Assembly: GCA_038002745.1 (NCBI GenBank)
Contig: JBBODD010000001.1
Span: 744,001-808,000 of the forward strand
Length of the DNA stretch: 64,000 bases
Source of the DNA: Bacillus sp. FSL H8-0547
GTDB taxonomy: Bacteria; Bacillota; Bacilli; Bacillales; Bacillaceae
Direction of reading: 5' to 3'
The translations under genes were made by a program, and so were the position numbers. The notes beneath the pieces were generated by a model, which was given only the letters and a program-made list of their open reading frames with translations, was not told the DNA's origin and did not search any database. Shown here piece after piece: positions 1 through 64,000 of this stretch; the first letter of the stretch is position 1, and the number at the start of each line of letters is the position of its first letter.

Positions 1-3
1 TTG

Positions 4-32
4 AACTGAGACTTCTGTCTCGGTTTTTTTTT
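4..32 (+). terminator. Intrinsic terminator of an upstream gene outside the window
   Basis: A 9-bp stem (one G-U pair) with a TTCT loop is followed by nine T. It ends a plus-strand transcript entering from the left. Confidence 0.8.
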
Positions 33-45
33 GCCGGAATCAGGT

Positions 46-70
46 GTTTTATCAAAAAAAGATAGGGAAT
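46..70 (+). promoter_or_regulatory. Probable sigma-B promoter of the short-chain dehydrogenase gene
   Basis: GTTTTA, a 13-bp spacer, then GGGAAT closely fits the sigma-B consensus GTTTAA-N13-15-GGGWAT. It lies 75 bp before the start codon. Homologues of the downstream gene (YhxC/YdaD type) are general-stress genes in B. subtilis, which agrees with the match. The promoter is inferred from sequence only. Confidence 0.65.
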
Positions 71-144
71 ATATAAAGCATGTCCAACATACTTATCGGA
101 TTTTTCACCATACTAAACGTGATCAAAACCTGGAGGGATTGTAA

Positions 145-1014
145 ATGAGCCAAAACAGCCAAACAAATAAAACGATGCCTGCACAGCATCAGGATGTGCA
201 GCCCGGGCACGAAAATCAGATGAACCCAAAACCGGAGTTTGACAGCCATGACTATAAAGGCAGCGGCAAGCTTTCGAATAAAACAGCGATTATCACAGGC
301 GGTGATTCAGGCATCGGACGATCGGTAGCCGTTCATTATGCAAGAGAGGGCGCAGATGTCGTTATCTCCTATTTGGATGAACACGATGATGCGAATGAAA
401 CGAAGCGCCTTGTGGAGCAGGAAGGCAGACAGTGCCTGCTTATTCCCGGAGATATCGGAGATGAAGCTTTTTGCGCACAGGTCGTAAACGAAACAGTCAG
501 CAAGTTCGGCAAAATTGACATTCTTGTCAACAATGCCGCCGAGCAGCATCCGCAGGCTGGCATTGAGGAAATTACAAAAGAGCAGCTTGAACGCACATTC
601 AAAACAAATATTTTCTCTTTCTTCTATATGACAAAAGCAGCCCTTCCCCATCTGAAGCAAGGAAGCAGCATCATCAACACTTCATCCATCACAGCTTATG
701 CAGGAAACGAACAGCTGATTGATTATTCAGCCACGAAAGGTGCCATTACGACGTTCACACGATCCCTTTCCATGTCTCTTGTGAAAAAAGGCATCCGGGT
801 AAACGGCGTAGCTCCGGGTCCAATCTGGACACCGCTCATCCCTTCAACGTTTGATGCAGAAAAAGTTTCAGAGTTCGGCGCCGACACGCCAATGGGACGC
901 CCCGGACAGCCTGATGAACTTGCACCAAGCTACGTATTCCTCGCAAGCAGCGACTCAAGCTACATCACCGGACAGATGATTCATGTGAACGGTGGTAAAA
1001 TCATTAACGGCTAA
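145..1014 (+). CDS. Short-chain dehydrogenase/reductase, YhxC/YdaD-like
   Basis: An NAD(P)-dependent oxidoreductase of the classical SDR family, 289 residues. It has the Gly-rich cofactor loop TGGDSGIG (residues 51-58), NNAA (129-132), and the catalytic set Ser181, Tyr194 and Lys198 in YSATK. The polar N-terminal extension of about 45 residues (QHQ..QPGHE, then a PKPEFD stretch) is typical of the stress-associated subgroup that includes B. subtilis YhxC and YdaD. TGGAGGG lies 8 bases before the ATG. The substrate cannot be told from sequence. It appears monocistronic and is probably driven by the sigma-B type promoter upstream. Confidence 0.9.
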   Translation: MSQNSQTNKTMPAQHQDVQPGHENQMNPKPEFDSHDYKGSGKLSNKTAIITGGDSGIGRSVAVHYAREGADVVISYLDEHDDANETKRLVEQEGRQCLLIPGDIGDEAFCAQVVNETVSKFGKIDILVNNAAEQHPQAGIEEITKEQLERTFKTNIFSFFYMTKAALPHLKQGSSIINTSSITAYAGNEQLIDYSATKGAITTFTRSLSMSLVKKGIRVNGVAPGPIWTPLIPSTFDAEKVSEFGADTPMGRPGQPDELAPSYVFLASSDSSYITGQMIHVNGGKIING

Positions 1015-1018
1015 GAAG

Positions 1019-1540
1019 AAAAGCGGAATCGCCCGTTTAGCCCTGACAGGCAGAAAAGAAATCACCCGAAAAGTCCGGTTTTGACTTTTTGGGGGATTTT
1101 GTTCTGACGGAAGGGCTGGGCGATGGAGCTGGACACCACGAAAAGCGGAATCGCTCGTTTAGCCCTGACAGGCAGAAAAGAAATCCCCCGAAAAGTCCGG
1201 TTTTGACTTTTTGGGGGATTTTGTTCTGACGGAAGGGCTGGGCGATGGAGCTGGACACCACGAAAAGCGGAATCGCCCGTTTAGCCCTGACAGGCAGAAA
1301 AGAAATCACCCGAAAAGTCCGGTTTTGACTTTTTGGGGGATTTTGTTCTGACGGAAGGGCTGGGCGATGGAGCTGGACACCACGAAAAGCGGAATCGCTC
1401 GTTTAGCTCCGGGAGTCAGATAAGGAAACAGCGGCAAAGGCGCTTTTTGCCTTTGGCGATGATTCCGTTCTGACAGAGGAGCTGAGCGATGGAGCTGGAC
1501 AATGAAGAAAAGCGGAATCACCCATTTAGACCTGACAATT
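1019..1540 (+). repeat. Tandem ~122-bp intergenic hairpin repeat, four units plus a fragment
   Basis: Units start at AAAAGCGG at 1019, 1141, 1263 and 1385, with a partial fifth at 1507. The first three are nearly identical and the fourth is divergent. Each unit is a nested inverted repeat: an inner hairpin (AATCMCCCGAAAAGTC against GACTTTTTGGGGGATT) inside a weaker outer one (AGCCCTGACAGGCAGAA against TTCTGACGGAAGGGCT). The array starts 5 bp after the dehydrogenase stop codon. Related copies occur at 29855, 40524 and 48116. Together with the terminator at 1573 it fills the gene-free stretch 1015-1694. Confidence 0.85.
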
Positions 1541-1572
1541 AGAAAAATCTCATAAGTTTACCGCCTGCAGAG

Positions 1573-1600
1573 AAAGCCCGTATCCAAAACGGGCTTTTTT
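1573..1600 (+). terminator. Intrinsic terminator
   Basis: AAAGCCCG, a ten-base loop and CGGGCTTTTTT. It probably ends transcripts that have crossed the repeat array. Confidence 0.75.
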
Positions 1601-1653
1601 CGTGTCTTCAAATTATATATTCTTAAGAAAATGTGCATGTGACCTATACTATT

Positions 1654-1669
1654 AAGAAAACGCTTACAT
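1654..1669 (+). promoter_or_regulatory. cre-like CcpA site
   Basis: AAGAAAACGCTTACAT fits WTGNAANCGNWNNCWW with one mismatch. It lies about 25 bp before the next start codon. Inference only. Confidence 0.35.
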
Positions 1670-1694
1670 ATACTGTATTAGGAAGGAGGGGATA

Positions 1695-1883
1695 ATGATG
1701 GATCGATTAACTTTCTTATTCCTTGCAGCCATTCTTGCAGGCTTTGCTCTAGTTGAACTTCCGCTGGCCGGAACATTCCTTGCAAGCCTAGCACCGTTTA
1801 CGACAGTCGTTGGCGTTTTAGCAATCTTAGTTTTTTCTTTCGTTTTGATTTTCCACGGCGTCAAAAGCTTATTTAATAAGTAG
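1695..1883 (+). CDS. Small two-helix membrane protein
   Basis: 62 residues, almost entirely hydrophobic. There are two likely membrane helices, about residues 4-22 and 32-55, and a basic C-terminal tail (HGVKSLFNK). The strong ribosome site GGAAGGAGGGG lies just before the ATG, and a terminator follows at 1894, so it looks like a real single-gene unit. I do not recognise the family. A cre-like site lies upstream. Confidence 0.65.
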   Translation: MMDRLTFLFLAAILAGFALVELPLAGTFLASLAPFTTVVGVLAILVFSFVLIFHGVKSLFNK

Positions 1884-1893
1884 CTGATTTCAA

Positions 1894-1922
1894 GGCCGGA
1901 GATTCTTTTCTCCGGTCTTTTT
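1894..1922 (+). terminator. Intrinsic terminator
   Basis: CCGGAGA, a short loop, TCTCCGG and a T-rich tail directly after the small membrane-protein gene. Confidence 0.8.
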
Positions 1923-1980
1923 GTGCTGCTGGAAATGTCTTTGATGAGCTGAGTTCAGTAAGCAATAGATAAATAGGCTA

Positions 1981-2007
1981 ACATAATTCTTTCTTCCGCA
2001 TACCCTA
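1981..2007 (+). promoter_or_regulatory. Probable sigma-K promoter of the YjcZ-like gene
   Basis: AC, 16 bp, then CATACCCTA matches the sigma-K pattern AC-N16/17-CATANNNTA. The same spacing appears before gerPA at 46061. It is 52 bp before the start codon. This suggests late mother-cell expression. Confidence 0.55.
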
Positions 2008-2058
2008 AATTTGAGCAAGAGAAAAGCTCACGATTTCATGATTGGAGGAGACACAACC

Positions 2059-2193
2059 ATGAGTAAAGATGGATGCGGCGGCGGATACAATAATGGATTC
2101 GCGCTAATTATCGTATTGTTTATTTTGCTGATTATCATCGGTGCTTCTTTTGTCGGCGGCGCTGGTTATGGTCCTGGACCTGGCTACTGCTAA
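2059..2193 (+). CDS. YjcZ-family small sporulation protein
   Basis: 44 residues: a polar Gly-rich start ([13 protein letters not shown]), one hydrophobic segment ([15 protein letters not shown]) and a Gly/Tyr/Pro-rich Cys-ending tail ([11 protein letters not shown]). This is the layout of YjcZ/YjcM-type small proteins, many of them spore-associated. The ATG at 2059 is preferred over an upstream in-frame start at 2011 because TGGAGGAG lies 10 bases before it. The sigma-K-like promoter supports a sporulation role. The molecular function of the family is not known to me. Confidence 0.8.
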
Positions 2194-2200
2194 AAACACA

Positions 2201-2232
2201 AAAAAACGGCTTGCAGTGCAGGCCGTTTTTTT
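2201..2232. terminator. Bidirectional terminator between the YjcZ-like gene and ppaC
   Basis: A-run, CGGCTTGCA/TGCAGGCCG stem and T-run. It can serve both convergent genes. Confidence 0.85.
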
Positions 2233-2242
2233 AAATGAAATT

Positions 2243-3178
2243 TTACAGTGCGTTTGTTAAAACTTCTGTCAGGACAGGTACAATTTGTTTCTTGCGGGAT
2301 ACAACGCCTTTCAGCACCGCCATGTTATCAATAAGCTTTACATCGTATGCCTGTTCTACCGCTCGTGTTTCACGGCCAAGAGCAATGGCAACGGAATCAT
2401 TGATCAGGATATCTGTTACGACAAATACGAACAAGTCCAATTCTTTTTCAGCGATAACCGCTGAAACCATCGCTTCGATTTCTTCTTTATGAACAAGAAT
2501 GTCGTTAGGGTCTACCGCATTTACCTGTGCAATCTCAACTTTGTAATCGCCCATTGAGAATTCTTTTGCATCAAGAGAAATGAGTTCTGAAACTGTTTTG
2601 CCGCTGAGGTCAGCTCCTGCTTTCAGCATATCAAGTCCGTACACTTCTGCATCCACGCCGGCAATGGCTGCAAGTTCTTGCGCAGCTGCTACATCCTGCT
2701 CTGTGCATGTAGGTGATTTAAACAATAATGAATCAGAGATGATGGCAGACAGCATAAGGCCCGCAATTTCTTTTGGAATGCTCACGCCGTTCTCTTTGTA
2801 AATCTTGTTCAGGATTGTAGCTGTGCATCCGACAGGCTCCGCGCGGTAATAAAGCGGATCGCTTGTTTCAAAGTTTGCGATGCGGTGATGGTCAATAACC
2901 TCAAGTACGTGTACTTTTTCAATGTCACTGACACTTTGCTGGCGTTCGTTATGGTCGACTAAAATGACCTGGCTTGTCTCATTCGCAGCTGTTTCGATCA
3001 GTCTTGGAACGTCAACTCCAAATGTATTCAGAGCAAATTCTGTTTCGCCGTTGATTTCTCCGAGGCGGACAGGCTCTGCATTCATGCCTAGCTTTGTTTT
3101 AAGATCAGCATACGCAATTGCAGAGCAAATCGTATCTGTATCCGGGTTTTTATGACCAAAGATCAATACTTTTTCCAT
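2243..3178 (-). CDS. ppaC: Manganese-dependent inorganic pyrophosphatase (family II)
   Basis: Hydrolyses pyrophosphate to phosphate in the cytoplasm, pulling biosynthetic reactions forward. At 311 residues it has the usual family II length. The DHH-superfamily metal ligands are visible: His9, Asp13 and Asp15 in GHKNPDTDT, Asp75 in VDHNE, Asp96-His97-His98 in DHHR, and Asp149 in ISDS. The C-terminal substrate-binding SRKKQ motif is present near residue 295. AAAGGAG precedes the ATG. It stands alone and shares a terminator with the small gene on the other strand. Confidence 0.97.
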
Positions 3179-3309
3179 CTGAAAAACTCCTTTATTCTAT
3201 CTGTTTTTGCTGAATCAGCATGCATTCTCTTATTTTAACAGAAAAATGTCTTTAATGGATTGTTGTTTTTGATTTCAATGTCAGGCTGCTTTTATGATCA
3301 TTGGAAATT

Positions 3310-3400
3310 CTAAATTGTACCGGTTCCCTTGCGCTCCAGTCACTTGCTTTCCGCGGGGAGTGCCTTCCGCTACAATCCACTGGAGGTTCAAGCATTTTCA
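3310..3400. repeat. Possible remnant of a Bacillus intergenic repeat
   Basis: A GC-rich block with CTTGCGCTCCAGTCACTTG followed by CTTTCCGCGGGGAG, and CTCCAGT/ACTGGAG as an outer inverted repeat. From memory, similar CTTTCCGCGGG sequences recur between genes in many Bacillaceae. Only this copy is seen here. Confidence 0.35.
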
Positions 3401-3444
3401 TTTTATTATGACCGCTTACCGCCCTCTTTTTCAAGTGGACAGGT

Positions 3445-6400
3445 TTATCTGCCGGCTGCTTTATTCACCGGGAAGTATCCCGCTTCTTTCAGCGGATCGA
3501 GGTCTTCATCCTCTTCGGCCATTTCCGTGAAGATGAAGTCTTCATCAAGTTCATACAGGGCCTCAAGCTGTTCTGCGGCTTCTTTAAACCGTTTCATTGA
3601 GGCAAGATAGCAGGCTCTGTTATAAAGACAGAGAAGATCCTCAGGCTCAAGTGCAATTGCCGCTTCAACAGCTTCAAGTGCTTCTTTCAACTTGAATTGA
3701 TGTCTGTATATGAGGCCAAGCTGATTGTAATTGTCGTGGTCGTCAGGGCTGACATCCATCGCCTGCCTGATGTGAGCTTCCGCCTGCCGGTATTTTTCAT
3801 CTTCTGTATAGAGTCTTGCCAGATGGAAATGTCCCTTTTCCACTTCCGGATCAATTTCCAAAGCCCGTTTAAACGCACCTTCTGCCTCTTCAAAGTCTCC
3901 GAATTCAAGCAGGGCGATGCCAAGAAGACTGTAATAGTCTGCATCTTCCTCGTCCTCAATCAGTGCTTCAAGTAGACCGCATGCTTCTGACAGGTAGCGG
4001 ACTGCTTTCTTTTCGCCTGCAGCAGCCGCTTCTTGAACAAGAAGGCCTGCAAGTTTATAGGCTGCGGCAGGTTCAAATGAATGGCGCAGTGATTGCTGCA
4101 GCACTTTAATGGCATCCTCGTTAAGTCCAAGCTGGAGGTAACAATCAGCAAACCAATTGACCGCTGTCCCGTTCTCCCTGTCCAGTTTTACTGCCTCTTC
4201 GTATAAATGGATAAGAAGCCCAAGCTTTAAACTCGCTTTTGAGAAACCTGTAATCCGCTTCAGCCAGCCCCTTTGCTTTTCAGCATCTTCGAACGCTTCC
4301 TGCATAGCGTTTAAGTGTCTTTCATAAGAAAGAGCCGCATGCATAAAAATGATGCTTTTTTCTTCATTAGAAACCTTCCATTTTTTCAGTTCTCCTTCAA
4401 GCTTTTGTATCGTCTTTGTTTCAATCATCAAATCAATCAGTGTGTCATAAAGCTTCCTTGTACCCGGATGATCATGGATCAGCTTGTACAGGAGAGCTTT
4501 TGCCTCTTTTGCTTTCCCGCGCCTGATAAGGAATGCTGCATAATGATGCTGCACCTGCAATTGGTCCGGATCAAGTTCAAGAGCCTGCATGAGGTGCTGT
4601 TCCTCTTTCTCAGCATCGCCGAGTTTTGCATAGACATGTGAGAGAGAATGGTGAAGGAATGCCTCTTCCACTGTTCCTTCAAGCTTCAATAGGTCCTGTT
4701 TAAAGGACTCTGCTTCTGCTTTTGTTTCCATTAAATCCAGCAGAACATCTGCTGAAATACAGTAAGGATCAACATGGAAAGCGGACAGGAGATAGTCTTT
4801 TTCTGCAGTCTTATCTTCTCTGCGGTTTGCAACTGATGCAAGGTCGAGCATCGCCTGTTCATGTTTCGGATCCAGCTCGAGAACTTTTTTATAATGACGC
4901 TCCGCCTCCGTGTACTCTTCAAGCTTTAAGGCAACCTCGCCAAGCCGGTAATACGTGAAAACTTTTTCATCGCAGATTTCAGCAGCCTGCCGGTATAATT
5001 TTCTTGCTTTAACAATTGAGCCCTGCTGTTCATGAAGATAGCCCGAATAGGCTAAAATGGCCGATTCGCTTACTTTCCCTTTTAAACGTTCATAAAACGC
5101 AAGGCCTCTCCGGTAATGCGGTGTTTCAGCAATCATGCCCGTATAGATTTCCATTGCCTCTTCCACATTTTCGTCAGCAAAGGAGATTGCTTTTTCCATA
5201 TAGGACAAAGCAAGTTCTTCGAAAGCCTCGCTTTCATCCATTTCGCTGCTTGCAGCAAACATCCGTTTCCCGGCGTTAAAGAGAAACTCGCTGTCATGCT
5301 GAAATGCTTCATAATGCGACTGAATTTCTTTAAAGAAGCGGGCTGTATCCCCTTCTTCTTTGTAAAGAGCAGCCAGAGCAATCCGTGAAAATGCGTCCTT
5401 TTCATCAAGGGCAGCCGCCATGCTGTAAAGTTCCCTGGCCTGCTGATACTCTTCTCGATTCTCCCGAATAACGCCCGCTGCATGAAGAAGCTCTGTCTTG
5501 TCATCTGCTGTTTGAATTCCCTGATCAAGAGCGCCTAGAGCCTTCTCCTCATCCTTAAAAACGGAATCATAGAGGTCCGCAAGTTCAATAAATGCTTCTG
5601 CTTCAGCCGGATCAAGGGCAGCAGCGGTCCGGAATCCGCGGAGTGCCGCCCGGTATTTGCCGAGGGCCAAGTCGCATTTCGCCCTTTGAAGCCAGACGTA
5701 CCCGTCATCTTTGTTTTCCCTCAGGCATTCGTGAAGCAGGCCTCTAGCCTCCTCCGGCCGGTCTGCTTCAAGCAGAAGGAGGCAATGATTGACGATTGTG
5801 AAAAGATCCAGGCTGTTAATATCCATTGCAATTTCAGAAAGCCTGAGCGCTTCTGCCGACTGGTTTCTGCTGAATGCTGCCATCGACAGGTAGGTCCATA
5901 ACACGTGGTCTTCAGGCTCTTTTTTCAGGGCTTCTTTAAAAGCCGAATAGGCTTCATCGTACTGCCCGGAACCGTAGCTGATTCTGCCTTTTGTCAACCA
6001 ATAGACCCCCGGATAATGGCGGGACTTGGTGCTGTTCAAATAGCTTTCTGCCTGTTCATTGTTTTTTGCGCTGTAATAGGCCATAGCGGCTGTAAGACTG
6101 TGGTATTCCGCCTGTTCTTTATGCTTTGAAATGACTTCTGCAGCTGCGCTTAAGATTTCTTCATCCACAACACCCGGCAAGTATTTCATGATATAGGCGG
6201 ACACGGCCATGTGCCCGATATTCTCTTTCAGGAAATCCTGATCTTCACGGCTGAGTTCCTTATGAAAAATTTCGGTCAAAGTGAAAAGTTTTTCAGACAT
6301 CTCATGTACGTGATCAGGCAGAAGGCCGGACAGGTTTGAGTGTCCCATTGGAGAAATGGCAAGCGATAACGCACCATTGTTTCCAAATTCGCGCTGCAGA

Positions 6401-7674
6401 TCTTGATACATCAGCTCGTGCGTATATCTGTTGTTTGGGTCCTGCACGTGAAAAACCTGAAGTCTGTCATCATACCCGACAATCAATTGAACATGGGACG
6501 CCGTAGGGTAATCAATATTAACCATAATGGCTATATCACGGTCAAGCAGCTCTTTAAATACCTCTTCGTTTCCAAAAAAATACGTGCACCGGAATTCTTT
6601 TTCTTTAAAATAAGCAATCATCTTAGAAAGCTTTGATCCGTTTACGGCAAAAATGGATTCGGCAATCTCATCCTGTTTTACGGTTTTCCCGTACATGCTG
6701 AAAACCATCTCTGCACAGGCAGGAACACAATAGTTGTACTTCTGCACGACCGGTTTATAAGCGGTATTTTTCTTTTTAAAGCTGCCTTCTTTTTTAAAAT
6801 GCTTAAAATAGGACTTCTCTTTAAAATGGCTGTGTTTGTTTAAGTAAGATACAAGAACATCAAAATCTTCTTCCCCGTAATGGGATTCGGCCGTGTAGTA
6901 TTCGGTCATTTTCTTGTAATCGTGGTATGGGGTAAGCTCATTCAGCCGCTGAATTGTCTCCCGCATCTCTTTCCACTTCTTTTGCTTTGAACAAAGCCTG
7001 ATTTTTTCAATAAGAAGTTTTGGGTAATCGGGGTACAGGGCAATCGCTTCGTCAAGCTCACGCTGTGCACGTACAGCCTCCCCTTGAAGAGCATCATGCT
7101 GAACGAGAAGCAAACGGGCAATCACACCGTCTTTCTTATCCTTCTTCCCCGCTTCAAGAAGGGAAACAGCCTTGTCCCAGTCACCGCTTTGTAGGTAGTA
7201 ATAGCCCCACCTTGTATTCATGCCGTCCTTCGCCAGCGCTTCACATTTTTTCATATACTCATAGGCTGCCCCAAGCCTTCTCATCTGCATGAGAACTGTC
7301 GCCATGGAAAAAGAGAGCTTTTCTCTCAGTTCCTCTGTCAGCTCCTGTTTCTCAACCTGAACAAGCAGCTCTTCTGCCTCAATCAGCTTGTGTTCATCCG
7401 CAAGCTGTTCGCTGTACCAGATGGCCGTCTGCGGAGAAGGAGCCGTCCGGTACATATCCCGAATCATAATGGAGCTCAGCTGATCCATCAGGCTTTCCTC
7501 TGCTGCAATCAGCAATTCCTTCATTTCCTTTTCATTGCTGCCGCAGCGGATAAAAGATTTGAAAGCTGTCAGACTATTTTTCGCTGCCATTTCCTGATAC
7601 GCCTCTGAAAAGTGAGAAACTGCCGCCTTGTATTCTTGCTTTTCAAGCATTTCCTCTATGTATGATAGATTCAT
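3445..7674 (-). CDS. Giant TPR protein with embedded C39-like cysteine peptidase domain
   Basis: 1409 residues with no signal peptide, so probably cytoplasmic. Residues 1-300 are helical, TPR-like. Residues about 305-445 form a papain-fold C39-like domain with Gln311, Cys316 (YNYCVPAC), His394 (TASHVQL) and Asp412 (VQDPNN) in the order and spacing of an active C39 peptidase. Residues about 460-1400 are repeated TPR units; examples end in EALKKEPEDHVLW, YKKVLELDPKHEQA and RALEIDPEVEKGH. The RBS GAGGGG lies close before the ATG. No ABC exporter or peptide precursor is nearby, so a bacteriocin-processing role is not supported. A regulatory or quality-control protease with TPR substrate recruitment is possible. 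Confidence 0.85.
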   Translation of the reverse strand: MNLSYIEEMLEKQEYKAAVSHFSEAYQEMAAKNSLTAFKSFIRCGSNEKEMKELLIAAEESLMDQLSSIMIRDMYRTAPSPQTAIWYSEQLADEHKLIEAEELLVQVEKQELTEELREKLSFSMATVLMQMRRLGAAYEYMKKCEALAKDGMNTRWGYYYLQSGDWDKAVSLLEAGKKDKKDGVIARLLLVQHDALQGEAVRAQRELDEAIALYPDYPKLLIEKIRLCSKQKKWKEMRETIQRLNELTPYHDYKKMTEYYTAESHYGEEDFDVLVSYLNKHSHFKEKSYFKHFKKEGSFKKKNTAYKPVVQKYNYCVPACAEMVFSMYGKTVKQDEIAESIFAVNGSKLSKMIAYFKEKEFRCTYFFGNEEVFKELLDRDIAIMVNIDYPTASHVQLIVGYDDRLQVFHVQDPNNRYTHELMYQDLQREFGNNGALSLAISPMGHSNLSGLLPDHVHEMSEKLFTLTEIFHKELSREDQDFLKENIGHMAVSAYIMKYLPGVVDEEILSAAAEVISKHKEQAEYHSLTAAMAYYSAKNNEQAESYLNSTKSRHYPGVYWLTKGRISYGSGQYDEAYSAFKEALKKEPEDHVLWTYLSMAAFSRNQSAEALRLSEIAMDINSLDLFTIVNHCLLLLEADRPEEARGLLHECLRENKDDGYVWLQRAKCDLALGKYRAALRGFRTAAALDPAEAEAFIELADLYDSVFKDEEKALGALDQGIQTADDKTELLHAAGVIRENREEYQQARELYSMAAALDEKDAFSRIALAALYKEEGDTARFFKEIQSHYEAFQHDSEFLFNAGKRMFAASSEMDESEAFEELALSYMEKAISFADENVEEAMEIYTGMIAETPHYRRGLAFYERLKGKVSESAILAYSGYLHEQQGSIVKARKLYRQAAEICDEKVFTYYRLGEVALKLEEYTEAERHYKKVLELDPKHEQAMLDLASVANRREDKTAEKDYLLSAFHVDPYCISADVLLDLMETKAEAESFKQDLLKLEGTVEEAFLHHSLSHVYAKLGDAEKEEQHLMQALELDPDQLQVQHHYAAFLIRRGKAKEAKALLYKLIHDHPGTRKLYDTLIDLMIETKTIQKLEGELKKWKVSNEEKSIIFMHAALSYERHLNAMQEAFEDAEKQRGWLKRITGFSKASLKLGLLIHLYEEAVKLDRENGTAVNWFADCYLQLGLNEDAIKVLQQSLRHSFEPAAAYKLAGLLVQEAAAAGEKKAVRYLSEACGLLEALIEDEEDADYYSLLGIALLEFGDFEEAEGAFKRALEIDPEVEKGHFHLARLYTEDEKYRQAEAHIRQAMDVSPDDHDNYNQLGLIYRHQFKLKEALEAVEAAIALEPEDLLCLYNRACYLASMKRFKEAAEQLEALYELDEDFIFTEMAEEDEDLDPLKEAGYFPVNKAAGR

Positions 7675-7760
7675 TTTTACCCCTCGCCCGTTAGTTTGTA
7701 AAACGCTTTATAAGGTAACTATACTCTGTTCCGGTGCTTTTGCAATCCATTTTTCCATGC

Positions 7761-7787
7761 AAAAAAAACCCGCATGAAAGCGGGTTC
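7761..7787 (-). terminator. Intrinsic terminator of the nucleoside hydrolase gene
   Basis: On the minus strand, AACCCGC, a short loop, GCGGGTT and a run of T. Confidence 0.8.
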
Positions 7788-7800
7788 TGGCAGAAGATAT

Positions 7801-8736
7801 TCAGTTGATTTCGGATGCCATGACTTTGATGAAATCAGTCAGAAAATCCTGATAGTTAAAATTCAGTGCAATGGTATGTTTCGCGCCAGGCGGGGTGAGG
7901 TGATTACGGAAATCGGCAAAGCTCATTCCTCTTGCATCTCCCAAAACACAAACAGAAACGGTTTTTTTGACAGAATAAATTTTTTCCTGATTCATCATAA
8001 AGTAGATGGCAAAGGCGTCGTGGATCGATGGACCATTCTGGTGCGGCCTAAGCTTCGCATAAGCGTCTGAATAATAATTCGTTACAGACGGAATCAATGC
8101 TTTAAACGGATTTTTTGAAATGGAATCGATGTACGCGGCAGTCTCTCTCGTTACGATGGCCCGGTCCGTCACATTGAGGGGCGCGATATGGACACTTTTT
8201 GCATAGTTAAGGACAACATTTGCGGCGACAGGATCCCCGTGGTAATTTGCTTCAGCAAGCGCCGTGACGTTTCCGGGCACAAAAAAGGCGCCGCCCATGC
8301 TGAATATATCGTTCACCTGCTGCAGCCTTTCAAGGTTTAAATTGAAGGCATGGGCAAGCGATGTGGGCCTGCCGATATCGGCAATCGTCAGATCAGGGTG
8401 TTTTTCAATCAGTTCAAATACATGGGAAAACCTTTTTAGATTCACCCTGATTCCTTTTGGAGGCCTGATTGGCCCGAGTCCTTCCGCGCCGTGTATTTCC
8501 GGATAGTAGACAGACAATTCACCGCTTAACGGGAAGGTAGCCCCTTCAATGACCGGGATATCTTCTCTCCCTGCAAGTTTCAGCAGATAGGCAGTATTCT
8601 CTGTTGCCTGCTGCTTTGAGACATTGCCGAAACTTGTGACAATTCCAAGCAGTTTTATGTCAGGGTGCAGCAAAGCATAAATAATCGCAAGCGAGTCATC
8701 AATGCCGGGGTCGGCAAACAGCAGAAGTTTTTTCAT
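7801..8736 (-). CDS. Inosine/uridine-preferring nucleoside hydrolase family protein
   Basis: Cleaves the N-glycosidic bond of ribonucleosides to give base plus ribose. 311 residues, the usual family length. The N-terminal calcium and ribose-binding motif DPGIDD has Asp9, Asp13 and Asp14; a late His-Asp pair appears in IHDAFAIYF. The mid-region asparagine pocket is present (FVPGN, then EANYHGDP). It is divergent from the penicillin acylase gene and has its own terminator. Substrate range is not readable from sequence. No nucleoside transporter adjoins it. Confidence 0.9.
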   Translation of the reverse strand: MKKLLLFADPGIDDSLAIIYALLHPDIKLLGIVTSFGNVSKQQATENTAYLLKLAGREDIPVIEGATFPLSGELSVYYPEIHGAEGLGPIRPPKGIRVNLKRFSHVFELIEKHPDLTIADIGRPTSLAHAFNLNLERLQQVNDIFSMGGAFFVPGNVTALAEANYHGDPVAANVVLNYAKSVHIAPLNVTDRAIVTRETAAYIDSISKNPFKALIPSVTNYYSDAYAKLRPHQNGPSIHDAFAIYFMMNQEKIYSVKKTVSVCVLGDARGMSFADFRNHLTPPGAKHTIALNFNYQDFLTDFIKVMASEIN

Positions 8737-8869
8737 GCATCAGTCACCTTTTTCCATTTGATAGTTCACTATATGAAGGAAAAGCCGTTTAGAGAATTCC
8801 TATTTTATCCAAAGGGTTTTTGGTGAACCAGGTGGTATATAGTTCTTAAATCATATTGGGAGTGAGAAA

Positions 8870-11254
8870 ATGGAAGCACAGGTACCGCGCAGAGGGATGG
8901 CAGGTAAAAAGAAGGGAATTTGGATCGGAACGATAGGACTGCTGTTTTTGATTACTGGAGTCCTGGTTTTTGTAAACCTTTACATAAGCAGAAGCCTTCC
9001 TGTTTTATCTGGAGAATTATCCGTTTCAGGTCTTTCGGCAGAGGTGTACGTCACAAGGGATACGCATGGTGTTCCCCATATCCTCGCCGGATCTGATCAA
9101 GATCTCTACACAGCTCAGGGCTATGTTCAGGCACAGGACAGACTTTTTCAAATGGATTTAAGCAGAAGGCAGGCATCCGGAACACTCAGCGAAGTCGTTG
9201 GGGAAGCAGCCATCGAAAGAGACAAGTTTTTCAGGACACTCGGACTTAGAAGAGCAGCTGAGGCGTCCTATCCAATTTACGATGAGACATCAAAAAAGGC
9301 GATGCAATGGTTTGCAGACGGTGTGAATGCCTTCATCAAAGAGGCGGAGGCTGAGGGAAAACTGCCGTTTGAATTCAGGATACTGGGCTACGAACCAGCT
9401 GAATGGACGCCCGCTGATTCCCTGACGATAGGGAAATATATGGCCTTTGATCTCGGCGGCCACTGGTCTGGACAGGCCTTCCGCTACTGGGCCATGGAAA
9501 ACCTGCCGGAAGAAAAAGCACTGGACCTTTTCCCAACGTATCCAAAGAATGCACCTGAAATCATCTCTTCCTACAAAGATTCGGATTTAGATATTGAAAC
9601 TGGATTTGCTTCTGCCGTTATACCGCCGGAATTTAACGGAAGCAACAACTGGGTAATAAGCGGAGAAAAGAGTGAAAGCGGCAAACCGATGCTTGCAGAC
9701 GATCCCCACCTTTCGCTCGGCACTCCGTCCATCTGGTATCAGATGCATCTGCAAAATGAGAACATGAATGTAAGCGGCGTTATTTTTGCGGGAGTTCCGG
9801 GGATTATTCTAGGTCATAATGAAGACATCGCATGGGGTGTGACAAATACCGGCCCTGATGTGCAGGATTTATATATCGAAAAACGCAATCCTGAAAACCC
9901 GAACCAATTTTTATACAACGGAAGCTATGAGGATGCCGCTGTCATAAAAGAACCGATTGCTGTAAAAGACGGAAAAACGATTGATTATGAAGTAGTAGAA
10001 ACGAGACACGGTCCGATCATTTCGGATTTTGCCCATGATTCAAAGAAAGACACAGCGCTTGCAATGAAATGGACGGCCCTTATGCCGTCAACCGAATTTC
10101 AGGCAGTTCTTTCGATGAATAAAGCGAAAAACTGGGATGAATTTGAGCGGGCACTTGCCGACTTTCACGTTCCGACCCAAAACTTTGTGTTTGCCGGCAA
10201 AGACGGAACGATTGCCTACAAAGCAAACGGGAAAATTCCGATCCGCAAAAAAGGCGACGGCATGCTGCCTGTTCCGGGATGGACAGATGAATACGAATGG
10301 GAAGGATTTATTCCATATGATGAGCTCCCGAGGACTGTTAACCCCAAGGAAGGATTTGCTGCCACCGCAAACAATAAAGTGATCGGCGATGACTACCCAT
10401 ATCACATCAGCCATCATTGGGCACAGCCGTACAGGTATATGAGAATAAAGGAAGTATTGGAGTCCAAAGAGAAGTTTTCCCTTCAGGATATGAAAGACCT
10501 TCAAATGGACAAGAAAAATCTGTATGCTGAAGAATTTTTAAAGCCCCTTCTTGAACAGCTTGAAACGGCTGGTTTAAATGAAACCGAACAAGCAGCAGCG
10601 GACCTGCTTGGCAGCTGGAATATGACTGACGATAAAGAGCTTGCGGCACCCCTTTTGTTTCATTTATGGATGAAGCAGATTCCAGCCGTGCTGTTTGAAG
10701 ATTCCATTCCGAAGAAAATGGATGATTTATTTGAAGGGAAACAGGGGATAACGGATGAACTCTTAAGGCGGGCTTTGAACGGGGATGAATCTAAGTGGTT
10801 TACAGATCAGGGCGGATTCCAGCAGGTTCTTCTCGCTTCTTTTCAGGATACCGTCAGTCTGATTCAAGAAAAATACGGCAATGATCCTGACAGCTGGAAA
10901 TGGGGTGAGTATCATCAGCTTTATTTCGCCCATCCGCTTTCTTCCGCTTCACCTGTTCTAAAGTGGCTTTTTAACAGGGAAAATCCTGTGCCTGTCGGAG
11001 GCAGCCAAATTACAGTGCAGGCTGCAAACTATAACGCGGAAGGCACAGTGAATCACGGAGCTTCATGGCGGTTTGTCATCGATGCAGCTGATCTCGGCAA
11101 AGGCCACCATATTGTAGGGCCTGGCCAGTCAGGGCATGTTAAGAGTGAATGGTACAAAGATCAGCTTGATGATTGGGTAAATGGAACCTATCATGTGACA
11201 GATATTAAAAAGGCCGAGGGGAAAAAGACGCTTGTGCTTGTGCCGGGCGGCTGA
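8870..11254 (+). CDS. Membrane-anchored penicillin acylase family (Ntn hydrolase) protein
   Basis: An amidase precursor of 794 residues. One membrane helix (about residues 16-40) follows a basic start, with no clear cleavage site, so the enzyme is probably anchored outside the membrane. The alpha-subunit region carries VTRDTHGVPHI and AQGYVQAQDRLFQMD. Self-cleavage is expected before Ser258 in NGSNNWV, which becomes the N-terminal nucleophile. Beta-subunit hallmarks follow (ADDPHL, GHNEDIAWGVTNTGPDVQDLY). Family members act on acyl amides, including beta-lactams and acyl-homoserine lactones; the natural substrate is unknown. GGGAGTGAG precedes the ATG. Confidence 0.9.
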   Translation: MEAQVPRRGMAGKKKGIWIGTIGLLFLITGVLVFVNLYISRSLPVLSGELSVSGLSAEVYVTRDTHGVPHILAGSDQDLYTAQGYVQAQDRLFQMDLSRRQASGTLSEVVGEAAIERDKFFRTLGLRRAAEASYPIYDETSKKAMQWFADGVNAFIKEAEAEGKLPFEFRILGYEPAEWTPADSLTIGKYMAFDLGGHWSGQAFRYWAMENLPEEKALDLFPTYPKNAPEIISSYKDSDLDIETGFASAVIPPEFNGSNNWVISGEKSESGKPMLADDPHLSLGTPSIWYQMHLQNENMNVSGVIFAGVPGIILGHNEDIAWGVTNTGPDVQDLYIEKRNPENPNQFLYNGSYEDAAVIKEPIAVKDGKTIDYEVVETRHGPIISDFAHDSKKDTALAMKWTALMPSTEFQAVLSMNKAKNWDEFERALADFHVPTQNFVFAGKDGTIAYKANGKIPIRKKGDGMLPVPGWTDEYEWEGFIPYDELPRTVNPKEGFAATANNKVIGDDYPYHISHHWAQPYRYMRIKEVLESKEKFSLQDMKDLQMDKKNLYAEEFLKPLLEQLETAGLNETEQAAADLLGSWNMTDDKELAAPLLFHLWMKQIPAVLFEDSIPKKMDDLFEGKQGITDELLRRALNGDESKWFTDQGGFQQVLLASFQDTVSLIQEKYGNDPDSWKWGEYHQLYFAHPLSSASPVLKWLFNRENPVPVGGSQITVQAANYNAEGTVNHGASWRFVIDAADLGKGHHIVGPGQSGHVKSEWYKDQLDDWVNGTYHVTDIKKAEGKKTLVLVPGG

Positions 11255-11268
11255 ATACAGCAGATGAA

Positions 11269-11297
11269 ACAAAAACGGCCCTGAAGGCCGTTTTTGT
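11269..11297. terminator. Bidirectional terminator between the acylase gene and malR
   Basis: AAAAACGGCC, a short loop and GGCCGTTTTT between two convergent stop codons. Confidence 0.85.
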
Positions 11298-12341
11298 TTA
11301 GATTATCGTTGTTTTTTTTGCAGGAACGTATTCTCTGCATGATTGACGCTTCATCAGCTTATGCGGGATGATAATGCGCTTGATCGGGTCCATCGGATCT
11401 TCCACCAGCTGAATGACATGCTTGGAAGCTTCATAGCCTAATTGAAAAATATTGATATCAACGGTTGTAAGCGGCGGTCTTGACACTTCAGAAAGCATAA
11501 CATTATTGAATGATACAACAGATACATCATTCGGAACATTAATGCCCATATCATCAAGGGTGTTCAGCACCCCAAGAGCCATCAGATCGTCTGCTACGAC
11601 AAGAGCTGTTGGAGGCTCATCCAGGTTAAACAGTTCCTGAACGGCTGCCTGCCCGCCCTCTTTTAAAAACTGTGCGTGGATGATGTAATCATCACGGTAA
11701 ACAAGGCCTGCGTTGCGTATCGCTTTTTCATATCCCAAAAGGCGCTCGACCGTTACGACAAGCTTGAGATTTCCCCCGATGAACGCAACCCGCTCATGGC
11801 CAAGCTGAATCAGATGATCCGTAACTTCCTTCGCTGCACGGTAGTTATCATTGTCTACATGCGTAATGTGCTCGACATCTTTAAATGGCTTGCCGACAAT
11901 GACAAACGGGAATTTTTTTCTGAGAAGATATTTAGTCAGCTTATCGTCTACTTGAGAATACAGGAGAATGATGCCGTCTACCCGTTTCCCTTCAACCATT
12001 TGCACGACGCCCTCCATAATTTCAGCGTCCGTTTCACCCGTCGACATATGCAGAGCATAATGTTTTTGATGGGCTCCTTTGCTTATGCCGCGGATAACTT
12101 CAGGAAAGAATGGATTTAAGAACGCTTTGTCAGCAGAACCCGGAATCACGATGCCGATTGCCTGGGTTGACTGATTGGCAAGACTTCTGGCAATGAAATT
12201 GGGATGATACCCAAGCTCACTCATCGCTTCTCTAACTCTCTCTTTTGTTTTTTCACTTATACGCGGGTTATTAGCAATCACTCTCGAAACTGTTGATGGA
12301 GCTACATTTGCTAACTTTGCGACATCTTTTATTGTTGCCAC
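11298..12341 (-). CDS. malR: LacI-family regulator of the maltodextrin genes (MalR-like)
   Basis: 347 residues. The N-terminal LacI helix-turn-helix (MATIKDVAKLANVAPSTVS) is followed by a hinge helix and a periplasmic-binding-protein-like effector domain. The sequence resembles Firmicutes MalR/YvdE. It lies downstream of the amylase and importer genes on the same strand, but a terminator separates it, so it probably has its own promoter. The two identical sites TGCAAACGTTTTCCC in the divergent malE/neopullulanase promoter region have the CG-centred palindromic shape that LacI regulators bind, so they are its likely targets. Effector identity (maltose or maltodextrin) is inferred from context. 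Confidence 0.85.
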   Translation of the reverse strand: MATIKDVAKLANVAPSTVSRVIANNPRISEKTKERVREAMSELGYHPNFIARSLANQSTQAIGIVIPGSADKAFLNPFFPEVIRGISKGAHQKHYALHMSTGETDAEIMEGVVQMVEGKRVDGIILLYSQVDDKLTKYLLRKKFPFVIVGKPFKDVEHITHVDNDNYRAAKEVTDHLIQLGHERVAFIGGNLKLVVTVERLLGYEKAIRNAGLVYRDDYIIHAQFLKEGGQAAVQELFNLDEPPTALVVADDLMALGVLNTLDDMGINVPNDVSVVSFNNVMLSEVSRPPLTTVDINIFQLGYEASKHVIQLVEDPMDPIKRIIIPHKLMKRQSCREYVPAKKTTII

Positions 12342-12458
12342 AATCCCATCCCTCTCTTACTGGCATGATCGGAGATTTTCTTCTCCGGATAAGTATCATT
12401 TAATCTATCACGAATGCTTTAAAGCTACAATACTGTAACCGCATTCAAATCTTTTCTG

Positions 12459-12482
12459 TAAAAAGGGGAAAGATTTCCCCTA
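12459..12482 (-). terminator. Intrinsic terminator after the amylase gene
   Basis: On the minus strand, GGGGAAA TC TTTCCCC and five T. It overlaps the amylase stop codon and separates it from malR. Confidence 0.8.
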
Positions 12483-14015
12483 TGCTTTCTTCCTTCTGTT
12501 CCGGTACAAAAATCCTGCAAATAATGCGGGAACGGCTATAAATACACTGATCAGCGGAATATTCGGTCCTGTTTTTTCAACAGTCTCATAGATTTCAGCA
12601 GTCTCTCTGTCGAGAATAAATTCGTACTCCCCGTTTTTCTCTTCGGTACTGTCCCCGGTTAAAAGCCCGTTCAGTTCTTTACCTTCAGAGAGAGCATCAG
12701 CCGGAACAACAGCCGTTCTTGATTCTTCGGTATTGTTTACGGCAACCACCGTTGTTTCACCTTTGTATGTCCGCTTGAAAATGGTCATGCCCTTTTCATC
12801 AAACAGCACTTCCATCTCTCCTCTTCTGAGAGAAGGAAATTCATTTCGGACCTTTCCAAGCTTTGAAACATATTTTATGAGTTCATCATTTGCACGGAAA
12901 TTCATCATTCTGCGATTATCCGGATCATTGCCTCCGTCCATCGCAATTTCAGTTCCGTAATACACAATCGGCATGCCCGGTGCAGCGTACATGTATGTCA
13001 GCGCCATTTTAATACGGGTAACCGGATTCTGTTTATTGACAAGAGCTTTTCTCGTAAATCGTTCGTTATCATGATTATCAATAAAATTGCCTAAAACAAA
13101 TGGATCCTTGTACAGAACCTGATTTCTTTTAAAAACATTTGCAAGCATTCCTGCAGTGCCTCCTGTATTGGAAAACACTTTGGAAGCATCCTCATAAAAC
13201 GGGTAGTCTACAACAGAATCAAGTCCTGCTTCCGTATACCCCGCAACATACTTCGGGTCCTTATCCCAGACCTCTCCCATTAAAAAGAAGTCGCTTTTGA
13301 CTGATTTTACTTCCCTGGAAAACTCTTCCCAGAATGCTTTTGGGACGTGACGGACTGTATCAAGGCGATAGCCGTCAATGTCTGTCTCCGTAATCCACCA
13401 TTTTGCAGCGTCTATCAAAAACGCTTTCGTTTCCGGATTTTCCGTATTCAGATCAGGCAGACCGAAAAGCCAGCCATTTTCTACTTCCTCTTGGTTTTGC
13501 CAGTTGGCAATGTCCTTTTTTTCATGAAACCAGTCTTTTTTGTCCGAATCATTTACCCACGGATGCTTATAGCCGGTATGATTGACTACAAAATCAAGCA
13601 TCACTTTCATGTCGCGTTTGTGCGCTTCTTTTACGAGCGTCTTAAACTCTTCAAGTGTTCCAAAGTTTTCATCAACGTTCTTGAAATCGCGGATCCAGTA
13701 GCCATGATAGCCGCCTTCTTCATTATCGAACACAGGAGTCAGCCAGATAGACGTAAAGCCCATTTCCTGAATGTAATCAAGCTTGTCAATGATTCCTTTC
13801 AGGTCCCCTCCGTGATAGGCTTTCGGATTTTTCGGATCTGCTTCAAAATCATTGGACGTGTCGCCATTATGGAAGCGGTCCACCATGATAAAATACATAC
13901 TTTCATCCTGCCAAGAACGATTTTCCTCCTTCTTTTCAGCACCGGCATGAGACGCCGGGAATGCTGATAGAAGAAGAAAAGGGATGACTAGTCCTTTTAT
14001 AAACCGTTTAAACAT
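12480..14015 (-). CDS. Secreted alpha-amylase family (GH13) protein with C-terminal membrane anchor
   Basis: Hydrolyses alpha-1,4 glucans outside the cell to supply dextrins to the neighbouring importer. 511 residues. Signal peptide about 1-26 (ending ASHAGA). The GH13 barrel includes region I DFVVNH, region II GYRLDTVRH (nucleophile Asp219), region III MGEVWD (acid Glu248) and region IV FIDNHD (Asp316). Unusually, the C-terminus has a hydrophobic helix (about 487-503) followed by YRNRRKKA, a sortase-free membrane-stop design, so the enzyme is probably retained at the membrane surface. It follows mdxG by about 100 bp with an intervening hairpin. Confidence 0.9.
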   Translation of the reverse strand: MFKRFIKGLVIPFLLLSAFPASHAGAEKKEENRSWQDESMYFIMVDRFHNGDTSNDFEADPKNPKAYHGGDLKGIIDKLDYIQEMGFTSIWLTPVFDNEEGGYHGYWIRDFKNVDENFGTLEEFKTLVKEAHKRDMKVMLDFVVNHTGYKHPWVNDSDKKDWFHEKKDIANWQNQEEVENGWLFGLPDLNTENPETKAFLIDAAKWWITETDIDGYRLDTVRHVPKAFWEEFSREVKSVKSDFFLMGEVWDKDPKYVAGYTEAGLDSVVDYPFYEDASKVFSNTGGTAGMLANVFKRNQVLYKDPFVLGNFIDNHDNERFTRKALVNKQNPVTRIKMALTYMYAAPGMPIVYYGTEIAMDGGNDPDNRRMMNFRANDELIKYVSKLGKVRNEFPSLRRGEMEVLFDEKGMTIFKRTYKGETTVVAVNNTEESRTAVVPADALSEGKELNGLLTGDSTEEKNGEYEFILDRETAEIYETVEKTGPNIPLISVFIAVPALFAGFLYRNRRKKA

Positions 14016-14040
14016 CCCTATGCCCCCCTTACTGCGTAAT

Positions 14041-14062
14041 AGCTGCCCGGAACCGGACAGCT
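14041..14062 (-). other. Intercistronic hairpin between mdxG and the amylase gene
   Basis: On the minus strand, AGCTGTCCGG TT CCGGGCAGCT, a 10-bp stem with one G-U pair. It has no T-run, so it is more likely a processing or mRNA-stability element than a terminator. Confidence 0.5.
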
Positions 14063-14119
14063 TTACACATAAGACTATTAAACTGTTAAGGTGATTTCAA
14101 TATGAAATCGTTCTCCTGC

Positions 14120-14959
14120 TTATCCTTTATTTGCTCCTGCAGTCAGTCCTTCAACGATATACTTCTGGAAGATCAAGAACAAAATCGTAATTGGAACGGC
14201 TACCAGTACAGCTCCTGCTGCAAAGGTCGTAAACTGAGTGCTTGTTCTGCCTGTAACAAATTCGAACAATCCAACGGCAAGTGTTTTATTTTCATTCGAA
14301 CGAAGGATCAAACGGGCAAAGATGAAGTCCATCCATGGACCGATAAAGTTATTAACAGCGATAAAAACAAGGATCGGTTTAGAAAGCGGCATCATGATTT
14401 TAAAGAAAATCGTTGTATGGCTCGCTCCGTCAATCTTCGCTGCCTCTTCAAGACTTCTTGGCAGACCGTCAAAGTAACCTTTAACCAGCCATGCACCAAA
14501 CGGAATGGATCCGCCGGCGTAAACAAGAATCAGACCCCAGTGATTGTCCAAAAGGCCAATTTGAAGCAGAAGAATGTATATGGCGATCATCCCCATGAAG
14601 CTTGGGAACATCTGAAGAACGAGCATGGCCATAAGACCCTGCTTGCGTCCCGGGAAACGGAAGCGCGAAAATGCATATGCTGCCGTTACAACAAGGAATG
14701 TTGAGATGAGCATGTTGAAAAAGGCAATTTTAAATGTGTTCTTATACCATGTCAGATACTTTGTTTCTTCAAACAGATAGCGGTAATGATCCAGTGTAAG
14801 CGCCTCTGGAATCAGCTTTGTTTTGAAAAGAGAATCCCCTGGATTCAGTGACCCGATAATAATGAAATACACAGGATACAGCACTGCAATAGCTGTTAGG
14901 ATTAAAATGGCATATATAACGCCTACGACGAGTTTATCAGTTAGTTTTTTATTCATCAT
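14120..14959 (-). CDS. mdxG: Maltodextrin ABC transporter permease, MalG/MdxG-like
   Basis: 279 residues with six predicted membrane helices. The cytoplasmic EAA loop, which docks the ATPase, reads EEAAKIDGASHTTIFFKIMMPL. It forms the membrane channel with MdxF. Its start overlaps the end of mdxF by 4 bp (ATGA), so the two are translationally coupled. No ATPase gene is in the locus; in B. subtilis a shared multi-sugar ATPase (MsmX) serves such importers, and the same is likely here. Confidence 0.93.
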   Translation of the reverse strand: MMNKKLTDKLVVGVIYAILILTAIAVLYPVYFIIIGSLNPGDSLFKTKLIPEALTLDHYRYLFEETKYLTWYKNTFKIAFFNMLISTFLVVTAAYAFSRFRFPGRKQGLMAMLVLQMFPSFMGMIAIYILLLQIGLLDNHWGLILVYAGGSIPFGAWLVKGYFDGLPRSLEEAAKIDGASHTTIFFKIMMPLSKPILVFIAVNNFIGPWMDFIFARLILRSNENKTLAVGLFEFVTGRTSTQFTTFAAGAVLVAVPITILFLIFQKYIVEGLTAGANKG

Positions 14960-16275
14960 GACAACATATCCTCTTCCTTGAAGGCTTTTGTTTTTCTGAA
15001 GTTCCAGATAGAAAGAGTTGCTACTACGATAAAGATGAGGATGGATACAACCGAAGCTGTAGCAAACTGGCTCTGCTCAAGCGTCATTTTGTAAATCCAG
15101 CTGATCAGGATATCTGTAGAGCCGGCATAGCTGTATTCAACATTTACAGGATTACCCTGCGTTAATAGATAGATAATGTTGAAGTTATTGAAGTTTCCTG
15201 CAAAGCTCATGATAAGCAGCGGAGCCGTTGAGAACATGACGATCGGCATAGTGATTTTCCAGAACTTGCTCCATGGAGTTGCTCCGTCAACATCTGCCGC
15301 TTCAAACATTTCTTTATCAATTGTAGTCATGACACCGCTCATCAGAACCATCCAGAACGGGAATCCAAACCACATGTTAACTGTGACAAGCGTCACTTTT
15401 GCCCACATCGGATCAGAAAGCCATGGAATCGCTTCAAGACCAAGTGCTCTTAAGTATTGATTCAGCGGACCGAATTCTCCGTTGAAGATGTTTCTCATAA
15501 TCAAAATGCTGACAAACTGCGGAATAGCCCAAGGCAGAATGTAGATCGAGCGCCATAAGCGCTTAAGTTTAATTCCTTTGTGGTTGATCAGAACAGCAAA
15601 CACAAGACCAAGGAAGAAGGTTGTTGCTGTAGAAAGAATCGCCCATAGAACCGTCCATCCGAATACTCCGTAGAACGTTGTGCTCCATGTCTTCAGCTGG
15701 AAAAGGTTAAGGAATGTATCAAAGCCTACCCAGTCAACAAGCGCCTTCGGCGGCAAGTGGTTTGGACCGGAGTAGTTTGTAAAAGCAATCATAACTCCGA
15801 ACAGGAGCGGAAGAATGGTAAGGAACATTGTAAATAGAATAGAAGGTGTTAACAGAATGTAAGGGAATCCGTTCTCCCATACGTTGGCAAGCGTTTGCTT
15901 AGTTGTGTTAGGCTTAATGCCGCGTTCGCGTGCTTTGCCGACTTTATAGGCATCGCGCACGTTCAAGTAGTAAACCCACAGGAACAAAATGAATGAAATT
16001 AAGAAGATAATTCCTTCGATCATCAGGAAGATTGAGTGATCGCCCTGAACAACTTCGAATCCATTTCTTGACTGAGGTGTGTCTCCAAGAGTTGTCAGAC
16101 CCCACATTGCATATCTGAAAGGCAGTGACCAAAAAACGAGAAGATAAACTTCCAAAAGGATAAAAAGGATACCCTTTAAATATTGACGGTGGTAAATCTG
16201 TCCAAGCCCCATTAATAAAAGCGATAGTAATGCACCTATTCTTGCTGGTCCGCGCATTATGCCAGGCCTCCTCAC
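14956..16275 (-). CDS. mdxF: Maltodextrin ABC transporter permease, MalF/MdxF-like
   Basis: 439 residues. Two N-terminal helices and a short cytoplasmic segment precede the canonical six-helix permease domain. The EAA loop is MFEAADVDGATPWSKFWKI. The N-terminal pair (LLLMGLGQIYHRQYLKG) resembles the TM2-like extension of MdxF rather than the large MalF periplasmic loop of enteric bacteria. It lies between mdxE and mdxG, and a hairpin upstream separates it from mdxE. Confidence 0.93.
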   Translation of the reverse strand: MRRPGIMRGPARIGALLSLLLMGLGQIYHRQYLKGILFILLEVYLLVFWSLPFRYAMWGLTTLGDTPQSRNGFEVVQGDHSIFLMIEGIIFLISFILFLWVYYLNVRDAYKVGKARERGIKPNTTKQTLANVWENGFPYILLTPSILFTMFLTILPLLFGVMIAFTNYSGPNHLPPKALVDWVGFDTFLNLFQLKTWSTTFYGVFGWTVLWAILSTATTFFLGLVFAVLINHKGIKLKRLWRSIYILPWAIPQFVSILIMRNIFNGEFGPLNQYLRALGLEAIPWLSDPMWAKVTLVTVNMWFGFPFWMVLMSGVMTTIDKEMFEAADVDGATPWSKFWKITMPIVMFSTAPLLIMSFAGNFNNFNIIYLLTQGNPVNVEYSYAGSTDILISWIYKMTLEQSQFATASVVSILIFIVVATLSIWNFRKTKAFKEEDMLS

Positions 16276-16432
16276 GTTGTATGAAAATCATGTATATTGA
16301 GAAAACTTCTTCAAAAAATCCCCATTGTCCCTTTGCTGTCCCCATTTACGGGCAGTTGACCCCCACCTCTTTCTCATGCATGTTCAGGGCATAGAGGTAG
16401 AGGCTGCTGCCTGCCAATAAAGGATAAAAGTT

Positions 16433-16457
16433 GAGCCAATACCATAGGTATCGGCTC
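16433..16457 (-). other. Intercistronic hairpin between mdxE and mdxF
   Basis: An 11-bp stem with one mismatch and a three-base loop (GAGCC..TACC ATA GGTA..GGCTC), with no T-run. A stable hairpin after a binding-protein gene commonly protects its mRNA and raises its level over the permeases; the enteric malE-malF gap holds comparable REP hairpins. Confidence 0.6.
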
Positions 16458-16467
16458 AGACTGACTA

Positions 16468-17772
16468 TTACTTCGTTTGTGAAGAGATAGCATCCTCAAT
16501 TTGCTGACGTGCAGCGTCAAGTGCCTTTTTAGGTTCAGTTCCATCGTTCCACATTGTTGTATAAGCCGTTTCCATTGGACCCCAAACTGATTGCATTTCA
16601 GGAATGTTCGGCATTGGAAGTGCTGATTCAGCCTGCTCAAGGAATGCTGAAGCAACTTCGTCGTTTTGGATAGCATCGCTTTCAATCAATTCTGTTTGAG
16701 GAGGAAGCTGTCCTGTCATTTCAAAGCGTTTTTCAAGCATTTCTTTGCTTGTTGCAAATTGTGCAAGAAGTGTAGCTGCTTTTGGATATTTAGAATAAGA
16801 GTTAACATAGTAAGCTTTGATTCCAGAGAAACTTTTTGGTGTTTCGCCGTTATCTAATTTCGGAAGCGGAGCAATACCGAAGTTGATGCCTGCTTCTTCA
16901 TGGTTTTTAATATCCCATGGACCAGAGATGCGGTACATTAAGTTGTTTTCGTTAAAGAAAGAACTGATCAAGTCGCCAGTGATGTCTTCTTTTTTAAGCG
17001 GAAGAAGTTCTTTGTTCATGCGCTGCATGAATTCACCGGATTTAACTGCGCCTTCGCTGTTCACTCCAAGATCAGCTGCATCTGTGTTGTCGCTGCCGAA
17101 AATGTAGCCGCCGTAGCCAGCGAAGAATGCATGTGCAAAGTAGAAGTTTGCAGGCTCCATCATGAAGCCGTATTTGCCGTCTCCGGCAAAGCCTTTAGAC
17201 TGTTCAAAAATTTCGTCAAATGTTTCTGCAGGCTTGTCTACTAAATCTTTATTGTAATATAGTGCATATGTTTCAATAGCCATCGGGAATCCGTAAAGCT
17301 TAGAATCGCCGTTTTCATCTGTGTAAGATGTTCCGCTGATCGCAGCTGGAAGGAAGCTTTCTTTATACTCATCAGCTAAAACGTTTTCATAAATAAGACC
17401 AGCTTTAACCATGTTTCCTACATGATCGTGAGGTGCGTGGAATACATCTCCGCCAAGTCCAGCAGGACCGTCTACTTCAAGTTTGCCTGCAGCGTCAACG
17501 TGGTTAACTTCCTGCACTTCAACCGGGATATCGTATTTTTTCGTAAATTCTTCTGCAACCATAGTCGCCCACTTGGCTTCTGAGTCTGCATTATCCCAAA
17601 GTACAAGCTTTGCGCCTTCTTCAGGAGTCAAATCTACTGCTTCTTCTGTCTTTTTTTCTCCCTCTTTGTCGCCGCCTTCTGTCTTTGCCGGCTCTGAGCT
17701 GCCAGGCTTGCTGCATGCTGCCATGACGAATACAAGCAAAGCAATGAGAGTAAGTGATAAAAACTTTCTCAT
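16468..17772 (-). CDS. mdxE: Maltodextrin-binding lipoprotein, MalE/MdxE-like
   Basis: 434 residues. The lipoprotein signal ends in VMAAC with Cys20 as the lipidation site. A Ser/Gly/Lys/Glu-rich linker (about 21-48) follows, then a cluster 1 solute-binding fold (GAKLVLWDNADSEA; later GPWDIKNHEEAGINFGIAPLP). It captures maltodextrins outside the membrane for MdxFG. It is the first gene of the operon. A sigma-A promoter lies at 17974 and a LacI-type operator falls just after it. Confidence 0.93.
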   Translation of the reverse strand: MRKFLSLTLIALLVFVMAACSKPGSSEPAKTEGGDKEGEKKTEEAVDLTPEEGAKLVLWDNADSEAKWATMVAEEFTKKYDIPVEVQEVNHVDAAGKLEVDGPAGLGGDVFHAPHDHVGNMVKAGLIYENVLADEYKESFLPAAISGTSYTDENGDSKLYGFPMAIETYALYYNKDLVDKPAETFDEIFEQSKGFAGDGKYGFMMEPANFYFAHAFFAGYGGYIFGSDNTDAADLGVNSEGAVKSGEFMQRMNKELLPLKKEDITGDLISSFFNENNLMYRISGPWDIKNHEEAGINFGIAPLPKLDNGETPKSFSGIKAYYVNSYSKYPKAATLLAQFATSKEMLEKRFEMTGQLPPQTELIESDAIQNDEVASAFLEQAESALPMPNIPEMQSVWGPMETAYTTMWNDGTEPKKALDAARQQIEDAISSQTK

Positions 17773-17869
17773 AATTTCCCCACCTTTTATTTTGTTGTAA
17801 TCTATTTCATTGTACTTAGTGCCCAGGGGACTTTCAGCACAACTGAAACCAAAGTCTCATAGTTCGTTA

Positions 17870-17885
17870 GTGAAAACGCTTCCTA
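17870..17885 (-). promoter_or_regulatory. cre-like CcpA site in the mdxE leader
   Basis: GTGAAAACGCTTCCTA fits the cre consensus except at the first base. It lies about 90 bp downstream of the mdxE -10, where a bound CcpA could act as a roadblock. It could also be a third, weaker MalR operator. Confidence 0.5.
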
Positions 17886-17943
17886 TTACCCTCTTAAAAA
17901 AAGGCTTTCATCTCTATCAGACAGCCGTTTCTGCCAAGGTTTG

Positions 17944-17958
17944 TGCAAACGTTTTCCC
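17944..17958. promoter_or_regulatory. Operator 1, probable MalR site
   Basis: TGCAAACGTTTTCCC, identical to operator 2 at 18020. It lies just downstream of the mdxE -10 box on the minus strand, around the expected transcription start. Confidence 0.65.
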
Positions 17959-17973
17959 TACTAACTAATTTTT

Positions 17974-18002
17974 ATTTTAAGTTTGCCAGAATTAAAAGTC
18001 AA
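17974..18002 (-). promoter_or_regulatory. Sigma-A promoter of the mdxEFG operon
   Basis: TTGACT, 17 bp, TAAAAT on the minus strand. Operator 1 follows it and operator 2 sits about 18 bp upstream of the -35. Confidence 0.65.
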
Positions 18003-18018
18003 TACATTTTTAAAATAA

Positions 18019-18047
18019 ATGCAAACGTTTTCCCATTGCCTTATAAT
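18019..18047 (+). promoter_or_regulatory. Promoter of the neopullulanase gene
   Basis: A consensus -10 TATAAT at 18042 has only a weak -35 (ATGCAA, 17-bp spacing), and that -35 is covered by operator 2. This fits a promoter held off by a repressor. Confidence 0.55.
18020..18034. promoter_or_regulatory. Operator 2, probable MalR site
   Basis: TGCAAACGTTTTCCC, the same 15 bases in the same orientation as operator 1, 76 bp away. It overlaps the -35 of the divergent neopullulanase promoter. The stretch 17773-18163 otherwise holds only promoters, operators and leader sequence. Confidence 0.65.
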
Positions 18048-18049
18048 AG

Positions 18050-19933
<1,884 letters not shown>

Positions 19934-19941
19934 GGAATGAA

Positions 19942-19971
19942 GGTGCCCCGGTGTATGGGGTGCTTTTTTTT
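19942..19971 (+). terminator. Intrinsic terminator of the neopullulanase gene
   Basis: GGTGCCCC, loop, GGGGTGC with two wobble pairs and eight T. Confidence 0.75.
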
Positions 19972-20161
19972 GGTTCTTTCACGATGGAACTGTTTTGATG
20001 GAGGGGCTTATCCTTCTGATTATTGACCGTTCACGACGGACTAGTGCTGTTGAAAGGTCATATCTTTCCTCCTTTTTGACCCGCCAATCAAATGTCCTCC
20101 AACCTGCAGGTTTCGTACCAGAAATTTCCAAAACCCATCCACTCTGTCCCCATAAAAACCA

Positions 20162-20196
20162 CAAAAAAACACGCCAGAAAAAATTTTCTGACGTGT
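20162..20196 (-). terminator. Intrinsic terminator of the ferredoxin gene
   Basis: On the minus strand a 12-13 bp stem with one mismatch (ACACG..CAGAAAA arms) followed by seven T. Confidence 0.8.
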
Positions 20197-20208
20197 TACT
20201 ATCCGGTT

Positions 20209-20529
20209 TCATTCCTCAGGCCTTGGCCCCGCATCAATGCCCCTGCTTTCAACCGTCATAATCGGCCTGCAGGTGACATCGCCGTTTACGCGGATCTGGC
20301 AGGATAGGCGCAGATGATCCTCTACTCCCTTTTCAGCGAACGCGTTTCGTTCTGTGTTAGTTAAATCTTCAAAATCACCTTCAAGAATTTCCACGCGGCA
20401 GCTTGTGCATTTCGCTTTCCCGCCGCAGCGGTGGAGAATGTTGACTCCATTATCTTCAAGTGCTAAAACAAGTTTTTTTCCCATTTCTGTTTCAAATGAG
20501 CCGTGGCCCGGCACGTTAATTGTCGGCAT
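20209..20529 (-). CDS. 2Fe-2S plant-type ferredoxin
   Basis: A small electron carrier, 106 residues. Cluster ligands Cys35, Cys41, Cys44 and Cys77 (C-x5-C-x2-C-x32-C) give the plant-type pattern; a further Cys87 is present. The ATG at 20529 is chosen because GGAGGAATAAAA precedes it and homologues begin at this point; a longer frame to 20616 has no such support. The electron partner is not evident from the neighbours. The 52-bp hairpin array begins only 50 bp upstream of this start codon, so it probably lies in or near the promoter or leader. Confidence 0.88.
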   Translation of the reverse strand: MPTINVPGHGSFETEMGKKLVLALEDNGVNILHRCGGKAKCTSCRVEILEGDFEDLTNTERNAFAEKGVEDHLRLSCQIRVNGDVTCRPIMTVESRGIDAGPRPEE

Positions 20530-20578
20530 TTTTATTCCTCCATTGGTTTCTGGTTTAATGTTACTTATTACTTGAATT

Positions 20579-21306
20579 GGAACCATCAAGCTGCAGATTT
20601 TCTGTCTTGATGGCACTTATCTACGGGATTGGAACCATCAAGACCCGGATTTTCCGGCTTGGTGGCACTTATCTACGGGATTGGAACCATCAAGACCCGG
20701 ATTTTCCGGCTTGGTGGCACTTATCTCCGAGTTTGGAACCATCAAGCCAGCGATTTTCTGTTTTGACGGCACTTATATCCGAGTTCGGAACCATCAAGCT
20801 GCAGATTTTCTGTCTTGATGGCACTTATCTCCGGGATTGGAACCATCAAGACCCGGATTTTCTGTCTTGATGGCACTTATCTACGAGATTGGAACCATCG
20901 AGACCCGGATTTTCCGGCTTGGTGGCACTTATCTACGGGATTGGAACCATCAAGACCCGGATTTTCCGGCTTGGTGGCACTTATCTCCGAGATCAGGACC
21001 ATCAAGCCAGCGTTTTTCCCGTTTGATGGCACTTATCTCCAAGTTCAGGACCATCAAGCCAGCGATTTTCCCGTTTGATGGCCTTTATCTCCGAGTTCGG
21101 AACCATCAAGCTACCGCTTTTCTGTTTTGATGGCACTTATCTCCAAGTTGAGAACCATCAAGCCAGCAATTTTCTCGTTTGACGGCACTTATCTCCGAGT
21201 TCGGAACCATCAAGCTACCGGTTTTCTGTTTTGACGGCACTTATCTCCAGGATCGCAACCATCAAACACATGATTTTCCGCCCTGAAGGCACTTACCCCC
21301 AAGACC
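20579..21306 (-). repeat. 52-bp tandem hairpin array A, 14 units
   Basis: Fourteen units, each starting at GGAACCATCAAG or a variant, occur at strict 52-bp steps from 20579 to 21255, followed by a decayed fifteenth at 21307. On the minus strand the core is GTGCCATCAAAAC, then GAAAATCG, then GCTTGATGG. CCATCAA and TTGATGG form a hairpin. No insertions or deletions break the period. Sequence variants are distributed along the array. It fills the gene-free gap between yisR and the ferredoxin gene. Array B at 43303 is a related element. Confidence 0.93.
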
Positions 21307-21355
21307 ATAACTTCAGTACCATCCTGACCTATTATCGGTCTTATTCATACATGTT

Positions 21356-22219
21356 TTATTTTTTCCTTGATACTATCTTTCGATATTCAAGTGGTGAAAC
21401 TCCTTCCAGCCGCTTAAATATTTTTGTGAAGTAGGCGGGATCCTGTATGCCGGACTCTTTTGCAATGAATGAAATTTTATCGTCAGTAGTAGACAGAAGA
21501 CGCTTCGCCTGTTCCATCCGGTACTGAGTTAAGTACTGTACGGGTGTGACCCCCATTGTTTTCTGCATGCATCTTGTGATGTAGTCGGGATGAAAGTGAA
21601 GTTCCTTTGCAACGTCCTCCATCTTCTTCTCTTCTTTGTAATGTTTCCTAATATAACGCAGCGTGTCTTCTACTACTTTTTCAGCTGCACTTGAAATTTT
21701 CAGTGATTCTTTTTGGAGATGAAGAATGATTTCCTGAAAATAAATCTGCTGCCTCAGCGGAAAATCAGGGGTCTGATGATCCAGACGTGTAAGATTCTCA
21801 AAAATCTTTTCAACAAAATCACGGTGGAGGCACTCTCCGAAAGCCGGAAGTTTAAAATGAAATTGGGGCGGAACGACAAAGTCCCCGTCTCGCGTCTGAA
21901 TCTCTGCCCAGTTTTCATACCCCTCCCTGTACAGTGAAAATTCACCCTCCATTTTGAAATGACACCAAAAAACTCTTGTATCTTCTCTGCAGCTTTTATG
22001 TCCGTAGTGTTCAAAGCCTGGAGTTAAGATGATGAACTGGCCGTCTTTTATTGTAAATGGCTCGCTGTTTTCCGTTATGTAAAGCTCTCCCGACTGGACG
22101 TAGATCAGATCAAAGACGGTAAAAATGCGCTTAAAGTGCTTGGATCCCTTTTTAAAAATAGCATCTCCGCCTTTTATAAAAGTTGGAAATGGAGGAATGT
22201 CAAAACCGATGTAGGACAT
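21356..22219 (-). CDS. yisR: AraC-family transcriptional regulator YisR
   Basis: 287 residues with the ATG at 22219, the length I recall for B. subtilis YisR. A TTG at 22252 would add 11 residues without an RBS. The N-terminal cupin-like sensing domain is about 1-150. The C-terminal pair of AraC helix-turn-helices is about 185-285 (MEDVAKELHFHPDYITRCMQ, then ISFIAKESGIQDPAYFTKIF). It is divergent from the MATE transporter yisQ, as in B. subtilis, and may control it. Effector unknown. Confidence 0.88.
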   Translation of the reverse strand: MSYIGFDIPPFPTFIKGGDAIFKKGSKHFKRIFTVFDLIYVQSGELYITENSEPFTIKDGQFIILTPGFEHYGHKSCREDTRVFWCHFKMEGEFSLYREGYENWAEIQTRDGDFVVPPQFHFKLPAFGECLHRDFVEKIFENLTRLDHQTPDFPLRQQIYFQEIILHLQKESLKISSAAEKVVEDTLRYIRKHYKEEKKMEDVAKELHFHPDYITRCMQKTMGVTPVQYLTQYRMEQAKRLLSTTDDKISFIAKESGIQDPAYFTKIFKRLEGVSPLEYRKIVSRKK

Positions 22220-22341
22220 GGCGCTCTCTCTCTTCAGGTCGTATTTTTCCAAAAATGATCGAAATCATCTCTTTTTATTATAGAAGATCATCTGTAAACT
22301 AGTAATGATTTTACGTAAGTTTTTGGGAAGGAGGATGTTTT

Positions 22342-23703
22342 TTGCCTCAAGTAAAGAAAGATCGAAAATTGACATTATTTGCTCTTACCTGGCCTATTTT
22401 TATTGAGCTGTTTCTTCACATGCTGATGGGAAATGCCGACACCCTGATGCTCAGCCAGTATTCGGATAACTCTGTTGCAGCTGTAGGAGTGGCGAATCAG
22501 ATTCTGAACATTTTAATCGTCATGTTCGGCTTTATCGCAACAGGAACGATTGTTCTGATTACGCAGAACGTCGGTGCCGGCAACAGCAGAAGCGCCCTTG
22601 AAATTTCGCAGGTATCCATTGCAGCCAATCTGGTTCTTGGCCTGATTATCGGTGCAGCGGTCATTGCTTTCAGCGAAAACATGCTCATGATGATGAATAT
22701 CCCCCCTGCCCTGATGGCAGAAGCAGACTATTACTTAAAGATGGTCGGAGGGCTCTGTTTCCTTCAGGCGCTTATCATGACCATTGGAGCTGTCCTTAAG
22801 AGCTACGGATTTACAAAGGATACGATGTATATCACAATCGGCATGAATATTCTTAATGTCATTGGAAATTATCTGTTTATTTTCGGACCATTCGGCATAC
22901 CGGTTCTTGGAGTGGAGGGGGTTGCCCTTTCGACTGTTGTCTCAAGGCTTGCGGGACTGATTGCGATTTCTTATCTCCTTGTAAAGCGGATTTCATTCCA
23001 GACGAAAGCGCTCGATGTTTTTAAACTGCCTGTTTCTCACCTGAAAAATCTGCTGAAGATCGGGGTGCCGTCCGCAGGTGAGCATCTTGCCTACAACGGA
23101 TCTCAAATCGTCATTACCATTTTTATTACCATGCTTGGAGCTGAAGCGCTGACAACAAAGGTTTATGCACAGAACCTGATGATGTTCATCTTCCTTTTCA
23201 GTCTCGCGATCAGCCAGGGAAATCAGATTATGATCGGACAGATGACAGGAGCTAAAGAATACAACCAGGCTTACGCCAGATGCATGAAGTCCCTCTATTG
23301 GGGTATCGGTACTTCTGCCGTCATCGCTGTGATATTCAGCATTTTTACCGACAGTCTGTTCGGCATCTTCACAGATAACACCGAGATTCTGCAGACAGGA
23401 GCTGTCCTTCTTCTCCTGACCATCATTCTTGAACCCGGCAGAGCATTTAATCTGATTATCATCAGTGCGCTTAGAGCGGCAGGAGATGTAAAGTTCCCGG
23501 TATATATGGGTATTTTGTCCATGTGGGGAATCAGCGTTCCGCTTGCCTATGTGCTTGGGATTCAGTTTGAACTTGGTCTTGCAGGCATCTGGATTGCGTT
23601 TATAGCGGATGAGTGGCTGAGAGGCATCCTCATGCTTATAAGATGGAAGTCCAGAGTCTGGATCAATAAAGGATTTGTTTTACATTCAAAAGCAGCAATC
23701 TGA
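22342..23703 (+). CDS. yisQ: MATE family multidrug/Na+ efflux transporter YisQ
   Basis: 453 residues with 12 predicted membrane helices in two repeated halves; exports organic substrates in exchange for Na+ or H+. The start is TTG, chosen because AAGGAGG lies 8 bases upstream. It begins LTWPIFIELFLHMLMGNADTLM, typical of MATE helix 1. It is divergent from yisR and ends in a strong terminator. The substrate is unknown. Confidence 0.9.
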   Translation: MPQVKKDRKLTLFALTWPIFIELFLHMLMGNADTLMLSQYSDNSVAAVGVANQILNILIVMFGFIATGTIVLITQNVGAGNSRSALEISQVSIAANLVLGLIIGAAVIAFSENMLMMMNIPPALMAEADYYLKMVGGLCFLQALIMTIGAVLKSYGFTKDTMYITIGMNILNVIGNYLFIFGPFGIPVLGVEGVALSTVVSRLAGLIAISYLLVKRISFQTKALDVFKLPVSHLKNLLKIGVPSAGEHLAYNGSQIVITIFITMLGAEALTTKVYAQNLMMFIFLFSLAISQGNQIMIGQMTGAKEYNQAYARCMKSLYWGIGTSAVIAVIFSIFTDSLFGIFTDNTEILQTGAVLLLLTIILEPGRAFNLIIISALRAAGDVKFPVYMGILSMWGISVPLAYVLGIQFELGLAGIWIAFIADEWLRGILMLIRWKSRVWINKGFVLHSKAAI

Positions 23704-23730
23704 CATCCGGCGATTCCGCCGGATGTTTTA
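23703..23730 (+). terminator. Intrinsic terminator of yisQ
   Basis: ACATCCGGCG, loop ATTC, CGCCGGATGT and a T-rich tail directly after the stop codon. Confidence 0.85.
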
Positions 23731-23874
23731 ATTTTCGCGTCAGCTTATGTGACGCAAGTTGTAACCGCTGTCAAAAATCACACAGGAAATTAGTCCTTAT
23801 TTTTTATTATAATTTTCAGAAAAATGCTTGCTTTCTGCATACTCTTGCCATATGATAATAAACATAACAACAGG

Positions 23875-23891
23875 TGTTATATTTCCTGACA
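23875..23891 (+). promoter_or_regulatory. TnrA/GlnR box of nrgA
   Basis: TGTTATATTTCCTGACA matches TGTNAN7TNACA exactly. It lies 48 bp before the nrgA start with a TATTAT -10 candidate at 23906. TnrA activates nrgA in B. subtilis under nitrogen limitation, and the same control is expected here. Confidence 0.8.
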
Positions 23892-23938
23892 TGAAAATCA
23901 GTCTTTATTATCTTTTATTAAAAGGAGTGTGTTGAGGA

Positions 23939-25222
23939 ATGGATGCTATCGTGCTAATGGATAATTTATGGGTCGTCATTGCGGGTATACTTGTTTTGCT
24001 CATGCAAGGAGGATTTATTCTTCTTGAAGCGGGATCTACCCGGATGAAAAACGCCGGTCATATTGCAGGGAAGACGATTTTTACAGTTGGAATTGCCTCT
24101 CTTGTGTTCTGGGCAGTAGGGTACGGGTTCATTTACGGTGATGGCAACAAGTTTATCGGTCTTTCAAACTTCTTTTACGGAGATGCTTCTCCAGCAACTG
24201 ACGGGCTGACCACTTCCGTTGATTTCTTTTTCCAGCTCGCCTTTGCAGCAATTGCACTGACAATTGCCTTCGGAGGATTTGCAGAACGTGCTAAACTGTC
24301 TGCATATGTTATCTTCGCAGTCTTATTCTCTGCATTGATCTATCCGGTCGTTGCCCACTGGATTTGGGGAGCCGGCTGGCTTAAGGATTTAGGCAAGCAG
24401 GATTTCGCAGGATCCACAGTCGTTCATTTGACTGGTGCAATGGCGGCACTCGCTGCGACGATTGTCTTAAAGCCAAGACTCGGAAAATATGCAAAAGACG
24501 GTACGATGAATCAGCTTTTCGGCCATAACCAGGTATACACGGCTCTAGGCGTTTTAATCCTTTGGGTCGGCTGGTTCGGATTTAACGCAGGAAGCACATT
24601 CGGCGTATCAGACGGATTTTTTGGATATGTTGCTTTAAACACGCAGCTTGCAGCAGGTGCAGGTGCCATCGCAGCGATGATTGCCGTCCGGGTGATGACA
24701 GGCAAAGCTGATATTCCTACAACTTTAAACGGCGCTCTTGCCGGACTTGTAGCCATCACTGCCTCCTGTGCATTCGTGGCCCCGTGGGCAGCGGTTGTCA
24801 TCGGACTTGTCGCCGGAGTTCTTGTCTACTTCAGCATGAAGCTGTTTGATAAAGCGAAAATTGATGATCCGATTTTTGCCCTCTCTGTTCACGGTGCGGC
24901 AGGCGTCTGGGGTACATTATCCACCGGTTTCTTCGCTACTCCGGAGCTTGCTGAGCGAAACGGCGGACTTGCGGGACTGTTCTACGGAGGAGGCCTCACA
25001 CAGCTCGGCGTTCAGGCCATCGGCATTCTCTCATGTGCCGCGTATGCGTTCATCGTGTCTTACGTCATCCTCATTGTGATGAAAAAGGCAATGGGCACAA
25101 TCCGCGTGACAGAAGAAGAAGAAATGATCGGTCTTGATATGAGTGAACACGGCAGCTACGGCTATCCTGAATCGTTTGCTTCTGCAGAAGGAAGCAAGCC
25201 TGAGAAAAAAACAACAGCTTAA
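23939..25222 (+). CDS. nrgA: Ammonium transporter NrgA/AmtB
   Basis: Conducts ammonium/ammonia into the cell. 427 residues, 11 predicted membrane helices, N-terminus outside. Family landmarks are GGFAERAKLSAY, the pore histidine segments (VVAHWIWG and ALSVHGAAGVWGT) and a cytoplasmic C-terminal tail (RVTEEEEMIGLDMSEHG) that binds PII proteins. In B. subtilis it is followed by nrgB (glnK); here a terminator comes directly after and no PII gene is present. AAAGGAGTGTG precedes the ATG. Confidence 0.96.
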   Translation: MDAIVLMDNLWVVIAGILVLLMQGGFILLEAGSTRMKNAGHIAGKTIFTVGIASLVFWAVGYGFIYGDGNKFIGLSNFFYGDASPATDGLTTSVDFFFQLAFAAIALTIAFGGFAERAKLSAYVIFAVLFSALIYPVVAHWIWGAGWLKDLGKQDFAGSTVVHLTGAMAALAATIVLKPRLGKYAKDGTMNQLFGHNQVYTALGVLILWVGWFGFNAGSTFGVSDGFFGYVALNTQLAAGAGAIAAMIAVRVMTGKADIPTTLNGALAGLVAITASCAFVAPWAAVVIGLVAGVLVYFSMKLFDKAKIDDPIFALSVHGAAGVWGTLSTGFFATPELAERNGGLAGLFYGGGLTQLGVQAIGILSCAAYAFIVSYVILIVMKKAMGTIRVTEEEEMIGLDMSEHGSYGYPESFASAEGSKPEKKTTA

Positions 25223-25233
25223 CAGAGTGGTTT

Positions 25234-25260
25234 AGAGCGGTGTGATGCCGCTCTTTTTTT
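25234..25260 (+). terminator. Intrinsic terminator of nrgA
   Basis: GAGCGG, loop, CCGCTC and seven T. Confidence 0.85.
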
Positions 25261-25310
25261 GTGCTCAGCTTTCATCAGACGCCTCGTCCGCATGGCCAGA
25301 GCGCGTTTCC

Positions 25311-25339
25311 TTGTGCATTCCCCTGCGGTTTCTTATAAT
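25311..25339 (+). promoter_or_regulatory. Sigma-A promoter of the plus-strand carotenoid operon
   Basis: TTGTGC, 17 bp, TATAAT, ending 22 bp before the first start codon. The short leader leaves little room for regulation downstream. The 11-bp repeats seen before crtN are absent. Confidence 0.6.
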
Positions 25340-25361
25340 CAGAGTAGAGAGAGGTGCACAA

Positions 25362-26123
25362 ATGAAAATTGACCAGTCCATCTATTATTTTTTCCTTTTC
25401 TGGTATGCGTGCGGTGTTGTTCTTTTAAGCTTTGATATCCTTCCTCCCGCCCTGGAATGGGCAAATGTGGTGTTCCTGATAGCTGCAGGCTTGATTGGAG
25501 GCATTTATTTTGTCCGTTCGTACGGAACTTCAAAAGGACTTTCCATTTCTGCGATCATCGTTTTTTTCTCCATTTTTGCAGAGCACCTCGGCGTTGAGTA
25601 CGGTATTTTGTTTGGTGACTACTACTACACTCAGGATTTCGGCCCTAAACTGATCGGCGTTCCGATCGCAATCGGATTTGCATGGCTGATGGTGATCGCC
25701 TCGTCACATGCACTTGCCAAAGTGATCGCCTATAAGAAAAATGTGCTGATCTACGTTCTCACAGGCTCTTTGCTTGCGGTTCTGATGGATCTGATCATTG
25801 ATCCTGTAGCCTACGAGGTTAAAGAATACTGGGTATGGCAGGCAGAAAGTTTTTACTACAACATTCCCTTTTCAAATTTTGCAGGGTGGTTTATTGTCGC
25901 CTTCATTCTGCATGCTGTCATCTACTTTCTTGTACATAGCGAAATGAACGTGAGCGGCATCTGGCACAGCCGGATGGTCCTTGTTTTTATTCTGATGCAG
26001 GCCATGTTCATCCTTTTGGCTCTGATCAGCAAACTGTGGCTTGCTGTTTCCGCCACTATTGTGCTGACTGCTGCAGCGCTTGCGGTTTACTATTATTCTT
26101 TAAAGAGGTTCCCACATGATTGA
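25362..26123 (+). CDS. Carotenoid biosynthesis membrane protein (DUF422/CruF-like)
   Basis: 253 residues, seven or more hydrophobic helices. The conserved stretch FAEHLGVEYGILFGDYYYT and an Asp/Tyr-rich second motif (LIIDPVAYEVKEYWVWQAESFYYNIPFSNFAGW region) mark the carotenoid synthesis family that includes the hydratase CruF, which adds water to the psi-end of acyclic carotenoids. The ATG at 25362 is preferred over an upstream frame because GAGAGGTG precedes it and the promoter lies just upstream. Its stop overlaps the next gene by 8 bp. Hydroxylation would supply a site for glycosylation or acylation. Confidence 0.8.
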   Translation: MKIDQSIYYFFLFWYACGVVLLSFDILPPALEWANVVFLIAAGLIGGIYFVRSYGTSKGLSISAIIVFFSIFAEHLGVEYGILFGDYYYTQDFGPKLIGVPIAIGFAWLMVIASSHALAKVIAYKKNVLIYVLTGSLLAVLMDLIIDPVAYEVKEYWVWQAESFYYNIPFSNFAGWFIVAFILHAVIYFLVHSEMNVSGIWHSRMVLVFILMQAMFILLALISKLWLAVSATIVLTAAALAVYYYSLKRFPHD

Positions 26124-26775
26124 AGCCGCCAAAAAGCCTTACTTTGAAAAATTGTTTTTCCTTTATAACAGGCAGCTGTTTAAACGCCATTTTAACGGGA
26201 TTTACCTCGATGGGCCTGCAGAGCTGCCCAATCAGGCGATCATCTGCATGAATCACAGTTCGTGGTGGGACGGTCTTCTTCTTTTCCACTGCAATCAGGC
26301 AAAAATAAAGCACGATATCTACATCATGATGCACGAAAAAGGACTGAAGGAATTCCCCTTTTTCAGAAAGCTCGGCGCGTTTTCTGTTAACCGGGGGAAA
26401 CCGAAAGACATTGTGCTTTCTCTTCAGTATGCAGGCAGAAAACTGGATGAGGGCAAATCAGTCTGTCTTTTCCCGCAGGGGGATGAAATGCATCTCGAGA
26501 AGCGCCCTCTAGGCTTTTTGCCAGGGGCGGTTTCCCTGCTTGAGAAACACCCTCACATACCGGTTCTTCCCGTCATCTTTTACTATTCTTTTGGAGACCG
26601 GAAAAAGCAGGATCTTTTCGTCCGAATTTGTCCTCCTATTACATACAAGGAACTTACCGGGACCTCCCGTAAAGAAAAGAACCTTTGTTTTGAGGAACTG
26701 TTTACAAAAGAACTCGATTCCCTGAGACAGCAGGTCATTGAAAAGAACGTCAGCGGGTTTGAGAATGTGTTATAG
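26116..26775 (+). CDS. PlsC-like acyltransferase of the carotenoid operon
   Basis: 219 residues. The acyltransferase catalytic HX4D motif reads NHSSWWDG. The second motif is FPQGDEMH, with Gln in place of the usual Glu of FPEG. It overlaps the upstream gene by 8 bp and is followed 18 bp later by the crtP-like gene, so it is operonic with them. Acylation of a hydroxylated or glycosylated carotenoid is the likely role, by analogy with other Firmicutes pathways. A general glycerol-phosphate acyltransferase is less likely given the context. Confidence 0.8.
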   Translation: MIEAAKKPYFEKLFFLYNRQLFKRHFNGIYLDGPAELPNQAIICMNHSSWWDGLLLFHCNQAKIKHDIYIMMHEKGLKEFPFFRKLGAFSVNRGKPKDIVLSLQYAGRKLDEGKSVCLFPQGDEMHLEKRPLGFLPGAVSLLEKHPHIPVLPVIFYYSFGDRKKQDLFVRICPPITYKELTGTSRKEKNLCFEELFTKELDSLRQQVIEKNVSGFENVL

Positions 26776-26793
26776 AAGAAAGGACGTTTCCCT

Positions 26794-28272
26794 ATGAAAA
26801 AAGCAGTCGTCATCGGAGCCGGTCTTGGAGGGCTGTCTGCGGCCATTACTCTTGCAAGCGAAGGCTTTCACGTAGATGTCGTGGAGAAGAACAGGCATGC
26901 AGGCGGAAAGCTGATGCCTGTTTCTCTTTTAGACTATCATTTTGACTTTGGTCCAAATACGATTACCATGCCTCAGGTTTTTGACCGCGTCTTTTCAAAA
27001 GCAGGCATAAGGATGAGTGACGTTCTGAACATGAAAAAGCTTGATGTTCATACGCGCAACGTTTTTAGTGACGGAACGGTCTTTGATTTTACAAACAATA
27101 CCGCTGCCATGAAAGAACAGCTGAAGGAAATCGATCCGTTCGCCGCACAGCATTATGATGACTTTTTAAGAGAAATTACGAGGCTGTACAAACTGTCTGA
27201 AACGCACTTTTTCCCAAAGATGTTTCAGTCGTTTGCAGACTACCTTTCACCTTCTCTTGGAAGCGCGCTGCTGAAAGTCCGGCCGCTTGAATCCATGCAT
27301 CACTTTTTCGGCAGATATTTTAAAAACCCTGAGCTGCTCAAGGCGTTTGACCGGTATGCCACATACATCGGCTCCTCCCCGTATATCTCTCCTGCCACTT
27401 TTTCAATGATTGCTTATCTTGAACTTGTGCAGGGCGTTTATTACGTTGAAGGCGGGAATGTGAAAATTGCAGAAGGATTTAAAGCGGCTGCAGAAAAACT
27501 CGGGGTGCGGTTTCACTTTGGGTCGAAGGTGAACAGGCTCCAAGTCAAAGATAAGAAGGTGTCATCAGTTCTGCTTGAAGACGGACGATCTTTTCAAGCG
27601 GATGAAGTCATCATGAATGCCGACCTGCTTCAGGCGTATCCTGAACTTGTTGACGAGCAGCACCGTCCGGGATTTAAAGCTTCCAAGCGCGACAGCTACC
27701 AGCCGTCCATCTCTGCATTTGTCATTTTGGCCGGCCTGAAAAAAAGACATAGGGAGCTTTTGCACCATAATGTCTTTTTCTCTAAGGATTACAAAGAGGA
27801 ATTTAATGATCTGTTTTCTGAGCATCGGTACAGCGGTGAGCCGACCATCTACATCAGTAATTCCTCGTATACGGACAAAAGCGTATCCCCGTCGGGAGAT
27901 AACCTGTTCATTTTGGTCAATGCTCCGGCTCTTACAAAAGAGGGAGAGCTTGCTGCAGATGCAGAAGAATACAAGGAACGGATTTATGATATTCTGGAGG
28001 CAAAAGGACTCGAGATCCGAGGTCAGCTTGCATGTGAACAAGTCATAACTCCGCTTGAAATCGCAGACACGTTCGGAGCATACCGCGGAGCTCTTTACGG
28101 CATCTCAGCCAACAGAAAAATGGACGCCTTTCTCCGGCCTTCCAATTTTTCAAAAGACATCCGCAATCTTTCCTTCGTTGGCGGCAGCACCCATCCCGGA
28201 GGAGGTTCGCCCATGGTAACCCTGAGCGGTATGAACGTCGGGGAGGCTGTTGCTTCAAGGCACAGAAGCTAA
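26794..28272 (+). CDS. crtP: CrtN-family FAD amine oxidase, closest to CrtP (diaponeurosporene oxidase)
   Basis: 492 residues. The N-terminal dinucleotide fold is VVIGAGLGGLSAAI with EKNRHAGGK. Internal features shared with S. aureus CrtP are DFGPNTITMP, YIGSSPYISPA, YYVEGG and the end GGSTHPGGGSPMVTLSG. CrtP oxidises the terminal methyl of a C30 carotene toward aldehyde. Third gene of the plus-strand carotenoid operon. RBS AGAAAGGACG. A bidirectional terminator follows. A desaturase role cannot be excluded on sequence alone. Confidence 0.82.
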   Translation: MKKAVVIGAGLGGLSAAITLASEGFHVDVVEKNRHAGGKLMPVSLLDYHFDFGPNTITMPQVFDRVFSKAGIRMSDVLNMKKLDVHTRNVFSDGTVFDFTNNTAAMKEQLKEIDPFAAQHYDDFLREITRLYKLSETHFFPKMFQSFADYLSPSLGSALLKVRPLESMHHFFGRYFKNPELLKAFDRYATYIGSSPYISPATFSMIAYLELVQGVYYVEGGNVKIAEGFKAAAEKLGVRFHFGSKVNRLQVKDKKVSSVLLEDGRSFQADEVIMNADLLQAYPELVDEQHRPGFKASKRDSYQPSISAFVILAGLKKRHRELLHHNVFFSKDYKEEFNDLFSEHRYSGEPTIYISNSSYTDKSVSPSGDNLFILVNAPALTKEGELAADAEEYKERIYDILEAKGLEIRGQLACEQVITPLEIADTFGAYRGALYGISANRKMDAFLRPSNFSKDIRNLSFVGGSTHPGGGSPMVTLSGMNVGEAVASRHRS

Positions 28273-28307
28273 AAAACTGTTCCCTGAATGCGGGAAACAG
28301 TTTTTTT
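28271..28307. terminator. Bidirectional terminator between crtP and selO
   Basis: AAAAAACTGTTCCC, loop and GGGAAACAGTTTTTTT between convergent genes. Confidence 0.88.
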
Positions 28308-28313
28308 ATCATC

Positions 28314-29768
28314 TCACGTACCACAATAAGTCTTGTAAGGCTGATCGTCATTCAGAGGAAGCTTGCAGTATTCTTCCTGTTCCGGGGAGTACGCATACGG
28401 ATTTTCCAATACACGCAGCAGCCTCTCAGTCACACTGTAATCTCCCTCGGCAGCGGCTGCAAGGGCCTCTTCTACCCGGTGATTGCGGGCAATGACTGCG
28501 GGGTTGCTGTTTTTCATAAGCTGCAGCGACTCCTCTTTTGATTGCGTCTGCCTGCTTAGCCTCTCTTCCCAAAGACGATTCCACTTTCCGAACTCCTCTG
28601 ATTGAAACAGGGCAGAGTCCCCGTATGAACCAGTCGTGAGTGACCTGAACGAATTTGTGTAATCCGCATGATGCTTCTGCATCAACTTCAGCCATTCCTG
28701 AACGAGAGACTCGTCCTCTTCTTCCTGAGTGAACAAGCCCAATTTAGCCCTCATTCCATTAAGCCAGTACTGCTGATACAAATCACTGTACGCTGAGAGG
28801 GTATCCTGCGCAATCTCAATCGCCTTTTCCTCATCCTCATGAAGCAGCGGCAAAAGGGATTCTGCCAGTCTTGCAAGGTTCCATCCTCCGATGTAAGGCT
28901 GATTTCCGTATGCATAGCGGCCATTGACATCAATGGAGCTAAATACGGTTCCCGGATCATATGCGTCCATAAAGGCACATGGTCCGTAATCGATGGTTTC
29001 TCCGCTGATTGTCATGTTGTCTGTGTTCATGACACCGTGAATAAATCCTGCAAGCTGCCATTTGGCAATGAGTTCAGCCTGACGGTCAATCACTTTCTTT
29101 AAAAAGGACAAATAGGCGTGTCCATTTTCTTCAATCTCCGGATCATGCCGCTTGATTGCATAGTCAGCAAGCGTCTTTAAATCCTCTCTGCTTCCCCAGT
29201 TAGCCGCATACTGGAAGGTGCCTACCCTAATGTGGCTTGAAGCGATCCGGGTCAGAACCGCACCAGGCAAAAACGATTCCCTGATCACAGCGTCCCCCGT
29301 TTTGACCACTGCAAGACTCCGTGTCGTCGGGATGCCAAGGCCGTGCATGGCTTCACTGATGATGTACTCCCGAAGCATCGGGCCAAGGGCAGCCCGACCG
29401 TCGCCTCCCCGGGAAAATTTTGTCCTTCCTCCGCCTTTCAGCTGAATATCGATTCTTCTGTCATCCGGCGTCAGGTGTTCACCAATCAGGATCGCCCGGC
29501 CGTCCCCAAGCATTGTAAAATGTCCAAATTGATGACCTGCGTAAGCTTGTGCAAGCGGCTCTGCACCATCAGGAATCCGGTTTCCGGCAAAAACAGCCGC
29601 ATCTCTTTTTAATGTGTCAGCACTGAGCCCGAGAGAAGCAGCCAGTTTTTCATTAAACATCACCATTTCAGGAGAACTTGCCGGAGCCGGTTTCTGACTG
29701 GCAAAAAAGAGTGACGGAAGACGCATGTAGCTGTTGTCAAAATTCCATCCGCTGGTTAAATTTTTCAT
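28314..29768 (-). CDS. selO: SelO/YdiU family protein adenylyltransferase
   Basis: A pseudokinase-fold enzyme that transfers AMP from ATP to protein hydroxyls, linked to redox stress. 484 residues, the family length. Landmarks: YAGHQFG, the Gly-rich [44 protein letters not shown] and the metal-binding [10 protein letters not shown]. The ATG at 29768 is chosen over an upstream in-frame start because GGAGACAGG lies before it and homologues begin MKNL-like. Convergent with crtP; not obviously part of the pigment pathway. Confidence 0.93.
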
Positions 29769-29854
29769 CCTGTCTCCTTTCTTGTTTTCATTCAGGTTTA
29801 GGATAAACTGTATTTCAATTATTTCAGAGGAAGCGAATTTACTCAAGAAATAAC

Positions 29855-29980
29855 AAAAGCGGAAACGCCTTGAACAGACCGATAGACAGATAAGAATCCG
29901 GCAGAAAAGTCCGGGTTTGACTTTTTTGCCGGATTTGTTCTGACAGAGGATCTAGGTGGTGGAGCTGGACGCCGATCACG
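29855..29980 (+). repeat. Single copy of the ~121-bp intergenic hairpin repeat
   Basis: Starts AAAAGCGGAAACGCC. The inner arms AATCCGGCA and TGCCGGATT differ from the arms at 1019 yet remain complementary. It lies between selO and metQ. Confidence 0.8.
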
Positions 29981-30022
29981 TTTCAAAGTTTTTCACAACT
30001 CATTTTTTATAATTCCCATCAG

Positions 30023-30048
30023 AAAAACAGCCCAATACGGACTGTTTT
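30023..30048 (-). terminator. Probable terminator of metQ
   Basis: On the minus strand AAAACAG and CTGTTTT arms with short inner pairing, then a T-run. Confidence 0.6.
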
Positions 30049-30061
30049 CATTCTGCTCCAT

Positions 30062-30877
30062 TTATTTGCCTTCCATCCAGTCAGGCTTTCCAAATCCTTT
30101 AAAATCTTTGTCTATTGCCTCCTCAAACTCTTCGGATTCAACAACGTCTTTAATATCCTTGGCGATTTCCGACTCAGCGTCTTTTGTGTTCATCACAACG
30201 CGATTGCGGTGTACATCGTTCATGTTCTCGAGAGTCACCGCATCCGCAAGGTCCATTTTAGCTGCAAGAGCAAAATTCCCCGGCACGGCAGAAAGGTCCG
30301 CATCTTCTACAGCTCTTGGAAGCTGTGCAGCTTCGATCGGAAGGAACGTCAGTTTTTTAGGATTCTCCGTCACATCTTTTTCAGATACTTGAAGCGGGCT
30401 GACCTCTTCATTTAACTGAATCAGTCCTGCGTCCTTCAGAATATGAAGCGCCCTGGCAGCATTCGTCGGATCGTTTGGAATGGCGACTGAGGCACCCTCT
30501 TTGACTTCATCAATGTCCTTTACTTTATCAGAATACAATCCCATTGGGGCCGTGGGAACTGTGATAATTTCCGAAAGTTCCAGTTTGCTTTGCTCTGCGA
30601 ATGTTTCCATGTAGATTTTATGCTGAAACAGGTTTGCATCAAGTTCATCATTGCCGAGGGCATTATTGGGCTGAATATAATCGTTGAACTGGACAACCTC
30701 TACTTCATAGCCCTTCTTTTCCAGACCAGGTTTAATCGCAAGCTCTACCATATCTGTGTATGGACCTGCTGATGCCCCGATTTTAATTTCTTTCTTCTCT
30801 CCATTTGTTTCTTCTGCGCCGCACGCAGACAGGATTCCCGCTCCTGCCACTAATAATGCCAATACCATTTTCTTCAT
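30062..30877 (-). CDS. metQ: Methionine ABC transporter binding lipoprotein MetQ
   Basis: 271 residues. The lipoprotein signal ends GILSAC with Cys19 lipidated. The NLPA-family fold is marked by IKIGASAGPYTDM, DELDANLFQHK and VAIPNDPTNAARAL. It binds D/L-methionine outside the membrane. Here it stands alone with no metN (ATPase) or metP (permease) beside it, so it must work with components encoded elsewhere or be a second binding protein. The SAM riboswitch upstream confirms control by methionine/SAM status. Confidence 0.94.
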   Translation of the reverse strand: MKKMVLALLVAGAGILSACGAEETNGEKKEIKIGASAGPYTDMVELAIKPGLEKKGYEVEVVQFNDYIQPNNALGNDELDANLFQHKIYMETFAEQSKLELSEIITVPTAPMGLYSDKVKDIDEVKEGASVAIPNDPTNAARALHILKDAGLIQLNEEVSPLQVSEKDVTENPKKLTFLPIEAAQLPRAVEDADLSAVPGNFALAAKMDLADAVTLENMNDVHRNRVVMNTKDAESEIAKDIKDVVESEEFEEAIDKDFKGFGKPDWMEGK

Positions 30878-30899
30878 GTCTTTTTCCCCCTAGATTGAA

Positions 30900-30932
30900 T
30901 AAAAAAATTCCTCCTTCATTCAGAAAGAGGAA
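30900..30932 (-). terminator. Terminator of the SAM riboswitch expression platform
   Basis: On the minus strand an 11-bp stem (ATTCCTCTTTC with GAAGGAGGAAT), a five-base loop and seven T, just before metQ. Its 3' arm contains GGAGG. Confidence 0.88.
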
Positions 30933-30947
30933 TCGTATGTATGACGA

Positions 30948-31050
30948 CTTATCTTTCAGAATGAAGAACATTCTGCAGGATTTAGCACCGTTCCAATTAA
31001 GGAGGTTGCCGGACGTCGCAGGGCCTGTTCCCTCAGTCACTCTTGATAAG
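30948..31050 (-). ncRNA. SAM-I (S-box) riboswitch controlling metQ
   Basis: Read on the minus strand: CTTATCAAGAG opens P1, then GACTGAGGGAACAGGCCC, the GACGTCCGGCAACC core, GGTGCTAAATCC, and GATAAG closing P1. This is the full S-box consensus. SAM binding is expected to favour the terminator at 30900 and switch metQ off. With its promoter it fills the stretch 30878-31197. Confidence 0.96.
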
Positions 31051-31074
31051 CAAGCTATTAAATTGAATAACGTA

Positions 31075-31103
31075 ATCTTATACTGTGTATTGGGTTCTGT
31101 CAA
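31075..31103 (-). promoter_or_regulatory. Promoter of the SAM riboswitch-metQ transcript
   Basis: TTGACA, 17 bp, TAAGAT on the minus strand, about 25 bp before the aptamer. Confidence 0.65.
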
Positions 31104-31148
31104 TCACTATTTTAGAATAATCAAAATAGTAAGATTAACACTCTGCTA

Positions 31149-31177
31149 AAAAGCACCGTCCCGATGAAGACGGTGCA
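31149..31177 (-). terminator. Intrinsic terminator of the crtN-crtM operon
   Basis: On the minus strand GCACCGTC, loop, GACGGTGC and five T. Confidence 0.85.
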
Positions 31178-31197
31178 GCTCAGAGCTGTGTTCAAAA

Positions 31198-32031
31198 TCA
31201 GATCTGCGAAAGGATCGCATGTTTTTCTTCACTTGACACAAAATTCCGCTCACCGAACACATTGTAGTCATTTAAGCGGATTTTATTAAGGATCGCACGG
31301 TAAAAGTGGCCGGCCGCTTTCACAGGTGCGCGGGAATGCAGAGGGTATTCATGCATAGTCAGCATCGCTGTATCATAATGCTTTTCCGCTTCTGCCGCAA
31401 GATGCTCCCATACTCGGATAAATTCAGGGGTTACCTTCTGTTGCTGCAGATCAAATTCGGTCATTTTATGTCTTGCCATCACCTCTTCAGGGACATAAAT
31501 GCGGCCGCGTTCAAGATCTTCTCCGATATCCCTTAGGATGTTCGTCAGCTGCATGCCGAGTCCAAGAGCAATAGCCCCTTCCCGAAGAAGGCTTGTCTTT
31601 TTCGGAGCAAGCACCGGCAAAAGCATGAGGCCGACTGTGCTTGCAACGTGATACGAATAATCGAGCACTTCTTCCATAGACTGATAGCGGATTTTGACAA
31701 GATCCATTCCCTGGCCTTTAATCATGTCCCGGAAAGCTTCCACATCCATATCGTAATTGGTGAATGTATCGTGAAGGGCCACCCACATGAAATTGTCTCT
31801 GGAGTAGTCCCCTCTTAGAAAAGAGTCAAATTCAGCCGTGAATGCCATTAATTCTTCGCTTGGCCTCTCTCCCTCGTCTACAATGTCATCGACGATTCTG
31901 CAGAATGCATAAACAGCCCACACTGCTTTTCTTTTTTTGGGAGGCAGAAGCGAAAAAGCTTTATAGAAAGTTTTAGAATGATGCCGGATGACTTCTTCAC
32001 ACTGCTGATAGGCTTGTTTTAAATCAACCAC
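31198..32031 (-). CDS. crtM: CrtM/squalene-phytoene synthase family (YisP position)
   Basis: Condenses two prenyl diphosphates to the first C30-type carotene precursor. 277 residues. Both Asp-rich diphosphate-binding motifs are intact: DDIVD (48-52) and NILRDIGED (about 169-177). YAFCR and the HYDTAM stretch are also typical. It occupies the yisP position between asnO and yisQ. B. subtilis YisP is reported to act only as a farnesyl diphosphate phosphatase; here, together with three CrtN-family genes, a true synthase is expected. It overlaps the upstream crtN-like gene by 8 bp. Confidence 0.92.
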   Translation of the reverse strand: MVDLKQAYQQCEEVIRHHSKTFYKAFSLLPPKKRKAVWAVYAFCRIVDDIVDEGERPSEELMAFTAEFDSFLRGDYSRDNFMWVALHDTFTNYDMDVEAFRDMIKGQGMDLVKIRYQSMEEVLDYSYHVASTVGLMLLPVLAPKKTSLLREGAIALGLGMQLTNILRDIGEDLERGRIYVPEEVMARHKMTEFDLQQQKVTPEFIRVWEHLAAEAEKHYDTAMLTMHEYPLHSRAPVKAAGHFYRAILNKIRLNDYNVFGERNFVSSEEKHAILSQI

Positions 32032-33499
32032 TCAGACTCACTCCTTCCCTCTCTTTGTTTTGATGATCGGATAAGATGGCAGAAACCATCAGCTTCGCCC
32101 CCTGCATCACGATCGGGACTCCGCCTCCGGGGTGAATCGAAGCTCCTGCTGCATAAACGTTTGTGAGCTTGGATGGTTTAACCTGCGGTCTGAACACGCC
32201 GGATTGAAACAAAGTCGGAGCGATGCCGAAGCTTCCTCCCTGAAAGAGTCCTTCCATTTCTTTGTCATCCGGTGTTCTGACTTTTTTCCACTGGATCGAC
32301 TTTCTAAGTCCGGGGAATCCTCTTTCTTCAAGCTGATCAATCATCTTTTCAACGAACCCTTCCTGTTCCCCCCAGTTGATCGAACTGCCTGACGGCACCG
32401 GCACAAGCGCGTATAAAACGCCGTGTCCCTCGGGTGCAAGTGAGGAATCGATTACAGAAGGATGAAATGCGTAGATGGAAGGATCTGACGGAACTTCTTT
32501 TGTTTCAAAGATTTCTTTCATATGCTGCTGAAAATTCGAGCCCATGAAAAACTGATGCACAGGTGAATCCCTGTAGACTTTGTCCAGTCCGAAGTAAAGC
32601 AGAACACAGCTGGATGACGCCGTATAGTTTCTTGCAGGCATTGACTCCTTTGGAATCATCTTTGATGCGCCCGGAAAATCGCCGTTTAAAACAAAGGCAT
32701 CCGCCTTGACTTCTTCTCCGTTTACAATCAGAGCTGCTGCTTGCACGCCATCTGTTACCACTCTCTCAACAGTAGCATTTTTCATCACCTTTACGCCAGA
32801 ATTTAGAAGGGCGTTTTCAAGAACCGTTACAAGGGAAGCATAACCGCCTTTCAGATAATAAATGCCATGCTTATGCTCGCTGAATGAAATAAGCGAATAA
32901 AGGGCCGGTGAATCAAGCGGATTGCCTCCGATATATAGCGTCTGCAGGGAATAGGCCTGCCGGATTCTCTCATCCTGAAAATAGGCTTTTAGAGAGTTGT
33001 TTACAGATTTATAAGCTTTCAGATGCATGAGTGTTTTCAGATTGTTGCGTGTCCAGAATGTTCGCTTATCATGAAAAGATTTCTCGAGAAACTGGTCCCG
33101 TCCAAGGTTAAAGCGGATCTCCATATCCTTCATGAACTGAACGAAGCCTTCTTCATTTCCCGGAAAGTTCTCCTTTATCTCCTGGATCTGCCGTTCAATG
33201 GAATTGTATTTCGTGTACGAAGACCCATCTTTAAAGTGCAGTTTATAAAGCGGATTAATATTGATTAATTCGTACTGATCACGGCTAATTCCTGCTTCAT
33301 TCAAAATGGATGTGAGCATTTCCGGCAAAAGAACTATTGTCGGGCCTTCATCGATCCTATACCCCTTCTCTTCTGTAAAGGCAAGCCTTCCCCCAAGTCT
33401 GTCTCTCTTTTCAAACAAACTGACCTCATATCCTTTTTTCCTGAGCATAAGAGCTGAAATAAGCCCGCCGATGCCGCCGCCCGCTATTGCAATTTTCAT
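32024..33499 (-). CDS. CrtN-family phytoene/diapophytoene desaturase, second copy
   Basis: 491 residues. FAD-binding IAIAGGGIGGLISALML with FEKRDRLGGR, and the C-terminal GASIHPGGGVPIVMQ motif. Internal motifs GPTIVLLPEM, SLQTLYIGG and FGIAPTLFQSGVFRPQ are closer to S. aureus CrtN than to CrtP. It is the middle gene of a crtN-crtN-crtM operon, with 4-bp and 8-bp overlaps at its ends. Two desaturases in one operon suggest divided labour in dehydrogenation or end-group oxidation. Confidence 0.85.
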   Translation of the reverse strand: MKIAIAGGGIGGLISALMLRKKGYEVSLFEKRDRLGGRLAFTEEKGYRIDEGPTIVLLPEMLTSILNEAGISRDQYELININPLYKLHFKDGSSYTKYNSIERQIQEIKENFPGNEEGFVQFMKDMEIRFNLGRDQFLEKSFHDKRTFWTRNNLKTLMHLKAYKSVNNSLKAYFQDERIRQAYSLQTLYIGGNPLDSPALYSLISFSEHKHGIYYLKGGYASLVTVLENALLNSGVKVMKNATVERVVTDGVQAAALIVNGEEVKADAFVLNGDFPGASKMIPKESMPARNYTASSSCVLLYFGLDKVYRDSPVHQFFMGSNFQQHMKEIFETKEVPSDPSIYAFHPSVIDSSLAPEGHGVLYALVPVPSGSSINWGEQEGFVEKMIDQLEERGFPGLRKSIQWKKVRTPDDKEMEGLFQGGSFGIAPTLFQSGVFRPQVKPSKLTNVYAAGASIHPGGGVPIVMQGAKLMVSAILSDHQNKEREGVSLSG

Positions 33500-35019
33500 A
33501 GTGCATTCCCCAATTTCTTTTCAGATTTGATTGGTAGAGCATGACTGGTTTCGTCCATTATGGCATTAGTCGTGATCCTTGCTGATTCGAGAATGGTAGG
33601 AAGCCCGCTGCCCGGATGAGTTCCTCCTCCGACAAGCCAGCAGTTGTTCAGCTCTTCAAATTTGTTGTGCGGTCTGAGCACCATCATCTGTGTCAGCTGA
33701 TGGCCTAAATTAAAGGTTGCTCCTTTATAGACAAGAATGTCTTCTTCCCAGTTCTTTGGCGTAATGATTTTTTCAGTTTCAATATGATTTCTCAAATTTT
33801 TAAACTGCGTTTTCCGTTCAATTGTCTCAAACACGAGTTCCCGGAACTCTTCCTGATGCTGTTCCCAGTCAATATTGCTGAAGTTGTTTGGTACCGGGGC
33901 AAGTATGTAAAGCGCAGACTTGCCTTCGGGCGCCAGAGTATCATCTGTTGCGGCTGCATTTTGAATATAGATGGACGGATCCCCTGACAGCTTGAGGGTT
34001 TTCGTGATTTCCTCTACGTTTCTCTTATAATCTTCAGAAAAAACGATTGTATGGTGAGGCAGATCATATTTTTTATCGAGACCGAGGTAGATCATGAAGG
34101 TTGAACAGGAGTATTTTTTCTTCTCCAGTTTTTCTTTTGAGAATTTCTTTAAGATTCCCGGTTCAACGAGATTTGACATAACGTGGGCGAAATCTCCGTT
34201 GATGACGACTTCATCAGCAGCTGCTGTCGTTCCGTCTTCAAGAATGACGCCTTTCACATCCTTGCCTTGGAGCAGCAGTTTTTTCACTCCTTTTCCGAGG
34301 TGGATGGTTCCCCCATGCTCTTTCAGCACGGCTGCCATTGCTTTTGACAGCTGGTTTACCCCGCCTCTTGGGTGAAAAATGCCGTATTCGTGTTCCATAA
34401 AAGAAAGGATTGAAAATGCGCCGGGACATTCCCAGGGGGACATGCCAAGATATTTAGACTGAAACGTAAACGCATATTTGACTCTTTCGTCTTTAAAATA
34501 GCCTGATAAAACATCATACAGCGATTTCGTAACAGTCAGCTGCGGAAGAGCCTTAATGACCTTCCAGCTCATGTAATGACTGAAGCGGTCCATTTTACTT
34601 TGCAGTATTGGAGTCAATGCCGCCATTTTCCTGCGCGTATCGTTCATGAACCTGTTATAGCCTTTGCCGTCCCCCGGCGAAAACTCTTCTAATCTCTCGA
34701 CCATTTTTTCCGGATTTTTTGTCATTTTTAAGGACTGATCGTCAAAAATCAGTTCGTACATTTCTTCAAGTTCAATCATGTCCATATAATCATGAAGGTT
34801 TCTTCCGGCTGAAGCAAAAATCTCTTCAGCAATATGGACCATGCTCAAAAAGGTCGGCCCCATGTCAAACGTGAAGCCGTCCAGTTCAATGGAAGCGTTG
34901 CGCCCCCCGACATATGGCTGTTTTTCATATACGTCTACCTGGTACCCCTGACTCGCTAAATTCATGGCAGCTGCCAAGCCGCCAGGCCCTGCACCGATGA
35001 CTATGATTTTTTTAGCCAT
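33496..35019 (-). CDS. crtN: CrtN-family carotenoid desaturase, first gene of the operon
   Basis: 507 residues. IIVIGAGPGGLAAAMNLAS and YEKQPYVGGR bind FAD. DGFTFDMGPTFLSM, HTIVFSEDY..NVEEI and the C-terminal GGGTHPGSGLPTI place it in the CrtN group that introduces conjugated double bonds into diapophytoene. The ATG at 35019 has AGGAGGAGTAAAC before it; an upstream frame to 35067 would run through the operator repeats. It overlaps the next gene by 4 bp. The promoter carries three 11-bp direct repeats. Confidence 0.88.
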   Translation of the reverse strand: MAKKIIVIGAGPGGLAAAMNLASQGYQVDVYEKQPYVGGRNASIELDGFTFDMGPTFLSMVHIAEEIFASAGRNLHDYMDMIELEEMYELIFDDQSLKMTKNPEKMVERLEEFSPGDGKGYNRFMNDTRRKMAALTPILQSKMDRFSHYMSWKVIKALPQLTVTKSLYDVLSGYFKDERVKYAFTFQSKYLGMSPWECPGAFSILSFMEHEYGIFHPRGGVNQLSKAMAAVLKEHGGTIHLGKGVKKLLLQGKDVKGVILEDGTTAAADEVVINGDFAHVMSNLVEPGILKKFSKEKLEKKKYSCSTFMIYLGLDKKYDLPHHTIVFSEDYKRNVEEITKTLKLSGDPSIYIQNAAATDDTLAPEGKSALYILAPVPNNFSNIDWEQHQEEFRELVFETIERKTQFKNLRNHIETEKIITPKNWEEDILVYKGATFNLGHQLTQMMVLRPHNKFEELNNCWLVGGGTHPGSGLPTILESARITTNAIMDETSHALPIKSEKKLGNAL

Positions 35020-35038
35020 GTTTACTCCTCCTAATTCC

Positions 35039-35067
35039 TGTACAACAGTTATACAAACATTATACAA
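35039..35067 (-). promoter_or_regulatory. Three 11-bp direct repeats, candidate operator of the crtN operon
   Basis: On the plus strand TGTACAA at 35039, TATACAA at 35050 and TATACAA at 35061, exactly 11 bp apart, so all on one helix face. They cover the -10 box and the early transcribed region. Spaced TnTACA-like direct repeats recall operators of MerR-type B12 photoreceptors (CarH/LitR) that control carotenoid genes. No such regulator is in the window. Confidence 0.6.
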
Positions 35068-35087
35068 TTCAATTTATTAAAACACAA
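35059..35087 (-). promoter_or_regulatory. Promoter of the crtN-crtN-crtM operon
   Basis: TTGTGT, 17 bp, TATAAT on the minus strand. The -10 overlaps the third direct repeat. Confidence 0.65.
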
Positions 35088-35164
35088 TTATTTAGGTTCT
35101 CCCTTTTTTTTACTATTCCCTAATACAAACGATTTCAGCAGCTTTTCCGATCATTTGATGCACA

Positions 35165-35192
35165 TAAAAAAGTCCGGCTATTTCGCCGGACT
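35165..35192 (-). terminator. Intrinsic terminator of the membrane-protein gene
   Basis: AGTCCGGC, loop, GCCGGACT then six T on the minus strand. The stem overlaps the end of the coding region. Confidence 0.85.
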
Positions 35193-36053
35193 CGCTTCTA
35201 TCATATTCACCTCTGCTTCAAATGTCAGGATTTCGTCCTCCCAAATGGCATTTCCCTTCATTACCTGATCTTTCAGTCCCAAAGGCACAACATAAACGCC
35301 GTTCACTGGTCTGAGCTCCTTCACTTCTTCTCCTTCGAGATAATAGATTTCAAATTCCGGCACTTCTTCTCTGTTAGAGGCACTCAGCGTGAATGTGTTT
35401 GAATAATAGGTGTCAAGCACCTCACCCTTCAGGCTGCTTGTATAATATGGATCCATATCCTTTGTACAGGCTTCAGATTCAACCTTGCAGTACTGGGGCT
35501 TTATAGACCCAAGCGTGCTATTCTTCCATACGACCGAAACAACCGGAGGCTTGGACAAATCAACAGTTTCCACTTCCCCTTCTGTTCCGCCGCTGTTTGC
35601 TAGAGACAGATAAATGGGAATTCCTATACCTATAAGAACAAGTGCACCGAGCGCACCGTCCCACTTTGTGACTCTTACCGGCACATGCTTTCGGTGATAA
35701 AGAAGCACTTCATCGAAGAGAAAAAATAAAAAGCCTGCGAAAACGGTCAGGAGGACACCATCAAGAGACCCAATGGACAAGATAAACCCGGCAGCAGCCG
35801 CAGAAAAAACATGGATGGAAAAGTTCAGAAACCTTCTGCTCTTACCCCTGTTCCGCACAATGTAATAGGAAACGATGCTTACAGGGAGCCCTGCAGCGAA
35901 AATAAACATCGCAGAATAAATCAAATAAATCGGTACTATCATTAATGAGTTCCAAAAATCTGAATCACTATTAAAAGAACCAGAAATCAAGCTCAAAACC
36001 AGACTAAGAACAAAAGCGGTACCTGCTGCACTTAAGATTTTTTTTAATATCAT
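35178..36053 (-). CDS. Membrane protein of unknown function
   Basis: 291 residues. Four to five hydrophobic helices lie within about residues 1-155, with the last ending near GIGIPIYLSLANSGG. A soluble C-terminal part (about 165-291), probably outside the membrane, has Cys residues in QYCKVESEACTK that could form a disulphide. The start at 36053 has GGGGGTG 8 bases upstream; a longer frame would run into asnO. I do not recognise the family. It follows asnO on the same strand but is separated by a terminator. Confidence 0.7.
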   Translation of the reverse strand: MILKKILSAAGTAFVLSLVLSLISGSFNSDSDFWNSLMIVPIYLIYSAMFIFAAGLPVSIVSYYIVRNRGKSRRFLNFSIHVFSAAAAGFILSIGSLDGVLLTVFAGFLFFLFDEVLLYHRKHVPVRVTKWDGALGALVLIGIGIPIYLSLANSGGTEGEVETVDLSKPPVVSVVWKNSTLGSIKPQYCKVESEACTKDMDPYYTSSLKGEVLDTYYSNTFTLSASNREEVPEFEIYYLEGEEVKELRPVNGVYVVPLGLKDQVMKGNAIWEDEILTFEAEVNMIEASPAK

Positions 36054-36114
36054 TGCATTCACCCCCAAATCCAATTTTAACATAAAGAGGAAAATACAAG
36101 GATGTTCTAAAACA

Positions 36115-36140
36115 CAAAAAAGCCGGCAAATCCGGCTTTT
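36115..36140 (-). terminator. Intrinsic terminator of asnO
   Basis: AAGCCGG, loop ATTTG, CCGGCTT and T-run on the minus strand, overlapping the asnO stop. Confidence 0.85.
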
Positions 36141-37989
36141 ACGATTCATCAATATCAATTCTGTAGGTTTCAAACCAGACGTGGATCTGTGCAAGATGGG
36201 CAAGCAGCTGCGGTCCAGTCATCAGCTGTCCGTACCACGGCGCCTTGAATGCACTGCCTTCTGATTCGATGATGTCATGCAGCGCCTTTTTATCGAAAAA
36301 TGTATGCAGTGCTGAATCCTTTTTCTGAGTAAGAGACTGCAGCCACGTTTTGACCGCTTTTGTGTAATGAGGATTGTGCGTTTTCGGATACGGGCTCTTT
36401 TTCCGGTAGAGCACTTCGTTTGGCAGAGCACCTTCGAGCGCTTTGCGGAGGATGCCTTTTTCCCGGTCTCCGTGCATCTTCATCTCCCACGGAATGTTCC
36501 AGACATATTCAACAAGACGGTGATCTGCAAACGGCACCCGGACTTCAAGGCTTGCGCCCATGCTCATGCGGTCTTTGCGGTCAAGCAGCGTCGTCATAAA
36601 CCATAGGATATTCAAATAAAACAGCTGTCTGCGTTTTGACTCTGTCTCAGATTCCCCGTCGAGCAGCGGCGTCTCCTTCAGCGTTTCCTGATATCTCATT
36701 TTCACATACTCTTTCAAATTCAGCTTGCTTTGCCAGTCCTTGTGAAGCAGATTCATACGTGCATCTGTTGACCTCATCCACGGGAAGGCTTCTTCTGATA
36801 AATCCTGCGGCCTGTGGAACCACGGATAGCCTCCAAAAATTTCATCCGCACACTCTCCGGACAGACCCACAACAAAGTCTTTCTTTATCTCGCGGCAGAA
36901 CCAGAGCAGAGATGAATCAATATCCGCCATTCCAGGAAGATCTCTGACTTCTACCGCTTCCGTCAAGTTGTCAACGAGCTGCTGCTGCGTGATAACAGAC
37001 CGGTGATGAACGGTCTGGAACGCTTCTGTCATTTTATCAATCCACGGGGCATCCGAGTTCGGCTGAAATTCATTGGCTTTAAAAAACTTCTCGTTATCTT
37101 CATAATCAATTGAAAATGTGTGAAGCGGGCCTTTTCCTTCCTTTTCAAAAGCCTTGGCTGCAATAGCGGTAATGGCGCTTGAATCAAGACCGCCGGATAA
37201 AAAGGTGCAAACCGGCACATCGGATACAAGCTGCCTTGTCACAGCATCATTCACAAGGAACCCGACGCGGCTGACCGTTTCATCAAATGTATCTATATGC
37301 CTGGCACTTTTCACATTCCAGTATCTCCAGACCTTAATGCCATTCTTTGAAAATGTCATGGCATGGGCAGGACGCAGTTCTTTTATTCCTTTAAAAACGC
37401 CGATGCCGGGCGTTCTGGATGGTCCGAGGCCGAATATTTCGCTCATCCCTTCCCGGTCAATCACCGCCTTTTGATCAGGGTGTGCAAGGATCGCTTTCAG
37501 CTCGGAGCCGAAAATCAGAGATGCGTCCTTCTCTGCATAAAATAACGGCTTTACCCCCAGTCTGTCTCTTGCGATGAACACTGATTCCCGGGCAGCATCC
37601 CACACAGCAAAGGCAAATATGCCGTTTAAATGAGTGACGCACTCTTCTTTCCATTCCATATAGGCAGTCAGCAGCACCTCTGTATCAGAATGGCCTCTGA
37701 ATGTGTAGCCTCTTTTAAGAAGTTCCGTGCGGATATCTTCTGTATTGTACAGCTCGCCATTGTAGCAGATTGTATAATTGTTATCTTCCCTGCTCCTTGT
37801 CATCGGCTGCCTGCCGCCTTCAGGGTCCACAACAACGAGACGCTTATGCCCAAACAGAACATGCTGCTCTCCCCACAGGTTCGTATCATCCGGTCCGCGC
37901 TTGGATAAGCACTCCGCCATGGCTTTCATGACAGCTTTTTGCTGTTTGAGATCTTTCTGGTAATCAACCCAGCCTGTTATTCCACACAT
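36139..37989 (-). CDS. asnO: Asparagine synthetase (glutamine-hydrolysing) AsnO
   Basis: Makes asparagine from aspartate, glutamine and ATP. 616 residues. Cys2 (MCGITGW) is the amidotransferase nucleophile, so the start must be 37989, not the in-frame ATG 18 bases upstream. The class II glutaminase domain (about 1-210, with RGPDD and YNGELYN) is followed by the synthetase domain with the PP-loop FLSGGLDSS (about 260) and GECADEIFGGY. AsnO in B. subtilis is tied to sporulation, and the yisN/yisL neighbourhood is the same. Confidence 0.94.
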   Translation of the reverse strand: MCGITGWVDYQKDLKQQKAVMKAMAECLSKRGPDDTNLWGEQHVLFGHKRLVVVDPEGGRQPMTRSREDNNYTICYNGELYNTEDIRTELLKRGYTFRGHSDTEVLLTAYMEWKEECVTHLNGIFAFAVWDAARESVFIARDRLGVKPLFYAEKDASLIFGSELKAILAHPDQKAVIDREGMSEIFGLGPSRTPGIGVFKGIKELRPAHAMTFSKNGIKVWRYWNVKSARHIDTFDETVSRVGFLVNDAVTRQLVSDVPVCTFLSGGLDSSAITAIAAKAFEKEGKGPLHTFSIDYEDNEKFFKANEFQPNSDAPWIDKMTEAFQTVHHRSVITQQQLVDNLTEAVEVRDLPGMADIDSSLLWFCREIKKDFVVGLSGECADEIFGGYPWFHRPQDLSEEAFPWMRSTDARMNLLHKDWQSKLNLKEYVKMRYQETLKETPLLDGESETESKRRQLFYLNILWFMTTLLDRKDRMSMGASLEVRVPFADHRLVEYVWNIPWEMKMHGDREKGILRKALEGALPNEVLYRKKSPYPKTHNPHYTKAVKTWLQSLTQKKDSALHTFFDKKALHDIIESEGSAFKAPWYGQLMTGPQLLAHLAQIHVWFETYRIDIDES

Positions 37990-38046
37990 CTGCCTCTCAC
38001 TCCCCATTTTTACTGTCTGATAGGTCTCAGACGGTCAAAGATGTAC

Positions 38047-38124
38047 CTATCCTATGCTTACTTTATGAAGTGTTGATTTGTCCTTATCACGTTTTCTTCT
38101 GGCAAGTGTGAAGGCATTCTGCAT
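38047..38124 (-). CDS. Candidate 25-residue small protein or leader peptide before asnO
   Basis: A short frame with a near-perfect ribosome site (AAAAGGAGGAAG) 4-5 bases before ATG. It encodes 25 residues: MQNAFTLARRKR, a charged middle (DKDKS) and an end HKVSIG. The stop lies 57 bp before the asnO start, and a small hairpin (GTCTGA/TCAGAC) lies in that gap. The composition is basic with a single Asn, so classical asparagine attenuation is not obvious. Calling it a gene rests mainly on the Shine-Dalgarno site. Confidence 0.45.
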   Translation of the reverse strand: MQNAFTLARRKRDKDKSTLHKVSIG

Positions 38125-38184
38125 AATTCTTCCTCCTTTTGGAAAAAACGAAAGATAAGAATATGGGCAAAGGAGGTCTGCGTT

Positions 38185-38751
38185 ATGCTGTCAAAACAGA
38201 AGCACCGGCTGTTTGAGCGTCAAAAAAGAGCGCACATAACCGGATTTATTGAGATTGGCGAGGATCAGGAAATCTTATTTTATGATGATGAGCATGAGGA
38301 AGTGACCATTCTTCATTTTAAAAAAGATGAAAAAGTGGAGATTCTTTTAGAAGACAGCTGGTATCAGGGGATTTATACCGGAAACGGACAGCTAGCGGTT
38401 CCGACGGGGATGCATAAGCTCCGTGAAAATGATACCCTCCGTATTCCCAAAAAGGTTCAATACGCGCTTGATTATATGCTGAAAGAAGCTACAGATGACT
38501 CATTTGTTGCGTTTACGTCAAAACTGAATGAACTTTCCTTTTCCATTCATGACTGCATATACAGCTACAATCAGATGGTCTTTCTAGAAGAAACAGAAGA
38601 TAAAAAAGGGGTATCCTTCTACCAGTTTGATAATGAGGAAGCCGTCTGCGGCGTGCAGCATCACTTCTCAAGAGGAAGCAAACATGAAGACAGATTTGAA
38701 TTTACAGTCTGTACTGGAACAAGAGCTCTTTTAACTCAGCTGAAACCATAA
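38185..38751 (+). CDS. yisN: YisN-like protein (DUF2777)
   Basis: 188 residues with no signal or membrane segment. It starts with a basic helix (KQKHRLFERQKRAHITG) and continues as a beta-rich, acidic protein (GEDQEILFYDDEHEEVTILHF). Its position divergent from asnO and next to yisL matches B. subtilis yisN; identity is inferred from synteny and general resemblance. AAAGGAGG precedes the ATG. No function is known to me. Confidence 0.7.
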   Translation: MLSKQKHRLFERQKRAHITGFIEIGEDQEILFYDDEHEEVTILHFKKDEKVEILLEDSWYQGIYTGNGQLAVPTGMHKLRENDTLRIPKKVQYALDYMLKEATDDSFVAFTSKLNELSFSIHDCIYSYNQMVFLEETEDKKGVSFYQFDNEEAVCGVQHHFSRGSKHEDRFEFTVCTGTRALLTQLKP

Positions 38752-38784
38752 AAAAGCCTCCGCAAAAATTGCGGAGGCTTTTTT
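38751..38784. terminator. Bidirectional terminator between yisN and yisL
   Basis: AAAAAGCCTCCGC, loop, GCGGAGGCTTTTTT between convergent stops. Confidence 0.9.
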
Positions 38785-38786
38785 CA

Positions 38787-39143
38787 TTAAAACAGCTTTA
38801 AGCCAAGCGGCAGTCGCAGGCCAAGCAGAATAACAACAATCAATGCAATGACAAACTGAATCCAGAAAATGCGTGTCGGCTTGCCCTTTTTTCCGCGGAC
38901 AAGGATCATTTCCATCATGCCTATTACATAGATTCCAAGAATGACTTTTCCGATGTACTCGCCGGTGATCGCGCCAAGACCGAGCAGCAGCTGAATTCCT
39001 GATGCAATGATCAGCAGATAGAACAGTCTGAGTGTCATGTGTACGATTTTAAACGGTTTTTCTTTTCCCGACTTGAAGAGGGAGTTCGCAACGAAAAATA
39101 GAATAAGTGCGACAACCCAGGTCGTGATATGCAAGTGTGTCAT
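38787..39143 (-). CDS. yisL: YisL family (UPF0344/DUF1516) membrane protein
   Basis: 118 residues with four predicted membrane helices. The opening MTHLHITTWVVALILFFVA and the HMTLRLFYLLIIASG segment are characteristic of UPF0344. AGGAGGAACTACCAC precedes the ATG. Convergent with yisN, as in B. subtilis. Function unknown. Confidence 0.9.
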   Translation of the reverse strand: MTHLHITTWVVALILFFVANSLFKSGKEKPFKIVHMTLRLFYLLIIASGIQLLLGLGAITGEYIGKVILGIYVIGMMEMILVRGKKGKPTRIFWIQFVIALIVVILLGLRLPLGLKLF

Positions 39144-39213
39144 GTGGTAGTTCCTCCTCTTTTAAACATAATAATCCATCCATATAATATCACGAATCTC
39201 ATTAAAAAATGAA

Positions 39214-39229
39214 ATGTAAGCGCATTTGC
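39214..39229 (+). promoter_or_regulatory. cre-like CcpA site upstream of rocD
   Basis: ATGTAAGCGCATTTGC fits the cre consensus with one mismatch, about 100 bp before the rocD start and 70 bp before yisL. Carbon control of arginine/ornithine catabolism would make sense. Confidence 0.4.
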
Positions 39230-39326
39230 CTGCCTATTGTTTTCTTCAAAAAGGTAGGCTATTGTAGTACTTGAGGAATGCTAGATTCCTGTATTACAAG
39301 ACTTAATCGCACCAGGAGGGGATATT

Positions 39327-40517
39327 GTGTCTAAATCAGTACAAATCATCAGCTTGACTGAAAAATACGGGGCAAATAATTATCATCCGCTGCCGATCGT
39401 TATATCCAAGGCAGAAGGGGTTTGGGTAGAGGATCCTGAAGGAAACAAATATATGGATATGCTCAGCGCTTATTCAGCCGTCAATCAGGGCCACCGCCAC
39501 CCTAAGATCATTGAAGCACTTAAGGAACAGGCAGACAAAATCACCCTGACTTCCAGAGCTTTTCACAACGACCAGCTCGGACCATGGTATGAGAAAGTAT
39601 CCGCTTTAACTGGAAAAGAAATGGTTCTGCCAATGAATACAGGTGCTGAAGCCGTTGAAACCGCTGTAAAAACAGTGCGCCGGTGGGCATATGATGTGAA
39701 AGGGGTACCTGCTGATCAGGCTGAGATCATCGTGTGCGAGGAAAATTTCCACGGCCGTACAATGACAGCGGTATCAATGAGTTCAAGCGATGAATACAAG
39801 CGCGGTTTCGGGCCGATGCTTCCGGGAATAAAAGTCATTCCGTTCGGTGATCTTGAGGCGCTTAAAGCAGCGATTACACCGAATACAGCTGCTTTCATTT
39901 TCGAGCCGATTCAGGGCGAAGCAGGCATCCACATTCCTGAAGAAGGCTTCCTGAAAGCTGCTTTTGACATCTGCAAAGAACAAAATGTTCTCTACGTTGC
40001 AGATGAAATTCAGGCAGGTCTTGGCCGGTCAGGCAAGCTGTTTGCCTGCGACTGGGAAGACGTTAAGCCTGACATGTACATTCTTGGAAAAGCACTTGGA
40101 GGCGGGGTTTTCCCGATTTCCTGCGTAGCTGCAGACAAAGATGTCCTTGGTGTGTTTGAGCCGGGATCACATGGTTCAACGTTCGGAGGAAATCCTCTTG
40201 CGTGCGCTGTTTCCATCGCTGCACTTGACGTTCTCACAGAGGAAAAGCTTCCTGAGCGTTCACTTGAACTCGGCACATATATGCAGGAGAAGCTCCGTGA
40301 AATCAGCAATCCCATCATTAAAGAAGTCCGCGGAAGAGGTTTATTTATCGGCCTTGAGCTGACTGAAGCTGCTCGTCCATACTGCGAGAAGCTGAAAGAA
40401 GAAGGCCTTCTTTGCAAAGAGACACATGATACGGTCATCCGGTTTGCACCGCCGCTAGTCATTTCAAAAGAAGATCTGGACTGGGCGATTGAAAAAGTGA
40501 AGAAAGTTCTTTCATAA
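39327..40517 (+). CDS. rocD: Ornithine aminotransferase RocD
   Basis: Converts ornithine plus 2-oxoglutarate to glutamate semialdehyde and glutamate in arginine breakdown; PLP enzyme. 396 residues. The PLP lysine is Lys255 in LGKALGGG, with Asp226 in VADEIQAG and the GAEAVE phosphate loop. The start is GTG with AGGAGGGG upstream. It lies between yisK and yisL, a place where B. subtilis has no such gene, so it is an insertion or relocation. No sigma-L type -24/-12 element was recognised. Confidence 0.95.
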
Positions 40518-40523
40518 ACGAAC

Positions 40524-40638
40524 AAAAGCGCAAGCGCCTTGGTCAGATCCGATAGGCAGATAAGAATCCGTCAAAAAAGTCCGGTTTTGACTTTTTTGAC
40601 GGATTTGTTCTGACAGAGGATCTAGGGGCTGGACGAGG
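40524..40638 (+). repeat. Single copy of the ~121-bp intergenic hairpin repeat
   Basis: Starts AAAAGCGCAAGCGCC 6 bp after the rocD stop. The inner arms AATCCGTCAAAAAAGTC and GACTTTTTTGACGGATT are fully complementary and differ from those of the other copies. Confidence 0.85.
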
Positions 40639-40695
40639 ATAACTTGGTAATGTTATCCACAGCCTTTTAACTTTATAATTTCCTATACAAGAGCA

Positions 40696-40728
40696 AAGAA
40701 GCACACCGGTTTCGGTGTGCTTCTTTCT
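40696..40728. terminator. Bidirectional terminator between rocD and yisK
   Basis: AAGAAGCACACCG, loop, CGGTGTGCTTCTTT. Confidence 0.88.
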
Positions 40729-40730
40729 AT

Positions 40731-41636
40731 TTATTCAGCGATCGTGTTGCTTAACGTTCCGATGCCTTCAATTGATATTTCAACAGTATCTCCCGGGCTT
40801 AAATATTTTGGCGGCTTAAACCCTTTCCCTACTCCAGCAGGTGTTCCTGTTGCAATGATATCACCGGGCTCAAGCGTCGTGCCCTGTGAAATGGTCGAGA
40901 TCACATTTTCAATGGAGAAGATCATGTCTTTCGTATGACCGTCCTGTCTGACTTCCCCATTTACTTTTGTAACAAGAGAAAGTGCGTATGGATCAGGAAC
41001 CGCAGATTTATGTACGATATACGGTCCCATCGGGCAGGACGTATCCAGGCTTTTTCCAAGAAGAAACTGCTTATGCCTTGACTGAAGATCCCTTGCCGTA
41101 ATGTCATTTAACACCGTATAACCGTATACGTATTCCATCGCCTCAGCTTCCGGGATCTGTTTTCCCTTTTTCCCGATAATGACCGCAAGCTCACCCTCGT
41201 AATCCAGCTCACTTGTCAGATGGAGGTGAGGGTCTATCTTCTGTCCATGGCCCGTTACGGCTGTCGGGGCTTTTGAAAAAAGCATCACATGTTCCGGAAT
41301 ATCCGCTTCGCTTCCAAGCTCAATCGCATGTTCCCGGTAATTTTTGCCCACGCAGAATATGTTCTTGCGCGGAGTAGCAATAGGAGGAAGCCATGTTACA
41401 TCAGACAGAGAATATAAAAACGATTCTGTCTCATCCGCCTTTTTCACATACATCTGCAGCTGTTTCAGGTGATTGAAAAACTTCTCCCCCATTTCAATGC
41501 ATTCAATCATTGACTGCGGGGCTGATTCCATATCAAACCATTTTTTCTCTGCCCTTTGAATATCAAGAATCCTGTTTTCCTCCATAATCAGTCCGATGAA
41601 GGTCCTTCCGCCAATCTGAGCTGTTGCAAGTTTCAT
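40731..41636 (-). CDS. yisK: YisK, fumarylacetoacetate hydrolase superfamily
   Basis: 301 residues. The N-terminal small domain is about 1-90. The FAH-fold domain carries FCVGKNYREHAIELG, the metal ligands in SELDYEGELAVIIG and GDIIATGTPAGVG. B. subtilis YisK is an oxaloacetate decarboxylase that also influences cell-wall/elongation phenotypes. The minus-strand upstream region holds a textbook sigma-H promoter, agreeing with its reported SigH control. Divergent from yisI. Confidence 0.92.
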   Translation of the reverse strand: MKLATAQIGGRTFIGLIMEENRILDIQRAEKKWFDMESAPQSMIECIEMGEKFFNHLKQLQMYVKKADETESFLYSLSDVTWLPPIATPRKNIFCVGKNYREHAIELGSEADIPEHVMLFSKAPTAVTGHGQKIDPHLHLTSELDYEGELAVIIGKKGKQIPEAEAMEYVYGYTVLNDITARDLQSRHKQFLLGKSLDTSCPMGPYIVHKSAVPDPYALSLVTKVNGEVRQDGHTKDMIFSIENVISTISQGTTLEPGDIIATGTPAGVGKGFKPPKYLSPGDTVEISIEGIGTLSNTIAE

Positions 41637-41683
41637 TGTTACCCCCCGTTATCTCTTTAATCTAAACTGCCTGATAATGTATC

Positions 41684-41713
41684 TTATTCGATAAAGAATG
41701 ACACATTTCCTCT
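41684..41713 (-). promoter_or_regulatory. Sigma-H promoter of yisK
   Basis: On the minus strand AGAGGAAAT, 12 bp, ATCGAATAA, an exact fit to RNAGGAWWW-N11-12-RNNGAATWW, about 48 bp before the start codon. Confidence 0.8.
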
Positions 41714-41791
41714 AAAAAACCGCCTGTCTGTACGGCAGCATTTTTCTTTGGCATAAGACCAATGAAAAAACAGATCGAAACCTATCCCGCT

Positions 41792-41820
41792 TTGTAGAAA
41801 CCTGTAATGTTTTTTGTTAT
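41792..41820 (+). promoter_or_regulatory. Possible promoter of yisI
   Basis: TTGTAG, 17 bp, TGTTAT. A separate TATAAT at 41856 lacks a good -35. The 41637-41948 gap holds only these and the yisK promoter. Confidence 0.35.
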
Positions 41821-41948
41821 TTTAGCGAAATCAAACCATTTTGTACAACCCTGTGTATAATAAGTGTAACCCGCGTGAAAGAAGACTTTCCAGGGAATCC
41901 ATTTCATAGAAAACCATCCTATTAAACCATGAAAGTTGGAGAAAAATC

Positions 41949-42116
41949 ATGGCAGTGAATGAAATTGAAGTGCACAGACAAAAGCTTTTTGAAGCAGCAA
42001 AAGAACATGGAATGAATTCTTCTGAAACGGTGCGCCGCAGCCAGGAGCTCGACCAGCTGATCTTAGAACAAATCAAGCGGCAGATGGAAGGTGAACTGCA
42101 GACGGCAGTAAACTAA
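41949..42116 (+). CDS. yisI: Spo0E-family aspartyl-phosphate phosphatase YisI
   Basis: 55 residues in a two-helix coiled pattern with the family signature SQELD at residues 31-35. Members dephosphorylate Spo0A-phosphate and so delay sporulation. TTGGAG lies 8-12 bases before the ATG. The last four bases overlap the end of the convergent DUF418 gene. Its place beside yisK matches B. subtilis. Confidence 0.9.
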   Translation: MAVNEIEVHRQKLFEAAKEHGMNSSETVRRSQELDQLILEQIKRQMEGELQTAVN

Positions 42117-43267
42117 GCTCTGCTGAACAAGTAAATCCACTTCCGCAAAAGCCATTCTGCCGGACCAAACCGAAATGTTCTAAACCAATAATAGCTGACA
42201 ATAAGCTGCACCGAATAGAGGACCACTGCGATCATGACGCCTTCGCCTGCTGAAATGTTTCCGTACAACCCAAAACCATAGGAATAAAAAAGAAGTGTAC
42301 AGACCAATGACTGCATCAGATAATTGCTTAAAGACGCCCGTCCCGCTGCCTTAACCGCGCCGAGCTTGAAAGAATAGTTATTCAGCAGCAGCAGTATCAC
42401 CGAAACATAAAACAGGGTCAGTGCCGGACCCCCTAATGACAGCTGCAGATGCTGAGTAAGCAAATTCTCCTCCCAATAAAAGGGTGCACCTTTTAACAAA
42501 ACTGCGGCAGTTCCTGTTATCAGTGCCGTCCGTTTCCATTCAGACGACAGATCCTTATGAAACCAGCCACGCTTATAGGCGGCAGCACCAAGCATGAAAA
42601 GCGGTAAAATGGATATCACAAGAAAAAATGCATTCTCAAAGTTATTTACATACAGCCAGTCTGTCACTCTCTGCTGAGTAATGTCAAAAAAGCTTCCCGT
42701 CTGGTACGTCTCAGCTGACTGCTGAACAGCTTCCTCCGATTTGTAGTAACTGAGCATCTCCGGATCCGCTGCATATGCCGCAATAAGAGCAAAAGAAATC
42801 AGCACATTCGGAAGCAGCAGGATGAAAAGCCCCCACTTAATGAGCCCCCTGGAATTCCACTTTATAAATATCAGAAATAAAAACCCAATCAAGGCGTAGT
42901 TTGTCAGAATGTCCCCATGCCAGATCAAAAAAGCATGCAGAAGGCCAATAATCAACAGCCCAATCAGCCTTCTTGAGAAATACACATTGAACGAATGCCC
43001 CTTTTTCAATGCCCTCTCATAAAAAATCACCGTTCCCGCTCCAAATAAAAATGAGAACAGCGGATAAAAGCTTGCCTGAGCAAAAAACGAAATCAGCTGC
43101 TCAACAATCCGGTCAGAGCCGCTGCCGCTTACAAGGCTTGTCTCATAAAGAGCAGGCTCATAAAAAGACTTCATATTTACAAGCAGGATGCCAAGCAGCG
43201 AAAAGCCTCTCAGAATATCAAGCGTATGCAGCCTGTCCTTCTCAGGGACTGCTGTAAGTGGATCCAT
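42113..43267 (-). CDS. DUF418/YeiB-type membrane protein
   Basis: 384 residues, about ten membrane helices. The N-terminal LDILRGFSLLGILLVNM motif is typical of the DUF418/YeiB acyltransferase-3-like group, and the C-terminal YWFRTFRFGPAEWLLRKW motif is the DUF418 signature. The start at 43267 has AAAGGAGGG 8 bases upstream. The substrate is unknown. Array B begins roughly 35 bp upstream of the start codon. With topB it forms a block inserted between gerPA and yisI relative to B. subtilis. Confidence 0.88.
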   Translation of the reverse strand: MDPLTAVPEKDRLHTLDILRGFSLLGILLVNMKSFYEPALYETSLVSGSGSDRIVEQLISFFAQASFYPLFSFLFGAGTVIFYERALKKGHSFNVYFSRRLIGLLIIGLLHAFLIWHGDILTNYALIGFLFLIFIKWNSRGLIKWGLFILLLPNVLISFALIAAYAADPEMLSYYKSEEAVQQSAETYQTGSFFDITQQRVTDWLYVNNFENAFFLVISILPLFMLGAAAYKRGWFHKDLSSEWKRTALITGTAAVLLKGAPFYWEENLLTQHLQLSLGGPALTLFYVSVILLLLNNYSFKLGAVKAAGRASLSNYLMQSLVCTLLFYSYGFGLYGNISAGEGVMIAVVLYSVQLIVSYYWFRTFRFGPAEWLLRKWIYLFSRA

Positions 43268-43302
43268 TTTGATTTCCCTCCTTTTTTTCATACGATCAAT
43301 TT

Positions 43303-43740
43303 TCTGGTTTTTATGGTCTTGGGGTGCGAATCCGCTTTTTTAGTGCCCTCAATTTCCTACTTTCAGGTTTTGAGGGTACTGTTCTCGCTCTTTCGTACCC
43401 TCAAGCTCCGATTTCCAGCATTTGAGGGCACCATTCTGCGTTTTTAGTGCCCCAATTTCCGACTTTTGATTTTTGAGGGTTCTAATCTGCGTTTTTAGTG
43501 CCCTCAAGCTCCGATTTACAGGTTTTCAGGGCACCATTCCTGCTCTTTAGTGCCCTTAATCTCCGGTTTCCAGGTTTTGAGGGCACCACTCCCGCTCTCC
43601 AGTACCCTCAAGCTCTGATTTCCAGGTTTTGAGGGCATCACTCCCCCGCTCTCCACTACCCCCAAGCCCAGTCTCCAAGGGTTTAAGGGTACGGTTGTTC
43701 CGCTATTCACCGCCCTTGATTACCGAAGAGCATGCGGTGC
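43303..43740 (-). repeat. 52-bp tandem hairpin array B, about eight units
   Basis: GTGCCCTCAA-type unit starts occur at 43343, 43395, 43447, 43498, 43550, 43602, 43655 and about 43710: steps of 52, 52, 51, 52, 52, 53 and 55. A decayed half-unit precedes them. On the minus strand the core reads GTGCCCTCAAAACC, GGAAATCGG, GCTTGAGGGCAC, related to array A. The hairpin stem is 10-11 bp. It fills the gap between topB and the DUF418 gene. Confidence 0.9.
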
Positions 43741-43747
43741 AGTCAGA

Positions 43748-45871
43748 TTAGTCAAACGAAAACTCAATCTTCCCGTCCTTCAGGACAAGACTTGCATCAA
43801 AAGGCTTTTTGCCTTTGAAGCCTTTCAGCTTGTTTGTTTTTCCTTTTTGGCACAGTGTTTTAATCTGTGAGGCGGATATGGATTTTCCAAGCAGTTTTTT
43901 CGGAAAGGTCTGCTTGCATCCGCTTTTGTATTCTGTGCAGCCGTAGAACGTTTTTCGGTCCATGATGCTGCCCTTTAGACAGGCCGGGCAGGCGCAGATT
44001 GCAGCCCGGGTTTCCTGCTGGGGCGGAATGTCGACCTCAAGTTTTTCCATACTTTCCCCTGCCTGACTGATCAGGGTGTAGCAGAATTTTTTAGCCGTTT
44101 CGATAAAGACTTCTTTGGACTTTTCGCCGCTTCCGATTCCTTTTAGGTAGACTTCCCATTTTGCTGTCATTTCAGGCTTGGAGAGCAGAGTGCCGTCAAC
44201 CGCTTCACAAAGAACTTCCCCTTTCGGCGTGACAAACACTTCATTTTTCTTCACTTCAATAAACTTCCTCATAAGAAGCGTATCAATAATTCCGGAGCGC
44301 GTTGCTTCTGTCCCGAGACCTTCTGTGCTGTTCAGCGCTTCTCTCATCTCTTTGTCTTCCACATGCTTGCCGGCTGTTTTCATGAGCGTGATCAGCTGTC
44401 CCTGGGTGTACGGTTTAGGTGGCTGTGTCATGCCGTCCTTCACACCGATTTCCGCTTTGGCAGGCTCTCCCGCCGCCACTTTTGGAAGCATTTGAAGATC
44501 TGCTTTTTCTTCCGGGCTGTCAGTCTCTCTTTGGTAAAGCGTCTTCCACCCTGGCTTTTTCATCGTTCTTCCCTTGCTGATAAAATCGTTTTTTCCGATG
44601 GACGTCAGGATGGTTGTTTCATCATAGACGTAATCCTCCATAAACATGCCGAGAGCTGTTTTGATGACTTCTTCGTATACAGCTTTTTGTTCACCGCTGA
44701 AGGAATTGTAAGCAGCTTGCGTGACTCTTTTTTCAGTAGGCACGATAGCATAGTGATCGCTCACTCGTTTGGCATCCACAAACCGTTTTGAAGGCGACAG
44801 TCTTGCAGGGGTAAACGAGAGGGACAGGGTTTCCTGATACTGGCCGATTCTTGCCTTAATGTAACTGAATTCTTCCTCTGTAATAAACTGTGAGTCTGTT
44901 CTCGGATACGAAATATACCCTTTTTCATAAAGAGACTGTGCTGTTTTCAGAACCCCGCTTGGGCTCATTTTTCTCTGTTTATTCAATTTCGCCTGAAGGG
45001 TTGATAAGCTGTGAAGCTTTGGCGGCGGTACTCTTTTCTCCGCTGTATCTGCACTTTTCACTGTCGCTTCATACAGCGTTTTTCCCTTTACAATGTCAGG
45101 ACCAACAGCAGAAAACAATTCTTCCTGGCTTTTAAAGCGGCCCTTCAGCTTTCCAGTATAGTTTCCTGCGGCCACTTCAAAAGCAGCCTGAAGCTCGAAG
45201 AAAGGTTCAGGCTTAAAGTTTTCAATCTCCTTTTGCCTGTCATAAATCAGTTTCAGAACCGGAGTCTGTACTCTTCCCACACTGAAGACATCCCTTATCC
45301 CTTTCTTCTGAAGGTGAAGGGTATAAAGTCTGCTCGCATTTAAGCCTACAAGCCAGTCGGAGATCTGTCTCGCCTGCGCTTCGTGATAAAGATGAATGGT
45401 TTTGCTTCCGTCGTAAAGCTCTGTGAATCCTTTCATGATGGCATTTTCTGTTAACGAACTTGTCCAAAGACGCTTCACGCTCTTTTTTTCTGCACCGGCC
45501 ATCATGATCAGAAGTCTTGCAATATTTTCCCCTTCACGGGCAGGATCAGTGCCGATGATAATTTCATCTGCTTCCTTTAATAACTCTTTGACAATCTTAA
45601 ACTGCTTCGCTTTTCCTTTACTGACTTTATATGAAAAATGATCGGGAATAATCGGCAGTGTTTCAAACCGCCATTTTTTCCATTCGTCTTTATATTCATC
45701 AGGGTTTTTAAGTTCGACCAGATGGCCGATTGCCCACGTAACCTTTGCCCCGTCCGGAAAGACCGGGCATGGTTTAATCTCTAAATATCCCTCTTTTTTA
45801 ACAGAAGGAAAAGGGGCTGCAAGCTTGCGGCCCTGATCTGGTTTTTCAGCTAGAATGACCACTTGGGACAT
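43748..45871 (-). CDS. topB: DNA topoisomerase III
   Basis: Type IA topoisomerase that decatenates single-strand-containing DNA. 707 residues. The Toprim domain is about 1-140 (LAEKPDQGRKLA, GTDPAREGENIA). The active-site tyrosine lies in GYISYPRTDS. SVGRVQTPVL is present. The C-terminal end has a Cys-rich zinc-like unit (CACPACLKG, then FYGCTEYKSGCKQ). It sits beside gerP, away from its B. subtilis position. Confidence 0.95.
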   Translation of the reverse strand: MSQVVILAEKPDQGRKLAAPFPSVKKEGYLEIKPCPVFPDGAKVTWAIGHLVELKNPDEYKDEWKKWRFETLPIIPDHFSYKVSKGKAKQFKIVKELLKEADEIIIGTDPAREGENIARLLIMMAGAEKKSVKRLWTSSLTENAIMKGFTELYDGSKTIHLYHEAQARQISDWLVGLNASRLYTLHLQKKGIRDVFSVGRVQTPVLKLIYDRQKEIENFKPEPFFELQAAFEVAAGNYTGKLKGRFKSQEELFSAVGPDIVKGKTLYEATVKSADTAEKRVPPPKLHSLSTLQAKLNKQRKMSPSGVLKTAQSLYEKGYISYPRTDSQFITEEEFSYIKARIGQYQETLSLSFTPARLSPSKRFVDAKRVSDHYAIVPTEKRVTQAAYNSFSGEQKAVYEEVIKTALGMFMEDYVYDETTILTSIGKNDFISKGRTMKKPGWKTLYQRETDSPEEKADLQMLPKVAAGEPAKAEIGVKDGMTQPPKPYTQGQLITLMKTAGKHVEDKEMREALNSTEGLGTEATRSGIIDTLLMRKFIEVKKNEVFVTPKGEVLCEAVDGTLLSKPEMTAKWEVYLKGIGSGEKSKEVFIETAKKFCYTLISQAGESMEKLEVDIPPQQETRAAICACPACLKGSIMDRKTFYGCTEYKSGCKQTFPKKLLGKSISASQIKTLCQKGKTNKLKGFKGKKPFDASLVLKDGKIEFSFD

Positions 45872-46060
45872 GTTTGCATGGACCTCATTTCATTTAAGAA
45901 ACAATAAATCTGCTTCTCTTGTATTCTTATCCAGTATGGATCATTTTGCTCTAAAAAGAAATAGCTTCAGCTTCAGTGAGAGCTGGCAAAACGTCTTTTT
46001 CTTGATGGAAAAAGGGTGAAAAATTACTTTTCGCGCTGCAGGAAAAATTCCGCTTTTATC

Positions 46061-46087
46061 ACAAGTCTGCCTATCTTTCATACGATA
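46061..46087 (+). promoter_or_regulatory. Sigma-K promoter of the gerP operon
   Basis: AC, 16 bp, CATACGATA matches the sigma-K consensus; gerP is a late mother-cell operon in B. subtilis. It lies 46 bp before gerPA. Confidence 0.7.
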
Positions 46088-46132
46088 TGTTACAGGTGCC
46101 TTACTGCCTGAATGAAGCAAAGGATGTTGAAT

Positions 46133-46354
46133 ATGCCAGCCATTGTGGGAGCATTTAAAGTAAATGCCGTCGGAACTAGCAGCATTGTTCATGTCGGGGA
46201 TGTTATTACCATCTCACCTTACAGCGAGGTCAAAACCTTTGCAGGGGCAGGATCGTTTAATACAGGTGACGGACTGAACATCTACAATCAAAACAGTGTA
46301 ACGAACGCATACGATAACGACACTGTTGACCAGCCGATTGTCGGCAATGCATAA
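46133..46354 (+). CDS. gerPA: Spore germination protein GerPA
   Basis: 73 residues. [14 protein letters not shown] and [11 protein letters not shown] are the GerPA/GerPF family hallmarks; DQPIVGNA closes it. GerP proteins sit in the spore coat and let germinants reach the inner receptors. The ATG at 46133 (AAAGGATG upstream) is chosen over an upstream ATG at 46112 because all homologues start MPAIVG. Confidence 0.93.
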
Positions 46355-46367
46355 ACGGGGTGAAAAA

Positions 46368-46580
46368 ATGAATTTTTACATTAACCAGACCATTCAAATT
46401 AATTTTTTGAAAGTGGATGCCGTCAGCAATTCTTCCGTCCTGCAGATCGGAAGCGCAGGCATCATCAAGCCTCTTGCAAATCTTTATAACACCGGGGCTT
46501 TCACAACGCCTGCTCCTCCTGCAATCAGTCCGGGCGGCTCTCAGTCAGAAGGCCCGTTTGTCCCGCTTGCACCGAGTTAA
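46368..46580 (+). CDS. gerPB: Spore germination protein GerPB
   Basis: 70 residues, beginning MNFYINQTIQINFLKVDAV and ending GPFVPLAPS, the GerPB/GerPD end motif. GGGGTG lies just before the ATG at 46368; longer frames overlap gerPA and lack support. Coat permeability role with the rest of the operon. Confidence 0.9.
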   Translation: MNFYINQTIQINFLKVDAVSNSSVLQIGSAGIIKPLANLYNTGAFTTPAPPAISPGGSQSEGPFVPLAPS

Positions 46581-46668
46581 TTTCAATAGGCATTCACCCA
46601 AATTGGCAGCGTGCATATAATAGCCCATAATCGTTTTGCACGTGATCCATAGAAACGGGGTGAGTGAA

Positions 46669-47292
46669 TTGTACTATGACCAGTCGATGATGCAGTGCAT
46701 TCAGCATTTGTATGGAATGGTTCAGGCTCAAGATCAGAAGATTCAAAAACTTGAAGCCGCTGTTTCCGCTATGATGGAAGAAATAGAAGAACTAAAAAAA
46801 CGCCCCAGTACAACGATTGAAAAGATTGAATATAAATTTGACCAGTTAAAAGTGGAGACGCTTGAAGGGACGTTGAATATCGGGCTGAATCCAACCGTTC
46901 CAGACCAGATTGAACAGTTTGACGTTGAACAGAACGGTCTGCAGGTGAACAACCAGACCACAAATCCAAAGCGCGAGGAAGAAATCTTTGATGCCGTTCA
47001 GTCAAATCTGCTTGTCTTCTTAACAGAAGACGTTGCCAAATACATCGAAACGCTTGCTGAGCAGAATAACTACCAGCTTGATAACGCACATAAAGAATTC
47101 ATTATTGAAGACATCCGCAAACAAATTGACAGCCGGATCAAATTCTATTTGAAGCAGGGAGGATACAGCGAGTCTGTTCCTGCCGAAAAGCAGATAGAAG
47201 AAATTACGGCTAAAGTAAAACAGGAAGTGGAACGGTCAATCACTTACTTTATCCAGGCCCTGCCCCAAGAAGGAGCTGAAAGCGAAACATGA
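46669..47292 (+). CDS. gerPC: Spore germination protein GerPC
   Basis: 207 residues from the TTG at 46669, which has GGGGTGAG 8 bases upstream. An in-frame TTG at 46636 gives an 11-residue extension without support. The N-terminal coiled coil (about 15-50, QDQKIQKLEAAVSAMMEEIE) is followed by an acidic helical domain. GerPC is the only non-homologous, larger member of the operon. The stop overlaps gerPD by 4 bp. Confidence 0.88.
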   Translation: MYYDQSMMQCIQHLYGMVQAQDQKIQKLEAAVSAMMEEIEELKKRPSTTIEKIEYKFDQLKVETLEGTLNIGLNPTVPDQIEQFDVEQNGLQVNNQTTNPKREEEIFDAVQSNLLVFLTEDVAKYIETLAEQNNYQLDNAHKEFIIEDIRKQIDSRIKFYLKQGGYSESVPAEKQIEEITAKVKQEVERSITYFIQALPQEGAESET

Positions 47293-47465
47293 AATTCACG
47301 GTTGTAAACAAGGACATTTCAGTTGGTGCCATCAGAGTAACGGCTGTTGCGAGTTCAAGTGTCTTTCTCATAGGAGATGCAAACTGCATCACCATGTCAT
47401 CGGTTTTTGATACGCCGCCTGAATCATTGATCATCGGTCCGTTTGTGCCGCTTGCCCCGGCATGA
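47289..47465 (+). CDS. gerPD: Spore germination protein GerPD
   Basis: 58 residues: MKFTVVNKDISVGAIRVTAV, then SSSVFLIGDANCI, ending IIGPFVPLAPA. It is coupled on both sides by 4-bp overlaps with gerPC and gerPE. Related to GerPB by its C-terminal motif. Confidence 0.9.
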   Translation: MKFTVVNKDISVGAIRVTAVASSSVFLIGDANCITMSSVFDTPPESLIIGPFVPLAPA

Positions 47466-47851
47466 TCCAGAATCGTTTATCCATCGTCAATGCGGCGTAC
47501 ATTGATTCGGTGGGGATCAGTTCGGTTTTTCAAGTCGGCGACAGCGTTGATATTATCCCGCGTGTAAAAGTTTATGCCGTTCAGAGGGAAGAAGAAATTG
47601 AACTCGGAAATGAAGGAGACCTGAGGCAGTATAATATTTATTCAGAAAACCTCCCCCGTCCGCTCATATATGAAAATGTTCAGACTGCATTTTTTCATGA
47701 ATGTCCGGTCATCCGTGTCGGTGCTGTAAAAGTTACCTCTATATCCTCTGCCGGTGTTGTCCATTTCGGGTCAACCAATACGATAGACGGCGAATCAAGA
47801 GTGAAGCACATCAGACAATTGCGGAACAGGAATGAACGTTCCGATTCATAA
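47462..47851 (+). CDS. gerPE: Spore germination protein GerPE
   Basis: 129 residues. It contains two copies of the small GerP-type strand motif (VGISSVFQVGDS near the start and ITSISSAGVVHFGST-like near the end), so it looks like a tandem fusion of the shorter GerP fold. Fifth gene of the operon; the start overlaps gerPD. Confidence 0.9.
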   Translation: MIQNRLSIVNAAYIDSVGISSVFQVGDSVDIIPRVKVYAVQREEEIELGNEGDLRQYNIYSENLPRPLIYENVQTAFFHECPVIRVGAVKVTSISSAGVVHFGSTNTIDGESRVKHIRQLRNRNERSDS

Positions 47852-47895
47852 TGCATAGACTGAAAGTATGACAGAAAGACAAAGGGTGTTCGTTC

Positions 47896-48114
47896 ATGCC
47901 AGCAATCATCGGTCCGATCTGCATTAACTCTGTCGGCGGCGGTGTCGTAAACTTTGGTGATTCCTTTTATCTGTCTCCAAAAAGCTCATCAAAGACAGCT
48001 TCCGGTTCTGGCGGCGGAAATACAGGCGACTTTATCATAGTCAACAACATCGTAAGTGCAACCAACTCGCTAGACCCAGATGTGAATGATCAGAATATTG
48101 TGGCTAATAATTAG
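47896..48114 (+). CDS. gerPF: Spore germination protein GerPF
   Basis: 72 residues, MPAIIGPICINSVGGGVVNFGD with GGGNTGDFIIVNN, paralogous to GerPA. Last gene of the operon; the ~121-bp hairpin repeats begin 2 bp after its stop. Confidence 0.93.
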   Translation: MPAIIGPICINSVGGGVVNFGDSFYLSPKSSSKTASGSGGGNTGDFIIVNNIVSATNSLDPDVNDQNIVANN

Positions 48115-48115
48115 A

Positions 48116-48616
48116 AATGCGGAAGCGCCTTGGTCAGCTCCGAAGGACAGAAAAGGATCCGACGGAAAAAGCCGGTTTTGCTTTTTGCGGCGGAGCCGTT
48201 CTGGCCGAGGAGTTAGGCGCTGGAGCTAGACACTGAGAAAAGCGGAAGCGCTCGTTTAGCTCCGGGAGTCAGATAAGGAAACGGCGGTAAAGGCGCTTTT
48301 TGCCTTTGCCGACGGTTCCGTTCTGACAGAGGAGTTGAGCGCTGGAGCTGGACACTAGAAAAGCGGAGCCGACTGTTCAGGCCTGGCAGTCAGAACAAAA
48401 TCACCGGAAAAGTCCGATTTTGACTTTTTCGGGGATTATGTTCTGACAGAAGGACTAGGAGGCGCAGCTGGACACTAGAAAAGCGGAATCAGCCGTTTAG
48501 CTCCGACAGACAGAAAAGAAATCACCGGAAAAGTCCGGGTTTGACTTTTTCGGGGATTTTGTTCTGGCCGAGGAGTTAGGCGCTGGAGCTGGACACTGAG
48601 AAAAGCGGAATCACCA
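48116..48616 (+). repeat. Tandem ~121-bp intergenic hairpin repeat, four units plus a fragment
   Basis: Units start at 48116, 48238, 48359 and 48479 with a fragment at 48601. They are more divergent from each other than those at 1019. Inner arms differ (ATCCGACGG..GGCGGAGCC type, CGGTAAAGGCG/CGCC-type, AATCACCGG/CGGGGATT) but stay largely complementary. With the terminator at 48625 they fill the gap between gerPF and yisB. Confidence 0.85.
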
Positions 48617-48624
48617 GACCACAC

Positions 48625-48659
48625 AAAAAAGACGTGCCAAAACCAGGCACGTCTTTTTT
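48625..48659. terminator. Bidirectional terminator between gerPF and yisB
   Basis: AAAAAAGACGTGCC, loop, GGCACGTCTTTTTT. Confidence 0.9.
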
Positions 48660-48961
48660 CATTTCCGTTTCTTCCGCTCGTTTGATTTTCTTGTTCTGAC
48701 AAGCTTTGAGGACGGCTGCTTGCGGATCCATTTGATGAAGCTTGAAATTTTCGGATCGCTTCTCAGGTCATGAATCGTATTCAGCCTTACAGCAAGCTCG
48801 TCATTTGTATAGAGGGCATGGATCTGTTTATGGCAAGGAATGCAGAGCATCGCGGTCGGCATGAAGGTTCCGCCCATTTCCTTCGGGGTTAAATGGTGTT
48901 CTGTTGTTTCAACCTCCTGCCTTTTGCACAGCTCGCATGTTCCAAGTTGTTTCTTTGCCAT
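48659..48961 (-). CDS. yisB: HNH-endonuclease-type protein YisB
   Basis: 100 residues. CELCKR and CIPCHKQIH give two CxxC zinc pairs, with TTEHHLTPKEMGG as the HNH core. A basic C-terminus (TRKSNERKKRK) suggests nucleic-acid contact. It follows sbcC by 16 bp, as in B. subtilis, so it may act with SbcCD; that is inference. Confidence 0.88.
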   Translation of the reverse strand: MAKKQLGTCELCKRQEVETTEHHLTPKEMGGTFMPTAMLCIPCHKQIHALYTNDELAVRLNTIHDLRSDPKISSFIKWIRKQPSSKLVRTRKSNERKKRK

Positions 48962-48977
48962 ATTAAACCTATCCTCT

Positions 48978-51900
48978 CTACATCACTTCAATCTGGACCG
49001 ATGTGCCGCTTCCTGTCGGCTCTGCAGGTGTTACGACCAGCTTTCTCGGAAGTCTTGCACGAAGCTCCTGCACATGGCTGATGACTCCGACTGAAAGGTT
49101 ATCGGACTGCAGCTTTTCAAGAGCTGTTATGACTGTATCAAGCAAATCTGCATCAAGCGTCCCGAAACCTTCATCCAGGAAAAAGAACTGCAGCGGATAT
49201 TCCCCCCGAAGCTGGATCTGAGATGAGAGGGAAAGCGCCAATGCCAGAGAGGTCAGGAACGTTTCTCCGCCTGAAAGGCTTGAAACGGGACGCCTTACTC
49301 CCCCGTTTGCATCATCACGCATGACAAATCCGCCGGAAGAATCCACCTCAATGGCATAGCGCTGTCTTGTAAGCTGCCCAAGCCGCTCAGAAGCATCCTC
49401 GCTCACAAGGTGAAGCTGTTCTTCTGCCAGGAATTCAACAAACGCGTTTCCTTTAAATACAGTCTGCAGCTTTTCAAGTCTTGCTGCAAGCTCTTCAAGC
49501 TCAAGACGTTTTTGTTCCAGTTCCATGTATCTTTCGTGCTTATCCTTCAGGATATGAAGAGCTTTTGCGGCAGCTCCGCGGGCTTCTGAAGCAGTATCTG
49601 CCAACTGTTTCGTTTCTGCTTTCAGCTCTTTAATGGACTCCCATTCTTCAGAGCTTACTGAGCGGTTTTTCCGTTTCGCTTCCACACGTTTAAAGTCTGC
49701 CATGACTTGTTTCTTTTTATCCTGATAGACGTCAAACTCTTCCTTCAGATTTTGTTTGACGGCTTGTGGCATAAAAGCAGCGGCAGCCTCAGAAGCATCT
49801 TTGAAAGGTGTCTTCTGTTTGATCTGCTCCCATTTTTCAGCTGCTTCGCGCAGTCTTGCTTCTGCCTGCTCAAACGTTTTTTCTGCTGCCGCGCTGCTGC
49901 TTTCTGCTTTTTGCAGAGCCTCCATCGCTTCCTGAAAGGATTTGTAGAGGCTTTGTTCCTTTGCAGAAAGTTCTTTTAGCATCATTTCGTTTTCCTGAAG
50001 CTGAAGGGAGAGGTCTTTCTCTCCTGTTTCTTTTTCAATCCGTTTTTGTTTTTCAGCCGCAGTTTGCCTCATGCTTGTCAGATAGGCTGTCAGCTCTGCG
50101 CGGCTGATGCTCAGCTGCTGGCATTCTCTCTCAAGCTGCTTGATCTCTTTCTCTTTTTCTTCAATGAAATCAATGCTCTTTGCAACTCTGGTTTTCAGCT
50201 CTTCAAATTGTTCATCTTTCTCCCGGATCAGCCGCTGCTCTTCTGCTGCCTGGTCAGCTGTAAGGTCACCAAACGTTTCTGTCCACTTTTCAAGTGCAGC
50301 ATTGTGTTCCTTTTCTGCCTGTTGCCGTTTTTCTGCTGCTTCCTGATGCTCAGAAACAAGGGTGCCATGCGTAAACTCAAGCTGGCGAAGAGCTTCATTT
50401 TGCTTCCTTACGGATGAGTCAAGCTTTGTATACTGCTCTTTCATTTGAAGAAAATCCTGAGTTAATGATTTTGATTCTGTTAACACATCCATTTCATCAT
50501 TCCTGTCTTTAACATCAGTTAAGACAGAGGATAAAAACGAATAGGATGAGACCATTTCTTTTGAGAGGTCTTCCCACTTTTCTTTTGCATTCTCCAATTG
50601 CAGCGTCAGAAGCGCATCTTGGCCTGCCTGCTTTTCAAGCATTTCAAGATTTGATCCATCTGAAGATTCCAACGCCTTGAAGTCAGCCGGCGCAGGGTGA
50701 TGAACAGATCCGCATACAGGGCACGGCTCATCAGCGGTGAGGCTTTTTGCAAGCATTTCTGCCATGTTTCTCTGAACATTTTTCTTTTCCTGCTGGAGCA
50801 GCTGTTGTCTCGTCTCTGCAAGTTTTTTGTGCTGGTTCAGCACTTCGCAGCTTGCATGATAGCCCCATTGCACATTGTCATAGAGAGCTTTTAAGCTGCC
50901 TTCAGCTTCTTGAATTTCCCCCTTTGCCTGCTTCAGTATTTCATCAGATTGACCGATCTTCTGCTTCTTATGCTCTGCTTTATTCTTCCATTCAGCAAGG
51001 ACCGACTCGGCATTTGCAAGGAACATTCTTTGTTCTGACGCAGCCCGTATTCGTTCTCTTTCTTTGCTTGTTACTGTATTTTTCTCCATCTGCTCTTTTA
51101 AAAGATTTTGCTTTTGAACAGCTTTTTTCAAAAGCTCATTTGCCCGCGCAGCAGTTTCCTCTTTTTCTGAGAGTTCAGTTGTCAGGCGATTGTGCTGTGC
51201 TTCCTTTTCTTCAAGCAGGCGGTTTTCATTTTTCAGTTCTTCTTCCAGAGCAAGCAGCTGCAGGAGCTGTTCTTTTCTTGAAGCAAGCGCGGGCTCATCG
51301 GCTGCCTTTTGTTTCCGTATCTGTTCATAGGCCGATGCCGCCGCAGCATAGGAGCGCTTTTGTCTTTGCCATTCCTGTGAAGACTCTTCCTTTATCCTGC
51401 TGCTGAGTTCTTTTTCCCGCTCAGCCGTTTGCAGTGCTTCGGCGTATGGTTTTGCCAAATCCGCTTTTTCTGCGCGGTCAAGTTTTGCTGCCAGCTGTTC
51501 GATGTCCGCTTTCCGCTTTTCAAGCTCTGCAAGTTCCTTTTCATAGCTTTCCTGTTCAAGCTGAAGTGCCCGGACTTCCTCAAGCTCTTGATGCTGCCTG
51601 ACTGTTTCTTCATATTCCTTCTGCCTTTTTTCTAAAAGAAGATTTACGCCTTTCAGCTCTTCTTCCGCCAGTTTAACGGCTTCCTCTGAAGCATCTCCAA
51701 GACCTGCCTGTTCGGCTGAAATCTCGTTCTGCTCTCCCCTGGCATCCATCAGCCGTTTTCTGACCTTTTTGACAAGCTCTTCCCCGTATTGCTCCAAGTG
51801 GAAAAGCCGCTGCAGCATCTGTCTTCTTTCAGCTCCCTTGAGAGATAAAAATTCTGCAAACTTGCCCTGCGGAAGCACGACTGCCCTTGTGAAATCATCA

Positions 51901-52322
51901 ATGGTCAAGCCTAAAAGAGCATGTACTTTTTCATTCACTTCCGCTGCTTTATCCGCAAGGACCGCTGTTTCCTCGCCATGCTCAAGAATTCTGCACAGCG
52001 CGGTTTTCACCCGGTGCTCATCTGTCCGCTTAAACATCCTTTCAACCGAATACCGCTTCAGGCTTTCGGCATTTTCCAGTTCAAATGTAAACGAGACATG
52101 AACAGTATCCTCGGCATGATTGATGATTCCGTGAGTGTTGTTTGCCGCCCGCTCCACTTTTCCGTACAGAGCGAGTGTCATGGCGTCAAGAATCGAGGAT
52201 TTCCCGCTTCCGGTCGGTCCGAATATACCGAATACGCCGCCTTCGCAGAGAGAACTGAAATCTACGGTCTGTTTTTCTCTGAAGCTGTGAAGCCCCGAGA
52301 TGGTAAGTGCGATTGGCTTCAT
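48978..52322 (-). CDS. sbcC: SbcC nuclease complex ATPase subunit
   Basis: With SbcD forms the Mre11/Rad50-type nuclease that opens hairpins and blocked ends. 1114 residues. Walker A GPTGSGKSS (35-43), long coiled coils on both sides of the zinc hook CPVC (about residue 535), signature LSGGETF and Walker B FFLDEGFGTLD near the end. The start overlaps sbcD by 4 bp. Relevant here because the window holds many palindromes that such an enzyme would act on. Confidence 0.95.
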   Translation of the reverse strand: MKPIALTISGLHSFREKQTVDFSSLCEGGVFGIFGPTGSGKSSILDAMTLALYGKVERAANNTHGIINHAEDTVHVSFTFELENAESLKRYSVERMFKRTDEHRVKTALCRILEHGEETAVLADKAAEVNEKVHALLGLTIDDFTRAVVLPQGKFAEFLSLKGAERRQMLQRLFHLEQYGEELVKKVRKRLMDARGEQNEISAEQAGLGDASEEAVKLAEEELKGVNLLLEKRQKEYEETVRQHQELEEVRALQLEQESYEKELAELEKRKADIEQLAAKLDRAEKADLAKPYAEALQTAEREKELSSRIKEESSQEWQRQKRSYAAAASAYEQIRKQKAADEPALASRKEQLLQLLALEEELKNENRLLEEKEAQHNRLTTELSEKEETAARANELLKKAVQKQNLLKEQMEKNTVTSKERERIRAASEQRMFLANAESVLAEWKNKAEHKKQKIGQSDEILKQAKGEIQEAEGSLKALYDNVQWGYHASCEVLNQHKKLAETRQQLLQQEKKNVQRNMAEMLAKSLTADEPCPVCGSVHHPAPADFKALESSDGSNLEMLEKQAGQDALLTLQLENAKEKWEDLSKEMVSSYSFLSSVLTDVKDRNDEMDVLTESKSLTQDFLQMKEQYTKLDSSVRKQNEALRQLEFTHGTLVSEHQEAAEKRQQAEKEHNAALEKWTETFGDLTADQAAEEQRLIREKDEQFEELKTRVAKSIDFIEEKEKEIKQLERECQQLSISRAELTAYLTSMRQTAAEKQKRIEKETGEKDLSLQLQENEMMLKELSAKEQSLYKSFQEAMEALQKAESSSAAAEKTFEQAEARLREAAEKWEQIKQKTPFKDASEAAAAFMPQAVKQNLKEEFDVYQDKKKQVMADFKRVEAKRKNRSVSSEEWESIKELKAETKQLADTASEARGAAAKALHILKDKHERYMELEQKRLELEELAARLEKLQTVFKGNAFVEFLAEEQLHLVSEDASERLGQLTRQRYAIEVDSSGGFVMRDDANGGVRRPVSSLSGGETFLTSLALALSLSSQIQLRGEYPLQFFFLDEGFGTLDADLLDTVITALEKLQSDNLSVGVISHVQELRARLPRKLVVTPAEPTGSGTSVQIEVM

Positions 52323-53500
52323 CCTCTGTCCTCCTCATCTTTCGACTCATCATGAACCATATCAAGGAAAAGTTTCATCGTTTCCCCGTCCGGCTGAGCC
52401 CCACCGGTCTGTTTTTCATAAAACCTCGTAAAAAGCTCGTGAATGGGCAGGTTCGCCCTGCTTTCACGGATTTCTTCGTTCATGTTCTTTTCAAAAACCG
52501 GACGAATATGAACAAAGCCCGGATGTGATTTTCTCAACCTGTGAATTTCCTCAAGGGAAAGAGTATCCTTCAGGTGCACCTCAAGGTCAATCCAGGCAAG
52601 CCTGTCCTTCCCTTCATCCAGCCACTGATGAACCTGATGAAGACCTTCCTGGGCTCTCCATTTCACAAGAGGCTTTCCGCTTGAGAGGAGAATCTCGGAT
52701 ACCTGTGCCTGTCCTCCAGGATCTGCCTCCACCATCGTGACGGATTTCGCATAGCCAGATTCAGAAAAACTGTAGGCAAGCGGCGAGCCGGAATATCTGG
52801 CTACAGAGCTCGCCCGCTTCAGCGTTTGAGGACGGTGGAGGTGGCCTAGCGCCGTATACTGAGCAAGTTCCGGAAGGCTTGAGGCAGCGACCGTATATGC
52901 CCCGCCTACTTCAATCGGCCTTTCTGAGTCGGTCGAGCTCCCGCCTGCGACATAGATGTGGCTCATCGCAAGATTCACTGTGTCTTTTCTGAACTTTCCC
53001 GCCATCACGGCAAACAAATCTCTGATCCGCTCGTCATATGAGTTGCGGAGCAGTATTTCATCGTGGGTGTCTGAAAGAACCTCTTTAAGCCTTGCCTCAG
53101 AAGGATAGGCAAGAGCAGCCATGGCCATCGTCTGGCCGGCAGACGGCACATCAATTGTCAGTACATCCGCTGTCGGGTAGCCAACCAAGTAGATCCCCTG
53201 GGTATCTGCAAGGGGCGAAGCAGCCTGAACCCGTTCCGGATTGTCATGATTCCCTGCAATCACAACGACAGGCCGGTTTCCCTTGTCCGAAAGTCTTGAG
53301 ATGCTCTCATAAAACAGCTGTTCAGCCGCTGCGGGCGGATTAACTGTGTCAAATACGTCTCCGGCCATGATAATGGCATCCGCTTTTTCATCCGCGGCGA
53401 TCAGGGAGAGCTCATCTAAAAACTGGGCCTGCTCTTCAAGCCGGCTCCTTCCTTCAAGCGTCCTTCCAAGATGCCAGTCTGCTGTGTGCAGAATTCTCAT
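52319..53500 (-). CDS. sbcD: SbcD nuclease subunit
   Basis: 393 residues, Mre11-type phosphoesterase. Metal ligands are in HTADWHLGR (Asp8, His10), GDVFDT and GNHDN. The ATG at 53500 has AAAGGAGAG upstream and begins with the conserved MRILHTAD; a longer frame adds MSFFKGEKL without support. Translationally coupled to sbcC. Confidence 0.95.
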   Translation of the reverse strand: MRILHTADWHLGRTLEGRSRLEEQAQFLDELSLIAADEKADAIIMAGDVFDTVNPPAAAEQLFYESISRLSDKGNRPVVVIAGNHDNPERVQAASPLADTQGIYLVGYPTADVLTIDVPSAGQTMAMAALAYPSEARLKEVLSDTHDEILLRNSYDERIRDLFAVMAGKFRKDTVNLAMSHIYVAGGSSTDSERPIEVGGAYTVAASSLPELAQYTALGHLHRPQTLKRASSVARYSGSPLAYSFSESGYAKSVTMVEADPGGQAQVSEILLSSGKPLVKWRAQEGLHQVHQWLDEGKDRLAWIDLEVHLKDTLSLEEIHRLRKSHPGFVHIRPVFEKNMNEEIRESRANLPIHELFTRFYEKQTGGAQPDGETMKLFLDMVHDESKDEEDRG

Positions 53501-53514
53501 AAGCTTCTCTCCTT

Positions 53515-53555
53515 TAAAAAAGCTCAAGCTGCGCCAAGAGGCGCACCCTGAGCTT
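53515..53555 (-). terminator. Terminator between addA and sbcD
   Basis: On the minus strand two nested stems (AAGCTCA/TTGAGCTT and GTGCGCC/GGCGCA) then T-run. It separates addBA from sbcDC. Confidence 0.8.
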
Positions 53556-53566
53556 GTTCTTTTTCT

Positions 53567-56500
53567 TTACATTTCCAGCACATGCCCTCCGTCAAAGAAA
53601 TACAGCACCTTTGAAGAGAGCGGTTTTTTCGTTATTTTTTCAATGGCTTTGCCGTAGAGGTCAAGCTGCACGCTGTAGCGGCGTGCAAGGACAGGCTTTG
53701 CATCCTCGAAGCCTCCCGGAAATTTCCCGTGAATAGCATCTGTCTTGTAATCAAGCAGCACGACTCCTTCTTCGTCTTCAAACAGACAGTCAATAACCCC
53801 CTGGATAAGCACCTGTTCACCGCTTGCTGCCTCGTACAGCTCTTCAGCCGGCAGGGCATAGCTGAAGGGCACTTCCCGTTCGATGCGGTCTGCTTTTTGA
53901 AGGCGCATGCCGATATCTGTTTCAAAAAAATGGACAATGGCAGCAATATTGATGCTGTCCGCCTGCGCTCTTGTCAAAATTTCTTTTTCAACAAGCTCGT
54001 TTACTTTCAATGCAGTATTTTCTTTCGTCACAGGCTCTCTGACATTCAGCTGCTGCATGACGGCATGCATGGCTGTCCCTTTTTCGGCTGCTGTGAGAGT
54101 TTTCTTCTGCATGAATTTAGGGCGGTCAAACATATACGTATCCTTCTGATTTTCGAGAATCCGGATGTCGCTGAATTCATCCCGCGTTTCCTGCTGCCTC
54201 TTCACTTCTGAAACGGACTGCTTGGATCTGCACACAGAGGCGAACTGATGAGGATAGACCCATGAGAGCTGCTTTTCAATCTGATCGCGGTATGCTGACT
54301 GCTCTGCGATTGGCTCCAGATTTTTCAAGGCTGTGAGCATGTCCTCATCATATTTCTTTTCTTCTGCCCGGATATCGTAAAGGTCCGTTTCTTTCACCAT
54401 GGAGATTAACCATCTGGAAGGATGTGTAAGCAGATGCTGAGCCCCTTCAGCCTGTTCTCTCAACAGTTCTGCGTCTTTGTGGCGGACAAGCGCCGGCCCG
54501 ATCCAGTCCAGGTAGGACTTTGCCTGCGCCCGTTCAAAATCAGGCAGCAGCCAATCTTCCTGACCCAGCGCTGTCTGCCAGTCTGAAAGAGATTTTGCTG
54601 CATCTTTAACTGTTCCGATTAAAAAGAGCTTTTCCTTTGCACGGGTAAGCGCAACATACAAGACTCTGAGCTCTTCTGAAAGCAGCTCAATCTTCATTTT
54701 TTTCTTCATGGCTGAAAGCGCAAGCGTCGGATAGCTGATTCTGAGTGATGGTTTAATCAGCTTCGTGGCAAAGCCAAGCTCTTTATCCAGCAAATACTTT
54801 TTGTTCATATCCATCATATTAAACTGTCTTGCGAGCCCGGCAGTAAAGACCACCGGGAACTCTAGCCCTTTGCTGCTGTGGATGGTCATCAGCCTGACAA
54901 CATCCTCCTGCTCGCCGAGTGCCCTTGCTGCACCGAGATCATCTCCGCGCTCCTGCATCCGTTCAATAAAGCGCAGAAACCGGAACAGTCCCCTGAACGA
55001 AGTCGCTTCATACTGTCTTGCCCTGTCATAAAGGGCACGCAGATTGGCCTGGCGCTGCTTTCCGCCCGGCATGCCGCCGACGTAGTTAAAGAACTTTGTA
55101 TCTCTGTACAGCTGCCAGATCAGCTCTGAAACAGAGCCCATCCGCGCCCGTTCTCTCCACTCCTGGAGCTGATCATAAAATACTTGAAGCTGATCTCTTA
55201 AAGCCGCATCAGAGCCCTGAGCTTCAGAAAGAAACACCTTCAGCGCCTCAAAATAAGTGCCCTTTTTTGAATAGGTGCGGATAACAGCAAGTTCGTTCGT
55301 GCCAAGGCCCGCAACAGGAGACCTTAAAACAGACGCCAGAGGAACATCCTGATACGGGTTATCGATGACCTTCAGCAGCGACATCATGACAGCTACCTCC
55401 GCCGCTTCAAAATAACCGCCTGAGAGATTCGCATAGACAGGAATTCCTTCCTGCTTAAACTCTTCCATGATCTGCGGTGCCCACGGCATGGAACGGAGAA
55501 GCACGACAATATCTTTGTATGTGATATTTCGCGTGCCTCCAAGCTTTCGGTCATAGATCTGATATTTTGTCTGAACCATTTCCCGGATTTTTTTGGCCAT
55601 CACTCTTGCTTCAAGCTGAACGGTTTCCAAATCCTCTGCAGCAAAAACATCTTCTTCAGAAGCATCATCTGATTCTTCTTTTCCTCGGTCCACAAGCAGA
55701 AGTTCCGCACTCATCGTTTCAGACTCCGGGTAGGACGCGCCAAGCTTCAGCTCAGCGGCTTCGTCATAGGCGACCTCTCCCACTTTTTCTCCCATCACCT
55801 GTTTAAAGAGAAAATTGGTGCCGTCTATCACTTCCGCACGGCTTCTGAAATTTTTTGACAGGTCAATTCTCAGACCGTCCTGTGCGTGATCGTCTTTGCC
55901 GAATGTCTTGTATTTGCTTAAAAACAGAAACGGCTCTGCAAGGCGGAAACGGTAAATGGACTGCTTGACATCGCCGACCATAAAGAGGTTTCCCGGCCCG
56001 CTTTTTGAAACAAGCTTCAGAATCGTTTCCTGAACAAGGTTTGTGTCCTGGTATTCATCAACAAGCACCTCTTCAAACTGCTGTCTGTAATCAAGGGCAG
56101 CTTCGCCCGGCTGCAGACGGCCGTGCTCATCTGGAACACCGAGAATCTGCAGGCAATAGTGCTCAAGGTCCGAGAAATCAACGATGCCTTTTTGTTTTTT
56201 CATCTCGTCAAAACGGATTCCGAACTGATGAACAAGCCCAATCAGTGTTTCTATGACAGGCTTCAGTTCCTTAAGGTCGTTCATGTGGCTTTCATAAGAG
56301 CGCGCAAACAATTCTTCCTGCAGCTGTTCAATCTGCTTTTTTGCGGAATTGCGGAGCGATGTCGCCTGTTCAAGCAGCTCTTTGCTGTATTCAGCCCCTC
56401 TGCATGCCTTGGCGCGGGAGAAAGAAATCAGCTTGATTTTCTCAGCAAGATCGTGCCACGACCCTTTCACCTCAAGCAGCCCCTGAACCTGTCTGATGTC

Positions 56501-57274
56501 ATCTGTCAGATTTTCAGCTCTCGGTGCCGGACCTCCGGGCTTTTCAGTCAGGGCAAGCGCCCGTTTCAGCTTTTCGAGACTGCTCGTAAGCTGCATCGAG
56601 ATGTCTTCAGCAAGATACGGGAAGAACGGCAGGTTTTCAAGCGGTTCTTCTCCGCCGTACATATCCAGCAGCCCATAAAGCCACCCTTCAGGATTCGGAT
56701 GAGAGCGGGAAAAATCATACAGCGTCCGGATCAGTGTCTGAAGATCCGTATCGCTTCTGTCTGTTGTATACATATCAACAAGGTCAAAAAACCGCTCGTT
56801 ATCGGGGATGCTGTACTGCTCTTCAAACAGATCATCAAGCACTTCATCGATCAGCAGCTGGCCTTCCGTCTGATCGGCAATCCGGAACCCGGGATCAAGG
56901 TCGATCAAATAATAATACTTTCTTACAACGTTTAAGCAGAACGAATGCAAGGTGGAAATGGCAGCCCTGTTCAGCAGTGAAAGCTGGCGTCTTAAATGCA
57001 GGGATGATGGATTTTCCTTCAGCGCCCTGTCAAGCGCTTCGCCGATCCGGTTTCTCATTTCAGCTGCAGACGCATTCGTAAACGTAGCAACAAGAAGGCC
57101 GTCAACGTCCACGGGATTTTCTTTTGAAATGATTTTCCGGATGATCCGTTCGACAAGCACCGCTGTTTTTCCTGAGCCGGCAGCTGCAGCAACCAGTATG
57201 TCCTGTCCGCTTGAGACAATGGCTTTCCACTGGTCATCTGTCCACTGGCTGTCTGCTGGTTTTTGCAGCATCAT
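53567..57274 (-). CDS. addA: ATP-dependent helicase/nuclease subunit A
   Basis: 1235 residues. The UvrD-type helicase has Walker [10 protein letters not shown] near residue 35, VDEYQDTN and QSIYRFR; the C-terminal RecB-type nuclease has [21 protein letters not shown]. AddA tracks 3' to 5' and, with AddB, resects double-strand ends and responds to Chi. The start overlaps addB by 4 bp. Confidence 0.96.
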
Positions 57275-60200
57275 GATTCCTCCCTTCCCGCTTCGTTCTG
57301 AAGCCGTTTTAAAATCACATCATTCTTGTCATCTTTCAGAACACGGTACTGATTTTCAGAAAGCGACTGGTCAAACTGGCAGACCGATTTGAATGAACAG
57401 AAGGTACACGGTACTTTATCCTTCAGCTTGTAAGGAGAAATGTCCGTTTTCCCGTTCGTAATGTCCGTTCCGATCGATTGAAAAACGGATCTGACATGGC
57501 CTCTGAGCAGATCAAATTCGGCTTCGCTTGCAATGGCGGAATCTGACCTGAATCCGCCGTCTTTCTTAAGGCCTGCCGAGACGATTTTTGAGAGGCCGGA
57601 TTCAAGTGTCTGATCCATCAGCCTTACAGCTTCCTCATCTCCAAGAAGCAGGCCTTTCATTTTAAACTTTTTGAAAATCTCTTCATCGATTTTATCCTGC
57701 GGCAGCATGGCTGAAGACTGGATCATCGGATCATGCACATGGAAATAGAGAACACCGGCAGGAGTCGCTTCGACACCAAGCCATGATTTTGAATGAGTAA
57801 TGATGACGTCAAGATACGTCAGCATCTGCAGAGCGAGTCCGTAGTACACTTCCGATAAATTCAGCGTCTTATCACTTGATTTAAAATCAACAATCCTGAG
57901 AAGAACGCCTTTTGAACTTTCTGCTTTATCAACCCTGTCAATCCGGCCGACAAGCTCCATTGTGCATCCATTTTCAAGCTTAAAGCGGATTGGCGGCAGC
58001 GGGCCGCCTTTTCCGAATCCAAGCTCAAGGCCTGCGGGGGCAAAGCCGCTTGCCCTGGCATGCTCGCTCAAGATGGAGGATGCCCTCGTAATGATGGTGA
58101 CGAGCTTTCTCTTTAAATAATGATGCCTGTTTGAGCTCAGCAGAATTTCGCGCTGAAGCCGCGGCGCCAGTGTTTCGACAGCATCATGGGAAAGACGGGA
58201 GCACTGATCTAAAGACAGGTCCTTCCAGCCGATTTTCAGCTGCTGCATCCGGTCTGAAATCAGTTTAAGCGCAGAGTGGAACAGCTGTCCGATATCAGGA
58301 GCCTCAAGACGGAACTGCTGCCTGTCCTTTAATTTCAGGCCGTGGGAAGCATAGTGGGAAAACGCACAGGCTTTGAACATTTCCATCCGGGACACACTTC
58401 CCTGAATGTGCTCTCCGTAAAGCTCTCTGCTGATTCCTTTTTCAAGTGTTTCTGCTTCATTCCGGTAAAACAGGCTTCCTGTCACTTTTGACAGCGCAGA
58501 CCGCTCCTCTTTTTCTGCAAAATGTGTATAGGCATCCCACCAGATCGGGCTGATCGGATAGCTTCTTTTCCAGTTTTGAAGCTGAGATGTTAAGTAAGAA
58601 AGAGTGACCTCCTCATTTACGATAAAGGAAAGCTGTTCCTCTTCTGGAAGCTCTTCCGGCTCATTGATAAAAATCTCAGTTTTGATATCAGGAAATAAAT
58701 CTCTTAATCGTTTCACGATGATGGAAGGCAGCATCGCCTTTCCTTCCTCATCTGCGAGAGGATACGAGATATACAGCTCGCGGGATGCACTTGAGAGGGC
58801 CATGTACAAAACAAAGGTTTCATCAAGCAGCTGCTCCCTTGCAGTCGGGGCAAGTTCAATGCCCTGATGATGAAGGGAGATGCGGTCTTCCTCCGTCAGC
58901 ACGCCTTCTTCCATCGGTCTTGCAGGCAGTACACCGTCATTTGCTCCTGCAACAAACGCAACGCTCACATTCAGCAGCCTTGAACGTTCCAGGCTTGCAA
59001 TCACTACCTGGTCCATCGCAGGCGGTACAAGAGCAAACTTCATGGCTTCAAGCCCGGTGTCAATCATATCCGCGAACAGACTGCGTGATACACGGTGTTC
59101 ATTCATCATCTCGGCAAATTCATCAAGCATTCCGATGACCGCGCTCCACACCTGAGCATGCTCTCTCGCCTCAACGAGTCTCCCCGCTTCCTCTGCTTCC
59201 GCTCTCATCTGTTCGAGTTTATATGGAATATGGAGTTCTTCGAGGAATAGATAAAGAGCCTCTGCCATACCGGATGCATCTTTCGCACGCTTCATCCGTT
59301 CACCGAGCGTCTGGATCGGCGGTACAACGATGTCTTTCAGCTCATTAATCATCTCTTCCGTTTCATTTTCTTCATCTGTTCTGACGTATTCATCATCAAG
59401 AGAATAATAGCGGCGGTAGACAAACCGTTCACCGTTCGTCCATTTGCTGCCCTGAACGCCGTAGGAAAGAACATAGTTTTCAAACTGGTCCATTTTTTCT
59501 CTCATGCTGCGCTTATCCGTTTCAGCAGGGAACAGGAGCTCGGTTTTAACCGCCCTGAAAACAGCCTCATAACGCCAGCCCCCATTCAGCACTTCAAGAG
59601 CCGAGCGAATCAATTCTATGACCGGATGATTCAGCATCGATCTCTTTTGATCGATGAAAAAAGGAATCTCGTAATCTTTGAATACCTGTTCGATGACATC
59701 CTGATAGTCTCCGATATTCCGGATCAAAACAGCAAGGTCCTTATACCGGTAGCCATCATCCATGACAAATCCTCTTATTTTTCTGGCAATGCCCTCAATT
59801 TCCGCCCTTCGTGAGGAAGCTTGTGCAAGCACGGCATTTGTCTCTCCCTCATAAGGCTTCACCGGTCGTGACTCAAGGAAGCGCTCCAGATGGGCAAGGG
59901 ACGGCCGCTCTGCAAAACGGGGCATTTCGTTCAGCACCGTCACATCCTCGATTTCGGCACCGTTATCCGCGGCAAGAACAGAAAGCCTGTGATAGGTCAT
60001 GCCTGTCATCCTGAAAAGATGCAGTTCATGAGGCAGATGTTCATGAAACGGCTTGTCTGCTGTCAGCGCAATCGTTACACTCTTTGCATGTTTCATTAAC
60101 GCGCCGATCACCATGTATTCCTGAGGCGTAAAGCTGTGAAAACCATCGAGGTAAATATCCGCCTTCTGAATATAGGATGAATCCTGAATTTTTTCAGCCA

Positions 60201-60768
60201 GAAGACGCAGATAATCCTCTGAATCGACGTATGTGCCGCTCAGTTCCTTTTCCATCTGCTTATACAGCAGAACAACGTCATGAAGTTTGTCAGCGAGCGC
60301 CTGCTCCTGTCTCGTGGCGTTGACTGACATCCCGTTTATCTTCTCTTCCATCTCCTGCGGCGTGAGGCAATAGCGTTTAAGCTCCGTAATCATCGCTTCC
60401 ATATGATCAATAAAACCGCTTTTGCCGCTTGCTTTTGCAAAGAGCCTGAAGTCCTGCTTGTGCTGCTCAATCAGCTTTCTCAGCATCATCTGAATGCCTG
60501 TCCCGGTTATATGATAGCGGCTGATCCCGCCTGTTTCCTGAAGAATTCTCCACGCAAGACGGCTGAAGCTGAACGTCTGCGCCCTCATCATGCCGCCAAG
60601 CCCTGGCGTTTTGGCAAGCTCATATTCTATGCCGAATGTCATCTGATCGGGCACAAGATAGACAACCGGATCCCCTTCAGGCTTCCTGAAAAGCTCTGAA
60701 CGGATTTCATTCAGCATGCGGTGTGTTTTTCCGCTTCCCGATCTTCCCAAAATAAACTTGACACCCAC
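57271..60768 (-). CDS. addB: ATP-dependent helicase/nuclease subunit B
   Basis: 1165 residues. N-terminal Walker A GRSGSGKT (8-15). The helicase-like core is degenerate, and the C-terminal nuclease contains [11 protein letters not shown]. Cysteines in CAFSHY and [10 protein letters not shown] are the expected 4Fe-4S ligands. AddB provides Chi recognition and the 5' strand nuclease. The start is GTG with AAAGGGG upstream. A terminator-like hairpin lies in the leader. Confidence 0.96.
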
Positions 60769-60787
60769 CGTCAGAACCCCTTTCTAT

Positions 60788-60816
60788 GTAAAAAAAGGCA
60801 TACGATCATACGCCTT
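60788..60816 (-). terminator. Leader terminator-like hairpin upstream of addB
   Basis: On the minus strand GGCGTA, loop, TATGCC (one G-U) and seven T, only about 20 bp before the addB start. No minus-strand gene lies upstream, so it would act on the addBA leader itself. Confidence 0.45.
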
Positions 60817-60965
60817 TCTGTTCCGTTTCACTCTCTTTTTTCTATCTCTCTATTTTACTTGAAAACAATAGGGAATGCCATTCTCCCGGGACTTCCAAGT
60901 TTTGCAGAAGCCCCGTGACCGCTGTGCCGGCACATGCATAGGCTGTTTTTAAAGGAGGCAGTCTG

Positions 60966-62102
60966 ATGAAAAAAATCCATCTGCTCTCGGCCTTTTTTCT
61001 CGTGACGGCCGTTATGGTCGCAAGCAGCATCTATGTCCTTATTCCCCTGTATGCATCTATATCGGAGGATACGGGCCTTTCCTTCAATGAAGCCGTTCTC
61101 GGCAGCACCTTTTTTACATTCTTTTATGCGGCCGGCCTTTTCACGTTCGGTCCGCTCACAGAAAAAGCCGGAAAGAAAAACGTCCTGATCGGAGGCTTTG
61201 CCATCGCGATTGCAGCAACCGCCATGCTCGCGTTTTCCTCATCCGCCACATTTATTCCGCTCAGATCCCTGCAGGGTTTTTGCCTCGGCTGCTTTGCGCC
61301 CGTTGCCTATGCCTATTGCTTTGAATCGTTCAGGGAAAAAGAGGCAACCATGCTCATCTCCCTGATTAATATGGGATTTTTAATGTCCGGCATGATCGGG
61401 CAGCTGATCAGCTCAGTCATAGCCATTTCGTATGACTGGAGAACGGTCTTTCTCTTTTTCGCCGTCGCCTATGCCCTGCTTACAGGATGTCTGGCATGGC
61501 TGATAGACGGCAGGAAAAAAAACACCGAGCCAAAGAGCCTGATCTCCTCGTTCCGGTCCATTTTCCGTAATGGGAAGCTTGTTCTGTGCTATATTTTGAC
61601 GTTTGCCATGCTGATGTCATTTGTCTCCTATTATGAGGGGTTTCACCGTGCCTATTCGGGGATTGTCTCTGAAGAAGTCCTGTTCTGGTGCAAAGCAGCA
61701 GGACTTGCCGGGGCGCTGTTTTCCTTGTTCAGCGTAAAGTGGATCGGAAGGTTCGGGAAAACAGCTGCTGTCAGGTACGCCATGCTGTTGATCATTCTGG
61801 CTTTTCTGCTGAACTATGCAAGCGGAAGCCTCTTCATGTCCGCCGCTTTATCTGTCCTGTTCACTGCCTCTCTTTCCATTTGTATACCGGCGGTTATTTC
61901 CATGATCGGAGAGGCTGCGGGAAGAGACAGGGCAACAGCCGTCTCACTGTATTCCTGTATTTTGCTCACAGGTGCAAGCATAGGGCCTTTGCTTGCGGGA
62001 GTTCTGTCTTTTCAAAGCATGCTGCTTGGGTTCTCGGTGTTTTACGGGATTGCTGCTGCGGTTACTTTATTTGAATCAGGGAATCAAAAAAGTGCACGAT
62101 GA
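60966..62102 (+). CDS. Major facilitator superfamily transporter (YhjO-like position)
   Basis: 378 residues, 12 predicted membrane helices. The loop 2-3 motif reads FGPLTEKAGKKNVL, resembling MFS motif A. Probable H+-coupled efflux of small molecules. AAAGGAGGCAGTCTG precedes the ATG. It is divergent from addB, as B. subtilis yhjO is near addB. Substrate unknown. Confidence 0.85.
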   Translation: MKKIHLLSAFFLVTAVMVASSIYVLIPLYASISEDTGLSFNEAVLGSTFFTFFYAAGLFTFGPLTEKAGKKNVLIGGFAIAIAATAMLAFSSSATFIPLRSLQGFCLGCFAPVAYAYCFESFREKEATMLISLINMGFLMSGMIGQLISSVIAISYDWRTVFLFFAVAYALLTGCLAWLIDGRKKNTEPKSLISSFRSIFRNGKLVLCYILTFAMLMSFVSYYEGFHRAYSGIVSEEVLFWCKAAGLAGALFSLFSVKWIGRFGKTAAVRYAMLLIILAFLLNYASGSLFMSAALSVLFTASLSICIPAVISMIGEAAGRDRATAVSLYSCILLTGASIGPLLAGVLSFQSMLLGFSVFYGIAAAVTLFESGNQKSAR

Positions 62103-62120
62103 TCATGATCGTGCACTTTT
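62086..62120. terminator. Bidirectional terminator between the MFS gene and sipV
   Basis: AAAAAAGTGCACGAT, loop, ATCGTGCACTTTT; overlaps the stop codon of the MFS gene. Confidence 0.85.
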
Positions 62121-62133
62121 ACTGAGGTATTCC

Positions 62134-62640
62134 CTATTCTTTTGAAGCCTTGCCAATCACATAATCTGTGCTGATCAGGCCAAACTGTCTGCTGTCCCTG
62201 CTGGCAAGACGGTTGTCACCCATAACGAAAAGACAGCCTTCGGGAATTGTTTTTTTTCCCGTAATCTCCTCAAGCGTGAAATTGCCAGTCAGTTTTCCTA
62301 TGCTCATGTCTTTTTTCACCGGATTCAGATAAGGTTCTTTCACTGCTTTTCCGTTAATGTAAAGCTTATCGTTCTTATATTCCAGCTCATCTCCAGGCAG
62401 ACCGATAATTCTCTTGATGTAGGCCTCTTTTTCCCCTGGAGGCTGAAAGACAACAATATCAAATCGTTTCAGGTCAAAAAGCCGGTGGTTTACTTTATTA
62501 ATAGACAGAAGGTGGCCCGCTGTCAGAGTAGGCTGCATCGAAACCCCTTCCACCCTGTAGTCGACAAACAGAAGATTTTTTATAGTAAGTATGAGCAAAA
62601 AGGTGATGACGGCAGACATAAACCAGTATCTTTTTCCCAT
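62134..62640 (-). CDS. sipV: Signal peptidase I (SipV-like)
   Basis: 168 residues. One N-terminal membrane helix, then a catalytic domain outside. Ser34 in GVSMQPT and Lys76 in YIKRIIGLPGD are the Ser/Lys dyad; VMGDNRLASRDSRQFG is box E. Removes signal peptides from secreted proteins such as the amylase. It is next to yhjE, as in B. subtilis. Confidence 0.93.
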   Translation of the reverse strand: MGKRYWFMSAVITFLLILTIKNLLFVDYRVEGVSMQPTLTAGHLLSINKVNHRLFDLKRFDIVVFQPPGEKEAYIKRIIGLPGDELEYKNDKLYINGKAVKEPYLNPVKKDMSIGKLTGNFTLEEITGKKTIPEGCLFVMGDNRLASRDSRQFGLISTDYVIGKASKE

Positions 62641-62661
62641 CTTTACTCCCCCGTAAAAAAA

Positions 62662-63279
62662 TTAGTGGCTTCGTTTCCTCTCAAGCATTCTGACATTCAG
62701 CCTCTTTTCCACCTGCTTGCCAATCAGCCAGAGCAGAAAAATAACAACCGCAGCGATGAGCGTTCTTTCAGGCTGCGTGATGATGGCACGCAGGTCATAT
62801 CCAATAAAGCTGACCAGGAAAATCATCACGAGCTTTCCGGACATCACAGCAAGACAGAACTGCCAGATGCTGACCTTCGACAGGCCGGCCACCACATTGA
62901 CGGCAGCAGACGGTGTAAATGGAAAGCACAGCAGGATAAACAAAGGTCCGAAACCATGTCTCTCAATCCAGCCCATCATTTTCTGCACCGATTGATGACG
63001 GCTTATAAATCTGAAAAACCGCTCCTGCCCGTACTTTCTTACAAGAAAAAACAGGATGAGCGCCCCGAGACAGCTTCCAATCCAGGAATACAAGAAGCCG
63101 AACCATAACCCGTATGAATTGGCATTCGCCACAATAAACACAACCAGAGGCAAAAACGGAAGAAATGCCTCGAGCAAAGGAAGCCCAATGCCAAGCAGCG
63201 GTCCAAACGATCTGTAATCCTTAAAGAATTCCATCATTCTTTCAATTGTAAAATAATCCATTATTGCCTGAAGTTCCAT
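62662..63279 (-). CDS. yhjE: TVP38/TMEM64 (VTT domain) membrane protein YhjE
   Basis: 205 residues with five to six hydrophobic segments. The VTT/SNARE-associated fold is marked by GLPLLEAFLPFLPLVVFIVANA and the CFPFTPSAAVNVVAG loop. It lies 21 bp upstream of sipV, so probably cotranscribed. Members of the superfamily are proposed lipid scramblases or transporters. Confidence 0.9.
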   Translation of the reverse strand: MELQAIMDYFTIERMMEFFKDYRSFGPLLGIGLPLLEAFLPFLPLVVFIVANANSYGLWFGFLYSWIGSCLGALILFFLVRKYGQERFFRFISRHQSVQKMMGWIERHGFGPLFILLCFPFTPSAAVNVVAGLSKVSIWQFCLAVMSGKLVMIFLVSFIGYDLRAIITQPERTLIAAVVIFLLWLIGKQVEKRLNVRMLERKRSH

Positions 63280-63416
63280 CCTGCAAGCTCCTTCTATCTT
63301 TCTCTATGCTCATATTCTACACGTTTGTGCAAAGACTTTAAACATGGAGCATTTTTTCAGGAACTGCCTGCATAAAAGCAGCTTGCATTTCGTATACTGA
63401 TAAAGTAAAATAAAAC

Positions 63417-63430
63417 CGAACATACGTTCC
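63417..63430. promoter_or_regulatory. LexA (SOS) box upstream of yhjD
   Basis: CGAACATACGTTCC fits the B. subtilis SOS box CGAACRNRYGTTYC at every position. It lies 30 bp before the yhjD start and 138 bp before the divergent yhjE start. Confidence 0.8.
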
Positions 63431-63459
63431 TTTTATCATGTTAAAGCGAGGTTTTTGCG

Positions 63460-63822
63460 ATGACAAGAATTCCCTCAGACCTGCGAGATGCCATTGAGAT
63501 GTCCATCTACCTCCCCATGACCATCTCCATCTTCAGCAGGGATCTGTTAATCATTGAAAAAAGTCCATTCAAGCTGCAGCAGCCCTATTTGAACCTCGTG
63601 GAGGAATCACTGAAGCTTGCACAGAAAGACCTTGCTGCAGTGCGCCGCGAGCTGAAAAAAAACAGCATCAAAGTAAGTGAAGTGAAAAGGGATGAAGCTT
63701 TTACGATGTATTCCTTTATCTTCAGAGGCTACGAAGAGCAGCACAACTATTTTAATCCAAGAATACGCAATAAGGTATGCGAGCTGATGGAAGAATATTT
63801 GTTTAAAGCGGTAAAAGCCTGA
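63460..63822 (+). CDS. yhjD: YhjD family protein of unknown function
   Basis: 120 residues, soluble and helical, no signal. It opens MTRIPSDLRDAIEMSIYLPMTI and contains a highly charged middle (AQKDLAAVRRELKKNSIKVSEVKRDEAF). It is divergent from yhjE as in B. subtilis. The LexA box upstream predicts DNA-damage induction. RBS weak (AGCGAGG). Confidence 0.85.
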   Translation: MTRIPSDLRDAIEMSIYLPMTISIFSRDLLIIEKSPFKLQQPYLNLVEESLKLAQKDLAAVRRELKKNSIKVSEVKRDEAFTMYSFIFRGYEEQHNYFNPRIRNKVCELMEEYLFKAVKA

Positions 63823-64000
63823 TTAGTGTTTGTTGAGTTCACGGATAATCTGTTCGTAAATGAAATTTGTCTGCTTTTCCTTTGGAAACATCAGCATATT
63901 CATTTTGCGGTGCTCCTCTTCAATTCTTGCCGTAATAATGGTTCGCAGCTGAGCTGTTCTGTAAAGCTGATTTTCAAATGACGAAGAGGAAATCGGTATG
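63823..64000 (-). CDS. C-terminal part of a conserved hypothetical protein, runs off the window
   Basis: About 59 codons are visible, ending with a stop immediately after the yhjD stop on the other strand. The visible part reads SSSFENQLYRTAQLRTII, then an acidic-basic helix (ARIEEEHRKMNMLMF) and ends IIRELNKH. No membrane segment. I do not recognise it. The start lies beyond position 64000. Confidence 0.65.
   Translation of the reverse strand, partial: IPISSSSFENQLYRTAQLRTIITARIEEEHRKMNMLMFPKEKQTNFIYEQIIRELNKH

Follow-up and report, generated by a model that had tools for sequence, protein, structure and literature searches.

Array B is one of at least 30 members of a 52-bp tandem-repeat family with fixed dyad geometry in a Metabacillus genome

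The intergenic repeat that we refer to as array B genuinely belongs to a known, unexplained class of 52-nt tandem repeats, a class that is also listed for the nearest named species. It was studied in a window of 64,000 bp (G000:C1:744001-808000, within a contig of 4.11 Mb), and the source genome (G000) is that of a Metabacillus near Metabacillus indicus (G004). A second array in the same window, array A, belongs to the same family, but the pair is nothing special, as there are at least 30 such arrays in the genome. Our most likely reading, which we hold only tentatively, is that these arrays work as double-stranded DNA, as phased half-sites for a putative protein with a role in organising or insulating the chromosome.

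Position and anatomy of arrays A and B

Array B lies on the minus strand at 43339..43715, as judged from Tandem Repeats Finder (TRF) and a reading of the units, and consists of seven recognisable 52-bp units (steps 51-54) and a degenerate end. TRF reports 43339-43644 with a period of 52, 5.9 copies and a score of 291. By eye, the left arms of the units on the minus strand lie near 43689, 43635, 43583, 43531, 43479, 43428 and 43376, giving successive steps of 54, 52, 52, 52, 51 and 52, with the degenerate end running to about 43715. The scoring matrix of the family passes six units versus the seven seen by eye, and the minus-strand consensus of six units is TGGTGCCCTCAAAACCTGGAAATCGGAGCTTGAGGGCACTAAAGAGCGGGAT. 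An earlier, sequence-only reading had placed about eight units, mostly of 52 bp, between 43303 and 43740; the array and its period hold, while the count is slightly high, with seven clear units, and roughly 60 bp of that span is ordinary flanking sequence.

Array A (20579..21305, plus strand, from TRF and the matrix) has 14 units of 52 bp with the plus-strand consensus TGGAACCATCAAGCCCCCGATTTTCTGGCTTGATGGCACTTATCTCCGAGAT. The units of both arrays carry inverted 7-mers, CCATCAA/TTGATGG in array A and CCCTCAA/TTGAGGG in array B, and the two consensuses are alike at 20 of the 38 positions outside these arms, where 8.9 (sd 2.6) are expected by chance, which bears out the proposal that they form one family. 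The inverted repeat in the TRF consensus is significant against shuffles in both (p = 0.007 for array B, p = 0.003 for array A). The arrays had also been said to share an orientation. However, the unit is nearly palindromic and matches exceed chance in both directions (20/38 for A-plus with B-minus, 17/38 for A-minus with B-minus), so that a common orientation cannot be sustained.

As the same reading had it, both arrays sit in gaps between two minus-strand genes. Array B lies between the 3' end of a DNA topoisomerase III-like gene (43748..45871, minus, an ORF call) and the start of a DUF418 protein gene (42113..43291, minus; PF04235, E = 9.6e-38). The product of the former, which we take to be TopB, is 98% identical to its counterpart in Metabacillus indicus LMG 22858. 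Array A lies between the 3' end of an AraC-family regulator gene (21356..22252, minus; PF12833 and PF00165) and the start of a 2Fe-2S ferredoxin gene (20209..20531, minus; PF00111, E = 1.4e-10), the ORF of which was read from 20616, with the start near 20531 judged by eye. Neither array matched Rfam in a scan of the window at the gathering threshold; the sole match was a SAM riboswitch at 30946-31052 on the minus strand.

A family of arrays in the source genome

Searching the genome with BLAST placed array A at 39 sites and array B at 10. A covariance model built from 49 units of 13 arrays, a kind of search that the earlier reading had suggested, gave at least 186 unit matches in the source genome with 150 of 3219 candidates scored; such unit counts are lower bounds, as 147-150 of the 1132-4521 first-look candidates were scored per genome, while exact-pattern counts are complete. 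An array was contained in 28 of the 29 stretches around clusters of matches (L029, which came from a 72-bp BLAST match and is without an array, was dropped), and with arrays A and B the total comes to 30 arrays with 363 units. By longest-ORF calls made with our own script, each of the 30 falls in a gap between larger ORFs and is thus non-coding; ORFs of 82-129 aa within seven of them look incidental.

The unit consists of an inverted 7-mer pair, CC[AC][CT]CAA-17-TTG[AG][GT]GG, and a 21-bp spacer, with the full consensus AGAA-CC[AC][CT]CAA-N17-TTG[AG][GT]GG-CACTTATC-N3-GAGAT. Exact copies of the dyad, CCMYCAA-N17-TTGRKGG, number 274 in G000 and 169 in M. indicus; G001 has one and four further genomes of the genus have none, and the pattern read backwards has no copy in any of these seven genomes. 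Across 397 genomes of the order, the dyad is found in 0-4 copies except in G000 and M. indicus, and the backwards control in 0-2. The 758 kb of G000 examined contain 255 exact dyads, 254 of them inside arrays; since 19 of the 274 dyads fall outside these 758 kb, the genome may hold further arrays of the family.

Other tandem arrays are present as well. A 400-kb sample of G000, roughly evenly spaced and placed away from known arrays, yielded 11 further arrays of 52 or 53 bp that the family matrix misses, nine of them with at least four copies, and the genome therefore carries several sequence families of equal length (30 arrays and 11 others). Arms of the type TACCC/GGGTA, as in array B, are seen in four of the 11, three of which, with TACCCT/AGGGTA arms, correspond to family 7_52_18 as published for B. 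indicus; the remaining seven seem unrelated. A significant inverted repeat is present in the consensus of two of the 11 (p > 0.05 in nine), and one sampled array, L183, sits inside an ORF of about 250 aa. Because the sampled arrays differ in arms and dyad, length is the constant feature, as the literature says, and a single protein with a single site cannot account for all arrays, given that the sampled ones have other arms or no clear dyad.

An array class with a period of about 121-123 bp (GAAAAGCGGAATC...CTGGACAC) is also common in the genome, at 1018-1537 and 48079-48613 of the window and at L166 14664-14926, L179 4217-4705, L181 1989-2299 and 3786-4406, and L184 14975-15196. Two period-53 arrays, L170 10001-10404 and L172 16626-17000, have in common motifs resembling TATAATCAG and CGTACGAAT, oppositely oriented, as seen by eye, and apparently form a separate family in G000.

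Constraint on unit length and arms

Within the family, 313 of 333 steps from unit to unit are exactly 52 bp, and since the spacings are nearly all 52, few units have been missed by the matrix. Of the 20 odd steps, eight are of 51, 53 or 54, 11 are of 103, 105 or 158 and span an undetected unit, and one is of 66. When all 20 are counted as indels, the arrays show 20 indels per 2060 substitutions versus 68 per 1038 in the syntenic intergenic DNA of the same stretches (15,510 aligned bases), a depletion with an odds ratio of 0.15 (p = 1.8e-16) that makes indels about 7-fold rarer per substitution. It should be noted that array substitutions were scored against the array consensus, that several units can inherit the same substitution or indel, and that balanced indels within a unit would be hidden from this count. 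Within these counting limits, the constraint on length is measured inside a single genome.

The arms are the conserved part of the unit. Mean match to the array consensus is 0.956 for the arms, compared with 0.880 for the spacer and 0.850 for the loop (53 arrays of at least five units, two species), and between arrays the CC, CAA, TTG and GG columns hold 1.86-2.0 bits while 13 of the 17 loop columns hold less than 0.5; units were chosen by their arms or by a matrix containing them, which favours arm conservation. The length of the loop is fixed while its sequence is free.

Placement relative to genes

The 30 arrays lie in 20 codirectional, eight convergent and two divergent gaps, compared with a background of 199, 45 and 47 pairs of neighbouring genes of these types in the same stretches (convergent excess p = 0.12; divergent shortage p = 0.21). 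Their orientation relative to codirectional genes is 13 to 7 (p = 0.26) in a hand count in which the strand is ambiguous for several arrays. A terminator-like hairpin lies ahead of the array at 24 of 34 gene ends, versus 11 when the same gaps are reversed and 5.4 in shuffles, and in 18 of these 24 cases a T-run lies 11-57 bp from the array; this count leaves out two of the 36 gene-end gaps, L022 and L031, which exceed 460 bp. The gene ends facing arrays A and B belong to the other 10, at which no such hairpin was found.

One explanation of the arrays is that each is a cis-regulatory operator array for the gene just downstream, such as those for the ferredoxin or the DUF418 protein. Such a role would fit the 20 arrays between codirectional genes, 12 of which end no more than about 105 bp from the next start. 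However, eight of the 30 lie between convergent genes, and the 20 directly downstream genes are functionally unrelated: their products include an isochorismatase, the small chain of carbamoyl-phosphate synthase, a PnrA-like binding protein, L25, DAP epimerase, GntR and a sigma factor besides the ferredoxin and the DUF418 protein, and no common theme was found among the 20, two of which are without a Pfam match at 1e-5. The upstream proteins, 10 of 20 examined, are likewise mixed. We consider local operators very improbable. The sequence-only reading had likewise suggested a mobile or recruited regulatory module, had proposed to look for a theme shared by the downstream genes, and had let its suggestion depend on further members with consistent position or orientation. 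Members are plentiful, but gap types are mixed and neither a fixed orientation nor a gene theme was found, and the recruited regulator is for this reason unsupported.

We also considered a partner gene encoded beside the arrays. Among 427 ORFs near arrays in 14 genomes, only two clusters recur in at least three genomes, one of them AraC-type and the other presumably of ABC ATPases, and this candidate was rejected.

Turnover relative to M. indicus

In syntenic stretches, G000 and M. indicus mostly share 90-96% identity in the DNA that flanks the arrays, and an array is present at the corresponding place in M. indicus for 25 of the 30 (for L028, both flanks were rechecked as syntenic; L022, L032 and L044 were left out of this comparison). 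Array B corresponds to a 12-unit array (L163) and array A to a 5-unit array (L164). Unit numbers differ in all 25 pairs and are larger in G000 in 23, although the M. indicus assembly is a draft of 20 contigs in which lower numbers may partly reflect collapse. Mean unit identity is 0.82 within an array, 0.785 between syntenic arrays and 0.587 between other arrays, as calculated from 22 of the 25 pairs (L027, L039 and L041 were omitted for an inconsistent strand call).

Sites can also change. L031 and L032 have units that are 85% identical and flanks that are unrelated outside the arrays. At the L035 site M. indicus is without an array, while L023, the array most like L035, is syntenic; about 114 bp of unrelated sequence there replaces the near flanks as well as the array, and a target duplication is therefore unreadable. 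None of the arrays matched at the two sites checked for absence in M. indicus (L035 and L037). The sharing of units by L031 and L032 and the absence at L035 suggest that arrays arise at new sites or get lost now and then, in agreement with the earlier view that more than local slippage is at work. L037 (4560-5339) has near-identical units in G000, and the corresponding place in M. indicus, G004:C6:508247-508582 (L206/L207), holds an ORF for a Y1-type (IS200-like) transposase.

Such turnover would be expected of a self-propagating or neutral satellite, in which a palindromic seed is copied and then expanded by slippage or unequal recombination, without host function and with the unit length set by the copying itself. 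The differing unit numbers in all 25 syntenic pairs, within the limits of the draft assembly, the similar units of L031 and L032 without a common flank, the unmatched arrays L035 and L037 and the lack of a theme among the 20 downstream genes all speak for it. Yet the arms are kept while the loops drift, plain slippage leaves the roughly 7-fold indel depletion unexplained, and the REP-type Y1 transposase (PF01797) is absent from the genome. Overall, we regard a satellite of this kind as possible but rather unlikely. Spread driven by a RAYT was considered as well and rejected for this genome, as PF01797 has no match in G000, one in M. indicus and two in G003.

Two known systems invite comparison. 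BIME/REP arrays of enterobacteria consist of inverted units in intergenic DNA close to the ends of genes, are common to related genomes and vary in unit number, and the arrays described here resemble them in these respects. Unlike BIME/REP, they have a period fixed at 52 and occur in a genome without the RAYT-type transposase. CRISPR arrays are made of short, regularly spaced palindromic repeats, constant in sequence, with unique spacers. The likeness extends to the short palindromic repeats at regular spacing; here, in contrast, the parts between palindromes repeat too, whole units being 0.82 identical (22 arrays), and there are at least 30 arrays in a single genome.

The published class of 52-nt repeats

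The 52-nt Bacillus repeats were described by Subirana and Messeguer in 2021 without an assigned function (PMC8161180). For B. indicus, 90 tandem repeats were reported on average, 96.6% of them of 52 nt; the repeat sequences were termed species-specific, and short signals 'and their reverse' were noted (PMC8161180). The present arrays share with this class a length of 51-53, often 4-10 units, a non-coding position, the presence of many arrays and of several families of equal length; the steps of array B, and those of its family, agree with a length of 51-53 in at least four near-equal repeats. A further mark of the class is that tandem repeats of other lengths are few in the genome; in G000, arrays with a period of about 121-123 bp are common beside those of 52 bp. 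Dyad geometry, an indel test, placement relative to genes and synteny across species are absent from the main text and tables of PMC8161180. Among the matches listed in our literature searches, only papers by Subirana and Messeguer were relevant to such repeats (including PMC6749651), which does not amount to absence from print.

A significant inverted repeat (p < 0.05 against shuffles) is present in 17 of the 27 consensus repeats in Table 1 of PMC8161180, in which rows from the same species are not independent, and not in the other 10. One published dyad, TGTCNTTCAT-N7-ATGAANGACA (the TGTC dyad), is found in 29 of the 397 genomes searched in the order, representing 18 of 135 genera; at least 10 copies are found in 12 genomes of eight families, with up to 108 per genome, and a search of the 397 genomes with the backwards pattern gave none among the matches listed. 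The spread of a single dyad over 18 genera is at odds with the view that these repeats are species-specific. In a text search of the literature for the arms of the TGTC dyad, nothing on bacterial repeats appeared, by title, among the matches listed. The genomes with the dyad are scattered over families of the order (G028, G067, G087, G138, G233 and others).

The geometry of the TGTC dyad is rigid. With loop lengths of 4-12 permitted, 105 of the 106 copies in a sample of 20 stretches from 13 genomes have an outer length of 27 bp, with 60 different loops, and 82 of 86 distances between neighbours are 51-53 or 104 bp.

DNA half-sites or RNA hairpins

An inverted repeat may be recognised in DNA or may fold in RNA, and the arrays could be RNA elements, that is, strings of transcribed hairpins acting in mRNA end protection, as a sponge or as small RNAs, along the lines of Subirana and Messeguer. 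As RNA, arrays A and B fold far better than shuffles (z = -6.6 with 100 shuffles, -10.1 with 20), a finding which favours such elements, as do the inverted repeats in 17 of the 27 published consensuses. On the basis of RNA-seq, the arrays of B. coagulans are reported to be transcribed (PMC8625621). Moreover, in an alignment across arrays (A1), pairing reaches 94.8% versus 90.5% after shuffling and covariation 0.125 versus 0.066, values attained in none of 500 shuffles, although such an excess can also arise from the relatedness of the sequences. Units of the TGTC family, taken together, show an excess of T-A at position 5 (8 versus 2.7).

If a stem in the RNA of one strand were selected, changes in the two arms would be linked, and G-U pairs would be tolerated more on the transcribed strand. 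When 3' arms were shuffled within arrays, 2228 pairs in G000 compared with 2226.1 (sd 3.3) expected (335 of 1000 shuffles as high) and 1210 in M. indicus with 1205.9 (sd 2.2) expected (63 of 1000); in the TGTC family, pairing was 1003 versus 999.4 (293 of 2000 as high). Arm changes within arrays are thus not clearly compensated. Wobble pairs number 82 on the gene-sense strand versus 66 on the other in the 20 codirectional arrays, without significant bias (p = 0.22). The difference between arrays A and B was considered as a compensatory change and set aside as weak evidence for a stem: the majority at columns 8/34 is C-G in three of the 30 arrays, namely B, L028 and L045, which have the form TACCCTC in common and may represent a single lineage, and an unpaired combination in seven.

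The absence of clear compensation, the lack of a significant wobble bias, the terminators at 24 of 34 gene ends and the rigid loop favour half-sites in DNA at rigid spacing rather than a hairpin in RNA. Together with the lack of a significant bias in orientation and of an Rfam match, these results make RNA elements unlikely. On balance, we favour recognition of double-stranded half-sites at fixed spacing.

Implications

We propose the following arrangement for recognition at the DNA level. Each unit presents two inverted 7-bp half-sites with 17 bp between them and 21 bp to the next pair. As 52 bp corresponds to about five helical turns, the matching dyads of 5-20 units would face the same side of the helix, in a tract lying where two transcription units leave a quiet gap. 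A putative sequence-specific DNA-binding protein would cover the tract cooperatively, and the covered tract may organise or insulate the chromosome. Several observations count against this DNA-level proposal: the ORFs near arrays yielded no binding protein, the sampled arrays with other arms or no clear dyad do not fit a single protein with one site, the choice of units by their arms favours arm conservation, half-site spacing is 17 bp in one family versus 7 bp in the other, periods of 51 and 53 occur, pairing across arrays exceeds shuffles in alignment A1, no terminator was found ahead of arrays A and B, and transcription of arrays is reported for B. coagulans.

A broader suggestion, plausible but doubtful, is that in Bacillales the 52-nt arrays form a single class of DNA element with helical phasing, bacterial satellite chromatin in effect. 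Rigid inverted half-sites in quiet gaps would be read by a putative protein, or family of proteins, gauging a length of 52 bp, and would be copied between places, some half-sites being cross-genus (the TGTCNTTCAT type) and others lineage-specific (the CCMYCAA type).

In print, the 52-nt repeats are an open puzzle of constant length and variable sequence (PMC8161180), to which the dyad geometry, the depletion of indels and the exact half-site are added here. The dyad and its half-site provide a defined bait and a set of mutations with which the DNA and RNA accounts are separable experimentally, and a dyad that recurs in 18 genera offers a motif for seeking the partner protein.
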